Origin: an uncultured Aquimarina sp.
GTDB taxonomy: Bacteria; Bacteroidota; Bacteroidia; Flavobacteriales; Flavobacteriaceae
Length of the DNA: 64,000 bases
NCBI RefSeq assembly: GCF_947492965.1
Contig: NZ_CANLOZ010000007.1
Location: forward strand, 124,001-188,000
Direction of reading: 5' to 3'
Shown piece by piece: positions 1-64,000 of this stretch (the first letter of the stretch is position 1; each line of letters begins with the position of its first letter). The translations under genes were made by a program, and so were the position numbers. The notes under the pieces were generated by a model that was given only the letters and a program-made list of their open reading frames with translations, was not told the origin of the DNA and did not search any database.

Positions 1-133
1 CATCATTTTCTCGCAAAAAGACGTAACCTTCTGGCACAATTACATATTTATAATCATTCACCGAATTTTGAGCCCAGAAATTATTGATAAAGAAAAAAGC
101 AAGCCCAAAAAAGAAAACACGTGTTATATTCAT
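1..133 (-). CDS. Secreted hypothetical protein, N-terminal 44 residues only (cut by window edge)
   Basis: Reading the minus strand from an ATG at 133 gives an open frame to the window edge. It begins with a basic residue, a hydrophobic phenylalanine-rich stretch and an Ala-Gln cleavage site, which is a typical Bacteroidota signal peptide. The mature start (NDYKYVIVPEGYVFL) resembles the opening of a conserved flavobacterial envelope protein of unknown function; that likeness is from memory. The ATG overlaps the stop of the upstream DUF5723 gene by one base (TAATG), so translation is probably coupled and the gene is the last visible member of the minus-strand operon. No function is assigned. 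Confidence 0.75.
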   Translation of the reverse strand, partial: MNITRVFFFGLAFFFINNFWAQNSVNDYKYVIVPEGYVFLREND

Positions 134-1533
134 TACATTATTACATTAAATCCTAATTGGACGGATGCTCCTCTCGCATCAGCCAGATTAGAATATTCTA
201 AAAGATTATTTGCCGAAATATAAAAATTAATTTTATTAAAATGAGTAGACATTAAAAAACCGATGTTTTTAAAGGAATAATCGTCTACCGTATAAGTTAA
301 TTTTGTTCTCAGAAAACTGGATAATCGTTTGTAATAAAACAATGATGCTGCATATTGAGGTCTTTTAGGTCTAAATTGTGTAAATACTTGCAGTCCAAAC
401 GCATCTTGATATAAAGGTCCTTCTCCCTCTATCGCGCAGTTACAAGTACCGTCATCATATCTGTTAAACGAATACCTTATAGAACTGTTCAGTTTTAATG
501 GTCTTAATGCGGCATAACTTGTACTTAGCGTATCAATCGGTATTGCTTCTTCTAATTCATTCAATATATCTTGCCCATTATCATCTGTAATGGGAGTTTC
601 TAATCCCTCAAAAACAAAATTACCTCTTGCCCTATAAGTCTCCACATCTTTGGTGTAAAAAATCATTCCTAAATCTGTCATACTTCCCGTAAGCGTCCAC
701 TGATCTTCTATTTTATAACTAAATCCTAGATCTACACCTACTCCTAAGTTTCCTCCAAGAAATGCTCTTCCAATAAACTTATTCACCACTTGACTAGCAC
801 CATCTGCATTATCCTCAGATTCGATATCTCGCAGAGACGCATAACCTGCTGTTTGTATACTTACATCAGCATTGCTAATTACATGCTGATAGATGTTATT
901 ACCTTGTGGAGTCTCGATAGTAGTAAATGTCCCACGATTTTTTGTACTTCTAAAATTAAAAATACTAGAATACAACTTTGCTCTAGCTCCAAAAGTTAAT
1001 TTCTTATTTACTTTTTTATTGTAACCAAAATGATACACTGTTAGCAATTCTCCGGTAGCTCTTATATTAGAAAACCGAAATGGGACATTTATAAAATCCT
1101 GATTTCCTTGATAAGCTAGAACTGCGAAGTCTTTAGGAAAATATACAATCAGATCAAGCTCCTGGTACAATCCGCCTGAATAATACAAATCTTTATTGTT
1201 TTTGCTACGCCAACCAAAACTAAGTAACTCTAATTGTTCTGTTAAAGTGAAGTAGTCGTTACTAGTAAGTGTATTGATTGTATTCTCTATTTTATCATTA
1301 ATATCCCTACCATCATCTGCAAACACATCATAGATTGAGGCTCCTCTAAAGCCAACGTTTAGATGTATCTGAGATAAAAAAGGAACTCCAGCGTGATATT
1401 TAAAATTCACCTCTGCGCCTGGATTAAGCATAAGCGACTGCGGTAGATCAGTAAAATCGTATAAGGTTTCTTTATTTTGAGAATATAATGAGCATCCCAA
1501 TAAACCTAAAAAAAGGCACAATAAGATTCTCAT
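133..1533 (-). CDS. DUF5723-like outer-membrane beta-barrel protein
   Basis: This 466-residue protein starts with a signal peptide (cleavage near residue 19, after SLYS) and continues as alternating hydrophobic and polar strands with many aromatic residues and Gly turns, as in outer-membrane barrels. The start of the mature region (YDFTDLPQSLMLNPGAEV) and the later barrel strands match what I know of the Bacteroidota DUF5723 family, whose function is unknown. It probably sits in the outer membrane. Its ATG overlaps the stop of the preceding lipoprotein gene by four bases (ATGA) and its stop overlaps the next start, so all three are probably co-translated. The lipoprotein and this barrel may work together; that is inference from context. 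Confidence 0.8.
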   Translation of the reverse strand: MRILLCLFLGLLGCSLYSQNKETLYDFTDLPQSLMLNPGAEVNFKYHAGVPFLSQIHLNVGFRGASIYDVFADDGRDINDKIENTINTLTSNDYFTLTEQLELLSFGWRSKNNKDLYYSGGLYQELDLIVYFPKDFAVLAYQGNQDFINVPFRFSNIRATGELLTVYHFGYNKKVNKKLTFGARAKLYSSIFNFRSTKNRGTFTTIETPQGNNIYQHVISNADVSIQTAGYASLRDIESEDNADGASQVVNKFIGRAFLGGNLGVGVDLGFSYKIEDQWTLTGSMTDLGMIFYTKDVETYRARGNFVFEGLETPITDDNGQDILNELEEAIPIDTLSTSYAALRPLKLNSSIRYSFNRYDDGTCNCAIEGEGPLYQDAFGLQVFTQFRPKRPQYAASLFYYKRLSSFLRTKLTYTVDDYSFKNIGFLMSTHFNKINFYISANNLLEYSNLADARGASVQLGFNVIM

Positions 1534-2120
1534 AATTCATAATTTACATAGTAACTGGCTTTTGATCTAATATGTAAAACACCTCTTAAGTCCGTGTTTA
1601 ATGTGGGTACAATGATTTCTGTTGCAATTTTTTGGGCAGAAGACAATTGGTTTAAAGTAGCATTATCTAAAACAATTGGATCAGGATCTGAGAAAGATAC
1701 AACCGGTTGTGTACCTGGTCCCATTCCTGCTTGCACAGGAACATTGTATAATTGTCCGATTGGTTGATCATTTTCGGTTAAAAATTGAAATTGAATAAGA
1801 AATGCTCGCTCAATAGTATTACGAACTTCGATTGTAAGTTCGACTCTATCTAAATTATCCACTGCAAAATCAGTTCCTACTAAATCATAATTTGCAGTAT
1901 CCCTTACAACCTCAGGAGGTATGGTAAATTCTGTATCAGGAGGAAGTCCATCTGGAATATATTCCTCGATATCAAATTCTGAATAAATAAAATCCGCCTC
2001 AAAGACAGGAGTTAAAACAACATCTTCTAGTTGCTCGAAATCTAATTCTTCAACGCACGAAACGGTTGACATTATTGCGCTGAAAAACAGCAGCAATGCA
2101 TAAGTTTTTTTTGTTTTCAT
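1530..2120 (-). CDS. Putative surface lipoprotein, function unknown
   Basis: This 196-residue protein has a lipoprotein signal peptide with a lipobox ending in Cys22 (TVSC), followed by an acidic stretch (VEELDFEQLEDV). Acidic residues after the lipid-anchored Cys often accompany surface export in Bacteroidota. The rest is beta-rich and resembles an immunoglobulin-like or sandwich fold, without a motif I recognise. Its stop overlaps the start of the DUF5723 barrel gene, and the pair probably forms an outer-membrane unit. Upstream there are 47 bases to the HAD phosphatase gene, so it is likely in the same operon. No enzymatic role can be read from the sequence. Confidence 0.75.
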   Translation of the reverse strand: MKTKKTYALLLFFSAIMSTVSCVEELDFEQLEDVVLTPVFEADFIYSEFDIEEYIPDGLPPDTEFTIPPEVVRDTANYDLVGTDFAVDNLDRVELTIEVRNTIERAFLIQFQFLTENDQPIGQLYNVPVQAGMGPGTQPVVSFSDPDPIVLDNATLNQLSSAQKIATEIIVPTLNTDLRGVLHIRSKASYYVNYEL

Positions 2121-2167
2121 CTGGGGGAGTTGTTTAGTATCTAACGAAAATATACAAATATTTATTA

Positions 2168-2857
2168 CTAAATGTAATTTTTTATTTCATTTAATGAAGA
2201 AACTTGCAATATATCCTGAGGTATTTGTTCCCGATGATAGTTGAAACATATTGACCTGATCCCCAAAGATTCTGCCCCTAAAATATCTGCTTCATAGTTA
2301 TCTCCAATCATCAAACTATTATCAATATTCGCGCCAGAAATAGCTATCGCATGCTCAAATATAATTGGGTTTGGTTTTTTAACACCTACATCCTCACTAT
2401 TCGTTACAGTCTTGAAATATTGTGCTATGTTAGAATTAGATAGCTTGGTGTTTTGCACCTCTCTAAAGCCATTTGTTATAATATGCAAATGATAGTTTGG
2501 TTTTAAATAGGTTAACAACTCCACAGCACCTTCTATCAAATAATTATTTAAAGGAAGAAAATTTATATAATCTTCAGACAACTGATCTATCACTTCAATT
2601 GAAAAAGATATACTAAAAGCATTAAAAGCTTTTATTAAACGCCCTCTGCGCAACTCTTGTTTCGTCACTTTTTCTTCTCTATACAACTTCCAATATTGTA
2701 AGTTGATAGGCTGATAAACACTCAAAAACTGATAAACATCTATTTCGATATTGAATTTATCAAACATCTTTTGAAATGCTAAAGTCGAATTTCTATCAAA
2801 ATCCCAAAGAGTGTGATCAAGATCAAAAAATATGTGATCAATTTTTGTTAGTCTCAT
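2168..2857 (-). CDS. yjjG: YjjG-family HAD phosphatase (noncanonical pyrimidine nucleotidase type)
   Basis: A haloacid-dehalogenase-superfamily phosphatase of 229 residues. Motif I is DLDHT near residue 11, the Lys motif lies in GVKKPNP and the final acidic motif is GDNYEAD. YjjG-family enzymes hydrolyse nucleoside 5'-monophosphates, including noncanonical pyrimidine nucleotides, and so clean the nucleotide pool; that is family knowledge. I chose the ATG at 2857 because the HAD core starts about seven residues later, as is usual. A longer frame to 2905 would add 16 residues that lie inside the preceding gene. Even so, it overlaps the 3' end of the deacetylase-like gene by 20 bases, which suggests coupling. 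The alternative is a general HAD phosphatase. Confidence 0.85.
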   Translation of the reverse strand: MRLTKIDHIFFDLDHTLWDFDRNSTLAFQKMFDKFNIEIDVYQFLSVYQPINLQYWKLYREEKVTKQELRRGRLIKAFNAFSISFSIEVIDQLSEDYINFLPLNNYLIEGAVELLTYLKPNYHLHIITNGFREVQNTKLSNSNIAQYFKTVTNSEDVGVKKPNPIIFEHAIAISGANIDNSLMIGDNYEADILGAESLGIRSICFNYHREQIPQDILQVSSLNEIKNYI

Positions 2858-4148
2858 CCCTAGTCCAAATAAATTTAAAAATTGATTTCCAAAACGGTTG
2901 CTCATTAAGATCCCCTAATAAGCCATTACTAAAAACAGGAATAAATAATCCATTTACTTTTTCCACTTTTTCCAAGTAATCTATAATTTCTTGCCTAACA
3001 ACATACTCGTTATCAGCATTCTCAAAACTTTTAGGAGTGATACAAAAAGAATAAATCACCAAAGGCGTTTGTACTTCGTAATCCAAGTCATAAAACAAAA
3101 AAGGTGTACAAGTCCCTGCCCTAAAACCAGCATGTCCGGGATACCCCATTGAATAGTCTTCTTGAATTTCTAATTCAATAAAGTTTCGATATGCTTCAGG
3201 AAGTTTTATTTTATAAAAAGAACATAATGAAGACTTTAATTGTCTATTCACAATATTCTCTATTCTCGTTTTTTCTTGCTTTAATATTTCTAAGTCGGCA
3301 ATAGCATCATATGAAACCTTCAAACCAACATCTAAATAATCTGATACATGTTTAATAACTTTCTTATGTTCTGGATTACTATGGTTGATATTTTTTTCAA
3401 AATTCGTGTAATCCCCTAAGCCAAAAAACATGAGACATTTTCTATGTATATTTTTTTGCAAATCAATCACAAAATCAAAAGTATTGTACGGATCTTTTTT
3501 AATCCCCAATATTACTTTGACTCTATCAGTAACTTCATTAACTTTTAACTGCCATAGATCTCTAATACCTCCTCCTACAGATCTTAAAATTCCTTTTTGC
3601 CAATACGCAAAAGTCTGACTCACATAAATGATAGGTTGAATCTTAAACTCTTTTTCTTTAAATCTAATATCTGGATACTTTTCCTTTAGTATTTTTTTAA
3701 ACTTTAGCGCCCAAATATCAACAACAGGCTCATGCAAAAAACCATTCTGATAAGCAATACTTTCTGTTGCGGCAAATCTTCCGAGTTCGTCTTTTACGTG
3801 AGGTAAATACTCTTCATATCTTGTCAACAAATAAAATGTTGCCGCGAATATATCAAATGGCAAAGCCGTACTTTGGTTTTTAACCGAAAAAAAACACTGA
3901 GTATCTTCCCAAGGCATTACTTGTATTTCTACTTCGTTGAAACCGTGCTCAAAAAGCAAATCCACGCTTTGAAAATAAAGCTCTTTTCCTAAAGGTTGTT
4001 TACCATAAGATAATTTTGGACCATCATGGGCAATAAAAGATTCAATTTTGGAAGTAAAATCAACTTCCAAACCCAAAACTCTTTTACAGATATGCTTAAA
4101 AGTGTATAATACTCTAGGTGTTATCTTGTAAACATGGATTAATAGCAT
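2838..4148 (-). CDS. Polysaccharide-deacetylase-family protein, metal-binding motifs apparently missing
   Basis: This 436-residue protein resembles the Bacteroidota polysaccharide deacetylase family in which an N-terminal DUF7033-like domain (about residues 1-150) precedes a NodB-like domain. The conserved C-terminal half is clear (LPEAYRNFIELEIQEDYSMGY followed by FRAGTCTPFLFYDL, about residues 320-360). Homologues, as I recall them, have an Asp-x-Asp motif near residue 180 and a Gly-x-His-Pro-Ser motif near residue 275. Here those positions read YVSQTFAYW and GLKVSYD, so the usual Asp and His ligands seem to be lost. It may be an inactive or repurposed deacetylase. It follows radC by 5 bases and overlaps the HAD gene. 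Confidence 0.75.
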   Translation of the reverse strand: MLLIHVYKITPRVLYTFKHICKRVLGLEVDFTSKIESFIAHDGPKLSYGKQPLGKELYFQSVDLLFEHGFNEVEIQVMPWEDTQCFFSVKNQSTALPFDIFAATFYLLTRYEEYLPHVKDELGRFAATESIAYQNGFLHEPVVDIWALKFKKILKEKYPDIRFKEKEFKIQPIIYVSQTFAYWQKGILRSVGGGIRDLWQLKVNEVTDRVKVILGIKKDPYNTFDFVIDLQKNIHRKCLMFFGLGDYTNFEKNINHSNPEHKKVIKHVSDYLDVGLKVSYDAIADLEILKQEKTRIENIVNRQLKSSLCSFYKIKLPEAYRNFIELEIQEDYSMGYPGHAGFRAGTCTPFLFYDLDYEVQTPLVIYSFCITPKSFENADNEYVVRQEIIDYLEKVEKVNGLFIPVFSNGLLGDLNEQPFWKSIFKFIWTRDETNKN

Positions 4149-4153
4149 AGTTA

Positions 4154-4852
4154 TTATAGTATAGCTTGATCTGCGAAGCTAAAATAATCCTTTTCTGTAA
4201 TTATTAAGTGATCCAATAGTTTAATATCTAAACTCATACCTGCTTGTTTCAATTTTTGTGTCAAGGCTTTATCGGATTCACTTGGCACTAAAGTTCCGCT
4301 AGGGTGATTATGTGTCAATATAATTGCTGTGGCATTAAATTCTAGCGCAGATCTAAACACAATTCTTGGATCTACCAAAGTGCTAGTCTTCCCTCCTACA
4401 CTTATTTGCTTCTTTTGTAAAACCTTATTAGAATTATTAAGAAACAAAACCCAAAACTCTTCATGTTCCAAATCCCCTATAATTGGATTCATTATATGAA
4501 ATACATCCATACTCGACCCTATTTTAGGTATCATCGGAACACTTTCTTCTTTTCTTCTTTTTCCTAACTCTAAACCTGCTACTATTGATATTGCTTTTGC
4601 TTCTCCAATTCCTTTAAAATCCATGAGCTGTTTTACTGAAAGTTTACTAAGAGCATTAATTTGATGATCCACACTTGCTAAAATTCTTTTGCTTAATGCT
4701 ACGGCACTTTCTTCTTTATTCCCAGAACCTATTAAAATCGCTATTAACTCCGAATCACTTAAAGAATTCTTCCCTTTAACCAATAATTTTTCTCTTGGAC
4801 GATCATTTTCATTCCATTTTCTAATCGAAAATGAAGCATTATTTTCAATCAT
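4154..4852 (-). CDS. radC: RadC/JAB-domain protein
   Basis: A 232-residue RadC-type protein. A helix-hairpin-helix region (about residues 70-100, DFKGIGEAKA) precedes a JAB/MPN metalloprotein domain with the motif HNHPSG at residues 181-186 and the metal-binding Asp at 194. The family was linked to DNA repair, but its biochemical role is not settled; the JAMM motif predicts a zinc hydrolase fold. Length is normal for the family. It is the first gene of the minus-strand operon, 5 bases before the deacetylase-like gene. The 228-base gap upstream separates it from a divergent plus-strand gene and must hold both promoters. Confidence 0.92.
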   Translation of the reverse strand: MIENNASFSIRKWNENDRPREKLLVKGKNSLSDSELIAILIGSGNKEESAVALSKRILASVDHQINALSKLSVKQLMDFKGIGEAKAISIVAGLELGKRRKEESVPMIPKIGSSMDVFHIMNPIIGDLEHEEFWVLFLNNSNKVLQKKQISVGGKTSTLVDPRIVFRSALEFNATAIILTHNHPSGTLVPSESDKALTQKLKQAGMSLDIKLLDHLIITEKDYFSFADQAIL

Positions 4853-5000
4853 ATATTTTTTTTTAGAAGTATTATTCCCTAAATTTTTCGATACTTATAT
4901 ATAAACTAGTCCGCTCAAATACAATATATTATTCTATAATTTACAAAAATAAAAATTGTCTACCCTGTCGATATTCTAAGATTCTTTATACATATATTTG

Positions 5001-5028
5001 TTTGAAAATGAAAGTTTTACTATATTTG
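5001..5028 (+). promoter_or_regulatory. Flavobacterial-type promoter for the gene at 5081
   Basis: TTTG at 5001-5004 is followed by 16 bases and TATATTTG at 5021-5028, which fits the Bacteroidota -33/-7 consensus (TTTG and TAnnTTTG) with slightly short spacing. It would give a leader of about 45 bases before the ATG at 5081. A second TATATTTG lies at 4993-5000. Confidence 0.5.
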
Positions 5029-5080
5029 AACACCCATAATCTAAAAAAAGAGAATTTAACAACTTCAAATTAACCTATTT

Positions 5081-5527
5081 ATGAAGAACATTATTACCTT
5101 CGCATTACTATTAGCTACCATTAGTTTTTATGGACAAGACAGGAAACGCATAAGCTTCTTAAATTTAGTAGGAAACCACATACAAGTACCAAGAGGATGT
5201 CAAGCGCAATCAGAATTTGAGTTGCAAGCATGTAATGGAACCTCTATTAAATGGGATTATTACAGTGACGATATGCTAACTGCAGTATTTGACGCTACTA
5301 TCGATGCTTTTGGAGCAGATAACTCTTCTAAAACGGCTGTAACATTTACTTCCTTTGGATCTGAATTGAAAGGTTTTAAATTTAAATCTGGCACTACTTT
5401 CCAATATTTTTTAATGGGAAAAATTAAGGATCAGCCTCTGATGATAAATCTTGGAACACCTTCGGATATATCAGCAAACGGAGATTTGGAAGGAATTCTT
5501 AAACTGGTCTTCGAAAAGGTCGGATAA
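5081..5527 (+). CDS. Small secreted hypothetical protein
   Basis: This 148-residue protein has an N-terminal signal peptide ending near SFYGQ (residue 19). The mature part is a compact mixed alpha/beta sequence with two Cys residues (in RGCQAQ and LQACNG) that could form a disulfide in the periplasm. I do not recognise a family beyond a general likeness to short flavobacterial secreted proteins. It is preceded by a plausible -33/-7 promoter and followed by a 122-base gap, so it is probably monocistronic. No function is proposed. Confidence 0.75.
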   Translation: MKNIITFALLLATISFYGQDRKRISFLNLVGNHIQVPRGCQAQSEFELQACNGTSIKWDYYSDDMLTAVFDATIDAFGADNSSKTAVTFTSFGSELKGFKFKSGTTFQYFLMGKIKDQPLMINLGTPSDISANGDLEGILKLVFEKVG

Positions 5528-5649
5528 TTAAATCATTTATTTTTACGATTAATCTTTAAAGTTATTTTAGCAATAGCTTAGGTTTTTTATGGATCATATT
5601 TAAAATAATTCTGTTATTTTTGGTGTGTATATCTTAAATATGCCAAAAG

Positions 5650-6093
5650 ATGAAATCTCTTTTTGATGAACCCGTAAAAAATGAAATAGAAGGTAGAATT
5701 CAGAAATTATCTACAGAAAGCTCTCCAAATTGGGGCAAAATGGATATTTCTCAAATGTTATTTCATTGTCAGTTTCCTTTAAAAATTGCACTTAAAAAAG
5801 AGCATCCAACGGTAAAACCAAATTTATTGGCTAAGATATTCTTTAAAAAATCCTTGTATAACGACAAACCTTGGAAAAAAAATTTACCTACACATCCAAA
5901 ATTAAAAGTTGTTGATAGTAAAGTTTTTGAAGAAGAAAAAAAGGTATTATTAAATTTAATTAGTGAATTCTCAGAAAAGAGAACTATTTCCGAATGGGAT
6001 CCGCATCCTATGTTTGGACAGTTTACCAAAGATCAATGGGGAAAAATGCAATACAAGCATTTAGATCATCATTTACAACAATTTAACGTATAG
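5650..6093 (+). CDS. DUF1569 (DinB-like fold) protein
   Basis: A 147-residue cytosolic protein of the DUF1569 family. Family signs are the start (SLFDEPVKNEIEGRIQKL), the GKMDISQMLFHCQ segment and the C-terminal FGQFTKDQWGKMQYKHLDHHLQQF with several His residues. The fold is a DinB-like four-helix bundle that often binds a metal through His residues; the biochemical role of DUF1569 is unknown. The PaiB-like gene starts 3 bases after its stop, so the two are co-transcribed. They may share a role in stress or resistance, but that is inference only. Confidence 0.85.
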   Translation: MKSLFDEPVKNEIEGRIQKLSTESSPNWGKMDISQMLFHCQFPLKIALKKEHPTVKPNLLAKIFFKKSLYNDKPWKKNLPTHPKLKVVDSKVFEEEKKVLLNLISEFSEKRTISEWDPHPMFGQFTKDQWGKMQYKHLDHHLQQFNV

Positions 6094-6096
6094 TCT

Positions 6097-6696
6097 GTGT
6101 ATCCACCAAAACATCATCAAGACTATAACGTAGAGAACATTAAAAGTGTAGCTAAAGCATATCCTTTTGCTACCTTAGTATCTGCCAAAGACAAAACACC
6201 ATACATTACTCACGCACCATTAATTCTAAATGGAGACACTCTTGTCGGCCACATAGACGCTAATAATCCACATGTAGAATTATTGCAAAATGACTATCCA
6301 GTCACAGCTATTTTCCAAGGACCTCAAACCTATATTTCTCCAACGATTTATACTACCAAGCAATTACCCACCTGGAATTACATTATTTCACACGCAGCAG
6401 GTATCGTAAAGACGATCAAAGATCCAGAATTAATTAAAGAATCAATGGTAGTAATGACTGACTTTTTAGAAAATCCCAATGATGGTTTTAAACTATTAAA
6501 AGAAGACCCTAGGATGGACCGTTTGGTTCCGTATATTCATTGTTTTGAGATTGAAGTACAGCATTGGGAAGGTAAATTTAAATTAAGCCAAGATAAAATA
6601 CCAGCCGACATAGAAAATGCAAAACAAGAATTGATCAAAAATAACCAAATCAGTATTGCGGATTTTGTTAATGATTTATTCCAAGAACATTTTTAA
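6097..6696 (+). CDS. PaiB-like FMN-binding protein (negative transcriptional regulator family)
   Basis: This 199-residue protein starts MYPPKHHQ and continues with a split-barrel flavin-binding fold (ATLVSAKDKTPYITHAPLIL, GHIDANNPHVELL, TWNYIISHAAG), as in Bacillus PaiB. The family is annotated as FMN-binding negative regulators, though several members may act as flavin-dependent enzymes. The start codon is GTG at 6097, 3 bases after the DUF1569 stop; there is no ATG that would keep the conserved MYPPKH opening. It is probably translated by coupling to the upstream gene. Length is normal for the family. Confidence 0.88.
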   Translation: MYPPKHHQDYNVENIKSVAKAYPFATLVSAKDKTPYITHAPLILNGDTLVGHIDANNPHVELLQNDYPVTAIFQGPQTYISPTIYTTKQLPTWNYIISHAAGIVKTIKDPELIKESMVVMTDFLENPNDGFKLLKEDPRMDRLVPYIHCFEIEVQHWEGKFKLSQDKIPADIENAKQELIKNNQISIADFVNDLFQEHF

Positions 6697-6940
6697 ACAT
6701 TTCTTCAGATGCGTTAGTCTTTAAGGTTTTAATTCCCATTCTATTGCGTTTCAATATGAATTCTATGAACTTAAAAATAGTATTAGATTAAAATATTACT
6801 TCTAACATATACTAAACCTCATTTATTAAAGTTCTAAACACTAAATTGATCTTAATTAATCCTTAAGACTTTTTAAAACATCAATAAGAGTTCCAAATCT
6901 ACTTATATCAAAAGATCTCATAAAGAAAAGAACTGTAGCC

Positions 6941-8305
6941 ATGACAAGAACTTTAAATGTTTCGTTGATCCTACTTATATCATTCATCGTTATAAATTGT
7001 TCGAATGATGATAAAGATTCCGTTTCCGATAACAATATGAATGTAGGTATGTTAGATAAAGTCAAAACTAACGGAGGAAGTAATAATGATAGTGCACAGG
7101 CAATTAAAGCTACTCAGGATGGAGGTTATATTGTTTTGGGATATACATTAAGTAATGACCAAGACATCACTGATAAGGAAGGAGAAGATGCTGACTTCTA
7201 TCTATTAAAATACGATGGATTAAACGAATTGCAATGGAGCAAAACCTATGGAGGAACTGGTGACGACAGAGGTTATGATATAATAGAAAATCAAGACGGA
7301 AGTTTAGTAATATTAGGCTATAGCACAAGTAATGATGGAGATGCTACTAGTAATGAAGGCGATAAAGACTACTGGGTCCTTAAGTTATCTTCTACGGGAG
7401 TCATTATTTGGCAAAAATCCTTTGGCTATTCTGGTGAGGATTTTGGAACATCTCTAATTAAATCAAGTGAAGGTGGATATGTACTAGTTGGAGAATTAGA
7501 TGTTGTGGGATCGAATGGTGAAGGTGACACAACGAAAACTACTAACAACAGACATGCAGGAGGCAATTATTGGGCAATTAAGATTACTGAAGATGGGAAG
7601 TTAGAATGGAGTAAACAATTTGGTGGTGGTTTTTCAGAAACTCCAAAAGATATAGTTCAAACGGATGATGGAGGTTATATTATTGTTGGCGAATCCGACA
7701 GTGATGATTTAGACATTACTAATAACAAAGGTTTTTATGATTTCTGGGTTATTAAAATCTCAAATACAGGAATTTTAGAATGGCAAAAGTCTTTTGGCGG
7801 AAGTAATATTGATAATGGATTTAGCATAACTAAAGCGAATGATGGGAATTATTTAATCGTTGGAGCTACTAAAAGCTCAGATATTGATGTTTCAGCTAAC
7901 AAAGGTGTTACGGATATATGGTTAGTAAAAATTTCACCATCTGGAGATTTAATTTCTGAAAAAACTATTGGAGGTAGTAATTTTGATACAGCAGAAAAAA
8001 TTATCAATACTACTGATGGAGGTTATTTAATTGCAGGATCATCACGAAGCGAAGATGGAGATGTGTCTGAAAATCAAGGGCAAATTGACGGTTGGATTAT
8101 CAAACTAGATACTAATCAAGATATCGTTTGGCAAATTAGTACAGGAGGATCTCAGTTCGATTATATTTATGATGTGGCAGAATTAAGTAATGGTTCGATT
8201 ATAGCTGTAGGAGACACCTTTAGTAATGATGGTACAATCACAGAAAATAAGGGACTTAGTGACATACTGACTATTACTATAAAACAATCATCAGAAAATC
8301 AGTAA
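6941..8305 (+). CDS. Lipoprotein with seven propeller-type repeats
   Basis: This 454-residue protein has a lipoprotein signal (lipobox INC near residue 21) and then seven units of about 55-60 residues. Each unit starts with a Gly-rich turn (GGSNNDS, GGTGDDR, GYSGEDF, GGGFSET, GGSNIDN, GGSNFDT, GGSQFDY), followed by a GGYIVLG-like strand, a SNDxDxT acidic loop and a WxxK strand with a bulky aromatic. Seven units predict a closed seven-bladed beta-propeller anchored at the outer membrane. The acidic loops may bind calcium. Such proteins usually mediate binding, but no partner is visible. The gene stands alone between a 244-base gap and a terminator-like hairpin. Confidence 0.82.
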   Translation: MTRTLNVSLILLISFIVINCSNDDKDSVSDNNMNVGMLDKVKTNGGSNNDSAQAIKATQDGGYIVLGYTLSNDQDITDKEGEDADFYLLKYDGLNELQWSKTYGGTGDDRGYDIIENQDGSLVILGYSTSNDGDATSNEGDKDYWVLKLSSTGVIIWQKSFGYSGEDFGTSLIKSSEGGYVLVGELDVVGSNGEGDTTKTTNNRHAGGNYWAIKITEDGKLEWSKQFGGGFSETPKDIVQTDDGGYIIVGESDSDDLDITNNKGFYDFWVIKISNTGILEWQKSFGGSNIDNGFSITKANDGNYLIVGATKSSDIDVSANKGVTDIWLVKISPSGDLISEKTIGGSNFDTAEKIINTTDGGYLIAGSSRSEDGDVSENQGQIDGWIIKLDTNQDIVWQISTGGSQFDYIYDVAELSNGSIIAVGDTFSNDGTITENKGLSDILTITIKQSSENQ

Positions 8306-8326
8306 ACTTTTGTTTAAAAGACAAAA

Positions 8327-8354
8327 AAAGCATCACAAATACATGCGATGCTTT
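8327..8354. terminator. Bidirectional terminator hairpin
   Basis: AAAGCATC (8327-8334) pairs with GATGCTTT (8347-8354) around a 12-base loop, with an A-run before it. It lies between the convergent propeller lipoprotein gene and mpl, so it can serve both strands. Confidence 0.6.
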
Positions 8355-8376
8355 ATAAATTATATTGAAAAGAAGA

Positions 8377-9729
8377 TTATATCAACCCCTTTACCTCATC
8401 AAAATTCAATCCACCATAATTACCGCTACTCATAAGCAATAGTGCAGAATTTGCGAAATCTTTTTGATGAAGATACTCCTTAAACTCTTCAGGATTTGTA
8501 TAGATTAATAAATCTTTCCTGTTAAATGCTGTAGCAATTTGTTCTTCGGATACTTCTTCTAACTGTTTAATTTTTACTGCATGAGGTGAATAAAAAACAA
8601 CCGCCTGATCTGCTGCATCCAACGCTCCCTCGTATTCCTTCAAAAACTCTGCATTTAGACTGCTATATGTATGTAGCTCTAGACATGCTATTAGTTGTCT
8701 GTCTTGATATTGTTCTTTTACTGCTTTTGTAGTAGCATTTACTTTAGAAGGACTATGTGCAAAATCTTTATAGGCCACTGCAGTATTGCTCTCTGCTATT
8801 TTTTCTAGTCTTTTAGAAGCACCAGTAAATGATGCAATTGCTTCATAGAATTCATCCTCATCAATACCCATATGCTGACAAATCCACTTTGCTCCTGCCA
8901 AATTACTTAAGTTATGAGCCCCAAACACCTCTATAGGCATTTCACCTTCAGGTGTGTTTAATAAGGTTTCCCCATTTTCTACTCGGTAATCGGGTGTAGT
9001 ATAAGGTATTTTCCTAATTTGATTTTCAGAATGCTCAACTACCTTAACCACCTCAGGATCTTCTTCATTATAGTTAATACTTCCGCCGCGTACGATACTA
9101 TTTACAAAAATCCGAAACTGTTCTACGTAATTATCAAAAGTTGGGAACACATTAATATGATCCCATGCGATCCCACTTAGTAATGCAATATTTGGTTTGT
9201 ATAAATGAAATTTTGGTCTTCTATCTATCGGAGAGGACAGATATTCATCACCCTCTAACACCATAAAATCATTCTCTTCCGTTAGATGAACCATCGTATC
9301 AAAACCTTCTAATTGAGCTCCCACCATATAGTCTACTTCTTTATCATGGTAGTGTAGAACATGTAAAATCATAGAAGTAATAGTAGTCTTACCATGAGAA
9401 CCACCAATCACAACACGAGTTTTATTCTTAGACTGCTCGTACAAAAACTCTGGATAAGAATATATCTTCAATCCTAGTTCTTGGGCTTCCAGTAACTCTG
9501 GATTATCTTCTTTGGCGTGCATTCCTAAAATAATAGCATCAATTTCTTTAGTTATTTTTTCAGGAAACCAACCAAAAGTTTCAGGCAGTAAACCATGATT
9601 AGCTAATCGTGATTTTGAAGGTTCAAAAATCACATCATCACTTCCTGTAACTTTATATCCTTTTTGATGCAATGCCATAGCAAGGTTGTGCATAGCACTC
9701 CCTCCTATCGCAATAAAATGTACGCGCAT
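8377..9729 (-). CDS. mpl: Mpl-type UDP-N-acetylmuramate:L-alanyl-gamma-D-glutamyl-meso-diaminopimelate ligase
   Basis: A 450-residue Mur-ligase-family protein. It has a Rossmann-like N-terminus (HFIAIGGSAMHNLA), an ATP-binding P-loop GGSHGKTT at residues 109-116, a central domain with EGDEYLSS and a C-terminal domain with AHNLSN and a FAHSPSKV motif. Mpl reattaches the recycled tripeptide to UDP-MurNAc in murein recycling; MurC is the closest relative. The GGSAMHN form of the first motif favours Mpl over MurC (MurC usually has GIGGxGMS). It is cytosolic. It is convergent to the propeller gene and 110 bases after the peptidoglycan-binding-domain gene, so both may serve cell-wall turnover. Confidence 0.9.
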   Translation of the reverse strand: MRVHFIAIGGSAMHNLAMALHQKGYKVTGSDDVIFEPSKSRLANHGLLPETFGWFPEKITKEIDAIILGMHAKEDNPELLEAQELGLKIYSYPEFLYEQSKNKTRVVIGGSHGKTTITSMILHVLHYHDKEVDYMVGAQLEGFDTMVHLTEENDFMVLEGDEYLSSPIDRRPKFHLYKPNIALLSGIAWDHINVFPTFDNYVEQFRIFVNSIVRGGSINYNEEDPEVVKVVEHSENQIRKIPYTTPDYRVENGETLLNTPEGEMPIEVFGAHNLSNLAGAKWICQHMGIDEDEFYEAIASFTGASKRLEKIAESNTAVAYKDFAHSPSKVNATTKAVKEQYQDRQLIACLELHTYSSLNAEFLKEYEGALDAADQAVVFYSPHAVKIKQLEEVSEEQIATAFNRKDLLIYTNPEEFKEYLHQKDFANSALLLMSSGNYGGLNFDEVKGLI

Positions 9730-9839
9730 AATAGTGTTCTTAATTCTAAAAAGTAAAGATACAACCTACTTTTAATTATTAAAGAAACTAACTTTAAAAT
9801 AACGAGTAGATTGTATCAATTTCAGATTTTCCTGTAAAA

Positions 9840-10538
9840 TTATTGCGTAGCCAATAAGGGTCTTGTAGCTTCTTCTGGTAATTTCAAAAGTTCGCGAAGT
9901 GTTAAAACATCCAATATTCCATCCGGAAATAATTCATGTTTGTATTCAAAATCTTTTAGCGCCGTTTCTGTTTCTATTTTAAAATTCCCATCAACGGCAA
10001 TCGTATACCCACTGGCGACCAAGCGCTTTTGCATTTCATACACCCATGGACCTCGATCTCCCGTTTTTAATGTTTTTTGCAAAACTGTTTTTTGAAATAA
10101 ATCGTAAAATGCTTCCTTGCTATTGTTCTCTGCTATATCTTCTTGTGATAATTGATTCTGCTCTAGCAATTTTATTTCATCATTAGATAATCCTTTAGAT
10201 TTATACACTGTAGATTGCATAAGGATAGCTTCATAATATTTCACCTTTCCTAATTTCTTTTGATATTCGTTAATAGCATATCGAGTAGCTGAATTGTCTT
10301 TTTTCGGATTTCTAACGTCTATACGGTTTGTAGACCATTGTGAGATTATATATCCATTCAGCATTTCGATAGCTTCATAATAATTCATAACAACTTGCGG
10401 ATCGTGATAAGAATTATCTACAGTATCTTTGGATACATAGGCTACATTCTTAGGGTGAAATCTTTGGTATTTATGATATTGATTATACCCCATTACCAGA
10501 GTGATAACGACTAACAAAAAAATAATAATGCCCTTCAT
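9840..10538 (-). CDS. Membrane-anchored peptidoglycan-binding-domain protein
   Basis: This 232-residue protein has one N-terminal transmembrane segment (residues 3-18) that most likely acts as an uncleaved anchor. A helical middle region is followed by a PG_binding_1-like domain (about residues 155-215), recognisable by KTGDRGPWVYEMQKRL, VDGNFKIETETALKDFE and PDGILDVLTLREL. Such domains hold proteins to the cell wall. No catalytic domain is seen, so it may be an adapter or a sensor. It is transcribed toward mpl and separated from it by 110 bases. A 458-base gap lies upstream, divergent to the first macroglobulin gene. Confidence 0.8.
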   Translation of the reverse strand: MKGIIIFLLVVITLVMGYNQYHKYQRFHPKNVAYVSKDTVDNSYHDPQVVMNYYEAIEMLNGYIISQWSTNRIDVRNPKKDNSATRYAINEYQKKLGKVKYYEAILMQSTVYKSKGLSNDEIKLLEQNQLSQEDIAENNSKEAFYDLFQKTVLQKTLKTGDRGPWVYEMQKRLVASGYTIAVDGNFKIETETALKDFEYKHELFPDGILDVLTLRELLKLPEEATRPLLATQ

Positions 10539-10996
10539 AGTTGAAAATTTGGTTTATAGTAATTGAAATAAATTAGTGTCTTTTCTACCTGATCAAAGTT
10601 TTTTACGAAGTGGGGAAAAATTAAACCTGTAATCTTCTTAAAGATAATCATAAAATAAGAAATTACCGAAATCAACACTTATGTTTTGCAATTACCAAAA
10701 GATATCATTAGTAAAAATGAATCGATAATTAACCAACATAAACAAGTAGTACACCTTTAACATCCTTACTCATGAATTCATTATTTAATTTGTCATCGAA
10801 CTCTAAAAACCAGTAGTTTACAAAATCCTAAAAACTCAATAAATTAAATAGTACACTAAACCACATAAGCTTTTCCCTAATTTATCGTTGCAATTATGTA
10901 GCTTTATAAAGTTATTTACTAGCAGTAAGTTTTTACATTATCATGAAATGGTATAAGACTTGCTCTGAGTTTTAATAAACACAAAAAATCAAACAG
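10539..10996. other. Divergent intergenic region, no gene found
   Basis: These 458 bases separate the minus-strand peptidoglycan-binding gene from the plus-strand macroglobulin gene. I see many stops in all frames, no tRNA-like or strong hairpin structure, and no clear -33/-7 pair on either strand. It must hold both promoters. Confidence 0.5.
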
Positions 10997-13900
10997 ATGA
11001 AAGAACGAATCATTCTTGTTTTCATACTCGTTATAATAAACCTAAATTATTCAATGGCTCAAAACAATAATAACTACCAAGATGATTGGAAAAAAGTAGA
11101 AAGTTTTGATAAAGATGGACTACCTAAATCCGCATTAGAAATTGTAGAAGCTATTCACTCTAAAGCTAAAAAGGCTAATAATACAAATCAGATTACAAAA
11201 GCACTGATTTATAAAGCCAAATACCTTTTGGTTTTAGAAGAAAACGCACAATTAAATATTATTAAGGAGTTTAAAAAAGAAATTGCAAATAGCAAATTTC
11301 CTAGCAAAAATATATTAGAAAGTATTCTTGCTAATTTATATTGGCAATATTTTCAGCAACATAGATGGCTGTTTTATAACAGAACTAAAACTGCCGAAAA
11401 AGTAGATAAAGAAGATTTTAGAACTTGGGATTTAGAAACGTTGTTTGCAGAAATTCATTTCTATTATCAGAAATCCTTAGATAATGGCTTGCTAGCCCAA
11501 CAAACAGATTTGACAAAGTTTGATGATATCTTAGAAAAATCGGGAGATTCTAAAATATACCGCCCTACTCTTTTTGATTTTTTATCTCATAATGCGTTGG
11601 CATTTTACAAGACCTCTGAAACAAGTATTACTAAACCAGCGTATGCTTTTGAAATTGATTCTCCAGACTATTTAAAAGACCACCAACAATTTTCTTTAAT
11701 AAAACTAGAAACAAAAGATTCTTTATCATTACAATTTCATGCTTTAAAAATATATCAAAACCTTATCAATTTTCATAAAAGAGATAAGAAACCAGCTGCT
11801 TTGATCGAGGTAAATATCGAACGTCTAAAATTCGTGTATGAACATGCTATTTATAGCAACAAACAAGAACTACTGCTAACCACATTATTATCAGAAAAAG
11901 AAAAACACCAACAATTTCCTGCAGTTACCTTATACAATTATGAGATTGCCGATTTATATAAAACACAGGCAGCTACATACATCCCAAAAGAAAATGAAAC
12001 ACATCGCTGGACATTACAAAAAGCAATAGAAATATGTGATAATGCTATTTCTAAACATCCAAAATCCAGAGGAGCTAATAATTGTGCTTACCTAAAAGAA
12101 CAAATTCTGGATCCAAACATTAATAGTATAACATTAGAAAGCTATATACCTATAAATAAGCCTTCCAAACTTCTAATCAATTACAAAAATCTAGATCAGG
12201 TGTATTTTAAGGTTTTAAAAATTAATAGAAGTGAATTAAAATTCTTTAACAAGCTTTACCAAAGCAAAGAAAAAATATCTTTTTTAAACAAGTTATCTAC
12301 TATAACTTCATGGGATTCTAAGCTGATCGACGAAAAGGATTATCAGAATCATACTATAGAGATTAACGTTCCTGTATTGCCTCAAGGATCTTATATGATT
12401 GTTGGATCTACCTCTAAAGATCTTAGTGTTAATACGTCTTTCTCTTTTGGTAATCTTCAGGTAACTGACTTAACTCTTGTAGAAAGCAAAACGAACAAGG
12501 CTACAAAATTTCAGGTAATCGATAGAACAAATGGGACTCCCATTTCTAATGCTTCTATTCAACTTACTTCTGATAGAAGAAGAAACCAATTAAACAAAAA
12601 GCTTAGTACCAATGATAAAGGTGAAGCTTTTTTTACCCAAGAAGGATATTATTATAATGTATTAGCTACAGTTACCAAAGGAGAAGATACTGCTTATTTC
12701 AATGGTTTATACCTAAACCATTATGGTGGTGATTCTGAGCCTGACAATACTACGCGATATACTACATTCCTGTTCACAGATAGAAGTATTTACAGGCCAG
12801 GACAGACAGTTTATTTTAAAGGAATAATGATGTCTTCTGCCGGAAACGAAAAACATAAAGTTGTAGCAAACAGAGCCACTTTTGCAAAACTTATAGATAT
12901 GAATGGACAAGAAGTAAAACTTCTTAATTTCACTACTAATGAGTACGGATCATTTGCAGGAGAGTTTATTTTACCTTCATCCGGATTAACAGGTAATTAC
13001 ACGATTCAAACGGATAGCTATAACAGTACGTATATATCGGTTGAGGAATATAAACGACCAAAGTTTGAAACAAAATTTAATCCTGTTACCGAAACCTACA
13101 AAGTAAATGACAGTATACATTTAACAGGAACCGCAACTGCATATGCAGGCAGTAATATTACCGACGCCAAAGTGGTATATCGTGTATATAGACAAGTGCA
13201 ATATCCTCGTTGGTGTTATTGGTTCCCTTCATACGGATCCGAAGAACAAGAAATTACCCACGGAGAAACAAAAACAAATGATAATGGTGAATATAAAATA
13301 ACTTTTGCAGCATTACCTGACAAAAGTGTTTCTAAAGAAAATCAACCTACTTTTACTTATAAAGTAACTGCGGATGTCACTGATATCAATGGAGAAACCA
13401 GAAGTACTACAACCTATGTAAATGTAGGATACCATGCATTGATAGCCTCTCTAAATATTAGTTCGGAAATTGATAAAACCAAAAAAGATCAAGTTTTATC
13501 TGTATCCACTAGAAATCTAAATGGAGAGCTTGTTGAAAATAGTGGAAACATTGCAATATTCAAATTACAAGCTCCAGAATGTCCGCTAAGAGTGCGCCCA
13601 TGGAAAGCACCTGATTACAAAAGTAGCACCAAAGAAGAGTTTAAAAAACTATTCCCTCACGATGCTTTCCAGAATGAAGATGATTTTAGAAATTGGAAAA
13701 AAAGTAATTCGATTTTAGAAGCATCATACGATACTAAAGAAACGAAAGACAATACCAAAGGAACCGCAGAAATAGGACTTAAAAACTTAAAAAAATGGGA
13801 AACGGGTAAATATATCATAGAACTTAAAACCAAAGATAAGTTTGGACAAGAAGTAAAAGATATTACCTATATCAATGTATTCGATCAATCTGAAAAATCT

Positions 13901-16900
13901 ATTGCAGACAATAAACTCTTCGAAATTACTACAGATAAGAATGCATACGCCATTGGAGATGATGTTTTATTAAAAATCAGTTCTGCTTCTGAAGATATCG
14001 TCATAACCTTAGATATCGAAAAAAACAAACAAGAAGTTGATACTAGAATTATCAGACTTTCTAACAATAGTAAAACGATTAAAATTCCAGTAAACAAAAC
14101 TGATCTTGGAGGATTTGCTATTTCATACAGTTTTGCCAACTATAACGCGTATCAGAGTGGTACTATACCTATTACTGTACCTTATGAACCAACGCAGTTA
14201 TCTATAGAAACTAAAACTTTCAGGGATAAACTACAACCTGGACAACAAGAAACCTGGAGTTTTACTATCAAAGGACCTAAAGGAGATAAAGTATCTGCAG
14301 AACTATTAGCAAGTATGTACGATGCATCTTTGGATCAATTTAAACCACACCAATGGTATTTCAACCCAATCAATAGACCAGTATTCTATTCGTATTCTCA
14401 GCGTAATGCTAATAAGAGTTTTACCAAAGGGAAATTCAATATCTACCCTCACAAACTCTGGAAAACTAGCTTTACCAGTCAATACTATGACCAGCTTAAT
14501 TGGTTTGGGTTATATTTTGGAAACTCTTATAATTATAGGTTCGCTACTACTGGAGCTAAAGCAAGAAAAAGAAGTGAAATATTGGAACAAAGTGCTGCTG
14601 CTCCAATGGAAATGTCAAAATTAGCTGAAATATCTAACGTAGAAGAAAATGAAGAGATCGTTCAAACATTAAATGATTCCGTAGAATCAGGATATGAAGA
14701 TTTCACAGAGGGTAAAAAAATAAAAGATAACAAAAAAGACCCTTCTTTAGAAGGAGTGAAAATCCGTAAAAATCTACAAGAAACAGCATTTTTCTTTCCT
14801 CAATTAACTACTGATAATGAAGGAAACATAAGTTTTAATTTTACGACTCCAGAAGCATTAACAAAATGGAAAGTACAATTATTAGCGCATACCAAAACAT
14901 TAAACGCGGGAACGCAATTACTAGAAACGGTTACGCAAAAAGAATTAATGATCTTACCTAATCCACCAAGGTTTTTGCGAGAAGGAGATCAAATCATTCT
15001 GAGTTCTAAAGTATCTAATATTTCCACCAAAGATCTGAGTGGTATCATAGAACTGCAACTTACCGATGCACTCACTGGAAAATCAATAGATACAGACTTA
15101 CAAAACAACAATATCCGACAGGAATTTGCTGTAAAAGCTACAGGAAACACTAATATTTCTTGGGAATTAAAAATTCCGGATAATGTACAAACAGTACAAT
15201 ACAAAATCATAGCAAAAGCAGGTGAATTTTCTGATGGAGAACAAAACGTATTACCCGTTCTATCCAATAAAATGATGGTTACAGAAACATTGCCAATGTG
15301 GATTCGATCTGATCAGACCAAGACATTTACGTTAGATAAGTTAAAGGATAACACTTCTAACACCTTAAAGAATCATAAGCTTACGTTAGAAATGACTTCT
15401 AATCCAGCTTGGTATGCAGTGCAAGCATTACCTTATTTAATGGAATACCCTTATGAATGTGCAGAACAAACATTTTCTAGATATTATGCAAACTCTTTGG
15501 CTAGTCATATTGCCAATTCTAATCCTAGAATTCAGGAAGTCTTTAATCAATGGAAAAACACAGATGCTTTAGAAAGTAACTTAGAAAAGAACCAAGAGTT
15601 AAAATCATTAATCATCCAAGAGACGCCTTGGCTACGCGATGCGCAGAGCGAAAGTGAACAAAAGAAACGCATAGCTTTACTTTTTGATCTTAATAAAATG
15701 AATAATGAGCTGCAACGCGCTATTAATAAACTACAACAAATGCAATATGGATCTGGTGCTTTTCCATGGTTTAAAGAAGGAAGAGAAAACAGATTCATCA
15801 CACAACATATTGCTTCAGGGTTTGGGCATCTTAAAAAACTTGGCGTTACGCAATACGACAGTAAAACCAAAGGAATGATGCAAAAAGCAGTTCGCTATCT
15901 AGACCAAGAGTTTGTAGATGAATATGAAGAACTAAAAAGATATTGTAAAAAACATAATGTTGATATCAATAAAGATCATTTGAGTTACACCCAAATGCAT
16001 TATCTCTATATGCGTAGTTTCTTTTCTGATATCAAAAGAAATAGAAACACCAATGAAGCTTGGGAGTATTACCTAGGGCAGTCAAAAAAATATTGGTTAA
16101 AAAGAGGTTTATATGCTCAAGGACTATTAGCGCTGATCTTGCATAGAAATAATGACTCCACCACCGCTACAAAAATCATCAGATCTCTAGATGAAAAAAG
16201 TATTACTAATGAAGAATTAGGAATGTACTGGAAATCTAATGTAGGTAGTTGGTACTGGTACCAAGCACCCATCGAAACACAAGCATTGATGATCGAAGTC
16301 TTTTCTGAAATTGAGCAAGAACCTAAAAAAACAGAAATTGTAGACAACCTAAAGATTTGGTTATTAAAAAATAAACAGACTAATCAATGGAAAACTACAA
16401 AAGCCACTACCGAAGCTGTATATGCCCTACTGCTACAAGGTAGTGACTGGTTATCTGTAACTGATATGGTAGAAATCGTACTTGGGAATCAAAAGATTGA
16501 TCCTAGTAAGATCGAAGATGTAAAAGTAGAAGCTGGAACAGGATATTTTAAAACCTCCTGGAATGGTAATGAAATCCAAAAGGATATGGCTACTGCCAAA
16601 ATTACCAAAAAAGGAAAAGGAATCGCTTGGGGAGCTTTGTACTGGCAATACTTCGAAAACCTTGACAAAATAACCTCAGCAGAAACTCCGTTAAAACTTA
16701 AGAAAAAACTGTTCTTAAAGAAAAATACGGATCGCGGAGAAGAGATTACAGAGATTACCGAAAAAACTAAACTACAACTTGGTGACTTAGTAAGAGTACG
16801 TATTGAATTACGATCTGATCGCGCTATGGAATTTGTACATATGAAAGATATGCGTGCTTCTGGATTAGAGCCAATAAATGTACTATCACAATACAAATAT

Positions 16901-17107
16901 CAAGATGGACTAGGATATTATGAAAGCACGAAAGATGCATCTACTAATTTCTTCTTTGACTATTTACCAAAAGGAGTCTATGTATTTGAATATGATCTTC
17001 GTGTGAACAATAAAGGTAATTTCTCCAATGGAATTACCACTATTCAGAGTATGTATGCACCAGAATTTAGTAGTCATTCAGAAGGTGTTCGAGTTCAAAT
17101 AGATTAA
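10997..17107 (+). CDS. Alpha-2-macroglobulin family protein with thioester motif (paralogue 1)
   Basis: This 2036-residue protein has a signal peptide without a lipobox, so it is predicted to be a soluble periplasmic protein rather than a lipoprotein. The first 370 residues are helical. Macroglobulin (MG) domains follow; the MG2 signature TDRSIYRPGQTVYFKG starts near residue 593 and is followed by NEYGSFAGEF. A low-complexity linker (about residues 1180-1255) sits where the bait region lies in this family. The A2M domain follows (LQETAFFFPQL). The thioester motif CAEQ begins at Cys1488. Bacterial A2Ms trap invading proteases by thioester linkage; that is established for E. coli-type proteins. 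A second paralogue lies at 23698-30255. No pbpC is nearby, unlike in many proteobacteria. Confidence 0.93.
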   Translation: MKERIILVFILVIINLNYSMAQNNNNYQDDWKKVESFDKDGLPKSALEIVEAIHSKAKKANNTNQITKALIYKAKYLLVLEENAQLNIIKEFKKEIANSKFPSKNILESILANLYWQYFQQHRWLFYNRTKTAEKVDKEDFRTWDLETLFAEIHFYYQKSLDNGLLAQQTDLTKFDDILEKSGDSKIYRPTLFDFLSHNALAFYKTSETSITKPAYAFEIDSPDYLKDHQQFSLIKLETKDSLSLQFHALKIYQNLINFHKRDKKPAALIEVNIERLKFVYEHAIYSNKQELLLTTLLSEKEKHQQFPAVTLYNYEIADLYKTQAATYIPKENETHRWTLQKAIEICDNAISKHPKSRGANNCAYLKEQILDPNINSITLESYIPINKPSKLLINYKNLDQVYFKVLKINRSELKFFNKLYQSKEKISFLNKLSTITSWDSKLIDEKDYQNHTIEINVPVLPQGSYMIVGSTSKDLSVNTSFSFGNLQVTDLTLVESKTNKATKFQVIDRTNGTPISNASIQLTSDRRRNQLNKKLSTNDKGEAFFTQEGYYYNVLATVTKGEDTAYFNGLYLNHYGGDSEPDNTTRYTTFLFTDRSIYRPGQTVYFKGIMMSSAGNEKHKVVANRATFAKLIDMNGQEVKLLNFTTNEYGSFAGEFILPSSGLTGNYTIQTDSYNSTYISVEEYKRPKFETKFNPVTETYKVNDSIHLTGTATAYAGSNITDAKVVYRVYRQVQYPRWCYWFPSYGSEEQEITHGETKTNDNGEYKITFAALPDKSVSKENQPTFTYKVTADVTDINGETRSTTTYVNVGYHALIASLNISSEIDKTKKDQVLSVSTRNLNGELVENSGNIAIFKLQAPECPLRVRPWKAPDYKSSTKEEFKKLFPHDAFQNEDDFRNWKKSNSILEASYDTKETKDNTKGTAEIGLKNLKKWETGKYIIELKTKDKFGQEVKDITYINVFDQSEKSIADNKLFEITTDKNAYAIGDDVLLKISSASEDIVITLDIEKNKQEVDTRIIRLSNNSKTIKIPVNKTDLGGFAISYSFANYNAYQSGTIPITVPYEPTQLSIETKTFRDKLQPGQQETWSFTIKGPKGDKVSAELLASMYDASLDQFKPHQWYFNPINRPVFYSYSQRNANKSFTKGKFNIYPHKLWKTSFTSQYYDQLNWFGLYFGNSYNYRFATTGAKARKRSEILEQSAAAPMEMSKLAEISNVEENEEIVQTLNDSVESGYEDFTEGKKIKDNKKDPSLEGVKIRKNLQETAFFFPQLTTDNEGNISFNFTTPEALTKWKVQLLAHTKTLNAGTQLLETVTQKELMILPNPPRFLREGDQIILSSKVSNISTKDLSGIIELQLTDALTGKSIDTDLQNNNIRQEFAVKATGNTNISWELKIPDNVQTVQYKIIAKAGEFSDGEQNVLPVLSNKMMVTETLPMWIRSDQTKTFTLDKLKDNTSNTLKNHKLTLEMTSNPAWYAVQALPYLMEYPYECAEQTFSRYYANSLASHIANSNPRIQEVFNQWKNTDALESNLEKNQELKSLIIQETPWLRDAQSESEQKKRIALLFDLNKMNNELQRAINKLQQMQYGSGAFPWFKEGRENRFITQHIASGFGHLKKLGVTQYDSKTKGMMQKAVRYLDQEFVDEYEELKRYCKKHNVDINKDHLSYTQMHYLYMRSFFSDIKRNRNTNEAWEYYLGQSKKYWLKRGLYAQGLLALILHRNNDSTTATKIIRSLDEKSITNEELGMYWKSNVGSWYWYQAPIETQALMIEVFSEIEQEPKKTEIVDNLKIWLLKNKQTNQWKTTKATTEAVYALLLQGSDWLSVTDMVEIVLGNQKIDPSKIEDVKVEAGTGYFKTSWNGNEIQKDMATAKITKKGKGIAWGALYWQYFENLDKITSAETPLKLKKKLFLKKNTDRGEEITEITEKTKLQLGDLVRVRIELRSDRAMEFVHMKDMRASGLEPINVLSQYKYQDGLGYYESTKDASTNFFFDYLPKGVYVFEYDLRVNNKGNFSNGITTIQSMYAPEFSSHSEGVRVQID

Positions 17108-17124
17108 TATTCAAGATTAAAAAA

Positions 17125-17838
17125 ATGAACAAAACAATATTACTTTTATTTTCGATAATAGTATTTGCAAGCTGCGGAAATGATAAAAAACCCAGAGTAG
17201 TCTATGATACTGATCCAAATAAAGAAGCGACAGAATTAAAAAAAGACTCTACACTAATTGAAGCTGCCGATCTCCCAGTTCAGATAGATAGTACTAATTA
17301 TTTGATACACCCAATAGGGTATCTAAAAGTATATGGATCGAGATCTAAAATCTCCTTCAGGTCAAATTATGAAAATACAAATTTTGTTTTATCAAGACAT
17401 TCAAACTATGAAATAACGGGAAAACTTACGAATTTAAAATTCCAACATATAGATTCGGAAAAAATGATTCCACTTACCGAGAAAACACTCATCATAACAT
17501 CCGTAAGATTTTTAAAAGAAGTTTTCGACAGAACAAAATCAAAATATCTACTCTATAAAGTAATTGATCAAGATACCAATAAGGATCAAAAATTAAATCA
17601 TCAGGATATTACCTCTTTGTACATTAGCAAGATTGATGGATCAGATTTTATAAAATTGACTCCAGATTATGAGGAATTAATAAATTGGAAAATACTTACT
17701 TCTAAAAACAGGCTGTATATTAAAACAGTACAAGACAAAAATAAAGATGGTGAATTTGATAAGACGGATGAAATACATTATCAATATTTAGATCTACAAG
17801 ATAAAAACTGGGAGATCAAATATTACAATCCACTATAA
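17125..17838 (+). CDS. Lipoprotein with EF-hand-like calcium loops
   Basis: This 237-residue protein has a lipoprotein signal peptide with Cys17 in the lipobox (FASC). The second half contains two calcium-loop-like motifs: DQDTNKDQKLN starting at residue 148 and DKNKDGEFDKTD starting at residue 204. The latter fits the canonical EF-hand loop with acidic or Asn residues at positions 1, 3, 5 and 12. It may bind calcium at the cell surface. The gene begins 17 bases after the macroglobulin stop, so the two are very likely co-transcribed and may work together; no direct evidence shows a partner. Confidence 0.75.
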   Translation: MNKTILLLFSIIVFASCGNDKKPRVVYDTDPNKEATELKKDSTLIEAADLPVQIDSTNYLIHPIGYLKVYGSRSKISFRSNYENTNFVLSRHSNYEITGKLTNLKFQHIDSEKMIPLTEKTLIITSVRFLKEVFDRTKSKYLLYKVIDQDTNKDQKLNHQDITSLYISKIDGSDFIKLTPDYEELINWKILTSKNRLYIKTVQDKNKDGEFDKTDEIHYQYLDLQDKNWEIKYYNPL

Positions 17839-17867
17839 GTTTTTAAATTTCTTTATAAATCAATACC

Positions 17868-18770
17868 ATGATTAATATTAAACTGATTGAGAATAGCTTT
17901 TTGATTAACAATATCTCTGTTAGTTTCCCTATATCTTTTAAAAGTTTACACGAAATATTAAAAGTTCCATATCGAGTTTATAAAAAAAAATACAATACTA
18001 TTTATACTTGGGATGATCTTGGCATTCTAGGATACTCAAAAGATCAACAACACATAGATAGCATCTATCTGGAACTACAAAAAGAAGATTTTGATTTTAC
18101 CCCTAAACAACTTTTCACGGGAAGTTTTCTTTTTAAAAATCAAGATGCTATTTCCTACTACAAAGAGCATAAGAATAAAAGAATACAGCTATTTGAAGGA
18201 GACACTTCTGGTGCTTTAGTTTTAAATGACATTAGTGTTTGGTTTAGTACCGATCAAGCTTCTATTGAAGCCATTGAAATTAAAAGCTATCAAGGCACAA
18301 GTATAAAACAAATACCTAAAGACAAATACATTATTAGAAAACTAGATGAAGAAGAAATTATCTTTACAGATTTTGGATTCAAACTAGCGATCGTTCAAGA
18401 GTTGATGTATTCCAAAGAATTTATACAACCTAAATTTGACCTATTTGAATTTGTACTATGGTATTCCAAAAGAGAAATTGATCTCGAAGAAGAAGGGTAT
18501 GATCCTATTGAAGAAGTAACTCAGTATTTCAGGGATTTACCGATCCCTAAACGATTAGCTTCAGAAGTAACTGAAATCTACCAAGATGGTGGTAATGATA
18601 TTTACCTAAATCTGATACGATTTGCCGAAGGATGGGAAGATTATTGGGACATTGAAAATATTGAAGACGTTACAAAATTTCCAAATCTGAAAAAAGTAAC
18701 TCTTTGCTATGCAAAGGAACATATAATTCCAGACCTTAAAAAAATGGGAGTTGATGCTGAATGGTTATAA
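17868..18770 (+). CDS. DUF6892-like cytosolic protein
   Basis: This 300-residue protein lacks a signal peptide. The second half (FGFKLAIVQELMY near residue 175, then a stretch rich in acidic residues (EIDLEEEGYDPIEEV), EIYQDGGNDIYL and FPNLKKVTLCYA) looks like the DUF6892 domain as I remember it, with a DUF7738-like first half. Those families are often found near polymorphic toxins or as immunity-like proteins, but no toxin is seen here, so that role is not supported. It starts 29 bases after the EF-hand lipoprotein and 20 bases before an AraC regulator, so it probably belongs to the macroglobulin operon. Confidence 0.6.
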   Translation: MINIKLIENSFLINNISVSFPISFKSLHEILKVPYRVYKKKYNTIYTWDDLGILGYSKDQQHIDSIYLELQKEDFDFTPKQLFTGSFLFKNQDAISYYKEHKNKRIQLFEGDTSGALVLNDISVWFSTDQASIEAIEIKSYQGTSIKQIPKDKYIIRKLDEEEIIFTDFGFKLAIVQELMYSKEFIQPKFDLFEFVLWYSKREIDLEEEGYDPIEEVTQYFRDLPIPKRLASEVTEIYQDGGNDIYLNLIRFAEGWEDYWDIENIEDVTKFPNLKKVTLCYAKEHIIPDLKKMGVDAEWL

Positions 18771-18790
18771 TGTTTATTTGAAATTTCAAA

Positions 18791-19669
18791 ATGAAGAATG
18801 ACATAAAACATATAAAATTTGACAACAAAACGAATCCAAAATCCTATTTTGAAATTGTTCAGATCGAAGAACTATTAACAAGAAAACTAGATCATGACAT
18901 TTGCAAAAATCATCTCGTTAAATTCTATATCATCCTTTTTATTATAGAAGGTGAAGGATTTCATACTGTTGATTTTGTAGACTATCCGTATCAAAAAGGC
19001 ACGATACTTTTAATAAGAAAAGATCAAATTCAAAAGTTTTTTAAAAGTCCTAACGTGAAAGGCTTTTTATTAATCTTTACAGAAGAATTTGTTATCAGTC
19101 ATCTTAGCAAATTAGAAGCAATTAAATCGTTTCAATTATTTAATGAATTGCTTAGCTTTCCCAAAATCCAACTAGATCCTTATGATATTACATTTTCCGA
19201 TTTTTCCACTCTGATTAATCAAATGCAATTAGAATATAAAATCAAAGATGAGTACTCTATTAGTATAACTCGTAGTGCCTTGCATATGGTAATTACAAAA
19301 CTGTCTAGAACTAAATTCAAAAATGAACAGTTATTAGGAAAGAAAAAATACTTAGCAGAGTTTTTATCCTTTCAACAATTGGTAGAAGAGCATTGCTTTC
19401 AACATAAAAAAGTAATGTATTATGCTGATAAGATGGGATGTTCTACAAAAACCATCAATAATATCGTCAATGCTATACTGAACAAACCCGCTAAAACTTT
19501 CATTGATGAGATCGCGATTACCCAGATCAAAAGACTACTCATTGGTTCTAATGAATCCATAAAGGAAATTGCATATACATCTGGTTTCGATGATCCAGCT
19601 AATTTTTTTAAATACTTCAAAAAACACGTCGGAACCTCACCAGAAATCTTCAGAAAATCACATCGTTAA
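18791..19669 (+). CDS. AraC-family transcriptional regulator
   Basis: A 292-residue regulator. The N-terminal cupin-like sensing domain (about residues 20-115) shows FIIEGEGFHTVDF and KGTILLIRKDQIQKF, and the C-terminal AraC-type double helix-turn-helix (about residues 195-290) shows CSTKTINNIVN, IKEIAYTSGFDDPANFFKYFKK and GTSPEIFRK. These proteins usually activate neighbouring genes in response to a small ligand. The closest target is the lipoprotein operon starting at 19775, 105 bases downstream; that is inference from position. It may also be read through from the upstream macroglobulin operon, since it starts 20 bases after the previous stop. Confidence 0.9.
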   Translation: MKNDIKHIKFDNKTNPKSYFEIVQIEELLTRKLDHDICKNHLVKFYIILFIIEGEGFHTVDFVDYPYQKGTILLIRKDQIQKFFKSPNVKGFLLIFTEEFVISHLSKLEAIKSFQLFNELLSFPKIQLDPYDITFSDFSTLINQMQLEYKIKDEYSISITRSALHMVITKLSRTKFKNEQLLGKKKYLAEFLSFQQLVEEHCFQHKKVMYYADKMGCSTKTINNIVNAILNKPAKTFIDEIAITQIKRLLIGSNESIKEIAYTSGFDDPANFFKYFKKHVGTSPEIFRKSHR

Positions 19670-19774
19670 CATTTTTCCGATTTTGACACTATTTAGGATC
19701 AAATTCACCATCTAACTCTTGTATCTGTAAATTAATTTTGATGATAACTTTTAATTATTATCAAATACAGTAAC

Positions 19775-21232
19775 ATGAAACACGCAATCAACCTTACCTC
19801 AATAATTCTATTGGCTGTTTTATTTAGTCAATGTTCAGAAAAAAAAGGTACGTCAAAGGAAGCAAAAACAATTATGGAAGTAACTACTTTCGGAATTAAC
19901 GGAACAGTAGACCCATTAGATTTTAAAACCAGAGATGCACAAATTGAAACGAACTTTACCAGCAAACAACCTGGTTTTATCAAAAGACAAAGTGGAATTA
20001 ATGAAAAAGGAGAGTATGTAGTCATCGTCTTTTGGGAAAGTCAAAAAGATGCAGAAGCATCTATGAATAAATTTATGAGTGATCCATCTGTCGCAGATTA
20101 CGCAAAAATGATCAATGGTTCTACAATGAAAATGGAACGCTATGGAATGGATAAGACTTTCAACGCGGATAAAAGTGAGTTTGTAGAAGTAATGACTTTT
20201 AATCTAAAACCAGATACGGATATAGATAGTTTCGATACCTTAAATCAAAAAGTAGAAACTGATTTCACAGGAAAAAGGGATGGTTTTTTACAAAGACTCA
20301 CTGGAGTTAATGAACAAGGAAAACAAGCTGTAGCAGTATATTGGACCACTAAAGAAGCATCAGATGCTTCGATCAATGATTTTATGGCAGATCCGACAGC
20401 CAAAGAATTCATGTCCAAAATGGATCAATCTAGTATGTTCATGGGACGTTATGAATTATTACCATTTCATAAGAGTAACAAAGAAAAGGTAATCGAACTT
20501 TTAAACAGTTTCAATACTGGAGATCAAACACCAATTTCTTATATCAATCCGCAGAAATACATCCAACATAATCTAGATGTAGCAGATGGATTAGCAGGTT
20601 TTGGAGAAGTAATGAAACATGCTCCAGAAGGTGGATTTAAAGCAAAAGTGGTTAGAGCTTTTGAAGATGGCGACTATGTATTCACACATACCGAATATGA
20701 CTTTTTTGGTCCAAAAGTAGGTTTTGACATCTTCAGATTCGAAAACGGTAAAATCGTAGAACATTGGGACAACCTAGCTCCTATTACTCCACCTAACCCA
20801 AGTGGAAGAACACAATTAGACGGAACATCAGAAATTAGTGATCGTGATAAAACTGCCGCTAATAAAACTATCGTAAAAAACTTTATCAATGACGTATTAC
20901 TCAATCATCAAAATGAAAAGATAACCTCCTATATCAATCCTGAAAAATACTTACAACACAATTCTGCAGTGGCAGATGGATTAAAGGGATTTGGAGAAGC
21001 TATGGAATACTTTGCTAAAAACGGTTTAGTTATGGAATACGATAAAGTACATATGACTTTAGCAGAAGGTGATTTCGTATTAGCTGTTAGCGAAGGGAAA
21101 TTCGGTAAAGGAGATCCTACCGCATTCTACGATCTATTTAGACTAGAAAATGGTCTTATCGTAGAGCATTGGGATGTAATAACTACCATACCTGCAAAAT
21201 CAGATTGGAAAAACGAAAACGGGAAATTCTAA
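19775..21232 (+). CDS. Lipoprotein with doubled ABM-like and doubled SnoaL-like domains
   Basis: This 485-residue lipoprotein (lipobox Cys20, FSQC) has four domains in two matched pairs. Residues about 30-125 and 130-225 are two ABM-like ferredoxin-fold repeats (KQPGFIKRQSGINEKGEYVV and KRDGFLQRLTGVNEQGKQAV). Residues about 230-345 and 365-475 are two SnoaL-like repeats (YINPQKYIQHNLDVADGL, FENGKIVEHWD; and YINPEKYLQHNSAVADGL, LENGLIVEHWD). Such folds often bind or convert small hydrophobic molecules, or protect from them. The protein is anchored in the envelope. It begins the group that runs to the cupin gene, right after the AraC regulator. The enzymatic role is unknown. Confidence 0.8.
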   Translation: MKHAINLTSIILLAVLFSQCSEKKGTSKEAKTIMEVTTFGINGTVDPLDFKTRDAQIETNFTSKQPGFIKRQSGINEKGEYVVIVFWESQKDAEASMNKFMSDPSVADYAKMINGSTMKMERYGMDKTFNADKSEFVEVMTFNLKPDTDIDSFDTLNQKVETDFTGKRDGFLQRLTGVNEQGKQAVAVYWTTKEASDASINDFMADPTAKEFMSKMDQSSMFMGRYELLPFHKSNKEKVIELLNSFNTGDQTPISYINPQKYIQHNLDVADGLAGFGEVMKHAPEGGFKAKVVRAFEDGDYVFTHTEYDFFGPKVGFDIFRFENGKIVEHWDNLAPITPPNPSGRTQLDGTSEISDRDKTAANKTIVKNFINDVLLNHQNEKITSYINPEKYLQHNSAVADGLKGFGEAMEYFAKNGLVMEYDKVHMTLAEGDFVLAVSEGKFGKGDPTAFYDLFRLENGLIVEHWDVITTIPAKSDWKNENGKF

Positions 21233-21296
21233 ACCAAGATTCCCTTTTACTATTCAAATATTTCAAAACAAACGTAAACTTTTTAAAACCTTAATT

Positions 21297-21839
21297 ATGA
21301 AAAAATTAAAGCAAAACACCCTATTTCTATTTTTAACAATAGTATCAACTTCACTATTTATTTCTTGCGATAGTGATGATGATAATAACACCATACCTCC
21401 CATCAATACAGGAGTAAGTGTAACAGTGGCAAACACATTTCAATCTGCTACCATTACGTCAGGAGTCGAAACCGCTATTGAAGATCTTTTCATGCAACCG
21501 GCAGGTTCTTTAGAAGCAACTGCAAATGTCAGTGATGCTACTGAATTCCCGGCATACTTACTAGGGTTGTATGATATTGACATCGATCAAAACAGTATTT
21601 CTTTTGAACTAGTAGCTGGGGCTAACGATCCAAACTACGGGCCTTTATTTAGAACATTAGAACCTGATACATTCGACAGATACTATTTAACTTTTGACGA
21701 AGCACAAAACGTAAAAGGATTTTCTTCTAGTAACAGTTCGGTGAACCTAAGAATTGACGCTAATAATATTTTAGTAGTTGAAATTGGAGAAGGATTCGAA
21801 TTTCAACCAGGAGCTTCCTTTACAATTACCCTAAACTAA
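21297..21839 (+). CDS. Secreted lipoprotein, function unknown
   Basis: This 180-residue protein has a lipoprotein signal (SLFISC, Cys25) followed by an acidic DSDDDNN stretch, a common surface-export mark in Bacteroidota. The remainder is beta-rich and looks like one immunoglobulin-like or sandwich domain (SVTVANTF..., YYLTFDEAQNVKGF, FQPGASFTITL). I do not recognise the family. It is 64 bases after the double-domain lipoprotein and 71 bases before the O-methyltransferase-like gene, so an operon is likely. Confidence 0.7.
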   Translation: MKKLKQNTLFLFLTIVSTSLFISCDSDDDNNTIPPINTGVSVTVANTFQSATITSGVETAIEDLFMQPAGSLEATANVSDATEFPAYLLGLYDIDIDQNSISFELVAGANDPNYGPLFRTLEPDTFDRYYLTFDEAQNVKGFSSSNSSVNLRIDANNILVVEIGEGFEFQPGASFTITLN

Positions 21840-21910
21840 AACAGAACTAAACTAGCTTAACGTATACAAACATCCCTAAAAACAGTCTTTATCCTTTAAA
21901 ACAAGATACC

Positions 21911-22540
21911 ATGGAAATGAATATGAACAAAGAAAAAGCCAACTCAGTAATAAATGAATTATTTCTCGATTCTAGAGGTGATTTTTTCAAAATGATAAAG
22001 GCTGTTTCAAAAGGTGTGATCAGACCTTTACAACCCGAGGATTTTAAAGATCTATATCTTTCAATTTCCAAAGAGCAAGGCGAAGATCTAACACAACTTA
22101 TCATAAAAAACAATTATAAAAACATTGTAGAATTTGGTACCTCTTTCGGAATATCAACCTTATACTTAGCATTAGGTGCTATGGAAACTGATGGTTCTAT
22201 AATAACTACCGAACTCATTGAATCCAAAGCTCAAAAAGCTATCACAACTTTTAAAAAAGCTGAAGTAGATCACCTTATTAACGTAAAAATTGGAGATGCT
22301 ATGAAAACATTAAAAGATCATGAAACACCCATAGATCTTTTGGTTTTAGATGGTTGGAAAGATCTCTATCTACCACTATTCCGAATGTTAGCACCTAATT
22401 TCCATAAAGATACTTTGGTTTATGTAGATAATGCAGACATGAAAGAAACACAGCACTTTTTGGATGTGATAAGTCAAAATCCAACATATCACTTACAACC
22501 CATGTATAATGGTAAAGTTTATTTGATAAGCAGTCTATAA
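21911..22540 (+). CDS. O-methyltransferase-like class I SAM methyltransferase
   Basis: This 209-residue cytosolic protein has the class I SAM-dependent methyltransferase core. Motif I is VEFGTSFGISTLYLA (about residue 75), the acidic strand-2 position is TTELIESKA and strand 4 carries DLLVLDGWKDLY. It resembles the catechol O-methyltransferase-like group (GTSFGISTLYLA), whose members methylate hydroxylated aromatics; that substrate is family knowledge and not shown here. It starts 71 bases after a lipoprotein gene and is followed 17 bases later by the cytochrome b561-like gene, so it belongs to the same transcription unit. Confidence 0.8.
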   Translation: MEMNMNKEKANSVINELFLDSRGDFFKMIKAVSKGVIRPLQPEDFKDLYLSISKEQGEDLTQLIIKNNYKNIVEFGTSFGISTLYLALGAMETDGSIITTELIESKAQKAITTFKKAEVDHLINVKIGDAMKTLKDHETPIDLLVLDGWKDLYLPLFRMLAPNFHKDTLVYVDNADMKETQHFLDVISQNPTYHLQPMYNGKVYLISSL

Positions 22541-22557
22541 CCCAAAATTAAAAGACG

Positions 22558-23091
22558 ATGGATACATCACTTTCTACTTATAGCAAACGAACAATTTGGA
22601 TTCATTGGGTTTCTACAGTATTGATTTTTGGACTCATCTTTACAGGGATTAAAATGGAGCACCTATCCGTAAGTGCAGAAAAATACTTCCTATATCAATT
22701 GCATTTCTCAATGGGAAGTTTGGTATTTTTATTAACAATTATCAGAATCATTGCACTATTCAGCGATACTGAACCTAAGAACTTGTATCCAACTACATCA
22801 TTCAGAGAAAAACTAAGAAAAGGTGTTTATTATGGATTCTATCTGGTTATTCTTTGGATGTGTACATCTGGATTCCTATCACTTGTTTTGGAAGGAATAG
22901 TACCTTCTTTACAATCAGGAAATTGGAAAGATTTACCCGAAATCAATGCAGATGGATTTCATCCGATTATGCTATCGCATCATATCATTGCTAAAATGAT
23001 GTTCCTTTTATTACTATTACATATTGCTGGTTTTATACTCCATTTAATCCAGAAAAAAGAAAACACATTAAAACGAATTTGGTTTCACTAA
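22558..23091 (+). CDS. Cytochrome b561-like membrane protein
   Basis: This 177-residue protein has four transmembrane helices (about residues 13-30, 48-66, 90-112 and 138-162). His residues occur in helix 1 (WIHWVS), helix 2 (YQLHFSMG) and helix 4 (LSHHIIAKMMF and LLLHIAG), fitting two b-type hemes. Cytochrome b561 proteins pass electrons across the membrane, often from quinol. It sits in the cytoplasmic membrane. It lies between the methyltransferase-like gene and the cupin gene with gaps of 17 and 12 bases. The final electron acceptor is not visible. Confidence 0.85.
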   Translation: MDTSLSTYSKRTIWIHWVSTVLIFGLIFTGIKMEHLSVSAEKYFLYQLHFSMGSLVFLLTIIRIIALFSDTEPKNLYPTTSFREKLRKGVYYGFYLVILWMCTSGFLSLVLEGIVPSLQSGNWKDLPEINADGFHPIMLSHHIIAKMMFLLLLLHIAGFILHLIQKKENTLKRIWFH

Positions 23092-23103
23092 AAATATTCA
23101 TAA

Positions 23104-23538
23104 ATGAAAGACAAAGAAATTATTAGAAACGGACAAGGAGAAAACTATAACTATTCTCAGGATCACTGTTTTATCAAACTTTCTTCAGATACAACAAATG
23201 GTGAATTATGCTTTGTAGAAGACACCTTAAAACCTGGTTTCTACCTGGCAAGACATCATCATAAAATTATGACCGAGGTATTTTATATCCTAGAAGGAGA
23301 AGTAGAATTAATTTTTGATGATGAGACCGTTATCGCAAAACCTGGAGATACCATAACCGTTCCTCCAAACGTATGGCATGCGGCTAGCTGTAAAGAAGGT
23401 GGTAAAATGCTAACCATTTTTAAAAATGGACAATTCGACCTCTACTTAGAAAAACTCTCTACAATGTCTGATAGTGATTTCGAAGATGGAGAATTAATGA
23501 AAGCTGTTTCTGCAGAATTCGATATCTATGAGGAATAA
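23104..23538 (+). CDS. Cupin-domain protein
   Basis: A 144-residue single-domain cupin. Motif 1 (ARHHHKIMTEVFYILEGEVEL) and motif 2 (PGDTITVPPNVWHA) are clear, with His residues at the metal-binding positions and an aromatic WH in motif 2. The substrate is unknown; small cupins often bind a metal and a carboxylate. It is the last gene of the group that starts at 19775, 12 bases after the cytochrome gene, and a strong hairpin follows. Confidence 0.85.
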   Translation: MKDKEIIRNGQGENYNYSQDHCFIKLSSDTTNGELCFVEDTLKPGFYLARHHHKIMTEVFYILEGEVELIFDDETVIAKPGDTITVPPNVWHAASCKEGGKMLTIFKNGQFDLYLEKLSTMSDSDFEDGELMKAVSAEFDIYEE

Positions 23539-23556
23539 AGAATATTGTATTCTATA

Positions 23557-23601
23557 TTAAACATTCTCTTCTTCCATATGTATTAAGAAGAGAATGTTTA
23601 A
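23557..23601 (+). terminator. Long perfect hairpin after the cupin gene
   Basis: A 17-base perfect inverted repeat: TTAAACATTCTCTTCTT (23557-23573) and its complement (23585-23601) with an 11-base loop. It begins 19 bases after the cupin stop and 97 bases before the second macroglobulin. It has no long T-run after it, so it may be a terminator, a processing site or an attenuator. Confidence 0.6.
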
Positions 23602-23697
23602 CATATATCACTTCCCTAATCCAAATACCTCATTCGCTCATTCTTGATGGTATAAGTTGTATTGATTTATGTACTTCGTAGTAATAAACTAACTACT

Positions 23698-26600
23698 ATG
23701 AGAAATCCATACTACATCTTCTTCCTACTTTTCTTTCTTACGATCAGCAGTAGTGCTCAATATAAGTACGATAAACTATGGGCAAAAATTGAAAACCTAG
23801 AACTTGAAGGCAAAACGAGATCTGCGTACAAAGAAATTGATCTAATACGTAAACTAGCACAGCGAGAAGACAACCAATCGCAAATCATCAAATCATTTTT
23901 ATACCAAGCTAAGTATAAACTTCTATTGGAGGAAAATGCGGAAAGTAATGTATATGAAATGTTACTTTCTGAGCTGAAGAAAACAAAATTCCCTACTAAA
24001 AATATTCTAGAGTCTATTCTTGCTAAAAGTTTAGAAAACTATCTAGACAGCAATTCATATAAAATAAGAAACCGAACTAGTACTGACACAATTATATCCT
24101 TAGATTATAGAACTTGGGATATCAACACATTAAACAAACAAATACACAAACACTATCAAAACTCTCTAAAGCAACCAGAACAACTTTTAATAATTAATGA
24201 CACCGTATTTTCAGAAATTTTAAAACTTGGAGATAATGACCAAAAATACCGAAATACACTGTATGATCTTTTAGCCAATAGAGCTATTGGTTTTTATCAT
24301 TCAAACAACTATTCCCATACAAAAAAGGATCTTGCTCCTATCCTACCTGATTATTATAGTATCCCCACTGTTTTTAGCACTAAAGAAATTGGTACTGAGA
24401 ATGAATTTTCATTCATAAAAAACACTTTGAAATTATATCAAAGTATTGAAAAAATACACTTACTAAGAAAAGATTCTTTATCGCTTATTCATACAGCTTT
24501 AGATCGTTTAAAATTTGTTAAACAAAAAAATAACTCTCAAAAGGACTTGTATTTCGATGCATTAAAAAATTTACAATCACAATACACAGGAATATCTAGA
24601 ATACCGATACTCTTAGATTTAGCAAAGTATTATAAAAATAATATGCATATCTATTTTCGTCCAGATTACAATACGAAAGCTATAGAAATATGTGATCAGA
24701 TTCTAAAAGAAGCACCAAATACCCCTCCAGAAATTGAAGCAAAAAAACTTAAAGAATTAATTACCAATCCAAGTTTAAAAATTACCACAGAAAATTTTCT
24801 TATACCTAACAAAAAAAGTAGAGCTCTCATTAAATATAAAGATATCGATAGTATCCATATTTCATTTTATAAAGTACCTTTTTCTTATCAATCCATAAAG
24901 GATAGCTACTATGATATTGATTCTTTAATCACAGATTTTACCAAAAACCACATTCCTGTCAAAAAAAAGGTATATAATTTACCAAAGGATCAGTATCACA
25001 CAGAAAGATCAACCGAGGTAATTTTACCTGAATTAACATCAGGAAAATATCTTATTATCGTTAGAAAAAATCCTGATACAGATTTCAAAAATGATATCTA
25101 TGGTATTAATTATATCCAAGTTAGCTCTTTAGCATTAATTTCCTTCTCTGGAAACCAAAAGACCAGTTATCAGGTCGTGAATAGATATAGTGGATCACCC
25201 ATAGAAAATGCTTCTATATCATTACAAGATATTAGAAAAGAAATGCCTTTTTTAAGAAAACTCATCACCAACGAAAACGGAAAAGCAACAATCAACCTAG
25301 AAGAGAAATCACATCAACTAAATACATTCGTATCAAAAGATAATGATTCTCTTTTTCTGGAAACATTTATTAATCCCAAATATGTATCTAAAAGATATCA
25401 TAGAAGTTATTCAAAGGATTTAGAAGCTAAAGCCAAAATATTCACAGATCGAAGTATTTATCGACCTGGGCAAAAAGTATATTTCAAAGGAGTTTTAACA
25501 CAACGAAATAAGAAAAAATCTAGTCCGGTTGCTGGAGAATTTGTAATCGTCACATTATATGATGCCAATAATAACGAAGTTAAAGAACTACGTCTTAAAA
25601 CGAACGAGTTCGGTTCCGTACATGGTGAATTTACGTTACCTACCAATAGACTAAACGGAGAATTCACTATAGAAATGGACGAAGATTATGAAGAGGACTC
25701 TAAGTTCTGGGAGGATATGTATAATTTTGAAGTAGAAGAACATACAATTAGGGTTGAGGAATATAAGCGTCCTAGGTTTGAAATTACATTCGATAAAATA
25801 ACCGAAACCTATACCCTAAATGATTCTGTAAAAATTAAAGGAGTAGCTAAAGCTTTTTTAGGAGCAGCAATATCCAATACCAAAGTAAATTATACAATTA
25901 CCAGAGAAAGAAATTATCAATTACTCGACGATCGAGAAGAAGTTGTGATCACAGGAAGTACAACTACAAATTCGCAAGGTAGTTTTGTTATCACTTTTAT
26001 TCCTTCAATCAACTCAACAACTAAATCAGTATCTAACCTCATATATAATTATAACATAAATGCTGAGATTACTGATATCAATGGTGAAACGAGAAATGAA
26101 ACGCAAAGCATTAGAATAGGCTACCATAGCTTAGAAGCTAATATCCTTATGAATCAGAACTTATCATCAGACAAAACAGATAATACACTTTATGTAAGCA
26201 TCAAAAATCTGAACAATCATCCAATAGGTTATAAAGGAACGGTATCCATTTATAAATTAAAACATCCAAATAGAGTTTTACGTAAAAGACCTTGGAACTC
26301 ACCAGATGTTCAACAAATCCCAAAAGATACATTTGTTAAATTCTTTCCGAACGATGCATATAAAACAGAAGACCTCGATACGCATAACGATAAGGATATT
26401 ATAAAAACCTATACCATAAATACCGAGAAAGACGATAAAATAACATTAGGCAACATAAAAAATTGGAAAGGAGGAAAATACATTGCTAAATTTCATACTA
26501 AAGATGAGTTTGGGTATGACATTACTGCAGAACAGCAATTTACACTAACCAATCCAAAAGAAAAATACCTTGCAGATAATCAAATTTTTGATTTTAAAAT

Positions 26601-29600
26601 AAATGACAGTCAAGTAGAGACTAAAAACATCCTAAACATAGAATTAAGAACTGCTGCAAAATCATTATTTGTTCATGTAGAAGCTTATCAAAAAAATAAA
26701 GTGATTTTTAAAGATGTCGTAGAAATTATTAATGGTAAATACAACATCCCTATACATTTAAAGCAAAAAAAAGATCAAATAGATATACAAGCTTCTTTTA
26801 TAAAGTATAATTGCATCTGGACCGATAGGATTGCGCATTATTTTCCACAGCATGATGAAAGTACGGATCTAAACATTGAGTTGGAGACCTTCAGAAATAA
26901 ACTAGAACCAGGCAACAATGAGACTTGGAAGCTTAAAATTTTAAACAATAACAACAAAGCTGCTTCTGCAGAAATACTGGCTTCCATGTATGATATGTCT
27001 TTGGACACCTTCCTTAGTCACGAGTGGCAAGGTGATATAAAAATCCCCATTACAGAACCCTATTACTATAATAATCTTCCCAGTATACAAACACAGACTT
27101 CGTTTAGAAATCTTTCTATTTGGATAAAAAACCTACAGGTAAAATACTATCGCCCTCGGAATTTCACCTACAATTCAATCAATACCTTTGGATTTCATTT
27201 TTCTAATCCAGAACGAGGTCATAGAAACTATCTAAGAACCATTTCATATCACTCTAAACCGACAAAACCTAAAAAAGGTAAACGATTAAAAGCAACAGGA
27301 GGAACAATCACCGGTATTGTAACAGATGCCGACGGGCATCCATTACCAGGAGTAAATATTGTGATTAAAGGAACAACTCGCGGAACACAAACAGATTTTG
27401 ATGGGTTATTTACAATTGAAGCTAACAAAAACGATCTTCTTATTTTTTCTTATCTAGGGTTTATTTCTTCGGAAATCAAAGGAAATAACAATAGAGCTTC
27501 CATAAGGATGAGAGAAGATGCATCGGAGTTAGAAGAAGTTGTGGTAGTAGGTTATGGAATACAACGACAAAAAAAGAATCTGAGTTATTCAGTTTCTACT
27601 ATTACAATGGAAGAGATTAGTGGCGAATTTGATCGCGTATTGAATGGTAAAGTTGCAGGGGTAGAAATTGCATCAGCAACAGCGGCGGCTGGATCTTCTT
27701 CCTCTATAAAAATACGAGGATATGCTTCTGTAAAAGATAAAGAAAAAGTACTAATCGTTGTTGATGGAGTACCCTTTCTAAAAGGTCGACAATCGCTAAA
27801 CACCGAGGACATTATAGATATGCAAGTATTAAAAGGTAGTGCTGCCAAAGCCATCTATGGAAGTAAAGCCGCTAACGGTGTTATTATCATTACTACTAAA
27901 AAAGGTGTAGAAGCATTACAAAAAGTGATACCAAGAAAAAACTTGAAAGAAACGGCCTTCTTCTTTCCACAGTTACAAACCGATAAAAAAGGAAACGTAA
28001 GCTTTAGCTTTACTTCTCCAGAAGCGTTGACTCGATGGAAATTTCAGGCATTTGCTTATGACAAACAACTAAATACGAAATTAATTCAAAGCGAAGTAAT
28101 TACCCAAAAACAACTAAGCATTGTTCCTAATATTCCTCGTTTTCTAAGAGAAGGCGATACTGTAACTATATCAGCTAAAATTGCTAATATGGACATTAAG
28201 AAAATGAAAGGACTGGCATCTCTAAACCTAATTGATGAAGTTTCTCAAAACGATTTAAAAACACTTTTTCTAGATAACAATACTGTACAAAACTTTGCTA
28301 TAGATGCTAGAGGAAATACTTCTGTAAGTTGGAAATTATACATCCCAAAATCCGTACAAGCTATCCGCTACAAGATTGTAGCAAAAGCTGGTAAATTTAG
28401 TGATGGAGAAGAAAGTGTGATTCCAGTTTTAACCAATAGAATGTTAGTGACAGAAAGTATTCCTATGTGGGTACGTCCCGGAGAACAAAAAACGTTTGGG
28501 TTTCCTAAAATGATAGATCAACCTTCTGTTACCAGACAAAACCACCAGATCACCTTAGAATATACGACCAACCCTACCTGGTTTGCCATAAAATCATTGC
28601 CCTATCTAATGGAATATCCATACGAATGTGCAGAGCAAACCTTTGCCAAATATTATAGTAATGAGATCGCTAGTCATATCTTGAACAGCAATCCGAAAAT
28701 TAAAAAAGTATTTGACCGCTGGAAAGCAAATGGAAAATTAGTATCTGATCTAGAAAAGAATCAAGAGTTAAAAAGCATATTGATTCAGGAAACACCATGG
28801 CTCAGAAATTCTAAAAATGAAAAAGAACAACAAACAAGATTAGCAGAATTATTTGATCTTGTCAAAATCACCACAAAACAAGAAACTATTTTGGATAAAC
28901 TAAAAGGCATGCAAGATACTTCAGGAGGATTTCCATGGTTTAGTGGCGGTAATACAAATCAATATATTACCAGACATATTGTATCTGGATTGGGACATCT
29001 TAAAAAACTACAAATAGATACAGAACATGCCTACACCTCTAATGTTATTGCAAAAAAAGCAATCGCTTATCTGGACAGTAAATACTTGGAAAATTATAAG
29101 CAGCAACTACGTATCGACAGCACATACGCTTTTTCCAGAAGTGATCTTCACTATTTCTATGCACGAAGCTTTTGGAATGAAAAATATCCAATAAGCAAAA
29201 AAATCGATAGTATTTACAGGAAACATATTCCCAAAGAGCAAAACAAATGGATGCAAGAAAGTCTATTTCAAAAAACTATGCTAGCATTAATCCTACATAG
29301 AAATGGTGACTCCAAAATAGCCAAAAACATTATTAAAACATTAGAAGAAAACGCAGTAATATCTAAGGCAAACGGAATGTACTGGAAAGAAAACAAATCT
29401 GGTTGGTATTGGTATCAATCTCCTATAGAATTGCAAGCATTGATTATAGAAGCTTTTTCTGAAATTACCGGTAACACTAATACTATTAATGAATTAAAAA
29501 CGTGGTTACTAAAAAAGAAACAACTAGAAAGTTGGAGTACCACTAAAGCGACTACAGAAGCCATTTATGCCCTCCTATTACAAGGTAGTGATTGGTTATC

Positions 29601-30255
29601 TGTGGAAGAAAACGCGGAAATTTCATTTGGAACAACATTAAATAAAACTGAATTGCTCCCAATGAACACAATTGAAGCAGGTACCGGATATAGTAAAATA
29701 CAATGGAATGCAGAAGAGGTCAATAATACAATGGACCATATAACGGTACAAAACAAAAGTGCTGTGCCGCAGTACGGAGGATATTATTGGCAATATTTTG
29801 AAGATCTCGATAAAATTACCGGTCCAGAAGAAGATAAGATTATGATCAAAAAAGAACTTTTTCTTAAACAAAATACTACCGAAGGAACGATTTTAAAAAG
29901 AATTACGTGTAGCGAACAACTTAAGATAGGCAACCTAATCACTGTGCGTGTAGAGCTCAATGTAAAAAATAACTTCGAGTTTGTACATATGAAAGATATG
30001 CGAGCATCTGGATTAGAACCTACCAATGTTATCTCTAAATACAAATGGCAGGATGGATTGGGTTATTATGAAAGTACCAAAGATGCATCTACCAATTTCT
30101 TCTTTGATTATTTACCAAAGGGAGTACATGTGTTTGAATATGATTTGCGTATCAATAATAAAGGGGATTTCTCTAATGGGATCACTACCATACAAAGTAT
30201 GTACGCTCCAGAATTTAGTAGCCATTCCAAAGGAGTACGGGTAAAAGTTCACTAA
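23698..30255 (+). CDS. Alpha-2-macroglobulin with an inserted SusC-type regulatory and plug segment (paralogue 2)
   Basis: This 2185-residue protein is paralogous to the 10997-17107 product along its full length, with a nearly identical C-terminal tail. I chose ATG 23698, which directly opens a signal peptide, over a TTG at 23662. MG2 (TDRSIYRPGQKVYFKG) and the thioester motif CAEQ (Cys1644) are present. At residues about 1202-1402 it carries a foreign segment: a CarboxypepD_reg-like domain (ITGIVTDADGHPLPGVNI, FSYLGFI), a VVVGYG link and a TonB-dependent-receptor plug-like region (KVAGVEI, IKIRGYAS, YGSKAANGVIIITTKKG). No beta-barrel follows. The segment occupies the bait-region position, where paralogue 1 has a low-complexity linker. 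Confidence 0.92.
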   Translation: MRNPYYIFFLLFFLTISSSAQYKYDKLWAKIENLELEGKTRSAYKEIDLIRKLAQREDNQSQIIKSFLYQAKYKLLLEENAESNVYEMLLSELKKTKFPTKNILESILAKSLENYLDSNSYKIRNRTSTDTIISLDYRTWDINTLNKQIHKHYQNSLKQPEQLLIINDTVFSEILKLGDNDQKYRNTLYDLLANRAIGFYHSNNYSHTKKDLAPILPDYYSIPTVFSTKEIGTENEFSFIKNTLKLYQSIEKIHLLRKDSLSLIHTALDRLKFVKQKNNSQKDLYFDALKNLQSQYTGISRIPILLDLAKYYKNNMHIYFRPDYNTKAIEICDQILKEAPNTPPEIEAKKLKELITNPSLKITTENFLIPNKKSRALIKYKDIDSIHISFYKVPFSYQSIKDSYYDIDSLITDFTKNHIPVKKKVYNLPKDQYHTERSTEVILPELTSGKYLIIVRKNPDTDFKNDIYGINYIQVSSLALISFSGNQKTSYQVVNRYSGSPIENASISLQDIRKEMPFLRKLITNENGKATINLEEKSHQLNTFVSKDNDSLFLETFINPKYVSKRYHRSYSKDLEAKAKIFTDRSIYRPGQKVYFKGVLTQRNKKKSSPVAGEFVIVTLYDANNNEVKELRLKTNEFGSVHGEFTLPTNRLNGEFTIEMDEDYEEDSKFWEDMYNFEVEEHTIRVEEYKRPRFEITFDKITETYTLNDSVKIKGVAKAFLGAAISNTKVNYTITRERNYQLLDDREEVVITGSTTTNSQGSFVITFIPSINSTTKSVSNLIYNYNINAEITDINGETRNETQSIRIGYHSLEANILMNQNLSSDKTDNTLYVSIKNLNNHPIGYKGTVSIYKLKHPNRVLRKRPWNSPDVQQIPKDTFVKFFPNDAYKTEDLDTHNDKDIIKTYTINTEKDDKITLGNIKNWKGGKYIAKFHTKDEFGYDITAEQQFTLTNPKEKYLADNQIFDFKINDSQVETKNILNIELRTAAKSLFVHVEAYQKNKVIFKDVVEIINGKYNIPIHLKQKKDQIDIQASFIKYNCIWTDRIAHYFPQHDESTDLNIELETFRNKLEPGNNETWKLKILNNNNKAASAEILASMYDMSLDTFLSHEWQGDIKIPITEPYYYNNLPSIQTQTSFRNLSIWIKNLQVKYYRPRNFTYNSINTFGFHFSNPERGHRNYLRTISYHSKPTKPKKGKRLKATGGTITGIVTDADGHPLPGVNIVIKGTTRGTQTDFDGLFTIEANKNDLLIFSYLGFISSEIKGNNNRASIRMREDASELEEVVVVGYGIQRQKKNLSYSVSTITMEEISGEFDRVLNGKVAGVEIASATAAAGSSSSIKIRGYASVKDKEKVLIVVDGVPFLKGRQSLNTEDIIDMQVLKGSAAKAIYGSKAANGVIIITTKKGVEALQKVIPRKNLKETAFFFPQLQTDKKGNVSFSFTSPEALTRWKFQAFAYDKQLNTKLIQSEVITQKQLSIVPNIPRFLREGDTVTISAKIANMDIKKMKGLASLNLIDEVSQNDLKTLFLDNNTVQNFAIDARGNTSVSWKLYIPKSVQAIRYKIVAKAGKFSDGEESVIPVLTNRMLVTESIPMWVRPGEQKTFGFPKMIDQPSVTRQNHQITLEYTTNPTWFAIKSLPYLMEYPYECAEQTFAKYYSNEIASHILNSNPKIKKVFDRWKANGKLVSDLEKNQELKSILIQETPWLRNSKNEKEQQTRLAELFDLVKITTKQETILDKLKGMQDTSGGFPWFSGGNTNQYITRHIVSGLGHLKKLQIDTEHAYTSNVIAKKAIAYLDSKYLENYKQQLRIDSTYAFSRSDLHYFYARSFWNEKYPISKKIDSIYRKHIPKEQNKWMQESLFQKTMLALILHRNGDSKIAKNIIKTLEENAVISKANGMYWKENKSGWYWYQSPIELQALIIEAFSEITGNTNTINELKTWLLKKKQLESWSTTKATTEAIYALLLQGSDWLSVEENAEISFGTTLNKTELLPMNTIEAGTGYSKIQWNAEEVNNTMDHITVQNKSAVPQYGGYYWQYFEDLDKITGPEEDKIMIKKELFLKQNTTEGTILKRITCSEQLKIGNLITVRVELNVKNNFEFVHMKDMRASGLEPTNVISKYKWQDGLGYYESTKDASTNFFFDYLPKGVHVFEYDLRINNKGDFSNGITTIQSMYAPEFSSHSKGVRVKVH

Positions 30256-30418
30256 ATACGCACACCTAATTATACATTTACAAGTAATTGCTAAATAAGA
30301 ATTCAATATACCGTAAAAATTAGTCGTACATTAAGGGCTGGTTACCCATTATATCGGATGAACACCTCCATAGGATATATCATCTTATTAAAAGAAATGC
30401 TAATAAAAATTGTTCAAA

Positions 30419-30973
30419 ATGAAAACAACAAGTCACTTAGTAAAAATTCTTTGTTTAATATGTATCCTATGCTGTTCTTGTAATTCTACTGAAAAATCTA
30501 ATGCCGGTTGGCAAAAGGTTTTTCAAAATGATGAAAGTGGTGATGTCATTTACGGAGATAAATCAAAATTAATCGATGCGGTACGATTAGGATATCCAGT
30601 TAGAATTGGTTGGGGTGGTAATCGGGTCGAACATATTGCGGATGCAACCTTTTTAACCATTTTTGAAGGAAAAGAAGTTTTTGCACAAATCAATACCATT
30701 GTTGGTCAAGCTCCAGCAATTGATAATGATTCTCTTAAACTTCGATTCAGAACACAAAACCATTGGACAAAAATTTCAGGAACTAACGGCTATGCTACCA
30801 ACTTCATGACCAATTATCTCAAAGATTCTATTGTTGGTGGTGGTACTGATCGATATACTGCAACAACTTGGTACGTTTTGTATCCCGAACACTCTTTAGA
30901 TATAGAAGCAAAACCTCTTTGGCGAAAAGAATCTAAAAACTGGGGAGAGTGGAATAAAAAGAACAAAAAATAA
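30419..30973 (+). CDS. Lipoprotein, function unknown
   Basis: This 184-residue protein starts at ATG 30419; an upstream in-frame TTG at 30410 adds only three residues. Its signal peptide is hydrophobic and Cys-rich (LCLICILCCSC), with the lipobox Cys in CCSC. The mature region is beta-rich, with a repeated-looking tail (WYVLYPEHSLDIEAKPLWRKE). It does not match a family I know. It is followed 8 bases later by a SnoaL-like lipoprotein and probably forms an operon with it. Confidence 0.65.
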   Translation: MKTTSHLVKILCLICILCCSCNSTEKSNAGWQKVFQNDESGDVIYGDKSKLIDAVRLGYPVRIGWGGNRVEHIADATFLTIFEGKEVFAQINTIVGQAPAIDNDSLKLRFRTQNHWTKISGTNGYATNFMTNYLKDSIVGGGTDRYTATTWYVLYPEHSLDIEAKPLWRKESKNWGEWNKKNKK

Positions 30974-30981
30974 AGGGAATT

Positions 30982-31422
30982 ATGAACACCGTTAAAATAC
31001 TATCCGTACTAATCGGTCTTTGCTTCATCAGTTGCACTAATAACTCCAAACCCACTTATGAAATTTCAGGAAAGAATAGTAAAACGATTGTTTCTATAAT
31101 TGATGCCGTTAACGAAAAAAATGCTGAAAAATACGTGCTTGGGTTTGATCAAAATGTAAAGGTCTTTGTTGAATCTGAAATAAAGATACATGGAAGAGAA
31201 AATTTGAAAGCTAATAGAGAGAACCATTTTAAAAGTCATCCAAATGTTATATCTGAAATACAACACCTAGTGGAAATAGATGATAAAGTAATTCTACATG
31301 ACAAAGTTTGGCTTGATGAATCTGATAAGGTTGGTCAAAACATTGTTGAAATTTTCACTTTTGAAAATGATAAAATAGTACGAGTAGATGTCATTCAACC
31401 TAAAAATTTACTCAACAGATAA
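30982..31422 (+). CDS. SnoaL-like (NTF2-fold) lipoprotein
   Basis: This 146-residue lipoprotein (lipobox Cys18, CFISC) has the SnoaL/NTF2-like pattern of one domain: an N-terminal helix pair (TIVSIIDAVNEKNAEKYVLGF), KIHGRENLKANRENHF, and strands IVEIFTFENDKIVRVDVIQP. Such small domains bind hydrophobic ligands or act as isomerases or hydrolases; the substrate is unknown. It follows another lipoprotein gene by 8 bases. It is more distant from the double SnoaL domains of the lipoprotein at 19775. Confidence 0.75.
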   Translation: MNTVKILSVLIGLCFISCTNNSKPTYEISGKNSKTIVSIIDAVNEKNAEKYVLGFDQNVKVFVESEIKIHGRENLKANRENHFKSHPNVISEIQHLVEIDDKVILHDKVWLDESDKVGQNIVEIFTFENDKIVRVDVIQPKNLLNR

Positions 31423-31526
31423 AAGAATTGTATTTTTGAATAATTTTTTAGACAATAAACCTAAAAACACATAAAGCCACTGTTGTTTATCGAGTTAGTA
31501 TCCTAGCATTATTCTCAAAAAAATGT

Positions 31527-32369
31527 ATGAATAGAAGAAAGTTTATAAAAAAAGGAATATTAGGAACTGCTGGAATTGCTATTGCCACAGGTTTTTACAC
31601 TTGGCAAATAGAACCTTTTTGGTTAGAATTTGTTCATAGAAAAATGCCTGTGAAAAATCTCCCAGATCAATTTATTGGAAAAACACTGATGCAAATTAGT
31701 GATGTACATATTGGAAATGAATTTGATTATCAATACATCATTGATTCTTTTATCAAAGCTCAAAAACTTAATCCAGATTTTGTAGTATATACAGGTGATT
31801 ATGTTAGCTACGAAAATGAACAACAATTTGCGCAGTTAGACGACGTTCTGAAGTACACAGTTCGAGGAAAAATTGGCACATATGGAGTTCTTGGCAATCA
31901 TGATTATGGAGAGGAATGGTCTGAACAAGATGTTGCTGATCAAATTACCAACCAACTCGAACAAGCTGGAATTCAAATTTTAAGTAATAACTCGGAAAAA
32001 ATAAACGGGCTAAACATTATTGGAATTGATGATTATTGGGGATTAAACTTTAACCCAGAACAAATATTATCACAACAAAACCAAAACGAAGCCAATATCA
32101 CACTTTGCCATAATCCGGATGTTTGTGATCTAGATGTTTGGGATGATTATGAAGGATGGATATTATCTGGGCATACCCATGGAGGACAATGCAAACCACC
32201 TTTTCTAAAACCTCCTCTACTTCCGGTTAAGAATAAAAAATACGATGCTGGAGAGATCGATCTTACCAATGGAAGAAAACTATACATCAACAGAGCCATC
32301 GGGCATCTATATCAGGTACGATTTAATGTACGACCAGAGATTACCGTTTTTGAATTAGTAAAAACGTAA
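31527..32369 (+). CDS. Metallophosphoesterase with Tat-like signal (YkuE-like)
   Basis: A 280-residue calcineurin-like phosphoesterase. The metal motifs are DVHIG (near residue 60), TGDYV, GNHDYGE, and GHTHGGQ near residue 216. The N-terminus has a twin-arginine pattern (NRRKFIKKGILG) and a hydrophobic stretch, so export through the Tat pathway is likely. YkuE-type enzymes act on phosphodiesters or phospholipids; the substrate is not known here. It is preceded by a 104-base gap. The ATG at 31527 was chosen because an ATG four bases earlier leads to a stop after three codons. Confidence 0.9.
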   Translation: MNRRKFIKKGILGTAGIAIATGFYTWQIEPFWLEFVHRKMPVKNLPDQFIGKTLMQISDVHIGNEFDYQYIIDSFIKAQKLNPDFVVYTGDYVSYENEQQFAQLDDVLKYTVRGKIGTYGVLGNHDYGEEWSEQDVADQITNQLEQAGIQILSNNSEKINGLNIIGIDDYWGLNFNPEQILSQQNQNEANITLCHNPDVCDLDVWDDYEGWILSGHTHGGQCKPPFLKPPLLPVKNKKYDAGEIDLTNGRKLYINRAIGHLYQVRFNVRPEITVFELVKT

Positions 32370-32431
32370 AATTTTAAATAGTACTACTATTACTTCAATT
32401 ATGTTACAGAATTGTTATTTTAACATATACC

Positions 32432-32477
32432 ATTGTAAAACAAAGAATTAAGCTTTATTTTTAATACGTTTTACAAT
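32432..32477 (+). repeat. 10-base inverted repeat in the leader of the gene at 32507
   Basis: ATTGTAAAAC at 32432-32441 and GTTTTACAAT at 32468-32477 form a perfect inverted repeat with a 26-base spacer, 29 bases before the next ATG. It may be a leader hairpin or a regulator site. Confidence 0.4.
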
Positions 32478-32506
32478 TCATCTAATCAAATTCAATCAAA
32501 AACGGT

Positions 32507-34087
32507 ATGTCTTTGTTTTCAAAACTGACACCAAAACCCTATATATTTTTATTTATTTTTCAATCGATTATATTATTTGGACAACAAAGTGAATTTATAC
32601 AAGGAAAATTAGTCGATTCTAAAACCAAAGAACCGATTTCTTTTGCAACCATTAGAATCAAAAATAAATCTCGAGGTCTAATTTCAAATGCAGATGGTGG
32701 ATTTAAGATTCCTACGAACATTCAAAACATAAGCGATACGCTAGTTGTATCTTCAATAGGATATATTTCTAAAAACATACTATTATCTCAACTCAAATCT
32801 GAACAAGTTAATGTCATATCTTTAGTTCAGAAAATTGAAGAATTGGAAGAAGTCGTTGTAACGAATACCAAAAAGATAAAACGATATGGAGCAAATAGAA
32901 TTGTACGACTAGCCATAGAAAAGATACCAGAAAATTATCCATTTTCTCCTTTTTCATATGTAGGCTATTATAGAGATTACCAAATAAAAGATCAATCGTA
33001 TATAAATTTAAATGAAGCCATTTTAGAAGTTTTTGATAAAGGTTTTGAATCTGATGATTTACAAGAAACCAAAATAAAAATATTCGAGTACAAAAATAAT
33101 TTAGACTTTCCCATTGATACTATTGCCGCCAAACCCTATAATTATGTAAATAGAGATAAAATTATATCCAACAACGCAACATTGAATGGACAAGGCGGAA
33201 ATGAATATACACTCTTAAGATTACATGATGCACTCCGAAACTATCGTATAAATACTTATGATTTTGTGAATAGATTTAACAGAAACTTCATAAAGAACCA
33301 TAGATTTAAAATACTTCCCTCTACTTCTATTGATAATATACCATTATATACCATTGGTATTTCCAAAACCCAGCAAAACATAAAGGTTTCTGGAAAAATC
33401 TATATCAGCAAAGGAGATTTCAAAATCTATAAGATGATATATGCAGTTTTTGACTCATCTAAACCTGAAGATGAAGAAAAAAATACAACGGAAAAAACAT
33501 CTGGAAAATTACTCTATGAAATCATTATAGAATACCAAGAACGTTTTGAAAAAATGTATCCAAGTTATATTTCATTTGATAATACATTTGAAACATCATA
33601 TCCTCCAAGATTTTTCCCTGAAAAGGTATCTGTAAATCAAATGCAAAAACGTTTCGAAATTGTTCTTAATAAAAGACCTTTTTCAAGAGAGGCTCTTAGA
33701 AAAAGAAATTATAGCCTATGGTATTATGGAACTAAACTACAAATAGACAGTATTCGAGTACTACAAAAAAACATCTATATATATCCTAAAAAGAGAAAAT
33801 TAGTTTTCGGCACCAAGCTTATTAGCAAGCAAAAAAAGCAAAGCCATAGAGCAATCGCTATAGAAATTAAAAACATTAGAGATTTAGAAGGAAACCTCAT
33901 CAACAAAAGAGAATCAGTTTCTTTCCATCAGTACAGAGAGTTTTTTGTACAAGAATTATCCATGGATACAAAACCAATACGTGACAGCTTATTTATGATA
34001 AAAACCAAACCAATCTTTAAAAGTAAGTCTGTTATCTCTCCCGAAATACTATCCAACTACTGGATGAATACCCCTCTAAAGAATTAA
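32507..34087 (+). CDS. Carboxypeptidase-regulatory-like domain protein (Bacteroidota surface type)
   Basis: This 526-residue protein has a signal peptide (ending near LFGQ, residue 25) followed by a CarboxypepD_reg-like domain (about residues 30-105: GKLVDSKTKEPISFATIRI, LISNADGGFKI, VVSSIGYISKNI, EELEEVVV). The C-terminal 400 residues are beta-rich with many aromatic and charged residues, without a motif I recognise. The EELEEVV motif is typical of the link that follows such domains before a plug or barrel, but no plug is present. It stands alone, with an inverted repeat in its leader. Confidence 0.75.
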   Translation: MSLFSKLTPKPYIFLFIFQSIILFGQQSEFIQGKLVDSKTKEPISFATIRIKNKSRGLISNADGGFKIPTNIQNISDTLVVSSIGYISKNILLSQLKSEQVNVISLVQKIEELEEVVVTNTKKIKRYGANRIVRLAIEKIPENYPFSPFSYVGYYRDYQIKDQSYINLNEAILEVFDKGFESDDLQETKIKIFEYKNNLDFPIDTIAAKPYNYVNRDKIISNNATLNGQGGNEYTLLRLHDALRNYRINTYDFVNRFNRNFIKNHRFKILPSTSIDNIPLYTIGISKTQQNIKVSGKIYISKGDFKIYKMIYAVFDSSKPEDEEKNTTEKTSGKLLYEIIIEYQERFEKMYPSYISFDNTFETSYPPRFFPEKVSVNQMQKRFEIVLNKRPFSREALRKRNYSLWYYGTKLQIDSIRVLQKNIYIYPKKRKLVFGTKLISKQKKQSHRAIAIEIKNIRDLEGNLINKRESVSFHQYREFFVQELSMDTKPIRDSLFMIKTKPIFKSKSVISPEILSNYWMNTPLKN

Positions 34088-34168
34088 TAATCATTTTATG
34101 CAATAGAGTATGGATGAGTAACATTTCATGTATTTAATAGACCAGTAAGCATCAACAAAATTATTTTC

Positions 34169-34591
34169 ATGACCGATTTATTGAAACTAGCGAGAATTCA
34201 AACGATACTAGTCTTCCTGTTTATTATACTCAAATTCATTCGACCAACTGTTTTAAATAGCAGCACCTATAACTGGGTTAAAATCGTGTTACTTTCATTA
34301 CCCAATTTCTTTGAAGCAATCATAGGGACATTCCTACTAACAGGAATAGGTCTTTATATTAATTTCCGTATACTCCCCGAAAAAACAAAAATCTCCATCT
34401 ACAAACTTTATGTACTAGCAACTATACTAGCTGGAGTATATGTGATAACTCAAGAACTAAAAATTCATAACCTTGGAGGAAATAATGTCTATGATATTAA
34501 TGACATCTTTTTTTCATTTATTGGTTTAATTGTTGGTTACTTTATGATAAGACGTATACAACCAAAGATTTACAATACAAATAGAGATTAA
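34169..34591 (+). CDS. Small membrane protein, four helices
   Basis: This 140-residue protein has about four transmembrane segments (residues 11-30, 47-66, 80-97 and 110-127) and a Lys/Arg-rich end. I do not recognise the family. It is 81 bases after the previous gene, so the link is unclear. Confidence 0.6.
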   Translation: MTDLLKLARIQTILVFLFIILKFIRPTVLNSSTYNWVKIVLLSLPNFFEAIIGTFLLTGIGLYINFRILPEKTKISIYKLYVLATILAGVYVITQELKIHNLGGNNVYDINDIFFSFIGLIVGYFMIRRIQPKIYNTNRD

Positions 34592-34732
34592 CTCATTTAA
34601 CTGCCAAGATAACTCTTCTTCACTCTGCAAAAAGCAGTGTTTACCTATCTAAAAGCTGTGTTCCCTAATTCTACATTTTATATACAAAACAAAGCGTCTA
34701 AGTTTGATGTATAAACTAAAAAGAATAAGATT

Positions 34733-35410
34733 ATGAATCAATTTACTGTAAACATCAAAGAGCCATGCCATCAAAATTTCGAAAACTTTTCTCCAACAGA
34801 TAAAGGAGGATTTTGTAATCATTGTACTAAAGAAGTAATAGATTTCTCTAATATGACTTCTCTAGAAATTACAAACTACTTTAAAAGTCACACCTCAAAT
34901 AACATTTGTGGTCGATTTAAGGATAATCAATTAACTACTTATTCTTACAAGGAATCTAGAAAAAGTCAGTTTAATGTTTTGGGAGCAATCACTATAGCTT
35001 GTATGGCATTATTTTCTTTTACCAAAACTCATGCTCAAAACATAGATAATCAAACAAGAAACTCAATTAATAATCCTTCAAAACTTCAAAGTGCTATTAA
35101 TGACAATTCGATAATAGTTAAGGGTATTGTTTCCGAAAGCGGAAATCCATTACCAGGTGCTAATATCCTGTTAGAAGGAACTGCCATCGGTACATCAACA
35201 GATTTTGATGGTAATTTTGAATTTCCAGTAATGCTAAAAAAAGGAGATGTTCTGGTATTTAGCTATATTGGTTTTACGTCAAAAAAAGTAAAAATTCAAG
35301 ATAACACTTCTGGAAACAATATTGCACTTAATGTAAATCTAAAACCAGATGGTTGTGTTCTGATGGGAAAAGTAGCTGTGAAAAAATTATATAGTTCTAC
35401 AAAAGATTAA
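34733..35410 (+). CDS. Membrane protein with Cys-rich N-terminus and carboxypeptidase-regulatory-like domain
   Basis: This 225-residue protein starts with a cytoplasmic domain with conserved Cys residues (EPCHQNFENFSP, GGFCNHCTKEV, NICGRF), probably a metal-binding fold, typical of a Bacteroidota group in my memory. A single transmembrane helix (about residues 82-98) and a CarboxypepD_reg-like domain (about residues 124-205: VKGIVSESGNPLPGANILL, STDFDGNFEF, VFSYIGFTSKKV) follow. It may sense or transmit envelope signals, but the function is unknown. It is 13 bases before the transglutaminase gene, so the two are co-transcribed. Confidence 0.8.
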   Translation: MNQFTVNIKEPCHQNFENFSPTDKGGFCNHCTKEVIDFSNMTSLEITNYFKSHTSNNICGRFKDNQLTTYSYKESRKSQFNVLGAITIACMALFSFTKTHAQNIDNQTRNSINNPSKLQSAINDNSIIVKGIVSESGNPLPGANILLEGTAIGTSTDFDGNFEFPVMLKKGDVLVFSYIGFTSKKVKIQDNTSGNNIALNVNLKPDGCVLMGKVAVKKLYSSTKD

Positions 35411-35423
35411 TTTAAGCATACAC

Positions 35424-36434
35424 ATGAAATTTTTTCTTAGCACTACACTCTTTCTTCTAATTGCTTGCAATGTATTTTCCCAAGTTTCGGATTTTAAATC
35501 CGTAGACTTTACCAAAGCGGATAAGATTGCTTTTTCTTACAAAGGAGCTTCATTAGAAAATCTTCCGTTGTTAGCGTATCAGCTAACTAATGAATTACCT
35601 ACTGAGGTAGAGAAATTCCGAGCGATATATACATGGGTTTGTCAAAATATAAAAGGAGATCAAGTACAGTTCTCCCAAGTAAGCAGAAAAAGAAGGAAAT
35701 TTCGAAATGATTCCGTTTCATTTATGAAATGGAATCATCAATACAAGAAAAAAGTATTCAAGAGATTAGTAAACAAAAAGATAACCATGTGTACAGGATA
35801 TGCTTATTTGGTAAAAGAGCTTTGTAATTTGGTTGACATTTCTTGTAAAATTATTGATGGCTATGGAAGGTCTGTTACCTCTAATATCAATAAATTAGAA
35901 ATGCCTAATCATTCTTGGAATGCTGTTAAGCTAAATAACAAATGGTACTTATGTGATGCTACTTGGTCTAGTGGCTACCTCGATGAATATGGTGTTTTTA
36001 TCACTTCCTATAATGACGGCTATTTCTTAACTGATCCAGTGTTTTTTGCCAAAAATCACTTTCCAATACATCAAAAATGGCTATTAGATGATACGATAAA
36101 AGTCTCTTCATTTGTAAGCGCTCCGTTGATCTATGGAGAAGCTTTTGCAAACGATATAGAGCCCGTTTCACCCAATAAATTAAATACAGCTATACCTAAA
36201 AATACCGAAGTCATTTTTAGTTTTAAATCTTCACGGAAAATCAAAAAAGATCATATTGAATTGGTTTATTACTCAGGATCTGAAGAAAAAAATATTCATA
36301 TCTACAATACTCAAAACAACAATAACATCACATCTTTCACTTGTACTTTTAAAAATAAAGGACGTTATGACACGCATCTTAGAATAAATGGTGATATTGT
36401 AGCTACCTATTCATTTAGTGTTGGTAAAAGTTAA
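35424..36434 (+). CDS. Secreted transglutaminase-like protein
   Basis: This 336-residue protein has a signal peptide (residues 1-20) and a transglutaminase core. The catalytic triad is Cys123 (TMCTGYAYLV), His163 (NHSWNAVKL) and Asp178 (WYLCDATWS). The C-terminal 90 residues look like an Ig-like beta domain. The fold supports peptidase or cross-linking activity, and in Bacteroidota such proteins often act in the periplasm. Its neighbour is a CarboxypepD_reg-like membrane protein 13 bases upstream, with which it forms an operon. Confidence 0.88.
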   Translation: MKFFLSTTLFLLIACNVFSQVSDFKSVDFTKADKIAFSYKGASLENLPLLAYQLTNELPTEVEKFRAIYTWVCQNIKGDQVQFSQVSRKRRKFRNDSVSFMKWNHQYKKKVFKRLVNKKITMCTGYAYLVKELCNLVDISCKIIDGYGRSVTSNINKLEMPNHSWNAVKLNNKWYLCDATWSSGYLDEYGVFITSYNDGYFLTDPVFFAKNHFPIHQKWLLDDTIKVSSFVSAPLIYGEAFANDIEPVSPNKLNTAIPKNTEVIFSFKSSRKIKKDHIELVYYSGSEEKNIHIYNTQNNNNITSFTCTFKNKGRYDTHLRINGDIVATYSFSVGKS

Positions 36435-36471
36435 AGCAGAAATAAACCATGCTATTAAGAGGTTTTCTGCT
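36435..36471 (+). terminator. Possible terminator hairpin after the transglutaminase gene
   Basis: AGCAGAAA (36435-36442) pairs with TTTCTGCT (36464-36471), with a further ACC/GGT pair inside. The T-run after it is weak. Confidence 0.4.
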
Positions 36472-36525
36472 CTATCTAAACTAATTGCTTTTGATATATA
36501 TTATAGTTAGAAAACATATCAATTA

Positions 36526-36942
36526 ATGAGCTATATCTTGTCATCATTAGTTCCATTTTTTAGGAAAAATCCTAAACTATTATTTTTAGTTGATGGAATA
36601 GGCGCATTATTAACTTTAATGTTTTTATCCATTGTACTTCCTGCTATACGACAGTTTATAGGAATTCCACTAAAAGCACTATATTTTTTGGCCATAATAG
36701 CAATCGTACTGCTCCTATATTCTACTGTTTGCTTTTTCTTAAACCCTTTAAAATATGAATTTTTCGTAAAAATAATCGCAGTTGCTAATCTAATCTATTG
36801 TTTTATCACAGTAGGGACGGTTATCTTTTATTATGATCAGATGACGCTATGGGGATTCTTTTATTTTGGCCTAGAGACTTTCATCATTCTGATTTTAGTA
36901 GCCCTAGAATTATTAGTGGGATCAGATCGAAGAACTTTATAA
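36526..36942 (+). CDS. Small membrane protein, four helices
   Basis: This 138-residue protein has four hydrophobic segments (about residues 25-42, 54-72, 85-105 and 112-130). No family is recognised. It is separated from the transglutaminase gene by a weak hairpin and followed by a 128-base gap. Confidence 0.6.
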   Translation: MSYILSSLVPFFRKNPKLLFLVDGIGALLTLMFLSIVLPAIRQFIGIPLKALYFLAIIAIVLLLYSTVCFFLNPLKYEFFVKIIAVANLIYCFITVGTVIFYYDQMTLWGFFYFGLETFIILILVALELLVGSDRRTL

Positions 36943-37070
36943 ACTCTTAAAATCAAAACTTATAAGACCCTTATCGCCTTTGGTTAGTAAAACTTCAAAA
37001 AAAAATTAAACAAACTTGAATTTAGGAATGTTATTTGTAGAAAAGTATGATACGTACAAAAAATTAAGTT

Positions 37071-37748
37071 ATGAAATTTCTTATCATTCCTTTTGCTTTA
37101 ACTTTATTAATCTCTTGCACGGGTAAAACAAAGATCTTAGAAAATCAAAATTTAGAACTTACAAATCAAGTTAAACAATTACAACAACAAATAGACTCTT
37201 TAGAAAATCTCCCTAGTATTCACTTTGAAAAAATAATAGCGAAAGATATTTCCTTAGATTCATTAAGAAATAAATCAATCGCAAAATACATTTCACCATT
37301 AAAAAACAACTTATTAAAAACTAAAGACTCAGCAATAATTACATCTTATTTAAATTTTGCTAAGAAATTTCCTAATTCTTACTTTTCCATGTATGCGATT
37401 GACCGCATCAAAACAATTAAAGAAAAAAGAAAAACGATTAAAATAAACGAATTAGTAGGGTCATGGAAATGGGAAACAAGAACTAACACTCTATTCCCTA
37501 TAGAAACCAAAAGAAAAGAACAAATTGTTTTCGAAAAGGATAAAACGGTTAAGTTTTTCAAAAATGGTGTATTAACCTCTAAAGAAAAATACCATCCGAT
37601 AACAAGAGATTATTTAAATCAATACATAACATTTAGTAAAAAAGGAACATACAATATATTTCTACTAGAGGGAGATTTACTTAAACTGACCAAAGGAAAA
37701 GGAACTTGCTTCGATTGCGGAAGCGATATTTATAAAAAAGTAAAATAA
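37071..37748 (+). CDS. Coiled-coil lipoprotein, function unknown
   Basis: This 225-residue protein has a lipoprotein signal (LLISC, Cys16) and then a heptad-like coiled coil (about residues 22-45, rich in Leu, Glu and Gln). The C-terminal part contains WKWETRTNTLFP and FEKDKTVKFFKNG, which resemble lipocalin-like repeats, and a CFDCG motif near the end with two Cys residues. No function is assigned. It is followed by a strong hairpin. Confidence 0.7.
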   Translation: MKFLIIPFALTLLISCTGKTKILENQNLELTNQVKQLQQQIDSLENLPSIHFEKIIAKDISLDSLRNKSIAKYISPLKNNLLKTKDSAIITSYLNFAKKFPNSYFSMYAIDRIKTIKEKRKTIKINELVGSWKWETRTNTLFPIETKRKEQIVFEKDKTVKFFKNGVLTSKEKYHPITRDYLNQYITFSKKGTYNIFLLEGDLLKLTKGKGTCFDCGSDIYKKVK

Positions 37749-37763
37749 TCCTAAAAACAAAAA

Positions 37764-37794
37764 AAACCTCACAACTCTATCTATTGTGAGGTTT
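37764..37794. terminator. Bidirectional terminator hairpin
   Basis: AAACCTCACAA (37764-37774) and TTGTGAGGTTT (37784-37794) form an 11-base stem with a 9-base loop, with an A-run before and T's after. It separates the convergent lipoprotein gene and fasciclin gene and can serve both. Confidence 0.85.
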
Positions 37795-37829
37795 CCCGGT
37801 TTTAAACAAACACATTAAATTATGGTCTT

Positions 37830-38429
37830 TTATTTTTTCGGAAGCATAACTGTTTCAAGGGTATGAATCATTCCGTTTGTAGCTTCAATATCTGTTTTCA
37901 TCAATCTTCCAGCATTTCCATTTTTATCGATCAAGTATATCTTTCCTCTTTTTCGACTAGCTATTAATTTGTTTCCTCCAAGAGTTCTTAATTTAACACT
38001 TCCGCCTCCTTCATTAATCGCTTTGATAATATCTTGTTCGTTTATCGTACCTGGTATAATATGACAATTTAAAATAGCTGCTAAGCTTTCTTTGTTTTCT
38101 TCTTTTTTAAGATCCTCTAACGTTCCTTTTGGAAGTTTAGAGAACGCTCCATTTAAAGGTGCAAAAACAGTAAATGATTTTTCTCCTTTGAATTTCTCAG
38201 AAAATTCTGAAGATTTTACGATTTCATTTAATTGAGTAAAAGCAATATCAAATGATAAAATCTCATTGATGGTAAGATTTTTATTTTCTTCAACAGGTAT
38301 ATCAGCTTGTGCAATTAACTTGTCATTTTTTCCTGCATTTGGATTTTTCTTTACAACCAAATTATCACAAGAAACAAAAGTTATGATAAGAATAAGAGCT
38401 AAAAAATTAAATGGGGTTTTAATCTTCAT
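37830..38429 (-). CDS. Fasciclin-domain (FAS1) lipoprotein
   Basis: This 199-residue protein has a lipoprotein signal (TFVSC, Cys21) and one FAS1 domain (about residues 55-197: TQLNEIVKSSEFSEKF, FTVFAPLNGAFSKLPKG, ILNCHIIPGTI, NGMIHTLETVMLP). FAS1 domains mediate adhesion and are common on Bacteroidota surfaces. It is a single-gene unit, facing a shared terminator downstream and a 307-base divergent gap upstream. Confidence 0.92.
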   Translation of the reverse strand: MKIKTPFNFLALILIITFVSCDNLVVKKNPNAGKNDKLIAQADIPVEENKNLTINEILSFDIAFTQLNEIVKSSEFSEKFKGEKSFTVFAPLNGAFSKLPKGTLEDLKKEENKESLAAILNCHIIPGTINEQDIIKAINEGGGSVKLRTLGGNKLIASRKRGKIYLIDKNGNAGRLMKTDIEATNGMIHTLETVMLPKK

Positions 38430-38736
38430 TTTAAAAATTGATTTATTATTAATTCTTAAGTATGGATAACAACTTAATGTCCAATCTATTACTTTTTCTT
38501 GGGTTAAATCTATTGTAATTAACGTTAAGAAATGTTAACAAATGAGTATTCGTAAGTAGCAAGTTAGTAATCGTTTTTATGCACCTGTGGTTGTACCGTA
38601 AGCGTTTTATATAAATACATTTAAATCTTTAAAGCCAGCTTATTACAGGTAATTCTTTATATAGGATTGAAACCATAAAAAAGTCTTATTTTTATGACTC
38701 ATATCACAAGCAAACTCATTCAATTCAGATTATCAT
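38430..38736. other. Divergent intergenic region with small palindromes
   Basis: These 307 bases lie between the fasciclin gene and the M20 amidohydrolase gene. The palindrome TTAACGTTAA at 38519-38528 overlaps GTTAA (38524-38528) and TTAAC (38535-38539), suggesting a regulator site. No gene, tRNA or clear promoter pair is seen. Confidence 0.4.
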
Positions 38737-40188
38737 ATGAAATCATTCAACTTCATAAATCTATTCTTTTGTTTTGTATTGGCGTTAACTCCAATATATA
38801 GTCAAAAAAAGTTATCATCTACTAAACAAGCTATTATGGCTTCTGTAGAAAAGCATCAAAAAGAATTAATTGCTATCAGCGATCAAATTTGGGCATTGGC
38901 AGAAACTGCTTTCGAGGAAAATCAATCATCTAAGTTACTGGCCGATTATGCAGAAAAACAAGGTTTCAAAGTAGAACGAGGTGTAGCAGGAATGCCAACT
39001 GCCTTTGTAGCTTCTTATGGTTCAGGAAAACCAGTAATTAGTGTACTTGGAGAGTTTGATGCATTACCAGGAATATCTCAAAAAGCACAACCTACAAAGG
39101 CTGCATTAACGGAAGGAGGTGCTGGTCACGGATGTGGACACAACCTGTTTGGTGCAGGAAGTTTAGGAGCTGCAATTGCAGTAAAAGAATTAATAGAATC
39201 TGGAAAAATTAAAGGAACTGTTAAGTTTTTTGGAACTCCGAGTGAAGAAAAGTACTTCGGAAAAATCTGGATGGTTAGAGAAGGCTTATGGGATGGTGTT
39301 GATGCCAATATTAGTTGGCATCCATCAGCTTCTACCAAAGCTGATGTTCAAAGTTCTCTGGCATTGGTAGATTTTAAAGTCGAATTTTTTGGGCAGGCAG
39401 CACATGCTTCTGCCGATCCATGGAACGGTAGAAGTGCTTCAGACGCATTAGAACTTTATACGACAGGTATCAACTATTACCGCGAACATGTAAAACCAAC
39501 CGTGAGAATGCATTATCATATTCAGGATGGAGGGCAAGTAGTAAATGTAGTACCCGATTATTCCAGATTATGGATGCGAGTAAGAGACACTAAACGTTCT
39601 GGAATGATGCCAGTATATGAGCGTGTTAAAAAAATGGCTGAAGGAGCTGCGATTATGGCGAATGTAGATTATAAAATCTCTCTAATTTCAGGAATTTATG
39701 AAGTCTTAGTTAATCGTGAAGGTGGAAAATTGATGCAACAGAACTTAGAACTCTTAGGACCAATCACTTATACAGCTGAAGAAATTGCTTTTGGTAAAAA
39801 AATTCAAGAGGTTACCAAGAAAGAACAAGTAGGTATGGATAGTGCTATTAATCCGCTGGAAGAGACAAAAGAACATCCTGGTGGTGGTTCTACAGATGTT
39901 GGAGATGTTAGCTGGAATGTTCCGAATATCAATCTTGGAGTTACCACAGCTCCTAAAGACACACCATGGCATTCTTGGGCTGTTGTTGCTTGTGGTGGAA
40001 TGAGTATTGGACATAAAGGAATGTTGTATGCATCAAAAGCAATGGCAATGACTATGACCGATCTTTACGAAGATCCAAAAGCTTTAGAAAAGGTAAAAGC
40101 TGAATATAAAGAACGTAAAGGAGATGAAGTTTATGAAGCTATTGTACCAGAAGGCCCTCCTCCGATCCCAAGCGATTCCAAAAAATAG
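38737..40188 (+). CDS. Secreted M20-family amidohydrolase (AbgB-like)
   Basis: This 483-residue protein has a signal peptide (cleaved near IYSQ, residue 23). M20 metallopeptidase motifs are present: GEFDALPG, GHGCGHNLFG with Cys and His metal ligands, PSEEKYFGK, SWHPSAS, and AAHASADPW in the dimerisation domain. A C-terminal HSWAVVACGGM segment supplies the last His. The closest group I recall is AbgB-like p-aminobenzoyl-glutamate hydrolases, but here export points to a different substrate. The tail is proline-rich. It is followed by a 194-base gap and a lyase-like gene. Confidence 0.85.
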   Translation: MKSFNFINLFFCFVLALTPIYSQKKLSSTKQAIMASVEKHQKELIAISDQIWALAETAFEENQSSKLLADYAEKQGFKVERGVAGMPTAFVASYGSGKPVISVLGEFDALPGISQKAQPTKAALTEGGAGHGCGHNLFGAGSLGAAIAVKELIESGKIKGTVKFFGTPSEEKYFGKIWMVREGLWDGVDANISWHPSASTKADVQSSLALVDFKVEFFGQAAHASADPWNGRSASDALELYTTGINYYREHVKPTVRMHYHIQDGGQVVNVVPDYSRLWMRVRDTKRSGMMPVYERVKKMAEGAAIMANVDYKISLISGIYEVLVNREGGKLMQQNLELLGPITYTAEEIAFGKKIQEVTKKEQVGMDSAINPLEETKEHPGGGSTDVGDVSWNVPNINLGVTTAPKDTPWHSWAVVACGGMSIGHKGMLYASKAMAMTMTDLYEDPKALEKVKAEYKERKGDEVYEAIVPEGPPPIPSDSKK

Positions 40189-40286
40189 TAAATAACAACT
40201 AGGAAGAACTTATAGAAAAACCAATAAATTATTTTTTAAGTAAATTTTCGTAAAAAAAATTTAGTAAACAGAACAAAGATTTGCTT

Positions 40287-40365
40287 TTTACGTTAGGTTT
40301 GCAGTATAACCAACGTAAACCATAAATAATAGTAAAGTAAATATTGTAGAACTATACTATTATTT
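40287..40365 (+). promoter_or_regulatory. Two tandem leader hairpins before the lyase-like gene
   Basis: TTTACGTTAGGTT (40287-40299) pairs with AACCAACGTAAA (40308-40319) with one bulged base. AAATAATAGT (40324-40333) pairs with ACTATTATTT (40356-40365). The second hairpin ends 17 bases before the ATG at 40383. A regulatory leader is possible. Confidence 0.4.
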
Positions 40366-40382
40366 AGCAAACTCTTAACCTC

Positions 40383-41807
40383 ATGAAAAAGAGATTGACA
40401 TATCTCCTAGTACTTATTACATCCGTTACTTGCGTACGTGCTCAATTATCAGGAACTGTAAAAGATCAATCAGGAAATCCAGTAGAAAATGCTTTAGTCT
40501 GTGATGCTAATAATGTGTCTAATTACACTAAAACTGATGAAAGCGGTAATTTTAATTTGCCCTCAGGTAATAGTAATACTCAATTAAGAATTGGCGCACT
40601 TAAGTACGAAACCATAAAGGTTACCTCAGAAAGGAATATAGTACTTGCTCCCGATCCATTATTAGCAAATGATGAATACCATATTAGCTTTGATCATTTG
40701 CGAGTTGGAGATACGTATACAGAAAATGAACTAAAGGATGACTTCCCCACTTCTAACGGAATTGGCTTTTACGACGGTCAGCTAGAAAATGGTCAAAAAG
40801 ATGATACACAAGACAGAGCATCCGTAGATTATGAAAACAGTATCGATCCAGGAGGTGTTTCTTTAAAAGTAAAATACCCAAAAGGCTTATTAAAAACAGG
40901 GAATTCTGGAATAGACACTAGAATTCCATTAATGAATACCTTTAAAGATAATTATTATGAATCTTCGGATTTATATCTTTCGTACTGGATTAAATTTAGC
41001 GATGATTTTGACTTTAGTTTATGTGGCGGAAAACTACCTAGCCTTGGAGGATCAGATCCAAACACTCCTGATGGAGAAAGAGATAGAAATCGATGGAAAG
41101 GTAGAATTATGTTTCGAAAAGGAGGTGGAATTCAGTTTTATATGGAGCTTCCTGGAGAACAAGAACCTGCTGATGATGCTGCTAATGAAGATGAAAATGA
41201 ATTACGCTTTTGGGGAGATCGAGTGGTAGATGGTGATAACATCTGTTCGTTTGAATATGAAAACTATCTGAAAGCACAAGGATGGCACAATATCGAACTA
41301 CATTACGTATTGGAAAGTAGTCCAAATGGTAATGATGGCCTTTTTGAAGGTTGGGTAGATGGTGTGAATTATGATTTCGTTGGTTCTGACTATTTCAATT
41401 ACTATAGAAACCCTTCAGAAAACAGAGAAAACATAACTATTAATCATATTCTCATTTCCACCTTCTTAGGAGGTTCTGATTATGACGATTACGCTCCTAA
41501 GGACAAAGATTTTTACGTATGGTTTGATGAATTTAGAGTATCCGAACAAAGAATCAACGAATGGGATTTTTACACCAATACTTTATCCGTCGAAGAGTCT
41601 AATGATATATCCAACAAAATTTTCCCAAATCCAAGTACTGGCGATTACAACTTACCTAAAAGCACAAATTGGATTGTATATGATATCACTGGAAAAGAAG
41701 TAAAAAATGGTAACGGTAAAACTGTTGACCTAAATGGATATTCCAAAGGAATATATTTTCTTAAAATGGAAAAATTTGATATTGCTACAAAACTAATTTT
41801 ACAATAA
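40383..41807 (+). CDS. T9SS-exported lyase-like protein with N-terminal regulatory-like domain
   Basis: This 474-residue protein has a signal peptide (residues 1-20), a CarboxypepD_reg-like domain (about residues 22-95) and a central region (about residues 100-395) that resembles the PL14-type polysaccharide lyase fold (YYESSDLYLSYWIKFSDDF, KLPSLGG, WKGRIMFRKGGG, GWHNIELHYVL, DFYVWFDEFRV). The end (FPNPSTGDY..., YSKGIYFLKM...KLILQ) is a type IX sorting tail. It is therefore exported across the outer membrane. PL14 members cut alginate or glucuronan; the substrate is not proven here. A T9SS tail with this N-terminal domain is unusual. Confidence 0.75.
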   Translation: MKKRLTYLLVLITSVTCVRAQLSGTVKDQSGNPVENALVCDANNVSNYTKTDESGNFNLPSGNSNTQLRIGALKYETIKVTSERNIVLAPDPLLANDEYHISFDHLRVGDTYTENELKDDFPTSNGIGFYDGQLENGQKDDTQDRASVDYENSIDPGGVSLKVKYPKGLLKTGNSGIDTRIPLMNTFKDNYYESSDLYLSYWIKFSDDFDFSLCGGKLPSLGGSDPNTPDGERDRNRWKGRIMFRKGGGIQFYMELPGEQEPADDAANEDENELRFWGDRVVDGDNICSFEYENYLKAQGWHNIELHYVLESSPNGNDGLFEGWVDGVNYDFVGSDYFNYYRNPSENRENITINHILISTFLGGSDYDDYAPKDKDFYVWFDEFRVSEQRINEWDFYTNTLSVEESNDISNKIFPNPSTGDYNLPKSTNWIVYDITGKEVKNGNGKTVDLNGYSKGIYFLKMEKFDIATKLILQ

Positions 41808-41839
41808 GAAACAACAATAATGTTGTATAAAAAAGTAGT

Positions 41840-41862
41840 ATGCTTAAAGATTAGTTAAGCAT
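41840..41862. terminator. Hairpin overlapping the obg stop
   Basis: ATGCTTAA (41840-41847) pairs with TTAAGCAT (41855-41862) with a 7-base loop between the convergent lyase-like and obg genes; it includes the obg stop codon at 41851-41853. Confidence 0.4.
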
Positions 41863-42846
41863 TTGCCATAACTTATCTTTAAGCTCTTGTAAACCTTGCT
41901 GAGCAACCGAAGAAATAAACAGATAAGGAATTTCTAACTGTTCATCTAGCTCAGCTCGCAACTCTGCTTTTAATTCATCATCGAGCATATCACATTTTGA
42001 TATAGCAATTAATCGCTCTTTATCTAATAGATCTGGATTGTATCTTCGTAATTCATCTAATAGTATTTCGTATTGCTCCTTAATATCCTTTGCATCAGCA
42101 GGTATTAAAAACAATAAAGTAGAATTACGTTCTATATGCCTTAAGAAACGATGCCCGATTCCTTTTCCTTCTGCAGCCCCTTCTATAATACCAGGGATAT
42201 CAGCCATCACAAAGGTCTGGAAGTCTCTGTATTCTACGATACCAAGATTTGGCTTTAATGTGGTAAACTCATAATCTGCAATTTTAGGTTTTGCAGATGT
42301 AATCACAGACAACAATGTTGATTTTCCTGCATTCGGAAAACCTACCAATCCTACATCCGCTAAAATTTTTAATTCTAGCGTAATATCATGCTGCTGCCCT
42401 TCCACTCCAGGTTGTGCATATCGAGGTGTTTGATTTACAGAACTCTTAAAATGCCAGTTTCCTCTTCCTCCCATTCCTCCTTCGGCAATGATAATTTCTT
42501 GTCCTGCTTCCGTAATTTCATGAAGAATATTCTGTGTTTCTGTATCTCTTATTACAGTACCTAAAGGAACATCTATAAAAACATCTCCTCCATCGGCTCC
42601 TGTACTTCTATTTTTACTTCCGTGTCCTCCATGCTCCGCTCTAAAATGTCTTTTAAACTTTAGATGATACAGAGTCCACATATTAGCATTTGCTCTAATA
42701 ATGATATGACCACCTCGACCTCCATCTCCTCCATCTGGTCCTCCTTTGGTGATATACTTTTCTCTATGTAAATGCACGGATCCTTTACCTCCATTTCCTG
42801 AAGTTACATGCAACTTTACATAATCTACAAAATTCCCTTCTGTCAT
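41851..42846 (-). CDS. obgE: Obg/CgtA GTPase
   Basis: A 331-residue Obg GTPase. The Gly-rich Obg fold (residues 1-160, with [18 protein letters not shown] and EGGMGGRGN) precedes a G domain with the P-loop GFPNAGKST at 169-177 and DIPG switch II. Obg is a ribosome-associated GTPase needed for 50S maturation and stress control; it is essential in most bacteria. The usual C-terminal OCT domain is absent, as is common in Bacteroidota. It lies 117 bases after the hpt-adk gene with a hairpin between. Confidence 0.96.
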
Positions 42847-42915
42847 CCTACGTGATATCTTTTTAGATCAATTGGAAGCGTATCCAATGGTTTATTTTCT
42901 GGTACTTTCTGAACA

Positions 42916-42944
42916 GGTCAAAAAACCTTACTAGTTTTTTGACC
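42916..42944 (-). terminator. Hairpin between hpt-adk and obg
   Basis: GGTCAAAAAAC (42916-42926) and GTTTTTTGACC (42934-42944) form a perfect 11-base stem with a 7-base loop, 20 bases after the adk stop. It may attenuate read-through into obg. Confidence 0.6.
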
Positions 42945-42963
42945 ATATCATAAACTTTCTTAA

Positions 42964-44073
42964 TTATAGAGTATCGATTACCGAACTAAGACGCTCAGTG
43001 ATTTCTTCAATTCCTCCTACTCCATCTACTCCATAATATTTATCTTGTTTTTGGTAGTAGTTTTTAAGAATCGCAGTTTCGTTATAATATACTTTAATAC
43101 GATTTCTAATCACTCCTTCATCGGCATCATCAGGACGTCCGGATGTTTTTCCGCGCTCTAATAAGCGTTGTACCAATACTTCATCATCCACTTCTAACGC
43201 GACCATAGCACTAACTTCTGATCCTTTAGAAGTTAATAATTCTGCTAAGGAATCAGCCTGCGCTTCTGTTCTAGGAAAACCATCAAAAATAAATCCTTTT
43301 GCTTCAGGGTTTTTATCTACTTCAGCATTCAGCATATTAATAGTAACCTCATCAGGAACCAACTGACCTTTATCAATATATGATTTTGCCAATGTACCTA
43401 ATTCTGTAGCATTTTTTATATTGTATCTAAATACATCTCCTGTAGAAATATGTACTAGATTGTATTTTTCTTTTAAAACTTCTGCTTGTGTTCCTTTTCC
43501 TGCTCCTGGAGGTCCGAATAACACTAAATTTGTCATGTTGTCTTGTTTTAATTGGTAAACTTCTGTAAGATTTCGTCCTAAACCATTATAATCTAATCCG
43601 TATCCCACAATAAATCGATTTGGGATCTCTATCCCAATATAGTCTATATGAATTTCTTTGGTATATGCCTCTGGTTTAAAAAATAAGGTAGCAATTTTTA
43701 TATCGGTACAACCTTTACTTTTTAGTATGTCGATCAATTCCTCTATGGTATGACCTGTATCAATTATATCTTCTAGAATAACAACAGTTCTATCAGAAAC
43801 ATCTTCCTGTAAACCAATAAGTCGAGATACTTCAGAAGTTGTCTGAATACCATCATAAGAGGCTAATTTTACAAAACTTATCTCGCATTCATGATTAAAT
43901 CGTTTCAATACTTCTGAAACAAACATAAACGCACCATTTAACACCCCTAAAAAAAGTGGTTTCTTATCCGATAAATCATTAGAAAGATTAAGAGATAATG
44001 TATCTATTGCTGCTGAGATTTCATCTTCGGCAATAAAGGGTGTAAATTTTAAATCGTGCAGTGTAATCGTCAT
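42964..44073 (-). CDS. adk: Hypoxanthine phosphoribosyltransferase-adenylate kinase fusion
   Basis: This 369-residue protein joins two purine enzymes. Residues 1-178 are a phosphoribosyltransferase with the PRPP motif VVILEDIIDTGHT, as in Hpt (hypoxanthine salvage). Residues 180-369 are an adenylate kinase with GPPGAGKGTQ, DGFPRT and GRPDDADEGVIRNRI. The LID region is short, as in Bacteroidota Adk. Residue 180 is Met (ATG at 43536), so a separate Adk could also be made from an internal start. Similar fusions occur in Flavobacteriia by memory. A divergent purK follows upstream, so purine genes cluster here. A TATCTTTG box (44115-44122, minus) suggests a promoter. Confidence 0.93.
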   Translation of the reverse strand: MTITLHDLKFTPFIAEDEISAAIDTLSLNLSNDLSDKKPLFLGVLNGAFMFVSEVLKRFNHECEISFVKLASYDGIQTTSEVSRLIGLQEDVSDRTVVILEDIIDTGHTIEELIDILKSKGCTDIKIATLFFKPEAYTKEIHIDYIGIEIPNRFIVGYGLDYNGLGRNLTEVYQLKQDNMTNLVLFGPPGAGKGTQAEVLKEKYNLVHISTGDVFRYNIKNATELGTLAKSYIDKGQLVPDEVTINMLNAEVDKNPEAKGFIFDGFPRTEAQADSLAELLTSKGSEVSAMVALEVDDEVLVQRLLERGKTSGRPDDADEGVIRNRIKVYYNETAILKNYYQKQDKYYGVDGVGGIEEITERLSSVIDTL

Positions 44074-44114
44074 AGTATTAGATTATCACGGTGGCCTTTT
44101 TGTTTTTAAAGGCG

Positions 44115-44122
44115 CAAAGATA
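44115..44122 (-). promoter_or_regulatory. -7 box for the hpt-adk gene
   Basis: Minus-strand TATCTTTG fits TAnnTTTG and lies 41 bases upstream of the ATG at 44073. No good -33 element was found. Confidence 0.4.
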
Positions 44123-44240
44123 GTGATTACAAACAACACTTATATTAGTTATCTACTGCATTTACTGTATAATATTAAGGTTTTTACTTATTAAAAATTT
44201 ATTTTTGTTGCCCAAGGCAATTTTTAGATACTCCAAAACA

Positions 44241-45398
44241 ATGACAAACTATTTTTCGTCAGAATTTAAGCTAGGTATTCTGGGTGGTGGCCAATTAGGT
44301 AAGATGATGCTGTATGAAACCCGGAAATATGATATTTGCACTTATGTTCTTGACCCCAACCCCGATGCCCCTTGTAGAATTGCTTGTGATCATTTTCAGC
44401 AAGGAGACTTAATGGATTATAATACTGTTTACAATTTTGGAAAAAAAGTAGATGTACTCACTTTTGAAATTGAAACAGTAAATACCAAAGCATTAGCACA
44501 ATTAGAAAAAGAAGGCATAAAAGTATATCCTAATGCTGCCACTTTAGAAAAAATACAAAACAAAGGCAGGCAAAAGCTATTTTATAAAAAACAAGAAATA
44601 CCAACTGCTCCTTTTGTACAATTTTCTAATAAAGCACACTTAGCAGAAGGCATAACAAATGGGAAGGTAAAACTTCCTTTTGTCTGGAAAAGTACGCAAG
44701 GTGGCTATGATGGTAAAGGTGTTTCTATTATTAGAACTGGAGCAGATATTGCCAAACTACCTGATAATGAATGTATCGCAGAAAAGTTGATTGATTTCAA
44801 AAATGAACTAGCGGTAATTGTTGTTCGTAACCCCAAAGGAGAAATTAAAACGTATCCTGTAGTAGAAATGGAATTTCATCCAGAAGCAAACCAAGTAGAA
44901 TATGTTATTTGTCCTGCTAGAATAGACAATGAAATTGCGGAAAAAGCTAGAACAATAGCAGAACAAGTTTCGGAAGCTTTTGAACACGTAGGGCTACTGG
45001 CTGTAGAAATGTTTCAAACTAAAGATGATGAAATCTTAGTTAATGAAGTAGCTCCAAGACCGCACAATAGCGGACACTATAGTATTGAAGCAAGTTACAC
45101 AAATCAATTTGAGCAACATATAAGAGCTATTTTAGATTTACCTTTAGGAGCTACAGAAAGTAAAGTAGCAGGAATTATGGTAAATCTTGTTGGTGCTGAA
45201 GGATTTTCGGGGAATGTAGTCTATGAAAATATTGAGACAATTATGAATATGGATGGAGTTACTCCTCATATTTATGGTAAAAAGAAAACAAGACCCTTCA
45301 GAAAAATGGGACACGTCACTATTGTAAATGAAGATATTTCAGAAGCCAGAAAAATAGCCGAAAAAGTAAAAAATACTATAAGAGTTATAAGCGAATAA
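44241..45398 (+). CDS. purK: 5-(carboxyamino)imidazole ribonucleotide synthase (PurK)
   Basis: This 385-residue ATP-grasp enzyme makes N5-CAIR from AIR, bicarbonate and ATP in purine synthesis. The N-terminal motif is LGILGGGQLGKMM, followed by the ATP-grasp core (KSTQGGYDGKGV, FKNELAVIVVRN, VNEVAPRPHNSGHYS). I chose ATG 44241 over an upstream in-frame TTG at 44205, because it leaves the usual short lead to the Gly motif. TATTTTTG at 44200-44207 fits a -7 box and would give a leader of about 30 bases. purE follows 91 bases later. Confidence 0.95.
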   Translation: MTNYFSSEFKLGILGGGQLGKMMLYETRKYDICTYVLDPNPDAPCRIACDHFQQGDLMDYNTVYNFGKKVDVLTFEIETVNTKALAQLEKEGIKVYPNAATLEKIQNKGRQKLFYKKQEIPTAPFVQFSNKAHLAEGITNGKVKLPFVWKSTQGGYDGKGVSIIRTGADIAKLPDNECIAEKLIDFKNELAVIVVRNPKGEIKTYPVVEMEFHPEANQVEYVICPARIDNEIAEKARTIAEQVSEAFEHVGLLAVEMFQTKDDEILVNEVAPRPHNSGHYSIEASYTNQFEQHIRAILDLPLGATESKVAGIMVNLVGAEGFSGNVVYENIETIMNMDGVTPHIYGKKKTRPFRKMGHVTIVNEDISEARKIAEKVKNTIRVISE

Positions 45399-45429
45399 AT
45401 ACGCTAAAAAATTGGTTTTTTGTAATTCG

Positions 45430-45447
45430 AAAGCATATGTATGCTTT
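45430..45447 (+). promoter_or_regulatory. Palindrome between purK and purE
   Basis: AAAGCATA (45430-45437) and TATGCTTT (45440-45447) form an almost closed palindrome in the 91-base gap. It may be a regulator site. Confidence 0.3.
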
Positions 45448-45489
45448 GATTAAAAACATCAAATATTAATTAAAATCAAAAACAATTAT

Positions 45490-45975
45490 ATGAGCAAAGT
45501 AGGAATCATTATGGGAAGTACAAGCGATATGCCCGTAATGGAAAAAGCAATTGAAATTCTCAAAGGTTTTGATATAGAAGTTGAAGTAGACATTGTTTCT
45601 GCTCATCGTACTCCTGAAAAATTATTTGATTACGGTAAAAATGCTCATACTCGCGGAATATCTGTTATCATTGCAGGTGCTGGAGGAGCTGCACATCTGC
45701 CAGGTATGGTAGCATCTCTATCTCCTCTTCCTGTAATAGGAGTTCCTGTAAAATCAAGAAACTCTATCGATGGATGGGATTCTGTATTATCGATTCTTCA
45801 AATGCCTGGAGGAGTTCCTGTAGCAACTGTAGCCCTTGATGGTGCTATGAATGCGGGAATTCTTGCCGCACAAATTATCGGCGCATCAGACAAATGTGTA
45901 TTAGACAAAATACTAGTTTACAAAGAAGGATTAAAGCAAAAAGTAATCGAAGGCGCTAAGCAGATTAATAAGTAA
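45490..45975 (+). CDS. purE: N5-carboxyaminoimidazole ribonucleotide mutase (PurE)
   Basis: A 161-residue class I PurE, which converts N5-CAIR to CAIR, directly after PurK in the pathway. Signature segments are GIIMGSTSDMPVMEKA, SAHRTPEKL, GAGGAAHLPGM and SLSPLPVIGVPV. It forms octamers in known cases. It follows purK by 91 bases. A strong hairpin follows, but its T-run belongs to the minus strand (see 45999). Confidence 0.97.
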   Translation: MSKVGIIMGSTSDMPVMEKAIEILKGFDIEVEVDIVSAHRTPEKLFDYGKNAHTRGISVIIAGAGGAAHLPGMVASLSPLPVIGVPVKSRNSIDGWDSVLSILQMPGGVPVATVALDGAMNAGILAAQIIGASDKCVLDKILVYKEGLKQKVIEGAKQINK

Positions 45976-45992
45976 TACATAAAAAAGAGTAT

Positions 45993-46120
45993 AAAAAAAA
46001 GAGCCGCTCCTCAGCGGCTCTTCCAATATCAGGTCTTACAATAGAATATAACAATATTTATTAACCAACTTAAATATATTACACAAAAAATTCATCGTAA
46101 GACCATACTCTTAAAACCTA
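45993..46120 (-). ncRNA. Small RNA candidate A, paralogous to candidate B
   Basis: A minus-strand unit with no ORF. The promoter has TTG at 46151-46153, 19 bases, and TACCTTTG at 46124-46131, which fits the Bacteroidota consensus. The predicted RNA begins near TAGGTTT (46120-46114) and ends in a GC-rich hairpin with T8 (46022-45993), giving about 125 nt. GGTCTTAC (46104-46097) pairs with GTAAGACC (46039-46032) to close the middle. The TAGGTTT...ATGGTCT start, the ATATTCT block and the terminator distance match candidate B upstream. The + strand purE could also use the hairpin, but it has no T-run there. Confidence 0.6.
45999..46022 (-). terminator. Intrinsic terminator, T-run on the minus strand
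   Basis: AAGAGCCGCT (45999-46008) and AGCGGCTCTT (46013-46022) form a 10-base GC-rich stem with a 4-base loop. Eight A's at 45993-46000 give a T8 tail on the minus strand only, so it ends a minus-strand transcript, though it also helps to end purE. Confidence 0.85.
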
Positions 46121-46123
46121 GTA

Positions 46124-46153
46124 CAAAGGTAAACCCTTACTTTAATTACGCAA
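46124..46153 (-). promoter_or_regulatory. Promoter of small RNA candidate A
   Basis: On the minus strand, TTG (46153-46151) is followed by exactly 19 bases and TACCTTTG (46131-46124), a fit to TTG-N19-TAnnTTTG. Confidence 0.65.
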
Positions 46154-46308
46154 TAATTATCTCTCAAAACTTATTAACAATTTCGATAAATTACATATTT
46201 TACCGATAAAAAGCTTAAATTTTACTTTTTTTTGAATTTTTCTCATAGAAAAACCAGACATTTTAAAGAATTCTCTATCAGAATAGTAGATTTTGACAGT
46301 TTATTAAC

Positions 46309-46436
46309 AAAAAAAAGAGCTACATTTCATGCAACTCTTTTAATTTTTGATCTTTACAAAGAATATTATTGACATCCATACCCCTGATTACAATAATGTG
46401 TTTATTACTTTGCTTAGACCATTACTAATAAACCTA
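46309..46436 (-). ncRNA. Small RNA candidate B, paralogous to candidate A
   Basis: A second minus-strand unit. TAGATTTG (46446-46439) is a perfect -7 box; TTTG 22 bases upstream (46472-46469) is a loose -33. The RNA begins near TAGGTTT (46436-46430), two bases after the box, and ATGGTCT ends at 46416. From TAGGTTT to the end of ATGGTCT is 21 nt in both RNAs. ATATTCT lies 70 nt from the start (71 in A), and the terminator begins at 95-98 nt in both. The GGTCT/AGATC pair here replaces GGTCTTAC/GTAAGACC of A. Length is about 125 nt. Confidence 0.6.
46311..46341 (-). terminator. Terminator of small RNA candidate B
   Basis: On the minus strand AAAAGAGTTGCAT and ATGTAGCTCTTTT pair around a GAA loop with two G-T wobbles and a T-run (46316-46309). 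On the plus strand the same positions give two C-A mismatches, which argues that the minus strand is the transcribed one. Confidence 0.7.
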
Positions 46437-46661
46437 CACAAATCTAATTCTATCCTATATCTTTGTAACAAAAAGTGATTGAATTAGATCCTTGATTATC
46501 GATAAAAAACACATTTTTTCGACAAAAGCACACTTTGTTTTAGAAAACAGATTTAAAGAACAGAATAATAAATCATGAGAAAACTCATTACATTTAATAT
46601 ATAGAACAGCAAATGATTAATGATGAGTTCCATGTGACCTTCAAAAAAATAGTATAAGTAC

Positions 46662-48683
46662 ATGAAAAATCCTTTATTAGAATCTTTTGACCTAGCTCCT
46701 TTTTCTCAGATACAATCCGAGCATTTTTTACCAGCGATTAAAAATGCTATATCTATTGCAAAAGAAGAAGTAAACGCTATCGTAACAAATAACGAAAAAC
46801 CATCTTTTTCTAACACTATAGAAAAATTAGACTATAGTGGCGAGCTTTTAGACCGTGTTACGAGCATATTTTTTAACTTAAACAGTGCCGAAACTAATGA
46901 GGAGATTCAAAAAATAGCACAAGAGGCTTCTCCTCTATTATCAGAATTTAGAAATGATATTGCTTTAAATACAGATCTTTTTAAAAGAATTGAAACGGTT
47001 TATTTAAATAAAAGTAACCTTGATCTTTCTGCAGAACAAAGCACATTATTAGAAAAAAGATATAAATCGTTTTCTAGAAATGGAGCTAATCTTCCAGATG
47101 ATAAAAAAGAACAACTAAGAGAAATTGACAAAGAACTTTCTCAATTGAGTCTAAAATTTGGTGAAAATGTATTAGCAGAAACGAATAAATTTGAGATGCT
47201 ATTAACCGATGAAGCTGATCTTTCTGGTTTACCTGAAGGTGCTAAAGAAGCTGCAAAAGCGCTTGCCGAATCCAAGGAAAAAGAAGGATGGTTAATCACC
47301 TTAGACTATCCTAGCTATATTCCTTTTATGACCTATGCAGATAATAGAGAATTAAGAAAAAAAATGTCTCTGGCGTTTGCTTCTAAAGGTTTCCATAATG
47401 ACGAGTTAGACAATCAACAGATTGTTTTAAAGATTGCAAAATTAAGACATCAACGTGCAGAAGTTCTTGGATATTCGTCTCACGCGGCGTACGTTTTAGA
47501 AGAACGTATGGCCGAAACTCCGGAAAAAGTATTCTCCTTTTTAAATGAGATATTAGAAAAAGCGAAACCAGCAGCAGAAAGAGAATTCAAACAATTAGAA
47601 AATTTTGCTAAAGAATTAGATGGTATCGATCAATTACAAAAATGGGATGGAGCTTATTATTCAGAAAAGCTAAAACAAAAGCTTTTTGATCTAGATGATG
47701 AAAAATTAAAACCATATTTTAAATTAGAAAATGTAATTGATGGTGTTTTCCAAGTTTCTTCTAACTTATTTGGATTACAATTTGAAGAGACTAATGAAGT
47801 AGACAAATACCATGAAGAAGTAAAAACTTATCATGTAAAAGATACTGACGGTAATTTTATTGCGGTGTTCTATGCAGATTTTCACCCAAGAGCCGGAAAA
47901 CGAAATGGTGCGTGGATGACATCTTACAAACCTCAAATGAGAAAAGATGGAGAAAATATAAGACCCCATATCTCAATAGTTTGCAATTTTACAAAACCAA
48001 CACCTAGTAAGCCATCGCTATTAACCTTTAATGAAGTTACTACCTTATTTCATGAATTCGGACACGCATTACACGGAATGCTGGCAGACACCATATATCC
48101 AGGATTATCTGGCACCAGTGTTTATTGGGATTTTGTAGAGTTGCCAAGTCAGGTTTTAGAGAACTGGTGTTACGAAAAAGAAGCCTTAGAACTATTCGCT
48201 AAACATTATGAAACAGGAGAAGTAATTCCCATGGAATTAGTTCAAAAAATAAAGGAATCATCCACTTTTATGGAAGGGTTAGCTACGCTGCGCCAATTAA
48301 GCTTTGGGCTATTAGATATGTCCTGGCATGCCAACGATCCAAGTGAAATTAAAGATGTAAAAGAACACGAGAAAAAGGCTTTTGAAGGCACGTCTTTATA
48401 TCCTGATGTAGCAGAAAATTGTATGAGTACTGCCTTTTCTCATATCTTCCAAGGAGGATATTCTGCGGGGTATTACTCTTATAAATGGGCAGAAGTATTA
48501 GACGCAGATGCTTTTGACTATTTCAAAGAGCGAGGGATCTTTGATAAAGAAGTAGCAACTAAGTTTAAGGATCATGTACTTTCTAAAGGAGGTACAGAAA
48601 ATCCAATGACCTTATATAAACGTTTCAGAGGACAAGAACCAAAGCCCGAAGCTTTACTAAAGCGTGCGGGATTGATCAATTAA
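46662..48683 (+). CDS. M3-family oligopeptidase (Dcp/OpdA-like)
   Basis: A 673-residue M3 zinc metallopeptidase without signal peptide. The zinc motif HEFGHALH is at residues 464-471, and the third zinc ligand should be the Glu that follows about 25 residues later (DFVELPSQVLENW). C-terminal GTGYAY-like motifs are seen (GGYSAGYYSYKWAEVLDADAF). M3 enzymes cut short oligopeptides in the cytosol; Dcp removes dipeptides. Length is typical of the family. It has a long upstream region, in which two minus-strand small RNA candidates lie, and a strong terminator follows. Confidence 0.93.
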   Translation: MKNPLLESFDLAPFSQIQSEHFLPAIKNAISIAKEEVNAIVTNNEKPSFSNTIEKLDYSGELLDRVTSIFFNLNSAETNEEIQKIAQEASPLLSEFRNDIALNTDLFKRIETVYLNKSNLDLSAEQSTLLEKRYKSFSRNGANLPDDKKEQLREIDKELSQLSLKFGENVLAETNKFEMLLTDEADLSGLPEGAKEAAKALAESKEKEGWLITLDYPSYIPFMTYADNRELRKKMSLAFASKGFHNDELDNQQIVLKIAKLRHQRAEVLGYSSHAAYVLEERMAETPEKVFSFLNEILEKAKPAAEREFKQLENFAKELDGIDQLQKWDGAYYSEKLKQKLFDLDDEKLKPYFKLENVIDGVFQVSSNLFGLQFEETNEVDKYHEEVKTYHVKDTDGNFIAVFYADFHPRAGKRNGAWMTSYKPQMRKDGENIRPHISIVCNFTKPTPSKPSLLTFNEVTTLFHEFGHALHGMLADTIYPGLSGTSVYWDFVELPSQVLENWCYEKEALELFAKHYETGEVIPMELVQKIKESSTFMEGLATLRQLSFGLLDMSWHANDPSEIKDVKEHEKKAFEGTSLYPDVAENCMSTAFSHIFQGGYSAGYYSYKWAEVLDADAFDYFKERGIFDKEVATKFKDHVLSKGGTENPMTLYKRFRGQEPKPEALLKRAGLIN

Positions 48684-48698
48684 TATATCTATAACTAG

Positions 48699-48735
48699 AA
48701 AAACGGGGTTCAGTATGATATTGAACCCCGTTTTT
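48699..48735 (+). terminator. Strong terminator after the M3 peptidase gene
   Basis: A 14-base stem from 48699-48712 (AAAAACGGGGTTCA) pairs with 48722-48735 around a 9-base loop, and further T's follow. Confidence 0.92.
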
Positions 48736-48806
48736 TTATATCTCTGCTTAAAAAAATCATACCTTTTAAAGTAGTATGAATCCAAGTTTTTATATGTCTA
48801 TAAAAA

Positions 48807-48836
48807 TTAAACTTTCAAAAATTACTGAAAGTTTAA
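48807..48836 (+). promoter_or_regulatory. GbsR operator 1 (perfect 11-base inverted repeat)
   Basis: TTAAACTTTCA (48807-48817), 8-base spacer, TGAAAGTTTAA (48826-48836). It lies 21 bases before the regulator ATG and just upstream of a TATATTTG box (48846-48853), so a bound regulator would block the promoter. A second copy is at 49422-49441. Confidence 0.7.
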
Positions 48837-48845
48837 AATATTTTA

Positions 48846-48853
48846 TATATTTG
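48846..48853 (+). promoter_or_regulatory. -7 box of the GbsR operon, very close to the start codon
   Basis: TATATTTG fits TAnnTTTG and ends only 4 bases before the ATG at 48858, so the transcript could be leaderless or nearly so. Confidence 0.5.
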
Positions 48854-48857
48854 TCCT

Positions 48858-49361
48858 ATGAATTACAATGAAGCAAAAGATAAATTTATTTCCACTTGGG
48901 GAGCTTTAGGAACTCTTTGGGGTATCAACAAAGCCATGGCACAAATTCATGCTTTGTTATGGATATCTCCAGAACCACTCTCTATGGAGGACATTATGGA
49001 AGAGTTACATATCTCTAGAGGTAATACGAGCATGAACTTACGTCAATTAATGGATTGGGGTATTGTATTTAAAGAAAGTAAACCAGGAGAGCGTAAAGAA
49101 TATTTCATTTCTGAAAAAGATGTGCAAGAACTTGCAAGACAAGTAGCTAAAGAGCGAAGCAGACGTGAAATAAAGCCTGTGATCAAAGTACTAAGAGAAG
49201 TCTCTGGAATTGAAAATGACGGCTCTAAAAAAACAGAAGAGCTGATTAAGCAAACTAAATCGCTCTATGAACTGGCAGATAGTGCGGATACGATGATGAA
49301 CAAAATTGTAAATCAAGAATCTAATTGGATTACTAAGACATTAATGAAACTGATTAAATAA
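48858..49361 (+). CDS. GbsR/MarR-family transcriptional regulator
   Basis: A 167-residue regulator of the GbsR/MarR type. It has an N-terminal helix (FISTWGALGTLWG), a winged helix-turn-helix (SMEDIMEELHISRGNTSMNLRQLMDWGIV, then KPGERKEYFI) and a helical C-terminus for dimerisation. GbsR of Bacillus represses choline-uptake genes, but here the target is different. The palindrome TTAAACTTTCA-N8-TGAAAGTTTAA precedes its own start and a shorter copy precedes the next gene, so it probably controls itself and the operon to 52561. Confidence 0.9.
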   Translation: MNYNEAKDKFISTWGALGTLWGINKAMAQIHALLWISPEPLSMEDIMEELHISRGNTSMNLRQLMDWGIVFKESKPGERKEYFISEKDVQELARQVAKERSRREIKPVIKVLREVSGIENDGSKKTEELIKQTKSLYELADSADTMMNKIVNQESNWITKTLMKLIK

Positions 49362-49421
49362 ATAACGAAAGCATACTTTAAACAAAAGAGAGGAAGCAAT
49401 TCCTTTTCTTTTTCAAAATAT

Positions 49422-49441
49422 GTTTCAAAAATTATTGAAAC
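49422..49441 (+). promoter_or_regulatory. GbsR operator 2, before the second gene
   Basis: GTTTCA (49422-49427), 8-base spacer, TGAAAC (49436-49441), with the same spacer length and near-identical core (AAAATTAY) as operator 1. It lies 18 bases before the ATG at 49460. Confidence 0.6.
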
Positions 49442-49459
49442 TTTAAAACTATTAGAATT

Positions 49460-49825
49460 ATGAAAACGATACATAACATTAACAAATGGAGTTTTATTAT
49501 CACGCTTATACTTTACATAACGGTTTATCTAGGACTATTAGCTCAAATTCCACTAGGTTTTATTCAGTTTGTTCTAGCGTGTTCTATACTGGCATATTGG
49601 AAAAAACTGAATATCCAATCTAAAAAATTGATAGTTGGCTATTGGTCTTTATTTGTCTTGTATTGGGTATCATTTCTTATCCTAAACCAAAACTTTGAAA
49701 GCCTATTTGGATTGTTTTTCTTTTCTGTAATCCCGATGAGTATCGCTTCTTATTTTGTCTATGTAACTTTTAAAATAAAGAAGTACGTAGAACAAATTGA
49801 ACTTAAGCCTTCCTTTTATCATTAA
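49460..49825 (+). CDS. Membrane protein, four helices, in the GbsR operon
   Basis: This 121-residue protein has about four hydrophobic segments (residues 12-30, 35-47, 59-76 and 84-107). The sequence has many aromatic residues and no soluble domain. It is the first structural gene behind the second GbsR operator and ends 11 bases before the methyltransferase gene. No family is recognised. Confidence 0.65.
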   Translation: MKTIHNINKWSFIITLILYITVYLGLLAQIPLGFIQFVLACSILAYWKKLNIQSKKLIVGYWSLFVLYWVSFLILNQNFESLFGLFFFSVIPMSIASYFVYVTFKIKKYVEQIELKPSFYH

Positions 49826-49836
49826 TACTTAAAATT

Positions 49837-50718
49837 ATGAGCACCACCATCCCTCTTTTACATAAAATTAGATTTCAAAAATCAAACAAAGAAAAACTTA
49901 TAGAGCTTTATAATGAAGCAACCGAAGATTATGAATTCTGGAGCAAAGATTTCAATATGCATTTTGGGTATTACATTCCTTTTAAAACTACCCTTTTTAA
50001 AAGAGACACTATGCTCAACGAGATGAATAATCAAGTTTTTAAAAGATTACAATTTAATAAGCAAAAAGGTATTGTAGCGGATCTTGGTTGTGGTATTGGA
50101 GGCACTATGAAATATGGACTCAGAAAATACCCAAGGCTACATATGCTAGGTGTAACACTATCTTCTTTTCAGGTAACTGAAGGAAACAAGAGACTTCATA
50201 AAATGAATGGACTTATTTTACAGGAAAATTACAATCATACTTCTTTTGCCGATAACAGTTTTGATAGTGCTTACGCTATAGAGAGCTTTTGCCATTCTGG
50301 CCATAGTGATACTGCCCTCTCTGAGGCGTATAGAATTATTAAACCTGGAGGCAAACTAGTGATTGCAGATGCCTTTCTTAAGAAAGAAGAAGATCAATTA
50401 TGTATAGGAAGCCATTATTGTTATAAGCAACTGTGCAAGGGATGGAGTTTAGAAGGATTAGGAAGCATTCAAAATGTAAAAAAGTCATTAGAACGTATTG
50501 GATTCAAAAAAGTAACTATCGAAGATGTATCTTTTAGAGTTGCTCCTTCTGTACTTCATGTACCATTTGCAATTACTGGATTTATTTTCAAAAAATTGAT
50601 CAGAAAAGAAAATCTAAAAGTACAAAGCTGGAAAAACCTAAAAGGCTCTTTGTTTGCCCTACTATCTGGTTTGCATATGCAAAGTTTTGGATATTACATC
50701 GTAACAGCTGAAAAATAA
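49837..50718 (+). CDS. SAM-dependent methyltransferase (tocopherol/sterol-type class I)
   Basis: A 293-residue class I methyltransferase. Motif I is ADLGCGIGGTMKY (about residue 83), the post-I region is GVTLSSFQVTEGN, then the strand with FDSAYAIESFCH and PGGKLVIADAF. The SAFAIESFCH-like pattern resembles sterol, tocopherol or cyclopropane-type methyltransferases, which act on lipids. The C-terminal hydrophobic stretch (VLHVPFAITGFIF) may associate with membrane. It is followed 12 bases later by another membrane protein. The lipid substrate is inferred, not shown. Confidence 0.8.
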   Translation: MSTTIPLLHKIRFQKSNKEKLIELYNEATEDYEFWSKDFNMHFGYYIPFKTTLFKRDTMLNEMNNQVFKRLQFNKQKGIVADLGCGIGGTMKYGLRKYPRLHMLGVTLSSFQVTEGNKRLHKMNGLILQENYNHTSFADNSFDSAYAIESFCHSGHSDTALSEAYRIIKPGGKLVIADAFLKKEEDQLCIGSHYCYKQLCKGWSLEGLGSIQNVKKSLERIGFKKVTIEDVSFRVAPSVLHVPFAITGFIFKKLIRKENLKVQSWKNLKGSLFALLSGLHMQSFGYYIVTAEK

Positions 50719-50730
50719 GGTATATTAAAG

Positions 50731-51168
50731 ATGACAATTAAAATCATATATCAATGGAGTTATATTGGGATCGCTACCCTGATTTCAACAATTACATTAT
50801 TTTATTATGCCAAAGAATTGCCAGAATTGATTACTAATGATAAACTATCCATAGAAATAGTAATGTGTGCAGGCCAATTAATCTGGCAAGGTGGTATTAT
50901 AATGTTATGCATTAAAAGAAAAATTCATACATACTTATGTCATATGATTACAGTTTCTTTATTAGGCTCTTTAGTACTAATTCCATTATTATTTTTATAT
51001 CAAATAGCGTTGATAAGTTTAGAAATCAAAGTTCTTCTATTTCTAATAGTGGTAAGTCTAATGATCATTGAACATGCCAGGAGAGTAAAAAAACTAAAAC
51101 TACCCTCCTATCTTACAGCAACTTGGGTTCTATACAGACTCGCTTGGTTACCTATTTTATTATTTTAA
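50731..51168 (+). CDS. Membrane protein, four to five helices, in the GbsR operon
   Basis: This 145-residue protein has hydrophobic segments at about residues 7-24, 42-62, 70-91 and 98-111. It overlaps the next gene only in a frame that I reject; the chosen next start (51180) is 11 bases after its stop. No family is recognised. Confidence 0.65.
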   Translation: MTIKIIYQWSYIGIATLISTITLFYYAKELPELITNDKLSIEIVMCAGQLIWQGGIIMLCIKRKIHTYLCHMITVSLLGSLVLIPLLFLYQIALISLEIKVLLFLIVVSLMIIEHARRVKKLKLPSYLTATWVLYRLAWLPILLF

Positions 51169-51179
51169 AAAGAATACGA

Positions 51180-52091
51180 ATGAAAAAACTAGTTATAGCA
51201 GCAGGCACAGGGTTTTTAGGAGATATTTTGGTAGAATATTTCAAAAATAAAGTTGATACCATCATCATACTAACTCGTGGAGAAAACAGAACGTTGAATA
51301 ATATCCGATATGTACAATGGGATGCAAAATCCATTGGTAATTGGCAAAGTGAATTAGAAGGTGCAGATGTCTTAATCAATATGACTGGAAAATCAGTGGA
51401 TTGTAGATATCATCAAAAAAACAAAGACCTGATACTTTCCTCTAGAGTGGAATCAACTAATGTTTTAGGAAAAGTAATTTCTAACTGTGTCAATCCTCCA
51501 AAAGTCTGGTTAAATTCTTCTACAGCTACAATCTACCGACATTCTCTGGATATGGAAATGGATGAAATCAACGGTGAAATAGGAACTGGATTTTCTGTAA
51601 ACGTGGCCACCAATTGGGAACATGTATTCTTTTCTCATGATACTCCAAAAACCAGAAAAGTAGCACTAAGAACCTCTATCGTATTAGGAAAAAAGGGTGG
51701 TGCTTTACAACCAATTCTTAATCTTGTGAAAATTGGATTTGGAGGCAAACAAGGAAAAGGAAATCAAAAATTTAGTTGGATCCATGAAATTGATTTTGCA
51801 AGAAGCTTGGAGTTTATTATTAACAATCCTGAGATGGAAGGTCCAATTAATATCGTAGCACCTAATCCATCGGATAACAAGACTCTGATGCAAACATTAA
51901 GAAAAGTGACGAACATAAACATTGGAATCCCATTACCAAAATTTCTTTTGGAGATCGGAGCTCGTATGATCAAAACTGAAACTGAACTCATTTTAAAAAG
52001 TAGAAATGTAATTCCGAAAAAAATGCTAGAAGCAGGTTTTCAATTTACATATCCAGATCTTACTGAAGCAACTAAAGAACTTACTTCATAA
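51180..52091 (+). CDS. TIGR01777-family NAD(P)-binding epimerase-like protein (YfcH-like)
   Basis: This 303-residue short-chain-dehydrogenase-like protein has the Rossmann motif AAGTGFLGDILVEYF and other TIGR01777 marks (ADVLINMTGKSVDCRYH, LILSSRVESTNVLG, WLNSSTATIYRHS, FSWIHEIDFARSLEFI, GPINIVAPNP). I chose ATG 51180; a longer frame from TTG 51123 would overlap the previous gene by 46 bases. TIGR01777 proteins often neighbour SRPBCC genes, as here. Their substrate is unknown. It is 2 bases before the SRPBCC gene. Confidence 0.88.
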   Translation: MKKLVIAAGTGFLGDILVEYFKNKVDTIIILTRGENRTLNNIRYVQWDAKSIGNWQSELEGADVLINMTGKSVDCRYHQKNKDLILSSRVESTNVLGKVISNCVNPPKVWLNSSTATIYRHSLDMEMDEINGEIGTGFSVNVATNWEHVFFSHDTPKTRKVALRTSIVLGKKGGALQPILNLVKIGFGGKQGKGNQKFSWIHEIDFARSLEFIINNPEMEGPINIVAPNPSDNKTLMQTLRKVTNINIGIPLPKFLLEIGARMIKTETELILKSRNVIPKKMLEAGFQFTYPDLTEATKELTS

Positions 52092-52093
52092 TT

Positions 52094-52561
52094 ATGACTG
52101 TTATTACATTACATACAATGATTAAGGCTCCTATAGCAACTGTCTTTGATGCAGCTAGAAATATAGATCTTCATATGAAATCCGCTCACAAAACTAGAGA
52201 AAAAGCTATTGCAGGAAAAACATCAGGTTTGATCAATCTATACGAAACTGTAACTTGGAGAGGAAAACACTTTGGTTGCTCCCTACAACATCAAAGTAAA
52301 ATAACATCACTTAGGTATCCTACTTATTTTATTGATGAAATGATCAAAGGTCATTTTAAAAGTTTTAAGCATCAGCATATTTTTAAAGAAACGTCTTCTG
52401 GGACCGAAATGATCGATGTTTTGGAATACAAAACTCCTTATGGTTTTATAGGTCGCCTATTTGATCGATTGCTTCTAAAAAAACATCTCATCACTTTTTT
52501 AAAAATTAGAAATGATCATATTAAAATCGAAACTGAAAAAACAGTGCATATTCAAGAGTAA
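52094..52561 (+). CDS. SRPBCC-family ligand-binding protein
   Basis: A 155-residue START-like SRPBCC protein, with the helix-grip pattern (HTMIKAPIATVFDAARNIDLH, GKTSGLINLYETVTWRGKHFG, GHFKSFKHQHIFKETSSGTEM, IGRLFDRLLLKKHLITFLKIRN). Such proteins bind hydrophobic ligands. It ends the GbsR-led operon. Together with the methyltransferase and the TIGR01777 protein this suggests envelope-lipid or isoprenoid chemistry, which is inference. Confidence 0.85.
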   Translation: MTVITLHTMIKAPIATVFDAARNIDLHMKSAHKTREKAIAGKTSGLINLYETVTWRGKHFGCSLQHQSKITSLRYPTYFIDEMIKGHFKSFKHQHIFKETSSGTEMIDVLEYKTPYGFIGRLFDRLLLKKHLITFLKIRNDHIKIETEKTVHIQE

Positions 52562-52690
52562 ACCTGAAAAGTTCTGAAAAATTATTACGAATCTGCCATC
52601 GTGGGCATTTCAGGCTGAGTATATAACCAAACATTACAAGGATTCATCACTCAATTCGGTAATAAGATTTCATTAATGACTTTTCAGGTT
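52561..52690 (+). repeat. 130-base element with nested inverted repeats
   Basis: AACCTGAAAAGT (52561-52572) and ACTTTTCAGGTT (52679-52690) are perfect complements 106 bases apart. Inside, TTATTACGAAT (52582-52592) nearly complements ATTCGGTAATAA, and TGCC and GGCA form a small inner hairpin. It begins at the SRPBCC stop codon. No ORF is inside. It could be a structured 3' RNA or a small mobile element (MITE-like), though no target-site duplication is evident. Confidence 0.5.
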
Positions 52691-52734
52691 AAGCACTCCC
52701 AATTTAACTATTGTATTAGGATATCAACTTTATA

Positions 52735-53298
52735 TTACTCTTCGATCGCAAAACAATAAATACGCACATCTCCAGAAGTACCCATGATATTATTCGCTTC
52801 AATTCCTTTATAAATTGGCTGAAAAGCATATTCTCCAGGAGCTAAAGCTGGCATTACTATTTCGTATAAATTACCTTCTATTTTTTTTAATTCTGGAATC
52901 ACCAAATGCTCACTAATATCTTTACTTCCTCCACCCATAGAGTTTCCTTTTTGTATAAATCGTCTGTATTTCTTTCGTTTTTTTACGACATCTGCCTTGG
53001 ATATAATAACAATATCTAGCGGATCTATTCCTTCGTCTAGTGCTATAATAAATTTCGGAAGTTCATTTGGACGAAATCTAACATCTGAATATTTACTATT
53101 AAATATGGTCAAATATTGATTCACTCCTCCGTATCCAAAACCTATTGCTTTGGCCTCTATTTTAGCACCTTTACGTTCAAATGATTGTACATTCCCATTC
53201 TTTATATAATAAGGAACAAAGTTTTTTTCTACTTCTTGCGCTTGCACACTAACCAAAAATCCTAGTTGAAGTATTAGTAACCAAGTAATTTTTTTCAT
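52735..53298 (-). CDS. Secreted hypothetical protein
   Basis: This 187-residue protein has a signal peptide (cleaved near QAQ, residue 20). The mature part is beta-rich (PALAPGEYAFQPIYKG and similar strands) with a basic patch (VKKRKKYRRF) and looks like one or two sandwich domains. I recognise the style of conserved flavobacterial envelope proteins of unknown function but not a specific family. It is a single gene facing the ECF sigma gene in a divergent arrangement. Confidence 0.7.
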   Translation of the reverse strand: MKKITWLLILQLGFLVSVQAQEVEKNFVPYYIKNGNVQSFERKGAKIEAKAIGFGYGGVNQYLTIFNSKYSDVRFRPNELPKFIIALDEGIDPLDIVIISKADVVKKRKKYRRFIQKGNSMGGGSKDISEHLVIPELKKIEGNLYEIVMPALAPGEYAFQPIYKGIEANNIMGTSGDVRIYCFAIEE

Positions 53299-53506
53299 TA
53301 TTTCTACTTTTTTTGTTTAACCGGTAGATGATGATACTCCTGTTAATTTTATCGAACAGCGTTAATAAATCAGGATTTATCAAATGACGGATTGATTAAA
53401 AATGTTTAAGCAAACTTAACCTCATCTTCCCCTTCAAAAAATACCCAATTACAGGTATATATCTATAGATAAGCTCTTTTTGCGGTAATTCGGAAGTACA
53501 AACTTC

Positions 53507-53536
53507 TTTGAGATTCAACTTTTTATCATATTTTTG
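53507..53536 (+). promoter_or_regulatory. Promoter of the ECF sigma gene
   Basis: TTTG (53507-53510), 18 bases, TATTTTTG (53529-53536), a close fit to the Bacteroidota -33/-7 consensus. It lies 20 bases before the ATG at 53556. Confidence 0.7.
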
Positions 53537-53555
53537 AAAAAAGAGCCGATAACAT

Positions 53556-54110
53556 ATGCCTACAAACACGATAGACCCTAATACGTGGATTGATAAATAC
53601 AGTGATTATTTGTTTAATTATACTATAGTAAGGGTCGATGATAGAGAGATTGCACAAGATTTAGTGCAGGAGACCTTTTTTGCAGGTCTAAAATCAATGA
53701 AAAATTTTAAGGGTGAAGCCAGCGAACGCACATGGCTTATTTCGATTCTTAAAAGAAAGATTATTGATCATTACCGAAAAATTAATAGTAATAAAGGAAA
53801 AGCTGAAGTACGTATTAATTACACAAATGATGGTGAGACTGAAGGTGATTGGCTCGAAGAGAGAGTAGCGGATCCTTTTGATCAAAATGCTGAAGGAAAA
53901 ATAGAGAATACGGAATTAGGAGTAGCTATACATAATTGTATTGGCAAATTACCAGAGAAACAAGCTCGTATTTTTTCTATGAAAACAATTCAAGGTTTTG
54001 ATACAGAAGCTATCTGTAATGAATTCGATATCACCGCGTCTAACCTCTGGGTAATCATTCACCGAGCACGTACAGCAATGGCAGAATGCTTAGAAAAAAA
54101 CTGGTTTTAA
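53556..54110 (+). CDS. ECF-type sigma factor
   Basis: A 184-residue sigma-70 family protein of the ECF type. Region 2 (about residues 15-75: LFNYTIVRVDDREIAQDLVQETFFAGL, GEASERTWLISILKRKIIDHYRK) and region 4 (about residues 128-180: LPEKQARIFSMKTIQGFDTEAICNEFDITASNLWVIIHRARTAMAECL) are clear. It would direct RNA polymerase to a stress or envelope regulon. It is followed within 6 bases by the first of two tiny Cys-containing proteins, a typical anti-sigma position. Confidence 0.92.
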   Translation: MPTNTIDPNTWIDKYSDYLFNYTIVRVDDREIAQDLVQETFFAGLKSMKNFKGEASERTWLISILKRKIIDHYRKINSNKGKAEVRINYTNDGETEGDWLEERVADPFDQNAEGKIENTELGVAIHNCIGKLPEKQARIFSMKTIQGFDTEAICNEFDITASNLWVIIHRARTAMAECLEKNWF

Positions 54111-54116
54111 TATAAT

Positions 54117-54377
54117 ATGAGTACTGGAAACAAAATATTTGTAAGTTGTGAAGATGCAAATCACATTTGCGATAAAAATCAATATAAGGAAGCCTCACTT
54201 TGGGAAAAAATAAAATTAAATATCCATTTAATTTATTGTAAGGCTTGCAGAAAATATTCGTCTAAGAATACGAAACTAACAAAATTATTTAAAGATCCTA
54301 AAGTCATTAGTATCAATCAATCGGCTAAGGATTCTATGAAAGAGCAGTTAAAGAAAAAAATGTCTGAAATGGAATAA
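54117..54377 (+). CDS. Small anti-sigma-like protein with a zinc motif
   Basis: This 86-residue protein follows the sigma gene by 6 bases. It contains the ZAS-type motif HxxxCxxC (His37, Cys41, Cys44) plus Cys11 and Cys18. Zinc-containing anti-sigma factors with such a motif hold ECF sigma factors inactive; this is family knowledge and the domain is short. It has no membrane segment, so it would act in the cytosol. It is a paralogue of the product at 54419. Confidence 0.7.
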   Translation: MSTGNKIFVSCEDANHICDKNQYKEASLWEKIKLNIHLIYCKACRKYSSKNTKLTKLFKDPKVISINQSAKDSMKEQLKKKMSEME

Positions 54378-54418
54378 AAAAAGTTAATAATGCCCCAAAA
54401 AATAAGATTAAAATTGTA

Positions 54419-54673
54419 ATGAAAACGAGTAATAGTTTATTTGTATCTTGCGAACAAGCAAAATTTATCTGTGATAAAAATCAATATGGTGAAGCCTCTT
54501 TTTTAGAGATCATCAAGTTAAATATCAGGTTAGTGTATTGCAAGGTAACCAGAGCATATTCTAAAAGGAATACAAAGCTCACAAAAACGATAAAAAATTC
54601 TAATGTTCAAGTAATGGAAACTTCTATGAAGGAGAAAATGAAAGAACAATTAAGAAAAAAGTTAGCCGAATAG
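54419..54673 (+). CDS. Paralogue of the anti-sigma-like protein lacking part of the zinc motif
   Basis: This 84-residue protein aligns with the preceding one without gaps through residue 50 (CDKNQYGEAS, KLNI, VYCK). The zinc positions His37 and Cys44 are Arg37 and Thr44; Cys11, Cys18 and Cys41 remain. Loss of two ligands suggests altered regulation. The gene lies 41 bases after its paralogue and its 3' end overlaps the convergent UbiA-like gene by 12 bases. Confidence 0.7.
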   Translation: MKTSNSLFVSCEQAKFICDKNQYGEASFLEIIKLNIRLVYCKVTRAYSKRNTKLTKTIKNSNVQVMETSMKEKMKEQLRKKLAE

Positions 54674-55489
54674 GCTTTGCATCAGAACCAATATAAACAA
54701 CCATATCATCGGAATACTTTCGACCCAAAAGGAACAAAAGTATTCCGATTGTTTTTTATCAGTACCCCATAAAAACAATAAGCTGATAATAGTTATAAAA
54801 ACTGTGCTTAAAATCTCGGTAGAAGTTAGTTCATCTCTAAATGCGGTAAGCAACAAAAAAGTTACTAAGACAATACTTCCAAAAACTTTAGTCCTGGTAA
54901 TTCCTATTTTTTGAGGAATCGTTTCCAACTCTTTGGCATCATATTGTAGATCCCTTATTTCGAAAGGCAACATAATTACTACAATAAAAAGAAAACGTTG
55001 TATCGCTTCAATAGTCATATCGAAACCTAAGTTCCCTTCTGCATATAATATGGGCACTATTACAGTAATTCCTGTCCACGTAACGGCGATAATAAAGATT
55101 TTAATTCCAGCAACACTTCTTAAATTCTTTTTATTTGGAAAAACAGGTACCGTATATAAAATCGTCAATAATATAAATGGCAACATGAATATTATTGTAT
55201 CTATGGATAATTGAAACCCAAAATAAACAAAAACAATACTGCTTATTACGGTTAACGCCCTAATTTTGGTCATAGATTTGGTTAATCTACGATGATACAA
55301 TCTTGAAATTGAAGCATATTTTACAAAATTGTATGCTACGATTGATCCAAAAAATGCAAAATACACATAAGTATCTCCTCCTAAAATTTCGAACTTCAAA
55401 AAAGTTATTTTAACCAATGCCGCTACAGCTAATGCCACATGGATACTGCTGTTTAGGTAAAAATCAAATATACTTTTAATGGTTTTCAC
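54662..55489 (-). CDS. UbiA-like polytopic membrane protein
   Basis: This 275-residue protein has about eight transmembrane helices. The segment LPFEIRDLQYDAKEL resembles the second Asp-rich motif of UbiA-type prenyltransferases (D-x-x-x-D), while the first motif appears degenerate (NFVKYASISRLYHRR). It may be a prenyltransferase relative that has changed function. The start is GTG at 55489; no ATG lies nearby. A TAAATTTG box sits 4 bases before it on the same strand, so the mRNA may be leaderless. Its 3' end overlaps the anti-sigma-like paralogue by 12 bases. Confidence 0.7.
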   Translation of the reverse strand: MKTIKSIFDFYLNSSIHVALAVAALVKITFLKFEILGGDTYVYFAFFGSIVAYNFVKYASISRLYHRRLTKSMTKIRALTVISSIVFVYFGFQLSIDTIIFMLPFILLTILYTVPVFPNKKNLRSVAGIKIFIIAVTWTGITVIVPILYAEGNLGFDMTIEAIQRFLFIVVIMLPFEIRDLQYDAKELETIPQKIGITRTKVFGSIVLVTFLLLTAFRDELTSTEILSTVFITIISLLFLWGTDKKQSEYFCSFWVESIPMIWLFILVLMQSLFG

Positions 55490-55623
55490 GTTCCAAATTT
55501 AGGGGAATCTGTTAATAACCGTCTAAGTTGGTTAAAAACTTGATAGCGTAAGGTTAATTAATTGTGAAATTTTTATGGATTAAATATGTACTTTTGCGCT
55601 TTCAATCTCAACTGTTTTTTGCT

Positions 55624-58476
55624 ATGAAAACCGACTCGTTTAAACTACGTCATATAGGTCCTTCAGAAAAGGATCTTAATGATATGTTATCTATGATCAA
55701 GGCAGAATCTATGGATCAACTGATCTATGAAACTGTTCCTGATGATATTTTACTAAAAGCTCCACTGCAACTTGATGAAGCTATGAGCGAACAAGAGTAT
55801 TCTGCTCATATACAGCAATTAGCTGCGAAGAATAAAGTTTTTAAAACTTATATTGGTTTAGGATATCATCAAGCATGCTTGCCGGCAGTGATACAGCGTA
55901 ACATTTTAGAAAACCCTGGATGGTATACTGCTTATACTCCTTATCAGGCTGAAATTGCGCAAGGAAGACTAGAAGCTTTGCTAAACTACCAAACCATGGT
56001 TTGTGACCTTACCGGTATGGAATTGGCAAATGCCTCGTTACTAGATGAAAGTACCGCTGCGGCAGAAGCAATGACCATGTTATTTGCTGTTAGATCCAGA
56101 ACTCAGAAAAAAGAAAATGTTCATAAATTTTTCGTTTCTGAGGAAATCTTACCACAAACTATTTCATTGTTAAAAACAAGAGCAATTCCATTAGGAATTG
56201 AACTGGTTATTGGTGATCATACTAAATTTGATTTCTCTACTGATTTCTACGGCGCAATCTTGCAATATCCTGGAGTATCGGGACAGGTATATGATTATGC
56301 TTCATTTGTAGAACAAGCACACCAATCAGAAATAAAAGTAGCCGTAGCTGCAGACATCTTAAGTCTTGTTTCTTTAAAGTCGCCTGGTAGTTTTGATGTT
56401 GATGTAGTAGTAGGAACAACCCAACGATTTGGAATTCCATTAGGATATGGAGGACCACATGCCGCTTATTTTGCTACTCGAGAAGCGTACAAAAGAAATA
56501 TTCCTGGGAGAATCATTGGGGTTACCCAAGATATGAATGGCAATAGAGCGCTACGTATGGCCTTACAAACACGTGAGCAGCATATCAAGCGCGACAAAGC
56601 CACTTCTAATATTTGTACTGCGCAGGTTTTATTAGCAGTAATGGCAGGTATGTACGCTGTATACCACGGAAAAGAAGGATTACAATATATCGCTACCAAA
56701 GTACATAGTGCCGCTACAACCCTCGCGGATACTATTACCAAACTTGGTTATAAACAACTAAATACTAGTTTCTTTGATACTATTAGAATTGAAGCAGATG
56801 CGAATAAAATCAGAGAAATAGCAGAAGCTCAAAGTATCAATTTTTACTATCCAGATACCAATGTAGTATCTATCTCGTTAAATGAAGCAACAACACTAGC
56901 TGACCTGAATAACATAGTTTCGATTTTTGCAGAAGCTTCAGGAAAAGATGCTATTGATGTTACTTCTGACAATAGCGCAACTAACATTCCAGATTCAGTA
57001 AAAAGAAATACACCATTTTTAACAAATGATGTTTTCAATACCTATCATTCTGAAACTGAATTAATGCGTTATATCAAGAAGCTTGAGCGTAAGGATTTAT
57101 CGTTAAATCATTCTATGATTCCTCTTGGTTCTTGTACCATGAAATTAAATGCTGCTTCAGAGATGCTTCCTTTAAGCAATCCACAATGGGGTAATATACA
57201 TCCTTTGGTTCCTGTAGAGCAAGCGAAAGGATATCAGGAAGTATTAAAAAAGTTAGAAGACCAATTAACAGAAATCACTGGTTTTGCAGCTACCTCTTTA
57301 CAACCTAATTCTGGTGCACAGGGAGAGTTTGCAGGATTAATGGTTATTCGTGCTTATCATGAAGCAAGAGGTGATCACCATAGAAACATTTGTCTAATTC
57401 CTTCTTCTGCTCATGGAACCAATCCGGCATCAGCAGTGATGGCAGGAATGAAGGTAGTAGTTACAAAAGCTACCGAAGAAGGAAATATCGATGTTGAAGA
57501 CCTAAGAGAAAAAGCAGAAAAATACAAAGACAATCTCTCTGCATTAATGGTAACTTATCCTTCTACTCACGGAGTATATGAATCAGCTATTAGAGAAATC
57601 ACTCAGATTATCCATGATAATGGTGGACAAGTATATATGGATGGTGCTAATATGAATGCCCAAGTAGGATTAACAAATCCTGGAGCAATTGGAGCAGATG
57701 TTTGTCACTTAAACTTACATAAAACATTTGCCATTCCTCATGGTGGTGGTGGACCTGGCGTAGGACCTATTTGTGTAGCAAAACAATTAGTTCCATTTTT
57801 ACCAGGCAACCCTATAATTACCACTGGTGGAGATCAAGCAATCACAGCGATCTCTGCAGCGCCTTGGGGATCTGCATTAGCTTGTTTAATATCCTATGGA
57901 TATATTACCATGCTTGGTGCAAAAGGACTTAGAGAATCTACTGAATACGCTATCCTAAATGCAAACTATATCAAAGAGCGATTAGATGGTCATTACAGCA
58001 CATTGTATTCTGGTGAGAGAGGACGTGCTGCACACGAAATGATTGTAGACTGTCGTCCTTTTAAAGCACATGGTATTGAAGTAACTGATATTGCAAAGCG
58101 CCTTATGGATTATGGATTCCATGCACCTACGGTTTCATTTCCGGTAGCAGGAACTATCATGATAGAACCTACAGAAAGTGAAAGTAAGGCAGAATTAGAT
58201 CGTTTTTGTGACGCTATGATTAGTATACGTCAGGAGATTGCAGAAGCTAGTTCTGAAGATGCTAATAACGTTATGAAAAATGCGCCACATACCTTAGCTA
58301 TGCTAACAGCAGATTCTTGGGATTTCCCATACACAAGAGAACAAGCTGCTTATCCATTAGCATATGTTGCTGATAATAAATTCTGGCCAACAGTAAGACG
58401 TGTGGATGATGCATACGGAGACAGAAATCTTATCTGTACTTGTGCGCCTATAGAAGAATATATGGAAGAGGTTTAA
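55624..58476 (+). CDS. gcvP: Glycine dehydrogenase (decarboxylating), P protein
   Basis: A 950-residue full-length P protein of the glycine cleavage system, with both halves fused in one chain. It uses PLP to decarboxylate glycine and passes the aminomethyl group to lipoyl GcvH. The PLP Lys is in [16 protein letters not shown] (Lys700). N-terminal [11 protein letters not shown] and [14 protein letters not shown] are family marks. I chose ATG 55624 over a GTG at 55564, since family members start just before the LRHIG motif. It is alone, with a strong terminator 23 bases after the stop. Confidence 0.97.
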
Positions 58477-58498
58477 TCCAAACTTCTTTATTTCAAAT

Positions 58499-58530
58499 AA
58501 AAATGCCTGGTATTTTTACCAGGCATTTTT
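58499..58530. terminator. Strong bidirectional terminator after gcvP
   Basis: AAAAATGCCTGGTA (58499-58512) and TACCAGGCATTTTT (58517-58530) form a 14-base stem with a 4-base loop and T/A flanks. It serves gcvP and the convergent hydrolase gene. Confidence 0.93.
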
Positions 58531-58537
58531 ATTTATA

Positions 58538-59260
58538 CTAGATCGTTTCTAGAAAACCTTTTACAGCCTTCCAATAACTTTCATTATCAGAAAATCGTTC
58601 CCATAGCGCTCTAGACCCATGATTACCATCTGTTTCCGGAAGAAAGAACTGCTTTTTATCTGATACTATAGCTTCATAAATTCCTGACCAGTTCTTTTTC
58701 TCTTTTTTTGCCGAAGTAACAAATACAGGAGATTTAATCCTAGCTGCACTACTAGAGATATAGTTTTTCTTACCAAAATATTCTCCTGGAGAAAATGACA
58801 GTACTCCATTGATATCATTAGGGTGATCACCAGCATATTTTAAGACTAGAGACGAAGAATAGGAGCTTCCCCAAATAATCAGCTTTTTAGGTTGATATGT
58901 TTTTTTTACAAAGGCAATCGCTGCTTCTACATCTTGATACGCATCAATAAATTCAGTTTTTCTACCTTCTTTTTTTGCTTCTCTTGCTGTATGATTTAAT
59001 CGTTCGTTTACGATCATGCCAGATCTCTGATCTACCGCAAGACAATTATACCCCATCTTGGTAAGCTTAGGAGCTATTTCCATATACTCTCCTCTACTCC
59101 AACCTGCTTGATGAAAAAGAACGATAAAAGAATCACTATCCGTTGCTTCATATAAATCTGCAGTTATCATCAGTCCATCCTTTGATTGAAAATCAATTGT
59201 TTTCTGACCGTATATGGATATCGCTAAAAAGGAAATAAGTACTAAAAAGATATTTTTCAT
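58538..59260 (-). CDS. Secreted alpha/beta hydrolase
   Basis: This 240-residue protein starts at ATG 59260, which opens a signal peptide (MKNIFLVLISFLAISIYGQ); a longer frame from 59326 would put 22 residues before it. The nucleophile motif is GSSYSSS, a variant of GxSxG with Ser in place of the last Gly. The oxyanion region is LFHQAGWSRGEY, and the His is in TDGNHGSRAL. It resembles dienelactone-hydrolase-like enzymes in length. It acts in the periplasm or outside. Its substrate is unknown. Confidence 0.8.
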   Translation of the reverse strand: MKNIFLVLISFLAISIYGQKTIDFQSKDGLMITADLYEATDSDSFIVLFHQAGWSRGEYMEIAPKLTKMGYNCLAVDQRSGMIVNERLNHTAREAKKEGRKTEFIDAYQDVEAAIAFVKKTYQPKKLIIWGSSYSSSLVLKYAGDHPNDINGVLSFSPGEYFGKKNYISSSAARIKSPVFVTSAKKEKKNWSGIYEAIVSDKKQFFLPETDGNHGSRALWERFSDNESYWKAVKGFLETI

Positions 59261-59454
59261 CAGTATATTTTTTGTATTTAATTGTCGAAAAAGCATGCTC
59301 AAAATAATTATCTCCACTGGAATCAAATTAGTCAGAACAGCTTATTATACAAGACAATTATGAGTTAATAAGTCTTTCAAAATACTAAATTAGCTGTTAG
59401 TGAAATGCTATTATTTTGTTATAATTTCTAAAAAACAAAAGACAATGATTCAAT

Positions 59455-60834
59455 TTAGATAGGGACAATGTTTCTATCCCCATGTTTTCTCAAATAACTT
59501 TTTATGATTTTAGTAGTATGATAGGTGTGTTTTTGCAGTTGCAAATAAGTATCAAAATCTTCTGAATTTAGGATTTGCTCATCATTCTGAAGATATCCAA
59601 AACCCTTATAAACACCATCCTGAATCATTACAAAACTTTGCTCATTAAAAGTTCTACCCTTCCCCTTAATAAAATAACTCTTCTGATCCTTTTTTAATGA
59701 AGACAATGCTTGCTGAGCTCTCATATTATACAACGCCACTGACTCATCTCCAATACAGATACCTTTGCAATTTTTAATCTTATAATGTGAACATCGTTCT
59801 GTGGTAGTTTGTAAACTGCAATACCTTGGACATAATTGAAACTTCTCGCATAATTGCTCCAATTTTTCGATCGCTTCTGCCCTCGTGTAAAATATTTCTA
59901 TAGAGTGATCAAAAGTATGTGATCTATCAATTGCTAATTGAATTACTCCTTTCCTATTTGTATAATACATAATACAATAAGGAGCTACCGGCTTTTTCTG
60001 TGCTTTATTAAATTTAGGATAATGTTTTCTGATTTTTTCCGCTTCGAGGAGCAATGCCACCAATTCATCACCAGTTACTTCATAATCGATTGTATAGGTT
60101 TCCTGACCTAAGGCATATTCTTTATTCTTCTTATCATAAAAATGACTAACTACCCTCTGTTTTATATTCTTTGCTTTGCCAGCATAAATTACTTTCCCTT
60201 TTTGATCCTTAAACAAATATATCCCAGTCTCTTCTGGCAACTGATCAATGTTTTCTGCTTTTAGGTGTGGTGGTAATGTTGCCTCTTTAGAACGAACATT
60301 TAAAAACTTATTGATAACCTTAAACTCTGGATCTAAGCTTAAAATTCTTTGAAATAAAACAACAGTAGCATCCGTATCGCCTTCAGCCCTATGCCGGTCT
60401 TCGAGAGGAATATTGAGAGCAGAACACAATTTACCAAGACTGTATGAAAACATTCCAGGAATGAGTTTTCTGGATAATCGAACGGTACATAATTTTTTTC
60501 GCACAAAAGAGTACCCTAGATTCTTGAACTCTTCTTTGATTACGTTATAATCAAAATTTACATTATGTGCTACAAAAATTGCTCCTGTAGTCAATTCAAT
60601 GATACGCTGAGCAATCTCATGGAATCTTGGAGCATCTCGTACCATATCATTATCGATACCTGTTAACCCAGTAATAAATGGAGGAATTGGACATTCAGGA
60701 TTTACCAAAGAAGTAAACTTATCTATAACAGTATCTCCCTTTAATACAACAATACAAATTTCTGTAATGCGATTTCCATGAATGCCTTTACCCGTAGTCT
60801 CTACATCAATAACAGCATATAATTTTTCTGACAT
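59455..60834 (-). CDS. DnaQ-like exonuclease fused to GIY-YIG nuclease (UvrC-like)
   Basis: A 459-residue fusion. Residues 1-170 form a DEDDh exonuclease (VIDVETTG, HNVNFDYNV, HRAEGDTDAT). Residues about 200-290 form a GIY-YIG domain (GIYLFKDQKGKVIYAGKAKNIKQRVVSHF). A Cys-rich stretch (CPRYCSL, TERCSHYKIKNCKGICIG) follows, as in UvrC/Cho relatives. The combination suggests DNA repair with trimming plus incision. This fusion is known in Bacteroidota. Two tandem palindromes stand upstream of its -7 box (see 60881). Confidence 0.9.
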   Translation of the reverse strand: MSEKLYAVIDVETTGKGIHGNRITEICIVVLKGDTVIDKFTSLVNPECPIPPFITGLTGIDNDMVRDAPRFHEIAQRIIELTTGAIFVAHNVNFDYNVIKEEFKNLGYSFVRKKLCTVRLSRKLIPGMFSYSLGKLCSALNIPLEDRHRAEGDTDATVVLFQRILSLDPEFKVINKFLNVRSKEATLPPHLKAENIDQLPEETGIYLFKDQKGKVIYAGKAKNIKQRVVSHFYDKKNKEYALGQETYTIDYEVTGDELVALLLEAEKIRKHYPKFNKAQKKPVAPYCIMYYTNRKGVIQLAIDRSHTFDHSIEIFYTRAEAIEKLEQLCEKFQLCPRYCSLQTTTERCSHYKIKNCKGICIGDESVALYNMRAQQALSSLKKDQKSYFIKGKGRTFNEQSFVMIQDGVYKGFGYLQNDEQILNSEDFDTYLQLQKHTYHTTKIIKSYLRKHGDRNIVPI

Positions 60835-60852
60835 TACCTTTGTTTTGGGTTA

Positions 60853-60860
60853 CAAATCTA
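60853..60860 (-). promoter_or_regulatory. -7 box of the DnaQ/GIY-YIG gene
   Basis: Minus-strand TAGATTTG fits TAnnTTTG and lies 18 bases before the ATG at 60834. Confidence 0.5.
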
Positions 60861-60880
60861 ACAAGAAATATCTAAAATTT

Positions 60881-60911
60881 GGAATTTTTCCTTTTAAAAT
60901 GGAATTTTTCC
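60881..60911 (-). promoter_or_regulatory. Tandem palindromic sites, spaced 20 bases
   Basis: GGAATTTTTCC occurs at 60881-60891 and again at 60901-60911, exactly 20 bases (two helical turns) apart. Each is a palindrome with a 3-base centre. They lie just upstream of the -7 box of the nuclease gene. Confidence 0.5.
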
Positions 60912-60929
60912 TATTTGTCAATAAAATCA

Positions 60930-61340
60930 CTATTTCAAAAGGTAGGTTGCCAAGCGAGTAGCATTTTCCTGATATGCATTATCATAAGAAACAGGAAGCT
61001 CATTTTTCTTATAATATGCCGTTAATGTCTGTTTAGAAACAAAAGTTATTTCTGTTTTTTTATAACACTGAATAAGTGCTTCTAGTTTAAAAGAAACTGA
61101 AGCTGCGGCAAACTTGCCTTTTGTTTGTCGACTAATAATACCAATACTGTTAGGTGCTACCTCATCAAAAAAAGTTTCTACCTTTTGCAGAAAATCTTGT
61201 ATCTCTTGATTGTTATGATCATCCTTTATTTCGATGTATTTAGTCTTACCTGTCACATTCTGTAATATACCGTTAGCATCTTTAGACACGATAACACAAA
61301 TAGCTCTTTTTTTATCAATTTCAATTCCTACGGCTTTCAT
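60930..61340 (-). CDS. DUF3010-family protein
   Basis: A 136-residue soluble protein with an RNase-H-like start (VGIEIDKKRAICVIVSKDANG) and the SIGIISRQTKGKFAAASVSFKLEALIQ core of DUF3010. The fold suggests a nuclease or nucleotide-binding relative, but the function is unknown. It is the first gene of a short minus-strand pair, with 95 bases before the nuclease gene. TAATTTTG close to its ATG is a plausible -7 box. Confidence 0.85.
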   Translation of the reverse strand: MKAVGIEIDKKRAICVIVSKDANGILQNVTGKTKYIEIKDDHNNQEIQDFLQKVETFFDEVAPNSIGIISRQTKGKFAAASVSFKLEALIQCYKKTEITFVSKQTLTAYYKKNELPVSYDNAYQENATRLATYLLK

Positions 61341-61565
61341 CTTTCCAAAATTAGTATATAATTTTTTAAGTATTGTCGGTAGTCTTTTAAAAAATAAAGT
61401 TTACGAGAATCTGTAAAAATCTAGCACTGATATTCGAACCTATAAAAATGAAACATTGTATAATCAAAACCTACAACGAAAATAAACTACTCAATTAATT
61501 AACCTTTTTTTTGATATTTCATGATTTTTAACCACAAAAAATTGATATATCATCTATTTATTTTT

Positions 61566-61583
61566 AAATTGGTTAACCAATTT
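61566..61583 (+). promoter_or_regulatory. 18-base perfect palindrome, ExuR/UxuR-like operator
   Basis: AAATTGGTTAACCAATTT at 61566-61583 differs from the known hexuronate-regulator operator (AAATTGGTATACCAATTT) only at the central two bases. Its end overlaps TTTG (61581-61584), the -33 box of the downstream gene, so a bound GntR/FadR-type repressor would block transcription. Confidence 0.65.
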
Positions 61584-61609
61584 GATTTATTTAAACAACA
61601 GTATTTTTT
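61581..61609 (+). promoter_or_regulatory. Promoter of the alginate-lyase-type gene
   Basis: TTTG (61581-61584), 17 bases, TATTTTTT (61602-61609), close to the -33/-7 consensus. The leader to ATG 61703 is about 90 bases. Confidence 0.5.
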
Positions 61610-61702
61610 TCAAAGAACCCCCTTTTTTTTAAAAAACTCCCATATGAACTAACACCAACAAGCACTTCACAATAAAACAACTATCTATTTAACAAATATC
61701 AC

Positions 61703-64000
61703 ATGAAAAATCACAACTCTTATTATCTATCTAGCAAACAAAAAAAACACCTTGTAGCCATTTTACCTGTTGACAAAAGAAGGTTCAAAAAAATATTAAT
61801 CATTCTTTTTCTATTTTCCTCGCATCTATTTGCGACGGAATACTTCATTAACTCTATCGATGAATTTAAAAATCTAAGTTTACTTCCTGGTGATATAGTA
61901 ACCTGGAAAAACGGAACATATAATTCTGATGAAAGATTAGTTTTTAAAGCTAACGGAACTTCCTCCGATCCGATTATTTTAAGAGCTGAAACTCCAGGTG
62001 GAGTAATTTTTAATAATGGATTGCAGATGGATATTGCTGGAAACTTTCTGATTGTCGAAGGGTTTCATTGGAAAGGAGGTTACGGAGCTAGTAATTTCAT
62101 ACAGTTTAGAAATGGAACAACTTATGCCCAGAATTCCACTATTCAAAACTGTGTCATCGATGGTTTAGGCGTGGAACCTGGCGATGCTGCAGAAGCCGAA
62201 CAAGATGGAGCTGTCGTAAAACATCGATGGGTAGTTTTATACGGTAACAATAACAATGTGCTGTATTGCTCTTTTCTAAACAAGTCTACCGCTGGAGCCC
62301 TAGTTTTAGTAGAACTAGAATACAATGCAGCAAATAATCGCTGTGATATTGTAGGACATACCATAAGTCATAATTATTTTTATAAATACGAAAAAATAGA
62401 TCCTTCACTATCTAATTCTGGAGATAGTGAAACCATCCGAGTAGGAACTAGCGAATTTCAGAATGTAGATTGTAGAACCATCGTTAGCAATAACTATTTT
62501 GTTGAAGCAGATGGTGAAAATGAAATAATTACCAATAAAAGTGATAATAACACCTATCAGAACAATACTTTTAGACGATGTAGAGGATCTTTAACTCTAC
62601 GTCACGGTTCTGGAGCGACAGTAAAAGACAATTATTTTCTAGGAGAAAATGTTGATGGAACAGGCGGAATTAGAATCGTAGATAGCGACCACGAAATAAG
62701 CAATAACTACATTCAGGATTGCATTACAGTAATTGATCAAGCAAAATGGAATAACGGAATTACATTCATGGGAGGCTCTACAAATTCTCAAGATAATTGC
62801 AACTCCTCAAGTGTATCTAATGGTTACCAAAAATCTGAAGATATTACCGTTTCTAATAATACCATAGTAAACACCAATGCTCCATTATTCTTTAACGGTG
62901 ACAAAGGTACCAACGACAATACTGGGATTGTTTCTAATAATGTTATTTTCTTTTCCGATGGATCACCAAATACGACTGATGTTATTACTGAGGATGATAA
63001 TGGTGATTTTTCGGCTATTGGCTCCTCTTTATCTTATTCTGGAAATGTATATAGCAATACAACTTTAGGAGCATCAATAAGCGGATTTTCGGCAACAAAC
63101 TTATCTGTATCTACTAATGGAGAAATATTTACTATTTCGGGGACTAACGCTGGATCTTCTATCTCACAATCGCCATATAGTGATAATGATATTGCTGTAA
63201 ATGTTGGTGCTTGTTTTGTAAATGCTAATGGCAATCCTTTAAATTCCTGTGACAACTCTACAACAGATGTATTAATTGTATCTTCTGTAGATAATTTTAA
63301 TGCTAGTGCTAGCAGTAAAGAACTTACAATTACTTCTAATGTAAATTGGACGGTTTCTGACGACAGTTCTTGGATTTCGGTAAGCCCTACTTCTGGTATT
63401 AATAATGGAATTACCAACATTAGCGTAACAGCAAATTCGGAAACATCTTCAAGAACAGGTATTGTAACCGTGACTGGCGGTTCTATAACCAGAACAATTA
63501 CCATTATCCAATCGGGCACAACATCTAATATTCCAGTAGATTCGGTGAGTATTGTTCCTATTGATAGTCCTATAGAAGTTGGAAGTACAACATTTATAAC
63601 ATCGATCATATCTCCTGCTAACGCCACTAATCAAAATATAACTTATTCTAGTAGTAATACAGCTATTGCCACTATCAATGCAGATGGACTTATCAATACC
63701 TTCAGTACAGGAGAAGCCACTATTACAGTAACAACAGAAGATGGTCAGTTTACAGATACCACTGTAATAACTGTAGTTCCTTTGACCTCTGGAACCAATT
63801 TAGCGTTAAACAAACCTGTGACTGCTACTGGAACACCAGATGGAGGTAATATTGCCTCTAATCTTGTTGATGGATCTACCAATTCACGTTGGTCCGTTAA
63901 CGGTTTTCCGCAATCTTTTACAGTAGATCTTGGTGATATTTTTAGCATTCAGAAAACAGAATTGGTATTTTATCAAGATAGAGTATATCAATACTCTTTA
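61703..64000 (+). CDS. PL6-family alginate-lyase-type enzyme with BACON, Big_2-like and F5/8 C domains (right end cut)
   Basis: The frame is open for 766 codons to the window edge. A 29-residue charged lead precedes a hydrophobic signal segment (KKILIILFLFSSHLFAT). The beta-helix of the PL6/chondroitinase-B fold follows (about residues 45-500). Catalytic Lys279 lies in TNKSDN and Arg300 in LTLRHG; their 21-residue spacing matches that of known PL6 enzymes. SGDSETIRVGTSEFQ is a family motif. A BACON domain (about residues 522-612), a Big_2-like domain (about 613-695) and an F5/8 type C domain (from about 698) follow. PL6 enzymes cut alginate or dermatan sulfate; alginate is likeliest. It sits behind the ExuR-like palindrome. 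Confidence 0.9.
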   Translation, partial: MKNHNSYYLSSKQKKHLVAILPVDKRRFKKILIILFLFSSHLFATEYFINSIDEFKNLSLLPGDIVTWKNGTYNSDERLVFKANGTSSDPIILRAETPGGVIFNNGLQMDIAGNFLIVEGFHWKGGYGASNFIQFRNGTTYAQNSTIQNCVIDGLGVEPGDAAEAEQDGAVVKHRWVVLYGNNNNVLYCSFLNKSTAGALVLVELEYNAANNRCDIVGHTISHNYFYKYEKIDPSLSNSGDSETIRVGTSEFQNVDCRTIVSNNYFVEADGENEIITNKSDNNTYQNNTFRRCRGSLTLRHGSGATVKDNYFLGENVDGTGGIRIVDSDHEISNNYIQDCITVIDQAKWNNGITFMGGSTNSQDNCNSSSVSNGYQKSEDITVSNNTIVNTNAPLFFNGDKGTNDNTGIVSNNVIFFSDGSPNTTDVITEDDNGDFSAIGSSLSYSGNVYSNTTLGASISGFSATNLSVSTNGEIFTISGTNAGSSISQSPYSDNDIAVNVGACFVNANGNPLNSCDNSTTDVLIVSSVDNFNASASSKELTITSNVNWTVSDDSSWISVSPTSGINNGITNISVTANSETSSRTGIVTVTGGSITRTITIIQSGTTSNIPVDSVSIVPIDSPIEVGSTTFITSIISPANATNQNITYSSSNTAIATINADGLINTFSTGEATITVTTEDGQFTDTTVITVVPLTSGTNLALNKPVTATGTPDGGNIASNLVDGSTNSRWSVNGFPQSFTVDLGDIFSIQKTELVFYQDRVYQYSL

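Follow-up and report, generated by a model that had tools for sequence, protein, structure and literature searches.

The window, a stretch of 64,000 nucleotides from an uncultured Aquimarina sp., encodes two proteins of the alpha-2-macroglobulin (A2M) family, here called P1 and P2, whose bodies are the same. The features of both proteins that are needed below are:

10997..17107, + strand: P1, A2M-family protein of 2036 residues with the thioester motif CAEQ and a short bait
14342..14764, + strand: P1 bait region, 141 residues, a charged low-complexity stretch before RKNLQETAFFFPQL
23698..30255, + strand: P2, A2M-family protein of 2185 residues counted from ATG (open reading frame; Pfam MG2, A2M and bMG10)
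26980..27012, + strand: ASMYDMSLDTF, the conserved stretch that closes the bait-region-domain part before the P2 bait
27307..27546, + strand: CarboxypepD_reg-like domain (the SusC NTE domain) inside the P2 bait (PF13715, 72 bits; model compared with 9hfj)
27526..27558, + strand: TonB box ELEEVVVVGYG, with which a predicted disordered linker begins (pLDDT below 50)
27571..27882, + strand: TonB-receptor plug domain without a barrel (PF07715, 50 bits; the search of the own genome agrees)
27808..27900, + strand: SusC/RagA signature, the AIYGSKAANGVIIITTKKG region (TIGR04057)
27952..28209, + strand: A2M domain PF00207 after the P2 bait (Pfam, from residue 1431)
28627..28638, + strand: thioester motif CAEQ, P2 residues 1656-1659

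The open frame of P2 spans 23662-30255 on the + strand (2197 codons) and opens with TTG at 23662; the ATG at 23698 is the likely start. Pfam places MG2 at residues 593-677, A2M at 1431-1516 and bMG10 at 2062-2184, in that order and all above cut-off. Between the first two, in a single open frame, lies the segment of interest, window 27301-27903, which comprises residues 1202-1402 counted from the ATG or 1214-1414 from the TTG. The first-pass annotation had put it at about residues 1202-1402, a numbering that matches the count from the ATG.

That annotation had read the segment as a SusC regulatory domain followed by a plug, and Pfam, NCBIfam and a phmmer search of PDB all concur. Pfam finds CarbopepD_reg_2 at residues 1216-1295 (cut-off 32.2 bits) and Plug at 1304-1407 (cut-off 23.9 bits). 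The NCBIfam model TIGR04056 (SusC/RagA) aligns over its positions 2-211 of 981 with 244.5 bits, a score below the full-length cut-off of 368, as expected because the module has no barrel, and the SusC signature TIGR04057 scores 48.2 bits (cut-off 46.2). Among PDB entries, the module matched the SusC homologues 8aa4 (E 4.5e-35) and 5t3r (5.4e-33), and RagA as well. Neither Pfam nor NCBIfam lists a barrel family after the plug; A2M domains come next, in agreement with the earlier argument that the segment cannot be a transporter. The post-bait A2M homology resumes, as had been seen, with its conserved start RKNLKETAFFFPQL at window 27934-27975. In the ASMYDMSLDTF region upstream of the bait, M128, Y129, D130, S132 and L133 (numbering of the modelled fragment) are invariant in 52 aligned sequences; Pfam A2M_BRD scores 28 bits in P1 and gives no match in P2 at E 0.01. 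CxEQ is present in 33 of the 33 aligned rows of P2's own family. These results confirm that P2 is a thioester-bearing bacterial alpha-2-macroglobulin with a SusC-type N-terminal module in its bait.

We modelled P2 residues 982-1536 with AlphaFold2 from 52 rows, obtaining a mean pLDDT of 68 and a pTM of 0.33, values at which the relative placement of the domains is not trustworthy. In this model the macroglobulin (MG) parts are confident, the CarboxypepD domain is folded, the next MG domain is modelled, and the first ~30 residues of the plug are poor, with the remainder at pLDDT 57-80. Modelled alone, the module shows a CarboxypepD domain at pLDDT ~95, a plug whose first half lies at ~42-55 and a second half at 80-90. 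The TonB-box linker falls below 50 in both models (fragment residues 308-341; module-alone residues 87-106). The MG parts align to the E. coli and Salmonella A2M structures 4rtd, 4ziq and 4u48 (Z 14.0-14.5, 197-213 residues, rmsd 5.8-14.6), and also to complement C3, C4 and C5; a profile of the post-bait region aligns weakly to C5 (E 6e-4 to 2e-3). The CarboxypepD model superposes on the SusC NTE domain 9hfj (Z 15.3, rmsd 1.5, 79 residues). In both VIA-align lists, the MG parts and the CarboxypepD domain account for all entries; the plug itself has no structural match there, so its identity rests on sequence. The order of the chain and the MG parts on both sides, which align to E. coli and Salmonella A2M around the bait, bear out the bait position claimed for the segment. 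To the extent that chain order and alignment can tell, they speak against the second refutation that the first-pass annotation had named, a segment buried away from that position.

A sample of 232 relatives with 216 distinct baits was assembled from searches at genus, family and order level and from 80 named genome records. In each bait we scored six SusC blocks with matrices derived from 16 receptors of the source genome, and set the threshold per block at the 0.999 quantile of 3020 shuffled baits, which about 1 in 1000 shuffled baits pass. Duplicates and the three loci lacking the upstream anchor (L040, L191, L256) were left out of the counts. At least one SusC block was found in 138 of the 216 distinct baits, a count that is not a prevalence because sampling was by best matches. 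Macroglobulins with receptor pieces, which the first-pass annotation had suggested seeking elsewhere, thus occur in other genera. In the first 151 proteins, 93 baits carried a block, compared with a single one of the 151 flanking domains behind the bait. All 89 long baits (at least 165 residues) have one, as do 49 of 127 short baits. By group, block-bearing baits number 19/66 in Aquimarina, where 47 lack a block, and 119/150 in the others.

Some blocks make up full modules, others are truncated, and others again occur as short motifs whose order is permuted. Order differs from that of SusC in 12 of 91 multi-block baits. Long multi-block baits nearly always follow the SusC order; in short baits, only the TonB-box, GKVAGV-like and IRGxSS-like blocks occur. 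Several blocks are present in 13 short baits, and in 11 of these the order is not that of SusC (e.g. IRG - GRVAGV - TonB box). Permuted motifs of this kind were seen in the short baits of L095, L172, L237, L247, L264 and others. The out-of-order match in L254 proved to be a false one inside the CarboxypepD domain and is not counted. The TonB box is the commonest single block (96/216) and also leads in short baits (31/127). Its core occurs in 47 of 127 short baits (0.8 expected from shuffles), and in 20 of the 78 short baits that are free of blocks (0.4 expected). We found 57 baits with a TonB box and no plug end, and 16 with a plug end and no TonB box. The TonB box as the sole kept element is ruled out, since those 16 of the 55 plug-end baits have no TonB box above threshold.

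A blastp comparison of the 216 baits with 28 SusC loci from eight genomes gave matches for 115 baits. Of the matches, 2702 start before the end of the SusC plug, none starts after it, and none extends more than 30 residues past it, with 13769 residues on offer after the plug and 7468 before. This absence of barrel pieces weakens the idea that nothing but random recombination with SusC genes is at work, with the caveat that the SusC N-terminus is better conserved and hence easier to detect. Within the same order, three of the four rows of one group (f5: L146, L183 and L185) lack the CxEQ thioester and keep a SusC block, so covalent trapping is not needed in these three.

P1 presents the other state of the bait. 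Its bait contains none of the six scored blocks, and none was found outside the bait in the scanned parts of P1 and P2, nor in the second A2M type of the genome (L003). The low-complexity linker attributed to P1 at this place stands, as far as P1 itself is concerned; across the genus the description needs amending, because the P1 linkers of sister species sometimes carry a TonB-box-like core such as ELEEVVV. Around the two genes, no penicillin-binding protein or pbpC was present among the 19 window proteins scanned, and no fixed pbpC neighbour was found among seven neighbour proteins from five named loci. Downstream of P2, window 32507-36434 encodes two CarboxypepD_reg-like proteins and then a transglutaminase-like protein. 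In an uncultured Algibacter (L205:6378-7448), a gene for a peptidase of family M64 lies shortly behind the macroglobulin.

Orthologues of P2 occur in six of 66 Aquimarina genomes, including the source genome, and all six have the module; the five others are 73-87% identical over the query. An assembly artefact or gap, which the first-pass annotation had named as a possible refutation, is ruled out, for the segment recurs in these six genomes and in other genera. The six Aquimarina proteins form one clade with support 100 in a tree of the flanks. A clean clade of all P2-like rows was not recovered in that tree, the smallest group with the 12 P2-like rows having 23 rows and support 11. Purifying selection acts on the P2 insert: the two closest pairs of orthologues give dN/dS values of 0.14-0.35 for the module's three parts, compared with 0.14-0.22 for the part ahead of it and 0.09-0.13 for the A2M part that follows. 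For other pairs, dS is often near or above 1 and dN/dS is less reliable. Evolution is faster in the TonB-box linker and the plug than in this A2M part.

The source genome offers many possible donors of such a module, with 54 plug matches and 17 places above the SusC signature cut-off, P2 itself among them. A recent copy of a resident SusC gene is ruled out by DNA identities of 66-79% over pieces of 56-229 bases; across 20 receptor loci, identity to the module DNA reached 87%, over 30 bases only. When 38 full modules were compared with 43 SusC sequences, only 2 positions were conserved at 80% or more in SusC and below 50% in A2M baits. In a tree of the 38 baits and 47 receptor segments, one bait origin needs at least 3 changes; once four outlying receptors were removed and the model simplified, the baits came together in a single group apart from SusC, at a weak support of 58. 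Among nine baits compared, close orthologues aside, bait-to-bait distances resemble bait-to-SusC distances, mostly at 43-59% identity. One bait (L115) stands beside two SusC proteins of its own genome, G236 (L350 and L358; 58% and 47% identical), perhaps through later exchange. These comparisons favour a single origin of the modules, with weak tree support. Along the flank tree of 247 leaves, the plug end was gained or lost at least 24 times, and for the CarboxypepD domain the minimum is 41 such changes.

A search at phylum level found a SusC block in 11 of 47 loci, one of which (L292) comes from the same order; in L321 and L324, SusC models recognise pieces of the plug. L329, which belongs to another A2M subfamily and comes from a phylum-level relative, has A2M_BRD, CarboxypepD_reg, Plug and A2M in order, the Plug match being weak (E 8e-4, below the Pfam cut-off). 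Two proteins resemble its bait, one encoded in the same genome (62% identical) and one in a related genome (65%). Both of these proteins combine CarboxypepD_reg and Plug with an outer-membrane barrel domain and are therefore TonB receptors. Judged by these matches, L329 is an independent capture of the N-terminus of a different TonB receptor from its own genome. The nine other weakly matching loci among L327-L336 are without a SusC block.

The presence of receptor pieces, whole or scrambled, in many relatives suggests a trap baited with the attackers' target. We propose that the P2 bait is an integrated decoy mimicking the protease-vulnerable part of the cell's own SusC receptors, a reading to which we give close to an even chance. 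The bait copies the N-terminal module of SusC, namely the NTE domain, TonB box and plug. In the receptor, these parts face the periplasm, may be drawn into it during transport, and are open to cleavage there. Attack on receptor plugs, or a preference for such sequences, would lead a protease to cut P2 in this segment too; the cut would spring the trap, and the protease would be bound through the thioester. Candidates are a secreted protease of a rival or a protease of the cell itself that acts on receptors. Starting from the observed module, its position, spread, constraint and independent capture, we infer a periplasmic location for P2, cleavage within the module, trapping and a protease of one of these two kinds.

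Work on other systems is consistent with several of these steps. A study of human A2M reports that the native form and the conformational change both do without any particular stretch of the bait sequence, and that a protein with a bait of glycine-serine repeats is mostly native and inhibits once cleavage sites are restored (PMC9352918). If the bait is freely replaceable, its sequence mainly decides what cuts it. For SusC, a structural study places the NTE domain and TonB box outside the barrel, with the Ton box accessible, describes a plug that can leave the barrel and was seen cut in an earlier crystal structure, and offers a model in which TonB pulls the whole plug into the periplasm; its authors consider spontaneous plug loss probably a detergent effect (PMC7782687). 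The bait thus copies a part of the receptor that a periplasmic protease can reach. PopC and Oar provide a known case of a protease binding to a TonB receptor (PMC6434023). The 17 places with a SusC signature, P2 among them, mean that homologues of the mimicked target are present in the same cell, as an integrated decoy would require. Any piece of the module seems to be enough, which fits a cleavage substrate rather than a part of a machine.

Other observations count against the decoy. The CarboxypepD domain, at pLDDT ~95, is predicted to be well folded and hence a poor substrate, which leaves the linker and the beginning of the plug as the stretches that look accessible. Lengthening the bait predisposes human A2M to a collapsed form (PMC9352918), so the roughly 170 extra residues of the P2 bait also speak against the decoy, unless the body has adapted. 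The probable detergent origin of spontaneous plug loss weighs against it as well, plug removal by TonB being a model of the same authors (PMC7782687). L146, L183 and L185 keep their SusC block though the thioester is lost, the faster evolution of linker and plug equally fits a tolerated passenger, and P1 and the 47 block-free Aquimarina baits do without the receptor pieces altogether.

The prominence of the TonB box, commonest among the blocks and far above shuffled expectation in short baits, could instead mean that TonB box and NTE domain let TonB or another periplasmic partner bind P2 and place it at receptors, or that a pull by TonB arms or fires the trap by proton-motive force. The position of the box in a linker predicted to be disordered would suit such docking, as would the two-hybrid interaction of the N-terminal part of Oar (NTE and plug) with TonB C-terminal domains (PMC6434023). 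We nevertheless consider docking unlikely: 16 of the 55 plug-end baits lack a TonB box above threshold, the plug strands and the signature, not known as TonB requirements, are kept too, and permuted motifs would break the shared fold. The module might also be an old in-frame fusion of SusC into a tolerant loop, a functionless insert that has gone on to decay, shuffle or undergo conversion. The frequent changes of bait state on the flank tree, the abundance of donor genes, the grouping of baits, weakly supported, apart from SusC, and the freedom of sequence reported for the human bait (PMC9352918) are what such a passenger would predict. We find this slightly harder still to accept, as dN/dS in the insert is far below 1, the SusC pattern is preserved in 38 full modules, short motifs are retained in baits that otherwise differ widely, L329 points to an independent capture, and no barrel fragment was detected in the baits.

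Complement proteins carry a folded, released domain at the bait position, and by analogy two-sided cutting of P2 could free an NTE-plug piece that then signals or blocks TonB, as the anaphylatoxin domain is freed. The weak alignment of the post-bait profile to C5 and the alignment of the MG parts to C3, C4 and C5 would accord with this. Permuted or fragmentary baits could hardly yield a folded piece, we know of no receptor for one, and we rate release as very improbable. Having weighed these readings, we return to the decoy. The first-pass annotation had left open whether the segment serves as bait, as a docking element or as a novel trigger; bait is the best supported of these, in an altered sense: it would imitate receptors of the same cell and reflects a widespread habit rather than an oddity of one paralogue. 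Nothing observed here points to a novel trigger.

P2 resembles the type I bacterial A2M proteins (ECAM, SaA2M) in its MG2, A2M and bMG10 domains, its CxEQ motif and a bait that precedes the A2M domain. The bait of ECAM is described as largely disordered (PMC4498604), whereas that of P2 holds a receptor module of about 200 residues. E. coli type I A2M is anchored in the inner membrane and encoded beside pbpC, which is usual and not essential; neither sign was found for P2, whose likely signal cleavage site SSSAQ has no cysteine, as judged by eye. The P2 module keeps the arrangement of SusC/RagA receptors, from the NTE domain through TonB box and plug to the signature, and differs in lacking the barrel and in lying mid-protein. 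C3, C4 and C5 share with P2 a folded domain at the bait position, although the domain of P2 is unrelated to theirs. In plants, NLR integrated decoys are defence proteins that carry a copy of the attacker's target; P2, in contrast, is a protease trap and not a receptor. By title and the start of the abstract, we found no treatment of TonB-receptor pieces in macroglobulin baits among the open-licence papers listed for the terms used. We regard P2 as a macroglobulin with a receptor-mimicking bait.

Nearly all of the plug matches in the source genome appear to lie in frames of receptor length; P2 aside, the only non-receptor recognised among the plug and SusC-signature matches is a protein of the M56/BlaR1 type. 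At that locus, outside the window (L103, C7:25000-30500), a BlaI-type repressor and an M56/BlaR1-like protein with two plug halves stand in a row, and a third frame in the row ends in a plug-half-like motif. A link between this BlaR1-type protein, also one of proteolysis, and bait mimicry is only suggestive. More broadly, we advance, as a reading less likely than not, that the protease traps of Bacteroidota are a form of self-mimicry immunity, their baits repeatedly drawn from the periplasm-exposed N-termini of the cell's own TonB receptors so as to catch proteases that attack these receptors, and that a BlaR1-type signalling arm may share the mimic.

To our knowledge, it has not been established what bacterial alpha-2-macroglobulins target in nature, and the usual view treats their baits as free sequence. 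A bait that mimics TonB receptors would itself name the target of the trap. It would then be directly testable which proteases attack SusC plugs and whether the trap catches them. Such a trap would be a bacterial parallel to integrated decoys, and two families linked to proteolysis would be tied to the state of the nutrient receptors.
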